In this document: positions 1 through 35,467 of the stretch, one piece after another
Numbering within the stretch: position 1 is the first letter of the stretch
Layout: each line of letters begins with the position of its first letter
Assembly (NCBI GenBank): GCA_902542925.1
Contig: CACBWF010000007.1
Location: forward strand, 1 to 35,467
Source of the DNA: an uncultured Alphaproteobacteria bacterium
GTDB taxonomy: Bacteria; Pseudomonadota; Alphaproteobacteria; Methylaequorales; Methylaequoraceae
Length of the DNA: 35,467 bases
Direction of reading: 5' to 3'
Position numbers and translations under genes: made by a program
The notes under the pieces: model-generated
Seen by the model: the letters and a program-made list of their open reading frames with translations, nothing else
Databases searched by the model: none
Told to the model about the DNA's origin: nothing

Positions 1-1099
1 GTGAAGTATTACCTTTGTCTGCAACAAACTCCATAGAAACACCACTTTCAAGTCTCTGATTTATTCCAGAGTGTCTTAATGAATACATCGGTCTTTCTAA
101 TCCGTTTTCGTTTATGTAGAGTTCGTAATCTACTGCAAGGGAACGAAAGTTATTAGAAACTCTCTGTCGTATCTTTTCCAAGTTGTCTCTATCCTCTAAA
201 AAAGGAAAAAACAAATAATCATCTGGTTTTGGATTAGGTCTTCTTCTCAAAATCCTATTAAGATAAATGTGTTTATGAAAAAATGGGTGGATATGAACAT
301 TTTGAGGTTTCCCAGTTTTTGTTTGTCCAATAACTACAATCATTCCATCTTCACCTCTACGAACATCAGGAAGGAAATGAATATCTTTATGTTTTATTCT
401 CAACACCTCCTTGCCAGGTCTCACCAGACCAGAACGACAAAACTGTATGAAATCACTTAAATCTTGGTAGAAGGGTTTATCTCTTTTTCTACTTGCATTT
501 GATAGTTTCTCAATCTCTTTTTCCTCATAAGGGGGAACTTCTTTTGCAAGTCTGTTAAGTTTAACAAGAGTAGGTTCATAACTTATCAAACCTCTTTTTC
601 TTGCATACTTACAAATGTTTGAAATCAGTTGTTGATATTTGATTAAAGTTTGAGGTGCTTTATCTTCTTCTTTTTTTGCGATGATACTATCTCTTAATGC
701 ATTATTCACCTTATCCATTTCTCTAATATCTAAACCACCGAAGTAATGAATAAAATGGTTTTTCCATTTACCAAGTTCTCTTTGTCCTTCAGTTCCTTTT
801 TCTTTTATTCTTAACTTAATGAAGTCATTTGCAATCTTGTCAAACTTATATGTTCTTCTTACTACCTTCTCATTTTCATCTGGGATTTCATTCTTAATCC
901 AAAAGTCTTTATAAACTTTGTATGCAAGTTTTAATGCCTTCTTATAGTTCTCTTCTTTGAGAGATTGATATATGTTTCCACTTTTTGTGTGGTTTAGTCC
1001 AACATAAAATCTTACATACCAATATTTACTTCTTTCCCTTTTATAGATGACTACATCTTTTGTTTTAGGAACACTTATAGTTTTTAATATCTTTGTCAT
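1..1099 (-). CDS. int: Tyrosine recombinase / phage-type integrase, partial (C-terminus off the left edge)
   Basis: Manual minus-strand translation from ATG at 1099 is open to the window edge: MTKILKTISVPKTKDVVIYKRERSKYWYVRFYVG...GLVRPGKEVLRIKHKDI...IGQTKTGKPQNVHIHP...RPMYSLRHSGINQRLESGVSMEFVADKGNTS. It has the box I Arg, the TKTGK beta-hairpin Lys and a YSLRH box II. Missing from the ORF track because its stop lies outside the window. Confidence 0.9.
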   Translation of the reverse strand, partial: MTKILKTISVPKTKDVVIYKRERSKYWYVRFYVGLNHTKSGNIYQSLKEENYKKALKLAYKVYKDFWIKNEIPDENEKVVRRTYKFDKIANDFIKLRIKEKGTEGQRELGKWKNHFIHYFGGLDIREMDKVNNALRDSIIAKKEEDKAPQTLIKYQQLISNICKYARKRGLISYEPTLVKLNRLAKEVPPYEEKEIEKLSNASRKRDKPFYQDLSDFIQFCRSGLVRPGKEVLRIKHKDIHFLPDVRRGEDGMIVVIGQTKTGKPQNVHIHPFFHKHIYLNRILRRRPNPKPDDYLFFPFLEDRDNLEKIRQRVSNNFRSLAVDYELYINENGLERPMYSLRHSGINQRLESGVSMEFVADKGNTS

Positions 1100-1123
1100 T
1101 CTTTTCTCAATCAATACAAGTTC

Positions 1124-1179
1124 AGTATAATCTATAAAAAGTGTGTAGTCAAAATATAGGTGTTCCCCTAGTTGTGTAT
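1124..1179 (-). promoter_or_regulatory. Integrase promoter with island repeat element copy A
   Basis: Minus strand TTGACT (1152-1147), 17-nt spacer, TATACT (1129-1124), 25 nt upstream of the integrase ATG. Repeat GGTGTTCCCCTAGTTGTGTAT (1159-1179, plus orientation) lies directly upstream of the -35. Confidence 0.7.
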
Positions 1180-1305
1180 GAATGTTGAAATAATATTGTT
1201 TAGGTTTTGAGGGGGTGGGGTTCGCAGAACCGAACCCACATATACCGATGTATCTTTATTGCATTTATAGTTTATAAAATACTTTTTAGATTAAAGGGGG
1301 TAGGG

Positions 1306-1503
1306 TTATTTAATCTCTGTCCATTCATCAACATCAAACTCCATATCACCCTCTCTTGGGAAATCGCAATCATAAGGATTACCACCTTGTGCGTTCCATA
1401 TCTTACGAAACTTTTCATACAAATCGTTTTCTGATTTTGCTTTTAGTTCAACATCACCAAAGTTTGTTAAAGTTCTTTTTATAGTTATTTTATACTTTTT
1501 CAT
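1306..1503 (-). CDS. Small hypothetical protein (65 aa)
   Basis: ORF; beta-rich N-terminus MKKYKITIKRTLTNFGDVELKAKSENDLYEKF; collinear with neighbouring minus-strand genes. Confidence 0.65.
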   Translation of the reverse strand: MKKYKITIKRTLTNFGDVELKAKSENDLYEKFRKIWNAQGGNPYDCDFPREGDMEFDVDEWTEIK

Positions 1504-1517
1504 TATGCAATCTCCAT

Positions 1518-2066
1518 CTACTTACTGTATTTTATCGCACTTAAGTCAAATGGATTTTGTGTAAGTCTAAACAGATTACCTAACTGACCTTGTTTAAGAA
1601 AATCTTCATCAGTCATCTTTTTTTCTGATTGTTGGTATGAAACTTTAACTTTAGGTTGTGTGTATGCAATATTACTTATTGGAAACGCCATATCAACATC
1701 TTCATTCCATTTTTCTGAATACTTTTTAGTATTAGATGAAAGATTAAACTTCTTTACTAATGCATTCTCAAAATCATCTCTTTGGTCTTCTTGAAACCAA
1801 ACCTTTAGAAAGTTTGTCATCAAGTAAAGATACTCACTACTACCGAAGAACACTTCTTCTTCATTATAAAACTTAGTAGATATCTTTACTATTTGAGACT
1901 TATCACCTTTAATGGCATCAACGATTTGACCCCAGAAATGCATTCTCAAAGAACTGATACTTGCATTAAAACTCTTGGGTCTTACATTTACATTTAAGTC
2001 AAAAGTTTCTTGTGTAAAGTTGTCATAAGAAACAATCACATTTATTTTTTCATTTATTATTTTCAT
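1518..2066 (-). CDS. Hypothetical protein (182 aa)
   Basis: ORF with upstream AG-rich RBS-like leader (AACAATCAGAAAGAAAGAGAGAAAAATATG); no family recognised. Confidence 0.75.
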   Translation of the reverse strand: MKIINEKINVIVSYDNFTQETFDLNVNVRPKSFNASISSLRMHFWGQIVDAIKGDKSQIVKISTKFYNEEEVFFGSSEYLYLMTNFLKVWFQEDQRDDFENALVKKFNLSSNTKKYSEKWNEDVDMAFPISNIAYTQPKVKVSYQQSEKKMTDEDFLKQGQLGNLFRLTQNPFDLSAIKYSK

Positions 2067-2097
2067 ATTTTTCTCTCTTTCTTTCTGATTGTTAATA

Positions 2098-2370
2098 TTA
2101 TTTGTTAAAAATCTTTGCGTGGGTAAAACCTACAAAACGATTTCTCTTCTCGTCAAAATAGATGACTGACTTATTCCCAAATGTCCCATTTGAATCAAGG
2201 ACAATCGTTGGGTCTATTTTCATCTTTTTCTCAAGTTTTTTGAGTTGTCCATTAGAAAATGGACAGTTCGTTTCCTTTAACCATTTATTAAAACCTCTGA
2301 TTGTTTTATGCATTCCCATAAAGTTCTCATCAAAGTCATTTTTTAAGTTTTCATAAAATATTGATTTCAT
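2098..2370 (-). CDS. Hypothetical protein (90 aa)
   Basis: ORF; leader AACAATCAGAGAGAAAGGAAAAAAAATG with RBS; promoter at 2404-2432. Confidence 0.7.
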   Translation of the reverse strand: MKSIFYENLKNDFDENFMGMHKTIRGFNKWLKETNCPFSNGQLKKLEKKMKIDPTIVLDSNGTFGNKSVIYFDEKRNRFVGFTHAKIFNK

Positions 2371-2403
2371 TTTTTTTCCTTTCTCTCTGATTGTTAAAAT
2401 ATT

Positions 2404-2459
2404 ATTTTAGCATTTGATTGGGGTTAAATCAAAAATAGGGTGTTCCCCCAGTTGTGCAT
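2404..2459 (-). promoter_or_regulatory. Leftward promoter with island repeat element copy B
   Basis: Minus strand TTGATT (2432-2427), 17-nt spacer, TAAAAT (2409-2404). Repeat AATAGGGTGTTCCCCCAGTTGTGCAT (2434-2459) directly upstream. Confidence 0.7.
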
Positions 2460-2564
2460 ATATTACTTGTATTACTAACTCAATCTGGTAGAATAATAGG
2501 TGTTATTTCCTTCCAAAAAATATCACACAACTTAATACTAACCATTAACCCAGAGAGGTGTTTT

Positions 2565-3155
2565 ATGACTAATGAATGTGGATTGTATGGTCGTGTTTCA
2601 ACAGTAGGATTGGGACAAGACCCTAAACAACAAATAGATGTCTTGAAATCTGTTTGCGAACAAAAGAGTTGGAATATATTTGGAGAATATGTTGATTACT
2701 GTTCTGGTGCAAAATCAAGAAGACCAGAACTTGATAATCTTATTCAAGATTGTATCTCAAAAAAGATTAACACTATCGTTTGTTGGAGTGTTGATAGGTT
2801 CAGTAGAAATGCAGAACATTTCATTTCAACAGTTAATGAACTTCAATCACTTGGTATTACTTTTTATTTTCACCAACAACAAATAGACAGTTCTACTCCT
2901 ATGGGAAAATGTCTTTTGCAAATGTGTTCAGTTCTTGGAGAGTTAGAACGAACCCTTATCCGTGAGAGAATATCTATGGGAGTGAAAACTAAAATGTCTA
3001 AGGTTGGAACTTGGGGGAGAAAATCTAATCTCACTCCTCAAGTAAAAAAGAAAGTGATTGAACTACGAAAACAAGGTTTTGGATTTAACAAAATCGCAAG
3101 AGAACTAAAAGTCGGTAATGGAACAATCATTAACTTTTTGAAGGAGGTTGCATAA
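2565..3155 (+). CDS. Serine recombinase, resolvase/invertase family (~196 aa)
   Basis: In-frame start MTNECGLYGRVSTVGLGQDPKQQ inside ORF 2454-3155. Catalytic motifs YGRVST, DRFSR and ELERTLIRERI, plus a C-terminal HTH (GFGFNKIARELKVGNGTIINFL). RBS-like GAGAGGTG upstream of 2565. Confidence 0.93.
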   Translation: MTNECGLYGRVSTVGLGQDPKQQIDVLKSVCEQKSWNIFGEYVDYCSGAKSRRPELDNLIQDCISKKINTIVCWSVDRFSRNAEHFISTVNELQSLGITFYFHQQQIDSSTPMGKCLLQMCSVLGELERTLIRERISMGVKTKMSKVGTWGRKSNLTPQVKKKVIELRKQGFGFNKIARELKVGNGTIINFLKEVA

Positions 3156-3640
3156 TGAAAAAACTATCTATTTTATTTTTAACTTTGTTTCTATTTTCTT
3201 GTTCCAAGAAACAACTAATAACTGGTGGAACTGGTGCTGGTGTAGGTCTTGGGTCATATGCAATATTCAAATCGTTTATGGGTCAATCTGGAACTGGTGG
3301 AGATATGAAGACTATGATTGCAATCACAACTATCGGAACTGTTATGGGTGCGTTAATGGGAAGTGAAATCGCAGACAATATTATTGAGGAAGACAACAAC
3401 TATTCCCAGAGAATAATGAACTCTGCATTTGAAGATGATTTACGACAAGTATGGAGGGGTCAAAATCAAGAAATATTGATTACACCTCAACAACAAGTTG
3501 ATGTTCCAAGTATGTCATCAAGTGAATGTCGTAAGTTTGAGTTTCAGTTTGAGGAAATGGGAACGATTAAAAGAGGTTCTGGAGTTGCGTGTAAAGACGG
3601 AAACAAGAACTGGAGAATGTTGGGTGAGGAAATGTTATGA
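3155..3640 (+). CDS. Lipoprotein with glycine-rich, glycine-zipper-like segment
   Basis: MKKLSILFLTLFLFSCSKK lipobox, then GGTGAGVGLGSYAIF and TTIGTVMGALMGSEIAD; start overlaps the resolvase stop. Confidence 0.75.
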   Translation: MKKLSILFLTLFLFSCSKKQLITGGTGAGVGLGSYAIFKSFMGQSGTGGDMKTMIAITTIGTVMGALMGSEIADNIIEEDNNYSQRIMNSAFEDDLRQVWRGQNQEILITPQQQVDVPSMSSSECRKFEFQFEEMGTIKRGSGVACKDGNKNWRMLGEEML

Positions 3641-3873
3641 CCAATAACCCAACTCCATTTTATGCAATCGCAAATAGAGATAATAAACTTCTCACTTCTC
3701 ATAAAGATAATCCTAAATGGGTAGATGAGAGTGATAGTGAAATCTTATATGTTGATACAAAAAAAGATGCAGAGGAAATCATTAAGAAAAATAATCTTGA
3801 TGATGCAAGAATAATCCTCTGTGTATCTGATGGGAGAGGAGATGTTGAACATCTCTTTAATAGTTATGTTTAA
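3637..3873 (+). CDS. Hypothetical protein (78 aa)
   Basis: ORF, ATGA overlap with the upstream gene (translational coupling). Confidence 0.7.
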   Translation: MTNNPTPFYAIANRDNKLLTSHKDNPKWVDESDSEILYVDTKKDAEEIIKKNNLDDARIILCVSDGRGDVEHLFNSYV

Positions 3874-3985
3874 GTTCTTATTAGGAATAGTTGTAGGTTT
3901 ATTTCTTGCAGAAAACTACAACTATACTTTCACCGATTTATTTGACTATTTGGAGAGGATTATAGGTAGTCTAAACAGTTCCTAA
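3866..3985 (+). CDS. Small membrane protein (39 aa)
   Basis: Manual translation MFKFLLGIVVGLFLAENYNYTFTDLFDYLERIIGSLNSS; overlaps the 3' end of the 3637 gene; hydrophobic N-terminus. Confidence 0.5.
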   Translation: MFKFLLGIVVGLFLAENYNYTFTDLFDYLERIIGSLNSS

Positions 3986-4036
3986 AAATCACTCTCTAAA
4001 ATAGTATGTTTTCTGGGATTTTATTTTCCAAAAAAA

Positions 4037-4069
4037 GGGTAGTCTAAAACAGTAGTGATAGACTACTTT
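4037..4069. terminator. Bidirectional terminator between convergent genes
   Basis: GTAGTCTA (4039-4046) / TAGACTAC (4059-4066) 8-bp inverted repeat flanked by A-run and TTT. Confidence 0.55.
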
Positions 4070-4071
4070 AT

Positions 4072-4362
4072 TCACCGATTATAAAAACTTTTTTGATGTT
4101 CATATCGTTTTTGACCAGCAGACTTAACACCTTCACTTGTATGAGTTAAAAATCCGTCATGCCATCTTCTTCCGTCTTTAACTCTTACAACTTCATTTAA
4201 TGTTGTTGATTGATAGTTTTCATCCCCAAGACGATTTTTTATATGGGTGTAAAAATCAAGTGTGTCTTTCTTCCCAAGTTTTGACTCTAAATCTTTGTAT
4301 GAACTTGCATCCACTTCTATATCAAAGTGAATAGTTCTTTCTCCAGACACTCTAAACTTCAT
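4072..4362 (-). CDS. Hypothetical protein
   Basis: ORF 4072-4419; the in-frame start MMKFRVSGERTIHFDIEVDASS looks more plausible than the upstream Met (approximate). Confidence 0.6.
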   Translation of the reverse strand: MKFRVSGERTIHFDIEVDASSYKDLESKLGKKDTLDFYTHIKNRLGDENYQSTTLNEVVRVKDGRRWHDGFLTHTSEGVKSAGQKRYEHQKSFYNR

Positions 4363-4615
4363 CATATTCATCCTCAAGGTCAAGGACACCTTCATCATCT
4401 TCGTATTCAATATCCTCACAAAGTTCTTTTAGTTTGTCTGAATAAAACTCATCCACACGAACTGGTCTTTGTAGAGTTAAGTGTCTGTTCCCAGAACCAT
4501 CTGCTGAATGGTCAGTTTCATAAAGTCCCAACATCTTTTTCACTTCATCAGACTTTCCTTCTTTTGGAGTGAGATGTATATACTCAATCTTTTTTTTTCT
4601 AATAGTTAGTTTCAT
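4352..4615 (-). CDS. Hypothetical acidic-tailed protein (~87 aa)
   Basis: Start MKLTIRKKKIEYIHLTPKEG at 4615 with GGAG RBS inside ORF 4352-4660; C-terminus EDIEYEDDEGVLDLEDEYDEV. Confidence 0.65.
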   Translation of the reverse strand: MKLTIRKKKIEYIHLTPKEGKSDEVKKMLGLYETDHSADGSGNRHLTLQRPVRVDEFYSDKLKELCEDIEYEDDEGVLDLEDEYDEV

Positions 4616-4648
4616 ATATTTTCTCCGTTTATTGTTAGTTAATATTTT

Positions 4649-4753
4649 GAAGAAGAACACTTTGGAAACTTCAAAACGGGTTCCAAAACCTAATCATCTT
4701 AGTCTCTAAAGTGTTTCTTGTGATTTTCGGTTTGTCCAAAGTGTTCGTTCTTC
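4649..4753 (-). ncRNA. Structured intercistronic RNA element S1
   Basis: GAAGAAGAACACTTTGGA (4649-4666) pairs with TCCAAAGTGTTCGTTCTTC (4735-4753), one bulge. Sequence- and structure-similar to S2 at 5068-5166. Confidence 0.5.
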
Positions 4754-4767
4754 ACCCTTATGGATTT

Positions 4768-5031
4768 TTAGTTTTGAGGTGAATGTTTTTTATCAAAGTA
4801 GTTATATACTGAGAAAAAAGTAGAAATATATCGTTTCAGATTTTCGTCATTATAACCACCATCATCATCTACATAGTTTGTCAGTTGAACGACAGCATTT
4901 TGAAGTTCTTGGAGTTCAGCAACATTTGTTGGATTAAATACTTTTGAGTTTTCTTCACATAAACTTTCAAGTGTATTCTTACCAGTAGAACTATCAATAC
5001 TGTTCGCATATAAGTTAGGTATATTTTTCAT
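4768..5031 (-). CDS. Hypothetical protein (~87 aa)
   Basis: Probable start MKNIPNLYANSIDSSTGKN at 5031 inside ORF 4768-5190; the upstream part of the ORF lies in structured leader S2. Confidence 0.6.
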   Translation of the reverse strand: MKNIPNLYANSIDSSTGKNTLESLCEENSKVFNPTNVAELQELQNAVVQLTNYVDDDGGYNDENLKRYISTFFSVYNYFDKKHSPQN

Positions 5032-5067
5032 TTTTATATTCCTTATTTTATTAGGGTTATTATTATT

Positions 5068-5166
5068 GAGATAAACACTCTGGTGTCTTAAAGAGTCCAT
5101 ACAGAACCAAACAAAAAGTGTCTTAACTGTTTCTCTTTGTTTCGGTTTCACCAGAGTATTTCTCTC
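5068..5166 (-). ncRNA. Structured 5' leader RNA element S2
   Basis: GAGATAAACACTCTGGTG (5068-5085) pairs with CACCAGAGTATTTCTCTC (5149-5166). Positioned at the predicted transcription start of promoter C, upstream of the start codon at 5031. Confidence 0.5.
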
Positions 5167-5171
5167 TATCT

Positions 5172-5227
5172 TATTATGCCATATTTTCACAAGTAATCAA
5201 AAATAGGGTGTTCCCCTAAAAGTGAAT
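5172..5227 (-). promoter_or_regulatory. Leftward promoter with island repeat element copy C
   Basis: Minus strand TTGATT (5200-5195) with CATAAT at 16 nt or ATAATA at 17 nt. Repeat AATAGGGTGTTCCCCTAAAAGTGAAT (5202-5227) directly upstream. Confidence 0.6.
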
Positions 5228-5245
5228 AGCATTTAAGATATTTCT

Positions 5246-6160
5246 ATGTTAAAAATATTTATGGCACTTTCTGAAATGGAAAAAAGAATACTGCAACTTC
5301 GGTTTAATACAGAGAGTATTTCTAATGCAAAAAAAATAGATTACCAAGAATATCGTTTATCCAAAAAACAAATCATTTCAAAACTTGCAGAAGAAGGACA
5401 TAAAGTTTCTATGATTGAAATCACAAACTTTCTAAAATCCAAACTTGGGTTTAGAAAAAGTTTTGATTATGGGGGTGAAGAGAAAAGGTCATTTGTAAAA
5501 GGTCGTCCATCAAAGTTCTATAAAACAAATGATGGAGTAGAACTCAAACATCAGTTTGGACTTTATATGTATTGGTATTTATTTTTACAACTTGCAATAA
5601 AAGAAAAAAGAAAAATAGATTGGTCAAAATATAAGGACTGGGGAGATGCAAAATCTATTGCAAAAACTGATTGGAGAGATTGGTGGGAAAAACATAAACT
5701 TCTTTTTGATTTGAAAACAAATAATGGAAAGTTGAAATATGAAATGGTGTTAAAGAAACCAGAATATGAAAGTATCTATTATGCACACAAAGTTTATAAG
5801 ATGAAAAAAGAGAATGAGGACTTATCCTTTTATGAACTTGGAAGAAAACTTGAGGTTCATAAAAATGTAGAAAAAAGAAAACCTTTGGGAGTAATCACAA
5901 CAAGCACAGTTTGGAAAAGATTTACTCAAAAAAAAATGAAATCTATTGAGAAAAAAGGTTTGATTGCAGACTTTAAGTTTCATCAAAAGTTAAGTGATAA
6001 AGAATGGATTGAAAAATATCCAGAAGATGCAAAGAGGATATTAGCACAACTTGACCAGAAGAGTCTGAAGAAACAAATGTTTATGTTTTATCATCGTGCA
6101 GAAAGAATATTAGAGGGTGTGTGTGAGGGTCGTTTCCCAGAACCAAGGAAGTGGAAATAG
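5246..6160 (+). CDS. Hypothetical protein (304 aa), possible DNA-binding N-terminus
   Basis: ORF; N-terminal LSEMEKRILQLRF...KKQIISKLAEEGHKVSMIEITNFLKSKLGF looks HTH-like; aromatic motif WSKYKDWGDAKSIAKTDWRDWWEKHKLLFD. Confidence 0.8.
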   Translation: MLKIFMALSEMEKRILQLRFNTESISNAKKIDYQEYRLSKKQIISKLAEEGHKVSMIEITNFLKSKLGFRKSFDYGGEEKRSFVKGRPSKFYKTNDGVELKHQFGLYMYWYLFLQLAIKEKRKIDWSKYKDWGDAKSIAKTDWRDWWEKHKLLFDLKTNNGKLKYEMVLKKPEYESIYYAHKVYKMKKENEDLSFYELGRKLEVHKNVEKRKPLGVITTSTVWKRFTQKKMKSIEKKGLIADFKFHQKLSDKEWIEKYPEDAKRILAQLDQKSLKKQMFMFYHRAERILEGVCEGRFPEPRKWK

Positions 6161-6432
6161 TGATAGAGTTTTTAATGCATCTCCTTATTCTTGGTGCAGT
6201 CATTCCACCAGTATTTTCTTTGTGTCTTTATCCGTGGTGGTGGTTATTTGATAATACAAAAGTAGTTGATAGTTATTTTAAGAAGAACTTTCATTCAAAG
6301 AAATATGGAAAGTTATTTCATATTTGTTTTTCTGGAGTATGGGTGATATTTATTTTTTCACTTCTTGGGTTATGTATTTGGTTGTTTGTTTTCGTTATGG
6401 GTTATTTACTTCCAATATTGGGTTATGACTAA
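6151..6432 (+). CDS. Small membrane protein (two or more TM helices)
   Basis: ORF overlapping the stop of the 304-aa gene, GTG start; hydrophobic segments HLLILGAVIPPVFSLCLYPWWWLF and VWVIFIFSLLGLCIWLFVFVMGYLLPIL. Confidence 0.65.
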   Translation: MEIVIEFLMHLLILGAVIPPVFSLCLYPWWWLFDNTKVVDSYFKKNFHSKKYGKLFHICFSGVWVIFIFSLLGLCIWLFVFVMGYLLPILGYD

Positions 6433-6518
6433 AAAAATAATCCTCATAAACAATCAAATCGGATGAACACCGAAGTATATTTATTTAACCTTTTTTTTGA
6501 TTTTTACGCAGACAAAAA

Positions 6519-6569
6519 AAAGAGGTGAATAAAGTTAAAAATGATTAAAAAACTTACGCACCTCTTTTT
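6519..6569. terminator. Bidirectional terminator-like inverted repeat
   Basis: AAAGAGGTG (6519-6527) / CACCTCTTT (6559-6567) with A- and T-runs, between convergent genes. Confidence 0.55.
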
Positions 6570-6616
6570 CCCTAACAAAATGATTTGAGAAAATGTTAAA
6601 ACTATTTAGGTTTTAA

Positions 6617-6769
6617 TCACTTTTTGTAAGAAGAAACTTCATTCATAATCATACGACTTAAATAATGCGTTAAAGTGTATCCATTATCATACGCAACTTG
6701 TTTGATACTATCTTTCAAGTCTTTATCAAGACGCATATTTATTCTATCGTTTTTAATATTTACATTCAT
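6617..6769 (-). CDS. Ribbon-helix-helix (Arc/CopG-like) protein, 50 aa
   Basis: Manual translation MNVNIKNDRINMRLDKDLKDSIKQVAYDNGYTLTHYLSRMIMNEVSSYKK; RHH pattern (beta strand INMRLDKDLKDSIKQVA). Below the ORF-track length cutoff. Confidence 0.7.
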   Translation of the reverse strand: MNVNIKNDRINMRLDKDLKDSIKQVAYDNGYTLTHYLSRMIMNEVSSYKK

Positions 6770-6793
6770 AACCTACCCCTTATAAGTGTCGTT

Positions 6794-7030
6794 TCATTTA
6801 TATTTATAAGACCCATTAACTAATCTGTCGTATTCTGCGTCAATAGTTGTGTCTTTATGTTTTCCAGTTTGAACCTTGCGTAAAGCATCACGCATATTAG
6901 GAATACTTGCGTAAGAGTTTGATGGATTTTTCTTCAAATGGAAATCAAGGTTGTCTTTTTTCTTTTGCAGTTCCGTCTCCGACCTCTTCTCTAACTCTCT
7001 TGCCTTTTTGTAGAAATATTCTCTATCCAT
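6794..7030 (-). CDS. Hypothetical protein (78 aa)
   Basis: ORF, overlaps the stop of the upstream gene. Confidence 0.6.
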   Translation of the reverse strand: MDREYFYKKARELEKRSETELQKKKDNLDFHLKKNPSNSYASIPNMRDALRKVQTGKHKDTTIDAEYDRLVNGSYKYK

Positions 7031-7487
7031 TTATCTCTTCCTTAACTTCTTTTTCTAACTCATCAACTGTTCTCTCTAACTCATCTTTCATAGAATGGTT
7101 TGTATCTTGTGCAAGTAAAGTTAGTTCTTGTTCATCAGTTAGTTCTTCTTCATCGTCTTTTGATAATGTTATGAGTTGAGTAATCTTGTATGATTTACCA
7201 AAATCTTCTGTTGGTTTAATCTCTGTATTCACAAGTTTGGTTTTAACTTTTTCAATAAAGTCATCTTTGTATAAATGCATCTCATTTGAAATCTTGTTAT
7301 AGAGAGTTTTTAAGTTGGTGCATTTTGTATTGTCGTAATCAACTCTTGCGACCTCATCTTTATCTTCTGGTCTCGCAATCATAGATGGGTTTGTGTATTT
7401 TGTTTTAATAACAACTTCGGTGAAGTCATTTAGTTGAACATTATATTCAATATCGTATGTCGTTATATAAGATTTTAACTCACTCAT
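7023..7487 (-). CDS. Hypothetical protein (154 aa)
   Basis: ORF with acidic/helical C-terminus; TAAGGAAAC RBS-like leader. Confidence 0.7.
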   Translation of the reverse strand: MSELKSYITTYDIEYNVQLNDFTEVVIKTKYTNPSMIARPEDKDEVARVDYDNTKCTNLKTLYNKISNEMHLYKDDFIEKVKTKLVNTEIKPTEDFGKSYKITQLITLSKDDEEELTDEQELTLLAQDTNHSMKDELERTVDELEKEVKEEING

Positions 7488-7605
7488 TATTTGTTTCCTT
7501 AATCATTATTCTAAACTCTTAGGATTGGATTAGAATGTGTATCAAATGGTTTCTTGATTGATACTTCATATATTTATTGCGTGTCTGTATGACCCTTATT
7601 TTGGA

Positions 7606-7929
7606 TTACATTACAGACCTCTTTAACGCATCATATATCTTCATATTCTTGTAGAAGTTTTTGTTGGGTTTAACTTTTGTTTCTAACCATTTTTCTAACA
7701 ACAAAAGATATTCAAAACCTCTTTTTGCATCTTGTAGTTTGTCGTCTATTTCTTTGTATTGTTCATTCAACTCTGGTCGTATGTTTTCGTTTCCTGTTTC
7801 TAAATACTCATCAATAATAATCTGATTGATGTTGTATAAATCACTTTCAAGTTCTGTAATCTTATTCTGTCGTTCTATAACTAAATCATTCCAAATATCC
7901 CAAGAAACACTATATTTGTGTTTGGACAT
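7606..7929 (-). CDS. Hypothetical coiled-coil-like protein (107 aa)
   Basis: ORF with AAGGAAAG RBS; heptad-like ITELESDLYNINQIIIDEYLE. Confidence 0.7.
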   Translation of the reverse strand: MSKHKYSVSWDIWNDLVIERQNKITELESDLYNINQIIIDEYLETGNENIRPELNEQYKEIDDKLQDAKRGFEYLLLLEKWLETKVKPNKNFYKNMKIYDALKRSVM

Positions 7930-7971
7930 TTTCTCTTTCCTTATTTTGTATTCTAAAGAATCATCTAACCC

Positions 7972-8446
7972 AAAATCACTTGCGTGATTTTACTTCGTCA
8001 AATCAAGTTTATTTTTATTTTGTTAAGGGATTAAATCTTGTGGAAGTTTCTTGCAGACATAGAGAACCTTATGCAAGGTTCATCTACGAAAGAACTTGTG
8101 TTTAGTTCCCATTAACATATTCAGTTAGAGCAACTTATTTACATAAGATGAGTTTGGAAGTCCGATTATAACTTTTACACTCTTGATACTTCGGTGAGAG
8201 GTCTAACTGCAAACTGAAATACAGTTAGTTCTCTGATAGTTTTCTATCGTCTTTTCTAATAATGTTTAGACACCATTTTAGTTTGGGTGTTTCATAATAA
8301 AAATATTGCAACCTATCTTACGACACTCTGGTAGTCGCAACCCTTAAAATAAAATAGGTAATCATCAACTTGGGTTTTGGACACCACCCAGATGATTATG
8401 AACAGTTTGATTTAATGAAAGGAGAAACCATTTTTAACATTTTCTC
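7972..8446. ncRNA. ORF-free, hairpin-rich block; candidate large structured RNA (strand unresolved)
   Basis: No ORF of 60 aa or more in this interval, in an otherwise gene-dense island. Consecutive stems include AAAATCAC/GTGATTTT (7972-7991), GAACCTT/AAGGTTC (8064-8081) nested in AAGTTTCTT/AAGAACTT, CTAACTG/CAGTTAG (8203-8228), GATAG/CTATC (8235-8248), and TAATCATC+TGGGT/ACCCA+GATGATTA (8359-8398). Confidence 0.4.
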
Positions 8447-8509
8447 ATAGTCCATAATCATCTATAACTATTTATAAAAGTTGTGAGTCTAATGTGAGTT
8501 TTTTTTTCA

Positions 8510-8533
8510 AATAGTGTTCCCCCAGTTGCATAT
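8510..8533. repeat. Island repeat element copy D (degenerate)
   Basis: AATAGTGTTCCCCCAGTTGCATAT, same orientation as copies A-C; no convincing -10 box beside it. Confidence 0.6.
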
Positions 8534-8554
8534 AGAACAAATGATGAACAAACA

Positions 8555-8587
8555 AAAGTGTATTGAAAGTGTATTGAAAGTGTATTG
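8555..8587. repeat. Three perfect tandem copies of 11-bp AAAGTGTATTG
   Basis: 8555-8565, 8566-8576 and 8577-8587 are identical. Confidence 0.9.
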
Positions 8588-8659
8588 AACTTATTGCACT
8601 ATTGTTTCCCTTATTTTCTGTTGAGTGAATCCTCTGAAACCCTTTGTGAGTCTCCCTAA

Positions 8660-8691
8660 AACAAACAAGGGGTGACAATCGCCACCCCTTG
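8660..8691 (-). terminator. Intrinsic terminator of the tmRNA gene
   Basis: CAAGGGGTG (8666-8674) / CACCCCTTG (8683-8691) followed on the minus strand by TTTGTTTT. Confidence 0.8.
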
Positions 8692-8926
8692 CCGATGAGA
8701 CTTCTGTTGCCCGGCGTCTCACAGCCGCGCTTACCTAATATTTAAGCAGCGAGTACCATTTCATTATCGTTGGCACTTATTATGTTTTAGTCCAATAACG
8801 ACGGAACTACACCGAGCAAAGTTTTGATAATTCCACGCACGTCGATCCTATATCGCCCCCTTTAAACTATGGTGGAGGCGCCGGGTACCGCCCCCGGGTC
8901 CGCCTCGATTCCTCATCAAACATTTA
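8690..8926 (-). ncRNA. ssrA: Two-piece (circularly permuted) alphaproteobacterial tmRNA; outer ends approximate
   Basis: Acceptor piece on the minus strand: GGACCCGGGGGCGGTACCCGGCGCCTCCACCA (ending at 8870), T-stem CCGGG/CCCGG. Coding piece begins GGGGGCGATATAGGATCGACG (from 8860). The 7-bp acceptor stem contains the G3-U70 pair. Tag reading frame GCCAACGATAATGAAATGGTACTCGCTGCTTAA (8774-8742) = ANDNEMVLAA. Confidence 0.95.
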
Positions 8927-9025
8927 TTGCTATAGCTGAAAAATCAGCACTTTAAGAATATATTAAAAAAAAAAAAATTAAAGAATATTATTTTTGTATT
9001 TGTTTTTTCAAACAAAAAAGTTTTA

Positions 9026-9964
9026 ATGTTGATGATGGAACAGAAAAAAAAAAATCTTGATCAAATTAATAAGATCAGAAAAAACACTAACACTACTAGA
9101 AGAGCTACAGTAAAAAAAATTGAAAATATTTTATATAAAAGTTTTAAGGTTTTAGATAAAGGTTTTATTAGAGTAATTGATTACATGGGAGATGATAGCT
9201 CAATAGTCCAAGCTGCTAGAGTTTCATATGGCAAGGGTACAAAAAAAATAAATCAAGATAAAAATCTTATAAATTACCTTATAAGTCATAGGCATTCTAC
9301 ACCTTTTGAAATGAATGAAATTAAATTTCATGTTAAATTACCAATTTTTGTAGCTAGACAGTGGATAAGACATAGAACAGCTAATGTTAACGAATATTCG
9401 GCGAGATATTCAATTTTAGATAGTGAGTTTTATATACCTAACAAAAAAAATATGCAGGCACAATCAAAATCAAACAATCAAGGAAGAGAACAACAACTTA
9501 ATGACATAGAATCAAAACAGTATCTTGGTATAATAAAGAAAAACTCAAAGCATGCATTTAGTGACTATAGAGAATTGTTGAATGAAGATGACGGCGGAAA
9601 AACTCTTGATAAAAATAAGAATGGTGTTGCACGAGAACTCGCAAGAATGGTTCTTCCACTGAATGCCTATACTGAGTGGTATTGGAAGATTGATCTTCAC
9701 AATCTCATGCATTTTTTGTCATTGAGATTTGATTATCATGCTCAATATGAAATTAGAGTGTATGCGGAAGTAATGCTTGATATTCTGAAAAAATGGGTTC
9801 CACTAACTTATGAAGCATTTATTTCACACAGATTAGAAAATATAAGTTTATCAAAACATGGGATTGAGTTTATTAAAAACTTAATTCACGGTAAGAAAAA
9901 TAATAAAATTAAAATTTCAAAAAGAGAAGAAGATGAATTGAAAAAAAAATTTGGTATTATATGA
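9026..9964 (+). CDS. thyX: Flavin-dependent thymidylate synthase
   Basis: ThyX motif [15 protein letters not shown]; the exact start may be downstream of the ORF-track Met. Confidence 0.95.
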
Positions 9965-9967
9965 ATT

Positions 9968-10753
9968 TTATTCAAAAGTAATTTTTGTATTATTCGATTT
10001 ACTGTCTTTTTTGAGATATTTAAGAAAATTATCAATAACCTTATCATAAACTAAAAAAGACTGGCTTTTCTTATCTGTTACTACAGGTTTTCCAAGATCG
10101 GAATGAGTAGTTATTTCAGGCAAAATTGGTATCTGTCCTAAAAAAGGAATCTTTTGTTTTCTTGATTCATTTAAACCGCCATCTTTACCAAAAATATAAA
10201 TTTTTTTATTGCCTTGTTTTAAAAAACTCATATTTTCAATTATTCCTGTTATTTCAACATTTACTCTTTTAAACATGTTTATAGCTTTTCTTACATCTAC
10301 AAGTGAAATGTCTTGAGGAGTGGTCACTACAACAGCTCCACTAATGCTTAATGATTGAGACAAAGACAATTGAATATCCCCAGTACCAGGTGGTAAATCT
10401 ATTATCAAAAAATCCAATTCACCCCAGGCAATATCAGTTAACATTTGATTGAGAGCTCTAACAACCATAGCTCCTCTCCAGATTATTGGTTTTTCTTCAT
10501 CAATAAGATTACCTATTGACATTGACTTGATGCCATATTTTTCAAAAGGTAAAATTTTTTTTTCTTTACTAATTTCTGGTTTTTCATTTATTTTAAGCAT
10601 CTTTGGTATCGAGGGACCGTATATGTCAGCATCAAGTAAGCCAACTTTAAATTTCTTTTGGGATAAGCATATTGCTAAGTTAGTTGAAACTGTTGACTTT
10701 CCAACACCTCCTTTACCTGAACCTACAACAATAATATTTTTTATATTTTTCAA
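9968..10753 (-). CDS. mrp: Mrp/ApbC-type P-loop ATPase (iron-sulfur carrier family)
   Basis: GSGKGGVGKST deviant Walker A, DADIYGPSIP, LIIDLPPGTGD. Confidence 0.92.
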   Translation of the reverse strand: MKNIKNIIVVGSGKGGVGKSTVSTNLAICLSQKKFKVGLLDADIYGPSIPKMLKINEKPEISKEKKILPFEKYGIKSMSIGNLIDEEKPIIWRGAMVVRALNQMLTDIAWGELDFLIIDLPPGTGDIQLSLSQSLSISGAVVVTTPQDISLVDVRKAINMFKRVNVEITGIIENMSFLKQGNKKIYIFGKDGGLNESRKQKIPFLGQIPILPEITTHSDLGKPVVTDKKSQSFLVYDKVIDNFLKYLKKDSKSNNTKITFE

Positions 10754-10849
10754 AGCTTTATATTTTGTATAAATATGAAATAATTACTTTGCATGATTAA
10801 AACAATTCTTATATAAAAATGAAACATAAATTTTAATTGGAGTAAATTA

Positions 10850-11980
10850 ATGGTTTGGTCGCCAAATGATGGAGATAATCAAAGCCCATGGGGAAGTGGC
10901 AGCGGAGGCAACAACAAGAAGGGATCTAGAAAAGGTAATGGTTCATTTGATCCTGGTGATTATGATGATATTTTGAAAAATATTCAAAATAGGTTTAAAT
11001 CTATGTTCCCTAAGAATTCTTCCTCAAACCTTTTGGTTTTAGTTGTAATAGTGGGATTATTTTGGTTAGCCAGTGGTTTTTACAGAGTTGGGACCGATGA
11101 ACAGGGTGTTGTGGTTAGATTCGGAAAATATGTTAGAACATCAGAACCTGGATTACATTACCATTTACCTCTTCCTATTGAGAGTGTGTCAAAACCAAAA
11201 GTTACTAAAGTAAATAGGATTGAGGTAGGTTTTAGAAATTCTCAGAGCCAATTTAGTCAAAATTCACAAACAAGACAAGTCCCTGAGGAAGCGCTAATGC
11301 TTACAGGTGATGAAAACATTGTTGATTTAAATTTCACAATTTTTTGGATCATAAATGACGCGAAGGATTTTTTATTTAATGTGAGAAACCCTGAAGCAAC
11401 TATTAAAAGTATTGGAGAAAGTGTTATGAGGGAAAAAATTGGCCAAACACCGATTGACCCAATCCTTGCCGAAGGTAAATCTATAGTTGAGGAAGATGCC
11501 AAACTAAAGTTGCAGAATGTTCTTGATTATTATAAATCTGGAATTTTAGTTACTCAAGTGCAACTCCAAAAAGCCGACCCCCCAGAAAACGTTATAGATT
11601 CGTACAGAGATGTTCAAAGGGCAAAAACTGACGAACAAAAACTAATTAATGAGGCTCAAGCTTATAGAAATGACATAATTCCAAAAGCCAGAGGTCAAGC
11701 TGAAAAACTGATTCAAGAATCAGAGGCATATAAAAAAGAAGTTGTTTCAAAAGCAAAAGGTGAAGCTGAGAGGTTTATTTCGGTTTATAACTCCTATAAA
11801 GATTCAAAGGATGTTACTAGAAAAAGAATTTATTTAGAGACACTCGAACAGACACTGGGAAAAATTGATAAAGTCATTGTTGATAAAGACGCAGGTAGTG
11901 GAATCGTTCCATATCTTCCTCTACCAGAATTAAAAAAAAGATCTAATGTAATTAAAGGTATAGATGATGAAGACAACTAA
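10850..11980 (+). CDS. hflK: HflK, SPFH-domain FtsH modulator
   Basis: Gly-rich N-terminus, single TM, YRVGTDEQGVVVRFGKYVRTSEPGLHYHLP; followed by hflC. Confidence 0.95.
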   Translation: MVWSPNDGDNQSPWGSGSGGNNKKGSRKGNGSFDPGDYDDILKNIQNRFKSMFPKNSSSNLLVLVVIVGLFWLASGFYRVGTDEQGVVVRFGKYVRTSEPGLHYHLPLPIESVSKPKVTKVNRIEVGFRNSQSQFSQNSQTRQVPEEALMLTGDENIVDLNFTIFWIINDAKDFLFNVRNPEATIKSIGESVMREKIGQTPIDPILAEGKSIVEEDAKLKLQNVLDYYKSGILVTQVQLQKADPPENVIDSYRDVQRAKTDEQKLINEAQAYRNDIIPKARGQAEKLIQESEAYKKEVVSKAKGEAERFISVYNSYKDSKDVTRKRIYLETLEQTLGKIDKVIVDKDAGSGIVPYLPLPELKKRSNVIKGIDDEDN

Positions 11981-12833
11981 GGTATTAATTTATTCAATTT
12001 TATTTGTTTCTTTTTTGGTAGTATTAAATGGTATATTTACCATGAAAGAAACTCAACAGGGTTTGGTACTCCAATTTGGTGACCCAAAAAGAGTTATACA
12101 AAAATCTGGTTTACATATTAAGATTCCTTTTATTCAGAATGTTGTAAGGTATGATAATAGAATATTAGAATACAATCTTCCAATTGAAGAAGTTATTGCT
12201 GTAGATAAAAAAAGAATTTTAATTGATTCTTTTGCAAGATTTAAAATAATCGATCCTTTAGAGTTTTACAAAACAGTTGGTAACGAAGCTAATGTTAGAA
12301 ATAGATTAAACTCAAATGTAATTTCTTCCTTGAGAAGAGTAGTTGGAAGAGTAACTCTTGATGAGCTACTATCATCTGAGAGAAGCAACATCATGGATAG
12401 AATACAAATTGAGGTTAACGATTCAGCACAAAGGTTTGGTATTGAAGTTGTAGATGTAAGAATAAGAAGAGCAGATTTACCAGAAGCAAATAGCCAAGCG
12501 ATTTTTGACAGAATGATTAGTGAAAGGGTTAAAGAAGCTAAAGAATTTAGAGCAAAAGGTGCTGAGCAGGCTCAAATTATTCGTGCTGAAGCCGATAAAG
12601 AAAAAACAGTTTTATTAGCAGAGGCTACTAGAAAAAGTGAAATACTTAGAGGTGAGGGAGAATCAGAATCAATTGCTATTTATGCTGACGCTTTTGAAAG
12701 AGATTCTGGTTTCTATTCTTTTTACAGATCTATGCAAGCATACAAAAATGTTTTAGGAGAAGATGGTACAACCATGATTTTATCACCTGATAGCCAATTT
12801 TTAGAATTTTTTAATAATTCTCGAGGTCAATAG
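11964..12833 (+). CDS. hflC: HflC, SPFH-domain FtsH modulator
   Basis: ETQQGLVLQFGDPKRVIQKSGLHIKIPF...DVRIRRADLPEANSQAIFDRMISER. Confidence 0.95.
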   Translation: MMKTTKVLIYSILFVSFLVVLNGIFTMKETQQGLVLQFGDPKRVIQKSGLHIKIPFIQNVVRYDNRILEYNLPIEEVIAVDKKRILIDSFARFKIIDPLEFYKTVGNEANVRNRLNSNVISSLRRVVGRVTLDELLSSERSNIMDRIQIEVNDSAQRFGIEVVDVRIRRADLPEANSQAIFDRMISERVKEAKEFRAKGAEQAQIIRAEADKEKTVLLAEATRKSEILRGEGESESIAIYADAFERDSGFYSFYRSMQAYKNVLGEDGTTMILSPDSQFLEFFNNSRGQ

Positions 12834-12838
12834 TAGCC

Positions 12839-14299
12839 ATGTCAAGCTTACCTAAAGTTTTATTTATACTAACTACATTTTTGTTTCTACAATTTGGGGA
12901 ATCATATTCACACCCTTCATCTGATGAGTTTGCTGACCTAGTTGAAAATTTATCCCCTGCTGTTGTAAATGTATTTACTACACAAAAAGCTGAGGACTCA
13001 CCACCTCAGCAACTTCCTTTTGATAACATACCTCCACAATTTAGAGATTTTTTTAAAAACTTTCCTCCAGGATTTGGTCCTGGACAACCTCAGAACCCTG
13101 ATCAGAAAAGAGAACAGCCACAAGCTTTAGGTTCAGGTTTTGTTATTGATCCAGATGGATACATTGTTACAAATCACCACGTGATTGCTCAAGCAAATGA
13201 AATAAAAGTTAAATTTCAAGATGATTCTGAACTATCAGCAGAGTTGATCGGTCAAGATAAATTAACCGATCTAGCTTTACTCAAGGTGAAATCAAAAAAA
13301 CCTTTAAAATTTGTAAAGTTTGCAGATTCTGATAAAGCAAGAGTTGGCCATTCAGTGATTGCTATTGGAAATCCCTTTGGTCTCGGGGGTACTGTTACAT
13401 CAGGTATAATTTCTGCTTTTAATAGAGATATAAATTCCGGACCATACGATAGTTTTATACAAACAGATGCATCGATAAATAAGGGTAATTCAGGTGGTCC
13501 ATTATTCAATATAAATGGAGATGTTGTAGGAATAAATTCTGCAATTTTTTCTCCGTCTGGTGGTAGTGTGGGAATAGGTTTCTCAATTCCGTCTAATTTA
13601 GCTAAACCAATTATTGAACAACTAAGAAAGTTTGGAAAAACTCAAAGGGGTTGGCTTGGTGTTAGAATTCAAGAGGTCACTCCAGAAATAGCTGAAAGTT
13701 TAGGTTTAAAAGAAAGCGATGGCGTTCTTATCTCAATGGTAAATCCAGGAGAGCCGGCTGAAAAAGCTGGTATTAAAGCGGGTGATGTAATTTTAAATTT
13801 TAACGGAAAAAAAATCAAAAATGTAAGAGACCTTCAACGAATAGTTGCTGAAGCAGCTGTGTCAAGTTCTGCAAAAGTTGATGTGTGGAGAGACAAGAAA
13901 ATTAAAAAATTTAAAGTAAAACTAGCAGAACGCGAAAAATTTGACGATCAAGCAAAGATTGATCAAAAAAAAGACTCCACCGAAAAGACTAATCAAGAAT
14001 ATGAAATTGATCAAGTTGGACTGAGATTAAAAGATCTTACAGATTTTCTAAGAGATCAATATAATATTGATGAAAGTGTTTCTGGCTCTGTAGTAACTGG
14101 AGTAAAAAATAACTCTCCGGCATCAAATGCTGGATTGAGTGTTGGAAATGTAATTTCTCAAGTATCGCAAAAAAAAATAACTTCTGCAAAACAAGCAAAA
14201 CAAATTTTTGATGATGCCGTAAAAAGAAATATGGACTCAGTTCTTGTGCAAATTTATCAGAATGGTTTCCCTCGGTTTATTCCACTAAAGTTAAAATAA
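12839..14299 (+). CDS. Periplasmic Do-family serine protease (DegP/DegQ-like)
   Basis: Signal peptide; trypsin-like triad TNHHV / DLALLKV / GNSGGPL; two PDZ domains. Confidence 0.93.
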   Translation: MSSLPKVLFILTTFLFLQFGESYSHPSSDEFADLVENLSPAVVNVFTTQKAEDSPPQQLPFDNIPPQFRDFFKNFPPGFGPGQPQNPDQKREQPQALGSGFVIDPDGYIVTNHHVIAQANEIKVKFQDDSELSAELIGQDKLTDLALLKVKSKKPLKFVKFADSDKARVGHSVIAIGNPFGLGGTVTSGIISAFNRDINSGPYDSFIQTDASINKGNSGGPLFNINGDVVGINSAIFSPSGGSVGIGFSIPSNLAKPIIEQLRKFGKTQRGWLGVRIQEVTPEIAESLGLKESDGVLISMVNPGEPAEKAGIKAGDVILNFNGKKIKNVRDLQRIVAEAAVSSSAKVDVWRDKKIKKFKVKLAEREKFDDQAKIDQKKDSTEKTNQEYEIDQVGLRLKDLTDFLRDQYNIDESVSGSVVTGVKNNSPASNAGLSVGNVISQVSQKKITSAKQAKQIFDDAVKRNMDSVLVQIYQNGFPRFIPLKLK

Positions 14300-14301
14300 A
14301 C

Positions 14302-15222
14302 TTGTTTGAAAAGGTTTTTATAATAGGTGGTGCTACCTCTTCAAATAAAACAGATTTGGCGATTAAAATTGCAAATGAAGTACCTTCTGTAGTCATTAAT
14401 GCTGACAGTATGCAAGTTTACCAGGACTTGGAGATTCTATCAAATAGACCTTCTAAAACTGAATTAGAAGGTATTGAAAATAAGTTATTTGGTGTTATAG
14501 AAACCCCAAATTCAGCAGATTTGGGATGGTGGTCAAAATCTGCTCAAATTGAGATTACAAAAGCTCAAATAAAAAATAAAGTTCCTATTATAGTTGGCGG
14601 AACAGGTTTATATCTAAGAAGTTTAGAAAAAAATATTTCCTATGTTCCGAAAATTAACGAAAAGATAAGAATACGAATAAAGGAAACATATTCAAAAAAA
14701 GGTTTAGAATACCTATATGACTTGTTAAGAAAAAAAGATTATTTAATATCACAAAAAATACACCATAAAGATAAGCATAGGATTTTTAGAGCTTTAGAGG
14801 TAAAAATTGGAACTGGTAAGAGCCTTAATTATTGGAGAGAAAAAAAAGCTTCAAAAAATATTGATAATTATATTTTTATAATTTTAGAAACTTCTAGGGA
14901 TACACTTTACAAAAATATTAATCAAAGATTCGAAAAGATGGTAGAAAAAGGTTTAGTTAAGGAGGTAAAAAGTTTTATAAACAAAAAGGTTAGTTCAGAT
15001 CATCCCATTAATAAAATGATTGGATTAAAACACATTAAAAGATTTATTTTAGGAGAAATTAATCTAGATGAAGCGATTAGTTTAAGTCAAAGAGACAGTA
15101 GAAGGTATGCTAAAAGACAAATTACATGGTTTAAACATCAACCACAAAATGCTATTCATTTTTCTTATTCTGATGCTTATAATTATTTAAAAAAAAATTT
15201 ATATTATTTTTTAGATGTTTAA
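14302..15222 (+). CDS. miaA: tRNA dimethylallyltransferase
   Basis: GGATSSNKTDLAIKIA, NADSMQVYQDLEILSNRPS, VGGTGLYLRSL; TTG start. Confidence 0.93.
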   Translation: MFEKVFIIGGATSSNKTDLAIKIANEVPSVVINADSMQVYQDLEILSNRPSKTELEGIENKLFGVIETPNSADLGWWSKSAQIEITKAQIKNKVPIIVGGTGLYLRSLEKNISYVPKINEKIRIRIKETYSKKGLEYLYDLLRKKDYLISQKIHHKDKHRIFRALEVKIGTGKSLNYWREKKASKNIDNYIFIILETSRDTLYKNINQRFEKMVEKGLVKEVKSFINKKVSSDHPINKMIGLKHIKRFILGEINLDEAISLSQRDSRRYAKRQITWFKHQPQNAIHFSYSDAYNYLKKNLYYFLDV

Positions 15223-15249
15223 TAAAAATATTTGGTTTATTTTAATAAT

Positions 15250-17010
15250 ATGATTAAAAAATATACTGGAGCAGAATTAGTAATTGAATCCTTAATTAGC
15301 GAAAATGTAAAAATCATTTTTGGCTATCCGGGCGGAGCTGTACTACCAATTTATGATGAACTTTTTAAACAGAATAAGATACGACACATTCTTGTTAGAC
15401 ATGAACAAGCAGCTGTTCACGCAGCTGAGGGATATGCAAGATCTACAGGAAAAGTTGGGGTTGTTTTAGTTACTTCAGGACCAGGTGCAACTAACACTGT
15501 AACTGGTCTTGCAGATGCAATGATGGATTCAATCCCCGTAGTTTGCATATCGGGACAAGTACCCACTCACATGATTGGCAATGATGCTTTTCAAGAAGCA
15601 GATATTGTAGGCATAACAAGACCGTGTACAAAACATAATTATCTTGTAAAAGATGTAAATAAATTACAACAAGTAATTCACGAAGGTTTTTTTATTGCAT
15701 CAAACGGAAGGCCTGGCCCCGTATTAATTGACATTCCAAAAGATATCCAAACATTTAAGGCTTCAATCAAAGAAAAATCTTCATTTAAAAAACCTATTTT
15801 ATATAGATCAAAAGACGTCAATCAGGATTCGTCTCTAAATCAATTTGTTGAAATGTTACGAAAAACAAAAAAACCAATTGTTTATATAGGTGGGGGTGTA
15901 ATTAATTCAGGTATAAGTGCATCTAAACAGTTGTACAAATTTTTAAAATACACTCATTTTCCTTGTACACAAACTTTGATGGGTTTAGGTTCTTATCCTA
16001 CTGATGATTATCAATTTCTTGGTATGTTAGGTATGCATGGAACCTATGAAGCTAATCTAGCGATGCACCAATCTGATCTGATGATTTGTATAGGTGCTAG
16101 ATTTGATGACAGAATTACTGGAAAAGTATCTGGATTTTCACCGAAATCAAAAAAAGTTCATATTGATATTGATGCTTCTTCTTTTAACAAAAGTGTTAAT
16201 GTAGATTTAACAATAAAAGGTGATATTGCAAAAGTTTTAACAAAACTAAATATGATTTTGAATAAGAAAGGATTTAAATTTAAAAAAGAAAATTACCAAG
16301 CGTGGTATAATAAAATTGAAAAATGGAAGAAAAAGGATTGTTTGAATTTTAAAAATAGTAAAACAATAATTAAACCTCAATATGCTTTACAAAGATTAAA
16401 TGAATTAACAAAAAAATTTTCGCCATTCTTTACAACTGAAGTTGGACAACACCAAATGTGGGCAGCTCAATATTTAAGTTTTAACAAGCCAAAGCATTGG
16501 ATGACTTCTGGTGGTTTAGGTACAATGGGATATGGATTGCCTGCAGCAATGGGCGTTCAAATTGCCCATCCAAGAAGTTTAGTCATTGATGTTGCTGGGG
16601 AAGCTTCAATACTAATGAATATTCAAGAAATGTCCACACTTAGTCAATACAGATTACCAGTAAAGATATTTATTTTAAATAATCACTATATGGGTATGGT
16701 AAGACAATGGCAAGAATTACTCCACGGTAATCGTTTATCTGAATCTTACATGGATTCTTTACCAGATTTTGTAAAGCTTGCTGAATCATTTGGTGCACTC
16801 GGATTAAGAGCAACTAAACCAAATGAACTTGATGGTATGATTAAAGAAATGATAAAAGTAAATAAACCAGTCATATTTGATGTTTGGGTAGATCAAAAAG
16901 AAAATTGTTTTCCTATGATTCCGTCAGGATCAACACACGATCAAATGCTCCTGGGCCCTGATGACGAGGTTGATGAAAATAATTCTGAAGAAGGAATGGT
17001 TCTAGTTTAA
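15250..17010 (+). CDS. ilvB: Acetolactate synthase large subunit
   Basis: GAELVIESLISENVKIIFGYPGGAVLPIYDEL...RHEQAAVHAAEGYARSTGKVGVVLVTSGPGATN; ATG at 15250 (MIKKYTGAEL) is the likely start. Confidence 0.95.
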   Translation: MIKKYTGAELVIESLISENVKIIFGYPGGAVLPIYDELFKQNKIRHILVRHEQAAVHAAEGYARSTGKVGVVLVTSGPGATNTVTGLADAMMDSIPVVCISGQVPTHMIGNDAFQEADIVGITRPCTKHNYLVKDVNKLQQVIHEGFFIASNGRPGPVLIDIPKDIQTFKASIKEKSSFKKPILYRSKDVNQDSSLNQFVEMLRKTKKPIVYIGGGVINSGISASKQLYKFLKYTHFPCTQTLMGLGSYPTDDYQFLGMLGMHGTYEANLAMHQSDLMICIGARFDDRITGKVSGFSPKSKKVHIDIDASSFNKSVNVDLTIKGDIAKVLTKLNMILNKKGFKFKKENYQAWYNKIEKWKKKDCLNFKNSKTIIKPQYALQRLNELTKKFSPFFTTEVGQHQMWAAQYLSFNKPKHWMTSGGLGTMGYGLPAAMGVQIAHPRSLVIDVAGEASILMNIQEMSTLSQYRLPVKIFILNNHYMGMVRQWQELLHGNRLSESYMDSLPDFVKLAESFGALGLRATKPNELDGMIKEMIKVNKPVIFDVWVDQKENCFPMIPSGSTHDQMLLGPDDEVDENNSEEGMVLV

Positions 17011-17017
17011 ATTTTTT

Positions 17018-17530
17018 ATGAGAAAAAAAATAAACGAGCATATTATTTCTATAATGGTTGATAATGAACCAGGAGTATTAGCAAGAGTTGTTGGCTTATT
17101 TTCAGGAAGAGGTTATAATATAGAAAGTTTATCTGTATCAGAAGTAGATTCAGACAAGTTTTTATCAAGAGTTACTATAGTGACATCTGGTACAAAAATT
17201 ATAGTTGATCAAATTAAAGCTCAATTACTAAAACTAATCCCTGTGCATAATCTTGTTGATCTTACTGAGGAAGAGTATTTTATAGGGAAAGAATTAGTAT
17301 TAGTAAAATTAAGCAATAAAAAACAATATAGAAAAAAAACATTAGATATTGCCAATAAATTCAATGCTTGTATTCTTAGTGATTCTGAGGTTGAAATGAT
17401 TTTAGAAATGTCAGGAAATAAAAAAGAGATTTCTAGATTTATTTCAAAATTAAGACCGTTTGGAATTATTGAAATTACGAGATCTGGACTAGTTTCTATG
17501 GCCTCTGGTGTTGATTATATTAAAAAATAG
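17018..17530 (+). CDS. ilvN: Acetolactate synthase small subunit
   Basis: ACT domain: ISIMVDNEPGVLARVVGLFSGRGYNIESLSV. Confidence 0.94.
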   Translation: MRKKINEHIISIMVDNEPGVLARVVGLFSGRGYNIESLSVSEVDSDKFLSRVTIVTSGTKIIVDQIKAQLLKLIPVHNLVDLTEEEYFIGKELVLVKLSNKKQYRKKTLDIANKFNACILSDSEVEMILEMSGNKKEISRFISKLRPFGIIEITRSGLVSMASGVDYIKK

Positions 17531-17541
17531 TGTAAGGATAA

Positions 17542-18564
<1,023 letters not shown>

Positions 18565-18587
18565 CATGATTTCGATATAAATAAATT

Positions 18588-20159
18588 ATGTCTAACAAAA
18601 TTATAATATTTGATACTACTTTAAGGGACGGAGAACAATCTGCAGGTGCATCCATGTCAGTTGAGGAAAAAATTGAAATTGGTAAAGCATTAGATGAAAT
18701 GGGCGTTGATGTTATTGAAGCTGGTTTTCCATTTGCATCAAAAGGTGATTTTGAAGCAGTTGAAAAGGTTGCTTTAAACTCGAAAAACTCAATAGTTTGT
18801 GGTTTAGCAAGGGCGCAAAGAACAGATATTGAAGCAGCAAGAAATGCATTAAAAAAAGCTAAAAGATTCAGAATTCATACCTTTATTTCAACTAGTGATC
18901 TTCACATGAAATATAAGTTAAGAATGAATAAAGAAGAGGTCAAAGATTGTATAAAAAGAAGCGTTACAATGGCGAGAAACTTTACAGATGATGTAGAATG
19001 GTCACCAGAAGATGCTTCAAGATCAGATCCTGATTTTTTATTTAAAACAATTGAAATAGCTATAAATTACGGAGCAAGAACTATCAATATACCCGATACA
19101 GTAGGTTATTCAATACCTGAGGAATTTGGAAATTTGATAAAAAAAATCAAAAGTAATGTTGTTAATATTGATAAAGCAATTATTTCTGTACATTGTCACA
19201 ATGATCTTGGCCTAGCTGTATCCAATTCATTGAGTGCCATAGTCAATGGTGCTCGACAAGTAGAATGTACAGTAAATGGAATTGGTGAGAGAGCAGGAAA
19301 TGCTGCACTAGAAGAGATAGTAATGTGTTTAAAAACAAGAAAGGATTTACTGCCTTTTAAGACTGGTATTAAAACAAAAAATATTTCGAAGATATCTCAT
19401 TTGGTCTCTAAAACAACAGGATTCTTTGTTCAACCTAATAAAGCTATTGTGGGAAAAAATGCATTCGCTCATGAGTCAGGTATCCACCAAGATGGAATGC
19501 TAAAACATTCAAATACATATGAAATCATGACTCCAGAATCTATAGGGTTGTCTTCATCTGAATTGGTATTAGGTAAACATTCTGGAAGACATGCTTTTAA
19601 AGTTAAACTTGAAGAGCTGGGCGTAAAAATCAAAGAAAAAGAATTAGATAAATTATTTAAAAAATTTAAAGATTTAGCAGACAAGAAAAAACAATTATTC
19701 GAGGAAGATTTGATTGCACTTGTAGACGACGAATCATCAACAAATAGTAAGATAAAATTTATAGATTTAAAAGTAAAATGTGGATCAAATTTAAATGCAA
19801 ATTCAGAGATTCAAATTGAAATTGATGGGAAATTAAAAAAATCTATATCTGACGGACAGGGTCCAATTGACTCAATATTTAAATCAATTCAAAAAATTGT
19901 TGCTAATAATGCTCAGTTAACTCTATTTCAAGTAAACTCTATAACAAAGGGTGTCGATGCTCAAGCTGAAGTCAATGTTAGATTGCAAGAGTCCGGAATA
20001 TCTGTTCAAGGGCAAGGAAAGGATATTGATACAATGGTTGCGTCCGCAAAAGCTTATATTAACGCTTTGAATAAACTCATTAATAAACGTGAAAAATATA
20101 AATCAGGATCAATAAAATTTTCATCTAAAATTGAACCAATCGATAAGCACGTTATTTAG
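18588..20159 (+). CDS. leuA: 2-isopropylmalate synthase
   Basis: IIIFDTTLRDGEQSAGASM; SVHCHNDLGLAVSNSL; NGIGERAGNAALEE; GIHQDGMLKH. Confidence 0.95.
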   Translation: MSNKIIIFDTTLRDGEQSAGASMSVEEKIEIGKALDEMGVDVIEAGFPFASKGDFEAVEKVALNSKNSIVCGLARAQRTDIEAARNALKKAKRFRIHTFISTSDLHMKYKLRMNKEEVKDCIKRSVTMARNFTDDVEWSPEDASRSDPDFLFKTIEIAINYGARTINIPDTVGYSIPEEFGNLIKKIKSNVVNIDKAIISVHCHNDLGLAVSNSLSAIVNGARQVECTVNGIGERAGNAALEEIVMCLKTRKDLLPFKTGIKTKNISKISHLVSKTTGFFVQPNKAIVGKNAFAHESGIHQDGMLKHSNTYEIMTPESIGLSSSELVLGKHSGRHAFKVKLEELGVKIKEKELDKLFKKFKDLADKKKQLFEEDLIALVDDESSTNSKIKFIDLKVKCGSNLNANSEIQIEIDGKLKKSISDGQGPIDSIFKSIQKIVANNAQLTLFQVNSITKGVDAQAEVNVRLQESGISVQGQGKDIDTMVASAKAYINALNKLINKREKYKSGSIKFSSKIEPIDKHVI

Positions 20160-20173
20160 TTAAAAAAATTTAA

Positions 20174-21268
<1,095 letters not shown>

Positions 21269-21284
21269 TTTGTAACTAAAAATA

Positions 21285-22136
21285 GTGAGAAAAAGGTCCC
21301 TTTCTAGATTCTTAAAACCTACTCAACTTAACTATGAATTTGTTGAGAGGTTCTTAGTATTGTTAATTTCAATGATATTTTTAATTGTTAATTTTAATTA
21401 TAAAGAAGAGCAAAGATACCTAAGAAACTATGTAATTGATTTTTTTTCCCCAATAAACATTGTTTTTATGATACCCGGAACTCAAATTAACAATCTTAGG
21501 GCCTGGATAAATAATATGGTAAATCTTAAAGAAATTAATTTTGAATTGAAAAATGAACTTTTAGAAATGAAAAATGTTTTAAATGAATTTTATCAACTAA
21601 AAGTTGAAAATGAAGAGCTTAAAAGCCTACTTAATTTACAAATACCACAAACGACAAATAAAGTCGTTTCAAGAATAATTCTTGACCCTTCAGATATTCA
21701 TTCTTCTAGAGTATTTATTGATGTAGGTTTAAATGAAAATATACAAGTTAACTCACCTGTTTTTAATGAAAATGGTTTATTAGGTAGAGTGATAGATGTA
21801 AGAAAAAAATCGTCAGAAGTACTAATGCTGATTGACCCAAAATCGTCTGTACCAGTCATGACGGATACTACTAAAATAAAGTTTTTTGTTGAGGGAGATA
21901 TAAATAATCTTATAATTAAGCATTTACCGGAGAATAGCATAATTTATGAAAATGAGCTTGTAATTTCAACTGACGTATCTGGATATTTTAAACAAGGAAT
22001 AATTGTAGGCAAAGTATTAAAAGATAAAACTGGCAAGTATGTTGTTTTACCATCAGCAAAAAAAACTGATTCAGTATATGTTATGACTGTGAATTATGAA
22101 ATGAAAAAAAAATTACCGTTAGAAAAATTAGAATGA
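21285..22136 (+). CDS. mreC: Rod shape-determining protein MreC
   Basis: Position after mreB; TM + coiled coil + beta domain (ENGLLGRVIDVRKKSSEVLMLIDPKSSVPV); GTG start. Confidence 0.9.
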   Translation: MRKRSLSRFLKPTQLNYEFVERFLVLLISMIFLIVNFNYKEEQRYLRNYVIDFFSPINIVFMIPGTQINNLRAWINNMVNLKEINFELKNELLEMKNVLNEFYQLKVENEELKSLLNLQIPQTTNKVVSRIILDPSDIHSSRVFIDVGLNENIQVNSPVFNENGLLGRVIDVRKKSSEVLMLIDPKSSVPVMTDTTKIKFFVEGDINNLIIKHLPENSIIYENELVISTDVSGYFKQGIIVGKVLKDKTGKYVVLPSAKKTDSVYVMTVNYEMKKKLPLEKLE

Positions 22137-22651
22137 TTGATAATTCCTTTAATTTAAGAAAATTCCTCATAATAACTTCTCCCTTAAGCACTACTATTTT
22201 TTTTATAATTATTGATTCAGTTCCATTTTATCTTTTAGGAGATTTTGCAACTAAAACTCAGTTAAGTTTCATAATTGCCTATTTATGGATTTGTTTAAAC
22301 CCAGAATCTATTAGACCCCTTTTTCTTTTAATTCTTGGACTACTAATTGATATTTTAAATGACTTTTATTTTGGATTTACAACTTTTTTTTTATCTTTAA
22401 TTTTGTTTATTCAAAAAAAAGACAACACACTACTGAATAGTGTTGATTTTAAAATAACCTATATTAAGTTTTCTGTATTTATTATCCTTATAAATATTTT
22501 TTCATCTATTTTAGAAATGTTCTCTGAAATAGATATGATTTTTAATACCAAAAACTTTATAATTATTAACTTAGTTTCATTGATTGCTTTTCCATTTTTA
22601 TTTTTAATTGTAAGATATTATAATAAACGATTAAAAATATATGTTGAATAA
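22133..22651 (+). CDS. mreD: Rod shape-determining protein MreD
   Basis: Polytopic membrane protein between mreC and PBP2, overlapping ATGA. Confidence 0.82.
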   Translation: MIDNSFNLRKFLIITSPLSTTIFFIIIDSVPFYLLGDFATKTQLSFIIAYLWICLNPESIRPLFLLILGLLIDILNDFYFGFTTFFLSLILFIQKKDNTLLNSVDFKITYIKFSVFIILINIFSSILEMFSEIDMIFNTKNFIIINLVSLIAFPFLFLIVRYYNKRLKIYVE

Positions 22652-24422
22652 AAATATACAAGATCTTAGAACATTTCAGAAAAGAACTTTAATTTTGGGA
22701 ATGGGTAAAGCTTTTTTTAGTTTTGTACTAATATCAAAACTATATTATTTGCAAATATTGAATAAATCAAAATTTGGAAAACTTTCTGATACAAATAGAG
22801 TGAAAATAAGAATTCTTTATCCAGAAAGAGGTGTTATTTATGATTCTACCGGAAACAAGATTGCTGAAAATAGGATAGATTATCAGATAACGATACTAAA
22901 AGAAGATAAAAATAAAATTAAAGAAAATATAAAAAAACTAAGCAATTTTTTATCTTTCTCAAAAGAAGAAAAAGTTTTTATCGAAAAAAATTTAAAAAAA
23001 AATTCTCTTGATGACTTCATTATTGTAAAAAAGAACTTGAGTTGGGAAGAGCTTGAGATTTTTGAGTATTATTCTTATTTATTTCCTTATCTATCAATAA
23101 ATAAACAAAAAGTAAGAAACTACGATAATGGTTTAGCATTTTCCCATGCTATTGGTTACGTTGGATATTCTACTAAGAAAAAAGATAGTAAACTACAAGA
23201 ACTTAAGATTGGTAAGACTGGTTTTGAACAAAAATATAACTCATTACTTCAAGGGAAAGAAGGGCTCCAAAAAATTGAATCACATGCAAGTGGAAAAATT
23301 GTTAGACTACTTGAGGCAAAAAAAAGCAAATCAGGTAAAAATCTAGATACATACATTAGTAAAAAACTTCAGGAATATTGTTTCAAACAATTACAAGGAA
23401 AAAGTGGGAGTGTTGTTGTAATGAATGTGAATTCCGGAGGTATAGTTTCACTTGTTTCTTCTCCATCATTTGATATTAATGAATTTAGCTATGGAATAAG
23501 AGAAGATAGATGGAACCTTCTTATAAACGATCCAATGAAACCACTGCTAAACAAGTCTATATCAGGGCTTTATTCTCCAGGCTCTACATTTAAATTGATA
23601 GTAGCTTTATTAGCATTGAATGAAATTGGATTTAATCCTAATCAAAAATTTTTTTGCAATGGACATTTATTTTTAGCTGATCATAAATTTCATTGCTGGA
23701 AAAGAAAAGGACACGGACTAATGGACCTTTCATCAGCTATCGAAGAATCGTGTGATTGCTATTTTTATAATTTAGCTAATTCTATTGAAATAGATAAATT
23801 AGCTGAGATTTCTAATATTTTTTCAATTGGCAAAAAAACTGGAATCGATCTTCCAAATGAATTAGGGGGTTTAATGCCCAACAAAAAATGGAAAAGTGAA
23901 AAAAAAGGAGATATTTGGCATTTAGGAGAGACTTACAATGCTGTTATTGGGCAAGGCTTTACACTTTCAACTCCATTACAAATTGCAACTATGATTTCAC
24001 GAATTGCAGCTGGTAAGAAAATTAAACCTAGTATTTTAAGAAAAACTCAGACTTTTGAAAAACTCAATATTCCTTTAGAACACTTAAATTTTGTGAGAAA
24101 ATCAATGTACAATGTTGTGAATGATTACAAAGGCACTGCATTTTCTTCTAAACTTAAGAATAATAAATATCAAATGGCTGGAAAAACTGGGACATCACAA
24201 GTAAGAAGAATTTCTTTGCAAGAAAGGGAAAGTGGTGTTTTAGAAAATCAGGAATTACCATACAATCTAAGAGATCATTCAATATTTGCAGGATATGCCC
24301 CTTTTGATAATCCGAGATTAGCTATCTCTGTAATTCTTGAGCATCACGGAAGTGGATCAAAGTTCGCAGCCCCATTTGCAAAAAAAGTGATTGATTTTGC
24401 ATTAAAAAAAAATATTAGTTAG
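22641..24422 (+). CDS. mrdA: Penicillin-binding protein 2
   Basis: Transpeptidase motifs SPGSTFK and AGKTGTSQ; PBP dimerisation domain. Confidence 0.94.
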   Translation: MLNKNIQDLRTFQKRTLILGMGKAFFSFVLISKLYYLQILNKSKFGKLSDTNRVKIRILYPERGVIYDSTGNKIAENRIDYQITILKEDKNKIKENIKKLSNFLSFSKEEKVFIEKNLKKNSLDDFIIVKKNLSWEELEIFEYYSYLFPYLSINKQKVRNYDNGLAFSHAIGYVGYSTKKKDSKLQELKIGKTGFEQKYNSLLQGKEGLQKIESHASGKIVRLLEAKKSKSGKNLDTYISKKLQEYCFKQLQGKSGSVVVMNVNSGGIVSLVSSPSFDINEFSYGIREDRWNLLINDPMKPLLNKSISGLYSPGSTFKLIVALLALNEIGFNPNQKFFCNGHLFLADHKFHCWKRKGHGLMDLSSAIEESCDCYFYNLANSIEIDKLAEISNIFSIGKKTGIDLPNELGGLMPNKKWKSEKKGDIWHLGETYNAVIGQGFTLSTPLQIATMISRIAAGKKIKPSILRKTQTFEKLNIPLEHLNFVRKSMYNVVNDYKGTAFSSKLKNNKYQMAGKTGTSQVRRISLQERESGVLENQELPYNLRDHSIFAGYAPFDNPRLAISVILEHHGSGSKFAAPFAKKVIDFALKKNIS

Positions 24423-25529
24423 ATGAAAGAGCTGATCTTTAAATTTAAAAATCTTCACTGGACATTAATTTCTTTGGTTTTTTTTATATCATTTGTTGGC
24501 ATTGTAATGATTTACAGTGCATCAAAAGCAGAGGGTTTGAATCCAACATATTCTCATATTTCAAAATTAATTTTAGGCATATTTATTATGTTTTCAGTAG
24601 CTATGATGAATATAAATTTATTTCAGAAATATGCTTATATTTTATATTTTGTGGGCTTATTTTTTTTAATATATGCAACCTTCTATGGATTTGTTGGAAA
24701 GGGAGCAAGAAGGTGGATAAATATTTTTGGAGTAAATGTTCAACCTTCAGAAATAATGAAAATTGTTTTAATACTTGCAATCGCAAAGTTTTTTGACGAA
24801 AAAAAAATTCAAACATTTAAAGAGCATTTATTTATTATTTTTCCAATTCTTCTAATTGTTCTACCATTTTTAATAATTCTCAAACAACCAGATCTCGGTA
24901 CAGGATTAATAATATTATCACTAGGTTTTGTAATATTTTTTATTGTTGGTGTTAATATTAAATTTTTTATTTTATGTTTCATAATTTTTTTAATTTCTAG
25001 CCCTATTCTCTGGAATACACTGCATCAATACCAAAAACAAAGATTGCTTACTTTTTTTGATCCATATAAAGATCCTCTTGGAACTGGATACCATATAATA
25101 CAATCTGAGATAGCAATTGGTTCAGGTGGTTTTTTTGGGAAAGGTTGGTTAAAGGGAACTCAGTCACATCTAGATTACTTACCTGAAAAAAAAACCGATT
25201 TTATATTTTCAATGCTAGGTGAAGAATTTGGATTTATGGGTACTATTTCTATAATAGGACTTTTTATTTTAGTTTGCCTAGTTGGTTACATAATTTCAAA
25301 CAATCCAGAGAAGGATTTCTTTTCAAAAGTTGTAGGGATTTCAATAATAACTAATTTTTTTCTTTCAGCTGCATTAAATATGGCAATGGTTATGGGATTA
25401 ACTCCAGTTGTTGGTATACCATTGCCGTTAGTATCTTTTGGAGGATCTTCTCTTGTAATGACTTTTTTGGGATTTGGTTTAATTTTATCTTCCGACTTAA
25501 GCCATAAAATCAATAAAACAAAATATTAA
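24423..25529 (+). CDS. rodA: Rod shape-determining SEDS glycosyltransferase RodA
   Basis: SEDS motifs VQPSEIMKIVLILA, ALNMAMVMGLTPVVGIPLPLVSFGGSS. Confidence 0.95.
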   Translation: MKELIFKFKNLHWTLISLVFFISFVGIVMIYSASKAEGLNPTYSHISKLILGIFIMFSVAMMNINLFQKYAYILYFVGLFFLIYATFYGFVGKGARRWINIFGVNVQPSEIMKIVLILAIAKFFDEKKIQTFKEHLFIIFPILLIVLPFLIILKQPDLGTGLIILSLGFVIFFIVGVNIKFFILCFIIFLISSPILWNTLHQYQKQRLLTFFDPYKDPLGTGYHIIQSEIAIGSGGFFGKGWLKGTQSHLDYLPEKKTDFIFSMLGEEFGFMGTISIIGLFILVCLVGYIISNNPEKDFFSKVVGISIITNFFLSAALNMAMVMGLTPVVGIPLPLVSFGGSSLVMTFLGFGLILSSDLSHKINKTKY

Positions 25530-25530
25530 A

Positions 25531-26532
25531 TTATTTAATATTTCCTTTTTCAGATAAAAAAATAGCAATTTTTTTTGTTTGATTAAAATTACTAAATATT
25601 ATTAGCATTACTACCAAAATTGGAACACTAAGAAACATACCTGCAATACCCCAAATTTTCCCAAAAATTCCAAGAGATATTATCATAATAATAGGGCTTA
25701 AATTAAGAGACTTGCCCATTAGTTTAGGTTCAATGAAGTTTCCAATTAAAAGTTGTACAAATATTAAAGAAACAATTGTTAATACAGAAATAGAAAAGTC
25801 TAATGATTGAACTATAGAAAAAATTACTGGTAAAACTATCGCTATTAATGAACCAATGAAAGGAATAAAATTTAACAAAAAAGAGAAAATACCGAATAAA
25901 ACTGCAAGATTATTAGACAGTGCTAAAAGAATAAAAAAGGTAAGAATTCCAGTAAAAAAACTTGTTAATATTTTGATTTCAAAATACTCATAGATTTGCT
26001 TATTTATTTTTTCTAATATTTTTTTTGTTGATTTATTAGAAGAAATTTTATCTAGTTTAATTTTAAAAAACTTTTCTTCAATGAGAAAAAAAATTAAATA
26101 AATTATTATCAATGATATATTTCCGGCTGCATTCGTAAAAAAGTTTAATGTATTCGATAGTATGCTTTTAAGATCTAGATTTTTAAAAAAATTATCTGTA
26201 GAAAATAGAGACGAATTCAATTCATATGTTTTAATAGTGCTAATAATTTCCTGAATATTTTTTTGATAAATATAAGTATCTGCAATTACTTTTGAAATAT
26301 CATTGTCCACCAATGCACCAATGAAATAAAAAAATAGAAATAAACCTAGGCACACAATAAAGAAGGACACATAATAATTTAATGAATATCCAAAAGCATT
26401 AATTGAAGAAATCTTATTACTTACTGATCTAAGTAAAATAAATATTAAAAAAGAAAATAAAAGAGGCAGGATTAAAAATTTACCAAGGTACAATAATAAA
26501 AAAATTAAAGGGATTATTAGATAATATTTCAT
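25531..26532 (-). CDS. AI-2E family (PerM-like) transporter
   Basis: Polytopic; IPFIGSLIAIVLPVIFSIVQ, GNFIEPKLMGKSLNLSPIIMIISLGIFGKIWGIAGMFLSVPILVV. Confidence 0.88.
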   Translation of the reverse strand: MKYYLIIPLIFLLLYLGKFLILPLLFSFLIFILLRSVSNKISSINAFGYSLNYYVSFFIVCLGLFLFFYFIGALVDNDISKVIADTYIYQKNIQEIISTIKTYELNSSLFSTDNFFKNLDLKSILSNTLNFFTNAAGNISLIIIYLIFFLIEEKFFKIKLDKISSNKSTKKILEKINKQIYEYFEIKILTSFFTGILTFFILLALSNNLAVLFGIFSFLLNFIPFIGSLIAIVLPVIFSIVQSLDFSISVLTIVSLIFVQLLIGNFIEPKLMGKSLNLSPIIMIISLGIFGKIWGIAGMFLSVPILVVMLIIFSNFNQTKKIAIFLSEKGNIK

Positions 26533-26534
26533 TA

Positions 26535-27248
26535 TTAAAATTTGTATTCATCTAGTACTTGGACCATTTTTGTTGTTCCAAATAAGTCAGTATCTGTTTC
26601 TTCAACTCTAATACTTTTAATTAAACCAATATTAGGAGCATACCATTCATTTGTTAAAATTTTTATTTTGATAGAGCCAATCTCTCTATCTATAAAATTT
26701 GTTTCCCCTAAACCTTTAATTTGAATACAATTTTTAAATTCACCCGCAGGAACTTTGACAATCTCATCAGTAGAGATAATCTGATTAGATATTTCAAAAT
26801 CAGTAATTGCTTTATAGTCAAAGTATGGATACCTTCTTAAAGTGAGGAAAGTTTTACTCATAGAATTCCAGCTACTACCTTTTTTTAGTGGGTATTTTAT
26901 TACAAATCTTTTATTTTTTTCAAAAATAATATTTTTATTTCCAGAGAATTGAACCCCAATTCTTGAGATTCCATTTTTAGACTTAGTATAAAAATAAATA
27001 CTATTATTTTCTCTTTGAATTGGGAATACAGTTATTTCTTCATTTGTTATTGAACTTGTAATCTTCTGTTTTTTTAAACCACTATTAATTTTTTTATAAA
27101 TTTTTTTCGTCTCAATTTCTGGTATTACATCTATTTGATAACTCCAGGATCTTTTTTCTCCTAATGGAAAATAATTTTTTTTTTCAGTGTTACACGAAGC
27201 TAAACACCCTAAAGAAAGCAAAATTAAAAAAATTTTTTTTTTTATCAT
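26535..27248 (-). CDS. Hypothetical lipoprotein
   Basis: MIKKKIFLILLSLGCLASCN lipobox; FPLGEKRSWSYQID. Confidence 0.75.
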   Translation of the reverse strand: MIKKKIFLILLSLGCLASCNTEKKNYFPLGEKRSWSYQIDVIPEIETKKIYKKINSGLKKQKITSSITNEEITVFPIQRENNSIYFYTKSKNGISRIGVQFSGNKNIIFEKNKRFVIKYPLKKGSSWNSMSKTFLTLRRYPYFDYKAITDFEISNQIISTDEIVKVPAGEFKNCIQIKGLGETNFIDREIGSIKIKILTNEWYAPNIGLIKSIRVEETDTDLFGTTKMVQVLDEYKF

Positions 27249-27772
27249 TATTTTTCAGGTAGGAGCTGACTTGGCATATCAAAAAAATTTACTTTTATGC
27301 TATTACTTACAGCTTTTTTCTTTTCTAATATTTTTGCTACTATGCCCTCTTCATTATTATCATCGCTTATTTCACCCATCTGCGGTACTCCATTTTTGAT
27401 GTTAACTAAAGCTTTAGAAATTTTTTGGTGTATTTCTTTTGAGTATGGGATTTCAAGAGATCTAGGTGTGCTAAGACCAGATTTTTCATTCATATTAGTT
27501 ATCCAAATATAAATTGATCCTTCCGAATTTATTACAATATTTGGTTCATATATTTGCGCTGCTATCAACCTGAATCTATCCGGAAGTGAATCTTTTGTAG
27601 GCCAGCCAAGAAGGTCATTAAATGACTTATAAGTTGTGATATAAAAGAAAGTCAAAACTACAATCATTGTTGCTTTTAAAAACCAGTGAAAACTTGTTCT
27701 CATACTAAAAATAAGTAATAAGAATGCAAGAATTACGTACCCCAAAATTATTAATATTATAGTAGAATCCAT
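27248..27772 (-). CDS. Conserved-looking membrane-anchored hypothetical protein
   Basis: Two N-terminal TM helices then LGWPTKDSLPDRFRLIAAQIYEPN...GSIYIWITNMN; part of the minus-strand operon. Confidence 0.7.
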   Translation of the reverse strand: MDSTIILIILGYVILAFLLLIFSMRTSFHWFLKATMIVVLTFFYITTYKSFNDLLGWPTKDSLPDRFRLIAAQIYEPNIVINSEGSIYIWITNMNEKSGLSTPRSLEIPYSKEIHQKISKALVNIKNGVPQMGEISDDNNEEGIVAKILEKKKAVSNSIKVNFFDMPSQLLPEK

Positions 27773-27805
27773 TTTTTATTTTCCTTCCTTTGTTTCACAA
27801 TTAAT

Positions 27806-28402
27806 TTAAACATCAGGTACTAGTTTTTTATATAAATTACCTGTGACGGTTACAAGACCGTCTTGAGAAATTCTAAATCTAGTTGCAGTTTTCTCTTCAC
27901 CTTTGTTGGCTAAGTTGACTGTACCATAATAGATTACTTCAAGTTGTGGGTTAACCTTTTCAACTTTTACATTTACATCTATTGGTAATTTGGTTTTAGT
28001 AGCATAATAATGTACATTCACAATATATTCCCCAGGTATAACAGCACGTAACGTCACAACTTCTTGATTCAAAGGATTTTGAATTTCTTTTCCATTAACT
28101 AATATTGTGTCATTTAGTAACCCTCTATCATCTCTATCTAAATGAACGAACCCAGCCTCTGTACCTCTGAACCAAACAAGATCACCATTAGGACTTTGAA
28201 CATAAGTATCTATGTCATCAGGGCTATTATCTTCCCAACTTACTGTAATTATATATTCTGCTTTTGGATTTATCACTCCAGTTTTAGGTATTGGATTCAT
28301 AAAAATGATTGCCAAAAACATAAGTAATGTAAAAGCTAACAAAACATTAAATAATAAGTCTGTAAAAGGGTCAGTTTTTAATCTTCTTCCAGAGTATGCC
28401 AT
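27806..28402 (-). CDS. ExbD/TolR-like protein with periplasmic beta-domain
   Basis: Single TM with Asp (TDPFTDLLFNVLLAFTLLMFLAIIFM) followed by VSWEDNSPDDIDTYVQSPNGDLVWFR. Confidence 0.7.
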   Translation of the reverse strand: MAYSGRRLKTDPFTDLLFNVLLAFTLLMFLAIIFMNPIPKTGVINPKAEYIITVSWEDNSPDDIDTYVQSPNGDLVWFRGTEAGFVHLDRDDRGLLNDTILVNGKEIQNPLNQEVVTLRAVIPGEYIVNVHYYATKTKLPIDVNVKVEKVNPQLEVIYYGTVNLANKGEEKTATRFRISQDGLVTVTGNLYKKLVPDV

Positions 28403-28403
28403 A

Positions 28404-29114
28404 TCACAAACTATTATCTAAACTTACTTCAGAAACTTGATTTAAAACTGAGAAAAGTTCTTCACAACCATTTTCTAAATTAAAATATTGAAGAGCAATT
28501 AATACACCAGTCACAAGCGCTGATAGTGTTGTGTATAGTGCCACACCCATACCACTTCCCATTGTGGTTAAAACACCTTGTAGTAAAGATACATCAAAAG
28601 TAGTTATATCAGATAAAGAGCCCAACATAATTATAAAACCAATAACAGTTCCAATTAAGCCAAGCTTGAGCATTATATCAGCACTAAACCAACCAAACTC
28701 AAAATAAGCATTCACTTTTTTAATATATATATCTAGTATTTGAGCACTTTCAGTATTTCCTTTTTTTTTTAGATTTATCAGATCTTTGAAATATTGCGAT
28801 ACGATCCCATCAGACATCTCTCCTTTGGAAGATAAAATTAAGTGATCATCAATTAGCCGAAGTTTAACATCATCTTTAAGCAGATTTTTTTTTATAATGT
28901 GAGCTTTATTCAACTCACAGGATACAAGAAATGTATAGAAACCACAATGCATTGATATTATGAAAAAAGCTGAAAAAATAATTGTTGTTATATAACTTCT
29001 ATCGGCTGATAAAAGATGCTGAATTATATTATTGTCATATAAGATATAGAAAAAGAAGAAAATTAAACTAAAGGTTAATAACCAATTTAAAAATAATTTG
29101 TGGTCTCTTGTCAT
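28404..29114 (-). CDS. MotA/TolQ/ExbB-type proton channel family protein
   Basis: C-terminal channel segment LKLGLIGTVIGFIIMLGSLSD...LTTMGSGMGVALYTTLSALVTGVLIALQY. Confidence 0.85.
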   Translation of the reverse strand: MTRDHKLFLNWLLTFSLIFFFFYILYDNNIIQHLLSADRSYITTIIFSAFFIISMHCGFYTFLVSCELNKAHIIKKNLLKDDVKLRLIDDHLILSSKGEMSDGIVSQYFKDLINLKKKGNTESAQILDIYIKKVNAYFEFGWFSADIMLKLGLIGTVIGFIIMLGSLSDITTFDVSLLQGVLTTMGSGMGVALYTTLSALVTGVLIALQYFNLENGCEELFSVLNQVSEVSLDNSL

Positions 29115-29632
29115 GTTTCATATTTAATTAAAGATTCACATGGTGCTCTTACAACATCTCTGCCTTTTAAAAAACTAAGTTCAATTAAAGAAATAAAACA
29201 GACTACCTCTCCACCTGCTTTACTGATAAGTTTTTCAGCTGCACTTGCTGTTCCTCCAGTTGCGAGCAGGTCATCAACTAGAACAAATTTTCCTTTTGAA
29301 AGATCGGGGTTTATTTCCAATGAATCGGTTCCATACTCTAATTCATAATTAATCTCAATTTTTTTTTTTCCTGGAATCTTTCCTTTTTTCCTGATTAGCG
29401 TTATACCTTTTCTAAACCTCTCACCTAGCACTCCTCCAAATAAAAAACCTCTAGCATCAATTGCTGCAAATTTGTCAAAATTATACTTTTTTAATTTATT
29501 TTCAAACATATTTGTGGCTAATAGAAGAGCATCACTATTATTGATCAGGGGCAAAAAATCATAAAATAAAATTCCTTTTTTTGGATAATCAGGTATTTTA
29601 CCAATGCATTTTTCTAATACAGATACATTCAT
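29111..29632 (-). CDS. apt: Adenine phosphoribosyltransferase
   Basis: IPDYPKKGILFYDF; FAAIDARGFLFGGVLGERF; VLVDDLLATGGTASAAEKLI. Confidence 0.95.
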   Translation of the reverse strand: MNVSVLEKCIGKIPDYPKKGILFYDFLPLINNSDALLLATNMFENKLKKYNFDKFAAIDARGFLFGGVLGERFRKGITLIRKKGKIPGKKKIEINYELEYGTDSLEINPDLSKGKFVLVDDLLATGGTASAAEKLISKAGGEVVCFISLIELSFLKGRDVVRAPCESLIKYET

Positions 29633-29726
29633 ACAAAATCAATTTTTAAAATCTTATTTAAGTGTTATAAAGTTTATATATAATTATTCTAATTACAACT
29701 TGAAAGTTTAATAAAGAAAAACATCT

Positions 29727-30287
29727 ATGTCTGAAAAAGAAAAACTCTTTAAATCTGTTTTTGATTATATAGAAATAAACGGATTTGCAAACTTCTCCTT
29801 AAATGAACTATCTAAGCAAAAAAATTTTAATAAACTCAAAATCGAAAAATATTTTATTTCAGAATACCAAATGATTGATGCTTTTATGAAAATGATAAAT
29901 GATAAAGTTTATAAAGAAATTTCTGACCCCAACATAGATAAAACATCCACTAAAGATACATTGTTTGAATTCATAATGATTAGATTCGACAAACTATCAC
30001 CTTACAAAAAAGGTTTAATAAAGATCTATGAACAAGTTAGAAAAAATCCTAGGTTATTAAATTTAATTTCCAAGAAGATTTATAATTTTATTCAAACAAT
30101 CTTCAATTTATCTGGAGCAAAAAAAAATTTTATTTTGGATAAATTAAGCATTAATTCACTTTTTCTAATTTACTTGTATGTCTTTAATACATGGATAAAG
30201 GATGACACTTCTGATATGAGTAAGACTATGTCAGACTTAGATTTATGTCTATCACGAGCTGAAATGGTAATGAAAAAAGTTAATTAA
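29727..30287 (+). CDS. TetR-fold / COQ9-like protein
   Basis: N-terminal TetR-like HTH (NGFANFSLNELSKQKNFNKLKIEKYF); C-terminal TWIKDDTSDMSKTMSDLDLCLSRAEMVMK resembles the COQ9 family. Confidence 0.65.
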   Translation: MSEKEKLFKSVFDYIEINGFANFSLNELSKQKNFNKLKIEKYFISEYQMIDAFMKMINDKVYKEISDPNIDKTSTKDTLFEFIMIRFDKLSPYKKGLIKIYEQVRKNPRLLNLISKKIYNFIQTIFNLSGAKKNFILDKLSINSLFLIYLYVFNTWIKDDTSDMSKTMSDLDLCLSRAEMVMKKVN

Positions 30288-31614
30288 TTTTAGTAATCCC
30301 AAGTTGATTTAACAATTTCTTTTGAGAAATCTCAATTTTTTTAACGTTGAAATCTTCAATTAATGAATGAAATAATTCATACCAATTAATTTCGGCATTT
30401 AAATGAAGAAAGACTGACCCTAGTCCTATAGCAGCTCTATCCATAAAAACAAATTCTCTAGGTGGTTTTACACCGCCTATTTTTTTTAATTCTTTATGTA
30501 CTTTGGAAGCTGCCTCAGCTCCATATGCAGTAGAATTGGTTTCCTGCATTTTTCGAATTTTACTTTCAAGAAGTGGAGAATAAAGAAACTTAGCCCATAT
30601 ATTTAAAATATCAATTAATTCTTTGTTAATATTTTCAAATCCCCAAGTCTCATATGCATTTACGGCTAGTTCTTCATCATTATTTAGAATTGCAAAGTAC
30701 AAATCGATTACGCCTTTTACAAAAGATGGTTTAAAAACTCTAATACAGCCAAAATCTAATAAATTAATTCCAAAATCATCTCTAACAGAATAATTACCTA
30801 AATGAGGATCACCATGAATAATACCATAATTGTAAAATGGATAATACCAAGCCTTAAACATATTCAATGCTATTTTATTCCTTATTCTAGAAGGATTATC
30901 TTTGAATACCATTAACTTTTTTCCTTTTAACCATTCCATTGAAAGTAACTTTTTTGTTGATAAACTATCAAACACTTTTGGCACTTTAACTTCATTATGA
31001 TTCTCAAAAATTTTAGAATAAAGTAAAAGATTTTTCTTTTCTCTTTCGTAATCTAATTCTTCTCTCACCCTGTAAGATAATTCTTTTAAAATATTTGAAG
31101 TGTCAATGCTTGAATCTATTTGTCGATAAATTTTAAAAACTAGCTTGAGTTGATTTATATCAGCCTCAACAATAGATTCCATATCTGGATATTGAAGTTT
31201 ACAAGCAATATTTTGTCCTTTCATATTTAAAGCTTTATGCACTTGTCCAAGTGAAGCAGCTGCGAAGGGTTCTTTTTCGAATTTTTTAAACTTTTTTTCC
31301 CAGTTAAAACCCAGTTCAGATTTCATTCTTCTTTTTACAAAATTCCACCCCATCGGCGGTGCATTCGACTGAAGTTGAGATAAGGCATTAACATATTCAG
31401 GAGGAAGAAGGTCAGGTATTGTTGAAAGTAGTTGACCAATTTTCATCACAGGCCCTTTTAGCCCCCCCAATATTTCCGACAATTGATCTGCTGTTTGTTT
31501 ACCCTTGCTTTTGAATAATTTTGTACCTGCAAGCCTTAGTGCAAATGCACTTGCAGAACCACCAAGATTAGCGTATCTCTTTATTCTTTTTGTAAAACGA
31601 TTGTATTCTTCCAT
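30280..31614 (-). CDS. ABC1/AarF/UbiB (COQ8-like) atypical kinase
   Basis: KxGQ region (GPVMKIGQLLSTIPDLLPPEYVNALSQLQ), AAASLGQVHKA, HGDPHLGNY, LLDFGCIR. Confidence 0.92.
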   Translation of the reverse strand: MEEYNRFTKRIKRYANLGGSASAFALRLAGTKLFKSKGKQTADQLSEILGGLKGPVMKIGQLLSTIPDLLPPEYVNALSQLQSNAPPMGWNFVKRRMKSELGFNWEKKFKKFEKEPFAAASLGQVHKALNMKGQNIACKLQYPDMESIVEADINQLKLVFKIYRQIDSSIDTSNILKELSYRVREELDYEREKKNLLLYSKIFENHNEVKVPKVFDSLSTKKLLSMEWLKGKKLMVFKDNPSRIRNKIALNMFKAWYYPFYNYGIIHGDPHLGNYSVRDDFGINLLDFGCIRVFKPSFVKGVIDLYFAILNNDEELAVNAYETWGFENINKELIDILNIWAKFLYSPLLESKIRKMQETNSTAYGAEAASKVHKELKKIGGVKPPREFVFMDRAAIGLGSVFLHLNAEINWYELFHSLIEDFNVKKIEISQKKLLNQLGITKIN

Positions 31615-31804
31615 TACATATATTTATACTAACTTAGATAATATTTAATATAAATTAAATGAAATACAAACCCAAACAGATAGTTATAAAGATAATTAAA
31701 TATTTTTTTGAAATAAATTCAAGTATTCTTACTGTGTAGTAAGCAGTTGGTGTGAAAACTTTAAATTTAAACATGTTAAAGAAATTGCAATTTTTGTTCC
31801 ATCT

Positions 31805-32827
31805 TTAGCTCTGTCTTTTAACTATTACTTCGCACATTTCTAAAAGTTTTTCTTTATCAGCGTTATTTTCAAATGGACTAAGAGAATCTCTCGCAATCAA
31901 AGAATAATGTTGTGCTTTAAGAAAACAATCTTCAATAACGTTATATTTACGAAGAATCTCTTTAGCTAAAATAAAATCATCAGAATTTTGATTCTGATTA
32001 TTAATTGTTCTTGCCCAAAATTCTTTTTCTTTTTTGTTTGACCTCTTATATGCTAAAATTACAGGGAGGGAAACTTTTCCTTCTCTAAAATCGTCTCCTG
32101 TATTTTTACCTAAAACTAAATCGTTTGAACAATAATCGAGTGTATCATCAGTTATTTGAAAAGCCATCCCAATATTTTTTCCGAAATCATTTAACGCTTG
32201 TTGTTTAGGATTATCAATTTTTGATATTATCCCGCTCACTGTACATGCTGCACAAAATAGTGAAGCCGTTTTAGCCTCAATTATTTTTAAGTAATTGGAT
32301 TCTGGGGTATCAATTTGATTACAAGATTCTAGTTGGAGAACTTCACCTTGGGAAATTTGCACTGATGCTTTAGAAATTATTTCCAAGCATTGATCCGATC
32401 CATCTTTTATCATTAGCCTAAATGCTTTACTCAATAAAAAATCACCAACTAATATGGAAGATTTATTATTCCAAACATAATTAGCACTGGCCTTACCCCT
32501 TCTTTTTTTACTATCATCAACCACATCGTCGTGAAGAAGTGTTGCCGTATGAATAAATTCAATACAAGCAGCAAGATTAACATGTCGGAGTCCATTATAT
32601 TGACAAAGCTTAGAAGTAGATAATGTAAGTAGTGGTCTTATTCTTTTTCCACCTGACGAAATAATGTATCCAGCTAATTGAGAAATAAGAGGAACACTAC
32701 TATTCATGTTTTCCATAATTACATTATTAACTTTTGCAAAGTCATCCTTTAACCAGGTAAGCATATCGTCCCAAAAATCTATTTTGTTTTTATTAGAGGA
32801 AAATATTTCAATTTTTTGCATAGTCAA
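31805..32827 (-). CDS. ispB: Polyprenyl diphosphate synthase (IspB/octaprenyl-type)
   Basis: GGKRIRPLLTL, LLHDDVVDDSKKRRGKASAN, QITDDTLDY. Confidence 0.9.
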   Translation of the reverse strand: MTMQKIEIFSSNKNKIDFWDDMLTWLKDDFAKVNNVIMENMNSSVPLISQLAGYIISSGGKRIRPLLTLSTSKLCQYNGLRHVNLAACIEFIHTATLLHDDVVDDSKKRRGKASANYVWNNKSSILVGDFLLSKAFRLMIKDGSDQCLEIISKASVQISQGEVLQLESCNQIDTPESNYLKIIEAKTASLFCAACTVSGIISKIDNPKQQALNDFGKNIGMAFQITDDTLDYCSNDLVLGKNTGDDFREGKVSLPVILAYKRSNKKEKEFWARTINNQNQNSDDFILAKEILRKYNVIEDCFLKAQHYSLIARDSLSPFENNADKEKLLEMCEVIVKRQS

Positions 32828-32929
32828 AAAAGAATTGTAACAAAGATTATATAATGTTTAAAATTTTAGAGATATTATGTATATTTATTTATAATTTGAA
32901 ATTTTCAATAGTGAATTAAAACATATTTT

Positions 32930-33805
32930 ATGCTTACTTTCCAAGAGTTAATTTTCAAGCTACAAAATTTTTGGTCTAAGCAGGGTTGCATTCTCCTTCA
33001 ACCTTATGACCTGAATATGGGTGCCGCTACATTTCATCCAGCTACTTCTTTGAAATCTTTGGGACCAGATCCATGGAAGGTTGCATATTTACAACCTTGT
33101 AGAAGGCCAACAGATGGAAGGTATGGCGAGAATCCAAATAGACTTCAACATTATTTTCAATTTCAGGTTCTCATTAAGCCGTCTCCTAAAAATGCTCAAG
33201 ATCTTTTTTTAGATAGCTTAAAGAATATATCAATTGATTTTCATAAACACGATATAAAATTTCTGGAAGATAATTGGGAAAGTCCAACTTTAGGAGCAGC
33301 AGGTCTTGGTTGGGAAGTACAATGTAATGGTACTGAAATTAGTCAATTCACTTATTTTCAACAAATGGGTGGATATGAGTGTAATCCAGTAAGTGTAGAA
33401 TTTACATATGGCCTAGAAAGGATTGCAACTTTTATTCAAAAAGTTGATAGTTTGTATGATATTATTTGGAATAAAAATGGAGTCACTTATGGTGATCTTT
33501 ATTTAAACAATGAAAGAGAATTTTCAAAATTTAACTTTGAATATGGATGGGTAGGTGATCAAAAAGAAGATTATAGTAATTTTTTATTTGAAGCAGAGAA
33601 TGCATATAAAAAAAATATTAACCAGCTTTTAGATCAAAAATTATTATATCCTGCTTATGAAGAATGTCTTAGATACACACATTTTTTTAATCAGCGAGAT
33701 GCTGGTGGAGAAATATCAGTTTCAAAAAGGCAATCTGATATTCTGGAAATAAGAAGTTTTTTTAAAAAATGCTGTCAGTTATATTTAGAGAGTCTTAAAA
33801 AATGA
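32930..33805 (+). CDS. glyQ: Glycyl-tRNA synthetase alpha subunit
   Basis: WSKQGCILLQPYDLNMGAATFHPATSLKSLGPDPWKVAYLQPCRRPTDGRYGENPNRLQHYFQFQV. Confidence 0.97.
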   Translation: MLTFQELIFKLQNFWSKQGCILLQPYDLNMGAATFHPATSLKSLGPDPWKVAYLQPCRRPTDGRYGENPNRLQHYFQFQVLIKPSPKNAQDLFLDSLKNISIDFHKHDIKFLEDNWESPTLGAAGLGWEVQCNGTEISQFTYFQQMGGYECNPVSVEFTYGLERIATFIQKVDSLYDIIWNKNGVTYGDLYLNNEREFSKFNFEYGWVGDQKEDYSNFLFEAENAYKKNINQLLDQKLLYPAYEECLRYTHFFNQRDAGGEISVSKRQSDILEIRSFFKKCCQLYLESLKK

Positions 33806-35467
33806 CTGAACTATTATTGGAAATTTATGGTGAGGAAATTCCTCCTTCATTTCAGTATGAAGGTAAAGAAAAGATTAAAGAAGCATTTACTACTTTTTTG
33901 AATGAAAAAAAAATTAATTACAATGAAATAAATTTATTTGCAACGGCTAGAAGATTTGTAATTGTTATAAACGGACTTCCAATAAATATGCCAGAATCTA
34001 GAGAATTAGTTAGAGGACCAATTACATCCGCGAGTCAAAATGCCATCGATGGTTTTTTAAGATCCAAAAAAATTTCAGATATTTCCAAATTAAAAAAAAA
34101 AATTCTAAATACCAAAGAATACTTTTTTTTTGAAAAAATACTCCCAAAAACTCCCATAAAAGAAATTTTTAATATTGGCATTCCTGAGATTTTATCAAAT
34201 ATCAAGTGGAGTAAATCAATGGTTTGGGTATCCCGAAAAATAAAATGGATTCGGCCAATCAAACACATCTTTTGTATTTTAAATAAAGAAAATATTTTGA
34301 TTGATTTTGAAGGTATCGAATCTTCAAATTACTTTTATGGTAATTATCAATACGGAAATACAAAACTTAAGTGTAGTTCTTTCAATGAATATGAAGATAA
34401 ACTCAAAGACAATTATGTTGTTTTGAAAGAAGATGTAAGAATGAGAAGAATTGAGAAATTACTTTCAAAATACAAAGCTCAGAATTATGAGATTATTTTT
34501 GATAAATCCGCTATTAATAGTGTTGAATTCCCTAGTTTATATATAGGAAGTTTTGACAAATCCTATTTAAAACTCCCTACTAGTTTCCTTGTTGCAGTAA
34601 TATCAGGAAAACAAAATTATTTCTCTTTTACAAAAAAAAGTAATAATCAAAATAACATAGAAAATATATTTGGTTATATTTCCAATAAAAAAGAAGATAA
34701 TGTTATCAAAAAAGACTTTGAAAAAGTTTTGAATTCAAGATTTTTAGATACAATTTATTTTTTAAATTCAGATATTAAAATTGGTTTAGAGCAATATTAT
34801 AATAAATTAGAAGATCTTATATATTTTGAAGGTTTAGGAAATTTAAGACAAAAATCTGAGAGAATAAGTAATCTTAGTAAATTTATAGCCAAACAATTAT
34901 TCAGTAAAATATTAATAAATAATGATGGAGATCTAAAATTTAATGAAATCAAATATGCAAAAGCAGATCTTGTATCTAGTCTAGTACAAGAATTCCCAGA
35001 ACTCCAAGGTGATGTTGGATCTCACTTATTAAAATTAAAGAAATCAAGCAAAGAAGTATGTAAAGCATTAAAGGAGCAATATCTTCCGAACACCTCTGTC
35101 GACAAGTGTCCAAAAGAACCATTATCTATTTGTTTGTCAATTGCTGACAAAATTGACCATTTAGTGGGCATATTTTTAATTGGCAAAAAACCAACTGGGT
35201 CGAAAGATCCATATGCCCTAAGAAGATCTGCATTTGGAATAATAAGAATCATAATTGAAAATAAACTTAATATTGATCTGAATAGAATGATTAGCTTTAC
35301 TGAAAAAATATATTTCGATCAGAAAAATAATTTGAATAAAAATCTTGTTAACCAAAATTTATGTGCTCTAAATATAACTAAGTCAAAAAAATTAGAGATA
35401 AATGAATATTTGAGTCAAAGATTGTCCTATTATCTTAAAGACAAATTTTCACCGGAAAAAATACATT
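33802..35467 (+). CDS. glyS: Glycyl-tRNA synthetase beta subunit, partial (runs off the right edge)
   Basis: Manual translation from ATG 33802 (overlapping the glyQ stop): MTELLLEIYGEEIPPSFQYEGKEKIKEAF...; open to the window end, so absent from the ORF track. Confidence 0.93.
   Translation, partial: MTELLLEIYGEEIPPSFQYEGKEKIKEAFTTFLNEKKINYNEINLFATARRFVIVINGLPINMPESRELVRGPITSASQNAIDGFLRSKKISDISKLKKKILNTKEYFFFEKILPKTPIKEIFNIGIPEILSNIKWSKSMVWVSRKIKWIRPIKHIFCILNKENILIDFEGIESSNYFYGNYQYGNTKLKCSSFNEYEDKLKDNYVVLKEDVRMRRIEKLLSKYKAQNYEIIFDKSAINSVEFPSLYIGSFDKSYLKLPTSFLVAVISGKQNYFSFTKKSNNQNNIENIFGYISNKKEDNVIKKDFEKVLNSRFLDTIYFLNSDIKIGLEQYYNKLEDLIYFEGLGNLRQKSERISNLSKFIAKQLFSKILINNDGDLKFNEIKYAKADLVSSLVQEFPELQGDVGSHLLKLKKSSKEVCKALKEQYLPNTSVDKCPKEPLSICLSIADKIDHLVGIFLIGKKPTGSKDPYALRRSAFGIIRIIIENKLNIDLNRMISFTEKIYFDQKNNLNKNLVNQNLCALNITKSKKLEINEYLSQRLSYYLKDKFSPEKIH

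Follow-up and report, generated by a model that had tools for sequence, protein, structure and literature searches.

In phages P2 and P4, the late promoters depend on Ogr/delta, a small element-encoded activator with a short site at approximately -50 upstream of several promoters of the mobile element. P2 Cox is an excision factor which doubles as a regulator. XisF4 of Pf4 binds promoters of the element that encodes it and activates them (PMC7379572), and in KplE1 intS is under the control of the element's own recombination proteins (PMC2951348). Furthermore, islands integrated at ssrA were described in Dehalococcoides (PMC3146451).

Here we describe an island of approximately 8.6 kb at the beginning of a 35,467-nt stretch of alphaproteobacterial DNA (the window, i.e. 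the whole stretch analysed). It has a tyrosine integrase gene, which is cut by the contig end, at one end and the tmRNA gene at the other. A repetitive element is present in this island in three copies adjoining predicted leftward promoters (A, B and C), and a related sequence (D) is located at the att end:

1147..1180, minus strand: element A, found by the repeat finder and the pair search; adjoins the -35 box of the integrase promoter
1124..1152, minus strand: predicted promoter A, TTGACT (1152-1147), 17 nt, TATACT (1129-1124)
2427..2460, minus strand: element B; adjoins the -35 box of the promoter of the 2370->1306 genes and is at the same time part of the spacer before the plus-strand resolvase gene
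2404..2432, minus strand: predicted promoter B, TTGATT, 17 nt, TAAAAT, with TG before the -10 box
5195..5228, minus strand: element C; adjoins the -35 box of the promoter of the 5031->4072 genes and lies also upstream of the plus-strand 304-aa gene
5173..5200, minus strand: predicted promoter C, TTGATT, 16 nt, CATAAT, with TG before the -10 box
8508..8533, minus strand: element D, degenerate, in the att-end region and without a promoter of the A-C geometry

The arrangement is similar to that of Ogr/delta in that a short site lies upstream of several promoters of a mobile element. The first-pass annotation had pointed to this likeness on the basis of a TRC-N12-ACA motif; motif and spacing are found in A (TAC) and B (TGC), but C has TTC-N12-ACA and D has TGC-N10-ACA, and none of the copies has the dyad TGT-N12-ACA which is typical for Ogr/delta sites near -55. 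Moreover, Ogr/delta promoters have a poor -35 box and need the activator, whereas here the -35 boxes are good (TTGACT or TTGATT) and the -10 boxes match at five of six positions. In contrast to the P2/P4 late promoters, an integrase and small genes would be controlled and no late genes were seen. The assembly, 54% complete, yielded no protein with the Ogr/delta zinc finger PF04606, though one could be present on a helper phage, and Pfam and PHROG scans of the island proteins did not reveal the P4-like satellite genes psu, sid, alpha, delta, epsilon or alpA. A resemblance to Ogr/delta is not supported by these comparisons.

In systems of the XisF4/Cox type, one element-encoded protein serves excision and acts on promoters of the same element, with sites at att and at promoters. 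Here, A, B and C adjoin promoters and D belongs to the att-end region; the half of D which is kept at other att ends, however, differs from the half common to A-C, and no excision factor of this type was recognised among the island proteins in the Pfam and PHROG scans. KplE1 intS is comparable in having a regulatory site directly at the integrase promoter; however, in KplE1 the attL region overlaps the promoter, whereas here no att is visible anywhere near the integrase promoter and the site recurs at two further operons. XisF4 and KplE1 intS are best regarded as working analogies, not as memberships. With the Dehalococcoides islands our island has the site-specific insertion at ssrA in common, while lineage, integrase and cargo are different, a distinction made by description.

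Genes and leaders of the island

The genes and leaders of the island are as follows:

2..1114, minus strand: tyrosine integrase, open frame with the likely ATG at 1099, PHROG phrog_1 E 7e-24; the contig end cuts the gene
1306..2370, minus strand: three small genes of 90, 182 and 65 aa, open frames
2565..3155, plus strand: small serine recombinase of the resolvase/invertase type, 196 aa, Pfam Resolvase E 4e-36, PHROG DNA invertase E 1e-44
4072..5031, minus strand: C operon, open frames of 87, 87 and 96 aa with no assigned function
4616-4770, minus strand: second hairpin leader inside the C operon, fold z -3.81
5032..5197, minus strand: structured leader of the C operon, fold z -3.81
5246..6160, plus strand: 304-aa protein, weak PHROG matches only
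6617..6769, minus strand: 50-aa ribbon-helix-helix (RHH) protein, Arc-like PHROG E 4e-4; CopG/Arc Pfam matches weak and below the cut-off
8693..8986, minus strand: tmRNA gene (ssrA) of the permuted alphaproteobacterial type

In Pfam and PHROG scans the genes of 1306..2370 had no family match. The 304-aa protein had no Pfam match either, and its fold prediction was unusable (mean pLDDT 36). Relatives of the integrase, the 304-aa protein or the resolvase were not found in the viral contigs searched. The phage records contained nothing matching the integrase or the 304-aa protein and only distant recombinases for the resolvase, and in the plasmid records nothing matched the island. Among the genomes and contigs compared, no intact sister island was detected.

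Several additional features of these genes were noticed. The two leaders of the C operon are long hairpins which are alike in layout and contain the similar stretches AAACCGAAA and CCARAGTGTT; they are possibly duplicated structured RNAs. Two gene leaders (2067-2107 and 2369-2409) have TTAACAATCAGA...AGAAAG in common immediately before the start codons (repeat family D6), which is perhaps a common ribosome-binding leader. In the loci L075/L122 (genome G328), L076 and L084 (G409), distant relatives of the integrase are located within approximately 1 kb of a relative of the serine recombinase, and this pair may be a recurring module.

The repeated element and its link to predicted promoters

A, B and C rank first in the output of the repeat finder and form one family of direct repeats of approximately 32 bases, with 76% (A) and 85% (C) identity to B over 34 nt. 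When dispersed same-strand pairs of 26-mers with at least 21 matches, including at least 8 matched G/C, were searched for in positions 1-9000, the pairs A-B, B-C and A-C were returned and nothing else; the same search returned 0 pairs in 20 second-order Markov sequences. D, with the sequence TCAAATAGTGTTCCCCCAGTTGCATAT, is without AA, GG and TG relative to B (three small gaps) and has the 15-mer GTGTTCCCCCAGTTG in exact common with it; it is a real but weak copy. Of the four copies in the same orientation that had been proposed, A, B and C were thus recovered in full and D in degenerate form, the start of A being at 1149 instead of 1151. The spans are 1149-1179 for A, 2429-2459 for B and 5197-5227 for C.

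Read on the minus strand, the copies have the sequences ATACACAACTA-GGGGAACAC-CTATATT-TTGACT (A), ATGCACAACTG-GGGGAACAC-CCTATTT-TTGATT (B) and ATTCACTTTTA-GGGGAACAC-CCTATTT-TTGATT (C), with a spacing of 7 nt between GGGGAACAC and TTGA in all three. The conserved block extends from approximately -66 to the -35 box and ends there; past TTGAYT the sequences of A, B and C are unrelated. We scanned positions 1-8640 on both strands for -10 boxes located 16-18 nt from TTGA, with at least five of six matches, A at the second and T at the sixth position. Such boxes were found at three of the 149 TTGA sites (plus strand 74, minus strand 75), and these three are exactly A, B and C. The background rate of an equally good -10 box at this distance is approximately 0.02 per site. 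Since the -10 boxes fall outside the repeat, this coupling is the strongest evidence for a link between the element and promoters. Promoter-like sites are not enriched overall in the region (24 found, 38 expected), and the promoters at A, B and C, which had been read in the same way in the first-pass annotation, hold as consensus matches, with predicted starts near 1117, 2397 and 5166. Being so near to the consensus, the promoters might be active constitutively, and the copies might have arisen by recent duplication and have no function, though their neighbours are unrelated.

A is located 50-80 bp upstream of the likely integrase start, and since the 3' end of the 65-aa gene lies on its other side, only leftward control, that of the integrase, is sensible. 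B precedes the ATG at 2370 with a short leader between them, and the leader hairpin of the C operon starts near the predicted transcription start of promoter C (fold z -3.8). Since B and C also lie in divergent spacers, effects of B on the resolvase gene and of C on the 304-aa gene are possible.

The position of B, approximately 0.1 kb upstream of the start codon of the serine recombinase, had led to the proposal that the copies are crossover sites of this enzyme. An imperfect palindrome was, however, not found: the dyad scores of A-D are 2.7-3.1, compared to a median of 2.6 and a 95% point of 3.7 for random sequence, so the element is not palindromic. In addition, with four direct copies flanking the gene, recombination would remove the recombinase together with most of the island, and the link to the -10 boxes would be left unexplained. 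We consider crossover sites extremely improbable.

At the RNA level, the minus strand of B and C matches the terminator pattern and folds to -7.0 and -8.5 kcal/mol, respectively, and A is placed after the end of the operon starting at B. This would fit a small intrinsic terminator insulating each leftward promoter from read-through. On the other hand, A (-4.1 kcal/mol) and D (-2.0 kcal/mol) barely fold, the conserved flank CACAACT would have no explanation, and the GGGG side does not vary, whereas the CCC side is eroded without compensatory changes. The last observation suggests that the sequence is read by a protein rather than being formed into a hairpin, and a role as terminator appears very unlikely.

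In the collections searched, the element was not seen outside the island. Its core 12-mer occurs three times in the genome (assembly 54% complete), always in the island, and the element was absent from 31 other genomes of the order. Exact 15-mers and 16-mers of it gave 14 and 38 hits, respectively, in viral contigs, none of which has the remainder of the element; a longer gapped pattern had no hit in viral contigs and two in genome contigs, both in unrelated taxa. The phage records did not contain the element. When other integrase islands and the ssrA cassette arrays were searched for dispersed repeats in this way, repeats of att modules, coding repeats and isolated pairs came up, and no promoter-linked repeat family was seen. 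The absence from viral contigs and phage records also bears on the idea that the plus strand of the element is the promoter of a single-subunit RNA polymerase of a helper phage. The contiguous conservation, the motifs AATAGGG/TATAGG and the plus-strand genes following B and C would be in line with such a promoter, but A and D would drive no plus-strand gene, the conservation extends approximately 20 nt beyond the presumed start, and the coupling to minus-strand promoters would not be accounted for. We give this idea hardly any credence.

The degenerate copy, the attachment end and a structured RNA

The part of the island next to ssrA contains, in addition to D, the following features:

7990..8345, minus strand: structured RNA region with an RF01712 match at 8187-8284, based on fold, Rfam match and alignment
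8555..8589, no strand assigned: tandem 11-bp repeat AAAGTGTATTG, 3.2 copies, candidate integrase arm sites
8637..8670, minus strand: ssrA attachment core, with further copies in the cassette arrays at ssrA in relatives

In the 21 ssrA loci which were compared, a common core (CCTTGTTTGTTTTAGGGAGACTCACAAAGGGTTT and variants) follows the 3' end of ssrA, and many of the loci have locus-specific tandem repeats of approximately 11 bp after it. The core is present in 22 of 32 genomes with one to four copies each; repeated copies at ssrA are direct, are spaced by 0.3-5 kb and include the ssrA 3' end. In our island the tandem repeats at 8555-8589 are followed by D, and the left half of D is found at the corresponding place in cassettes of genomes G013 and G001 and, more loosely, in G004. 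For this reason D is, at least in part, a feature of the att end.

In 17 genomes of the order (L124-L140), tandem arrays of short cassettes were observed downstream of ssrA. A direct copy of the ssrA 3' end with the core delimits each cassette, and each is followed by its own version of the tandem repeat of approximately 11 bp. Two of the arrays, those of G016 and G018, contain remnants of a related integrase with 54-68% identity along stretches of 40-48 residues, and a remnant of the 107-aa island protein, 23 residues long, is present in that of G021. The remnants are located at L136 12109-12228, L131 14717-14860 and L137 15060-15128, the integrase being represented in two genomes and the 107-aa protein in one. 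Judging from these remnants and the likeness of the att ends, the island belongs to a family of ssrA elements.

The position of D after the att core and the 11-bp repeats, and the recurrence of its left half, TTTGTTCTATATGCAACTG, at the same place in the G013 and G001 cassettes, raise the question whether a recombination protein (the integrase or an excision factor) binds D at the att end and also regulates the promoters at A, B and C. XisF4 (PMC7379572) and IntS/TorI of KplE1 (PMC2951348) would be precedents. However, the part of D common to other cassettes is not GGGGAACAC, the part common to A-C, integrase arm sites are better matched by the 11-bp repeats, and the scans mentioned above yielded no excision factor. 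A recombination protein in this role is conceivable, but we regard it as unlikely.

D is located upstream of the structured RNA. The gap 7930-8508 has a fold z of -3.7, and the match to RF01712 (Methylobacterium-1 RNA) on the minus strand scores 41.9 bits, with a gathering threshold of 40. The family goes back to a description of 2010 based on Methylobacterium and marine sequences (PMC2864571). We found it in five other alphaproteobacterial genomes (L065, L066, L067, L068, L069), in four of which a tyrosine integrase is located approximately 0.1-0.8 kb away, each time with a tRNA gene nearby. In an alignment of the six sequences, conservation extends approximately 200 nt past the Rfam model, and both sides are changed in 30 of 75 predicted pairs, as counted without shuffled controls. 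The family model thus looks truncated. Based on the first helix and a TATAAA at 8476-8471, the RNA should start near 8465. Since there is no -35 box at the right distance from this TATAAA, D is not claimed as the promoter of the RNA.

Proposed operator and its significance

The comparisons above make it fairly probable, on the grounds of sequence, that the leftward promoters of the integrase gene and of two accessory operons have one operator in common, whose regulator would be encoded by the island or by a helper. According to this proposal, A, B and C would be copies of one regulator-binding site adjoining the -35 boxes of three leftward promoters of the sigma-70 type, which would drive the integrase gene, the 2370->1306 operon and the 5031->4072 operon with its structured leader. 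One protein would bind ATRCACAACTRGGGGAACAC at approximately -43 to -66 and so switch the three units together. Of the earlier suggestion that a single site coordinates integration and two accessory operons, the shared site at three leftward promoters is supported, and its core is, within the 54%-complete assembly, restricted to the island.

Binding of a protein, the identity of this protein and the choice between activation and repression are all inferred. The fixed 7-nt phasing upstream of the -35 box suggests activation, while the good -35 boxes and the TG-extended -10 boxes, which should work alone, suggest repression; we lean slightly to activation. Since the site is absent from the remainder of the host genome and all three core 12-mers are within the island (as judged from an assembly 54% complete), a host regulator is unlikely and the regulator would most likely be encoded by the island or come from a helper phage. 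The recognisable DNA-binding proteins of the island are the resolvase and one small protein, the 50-aa RHH protein (6617-6769), which is a candidate regulator. It is tempting to go further and to propose that the integrase, the two accessory operons with the structured leader and, via D, the long RF01712-type RNA are activated together by one protein, which a helper phage may provide. This would amount to an induction programme of an ssrA-integrated element and to a new island-specific regulon, but we consider such a programme decidedly unlikely.

In summary, the repeated putative operator is real as a repeat, coupled to predicted promoters and island-specific; as a familiar kind of thing it is a modest find, and the RF01712-type RNA and the tandem ssrA att-cassettes across the order are the more notable by-products. 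RF01712, which was described without known function, lies beside integrases in several genomes and is seemingly longer than its current model, and ssrA is a repeated insertion site with cassette arrays in this order. Last but not least, concrete DNA sites and predicted start positions can now be named for the proposed coordination of integration with accessory genes, so that the regulator can be hunted by a simple binding assay.
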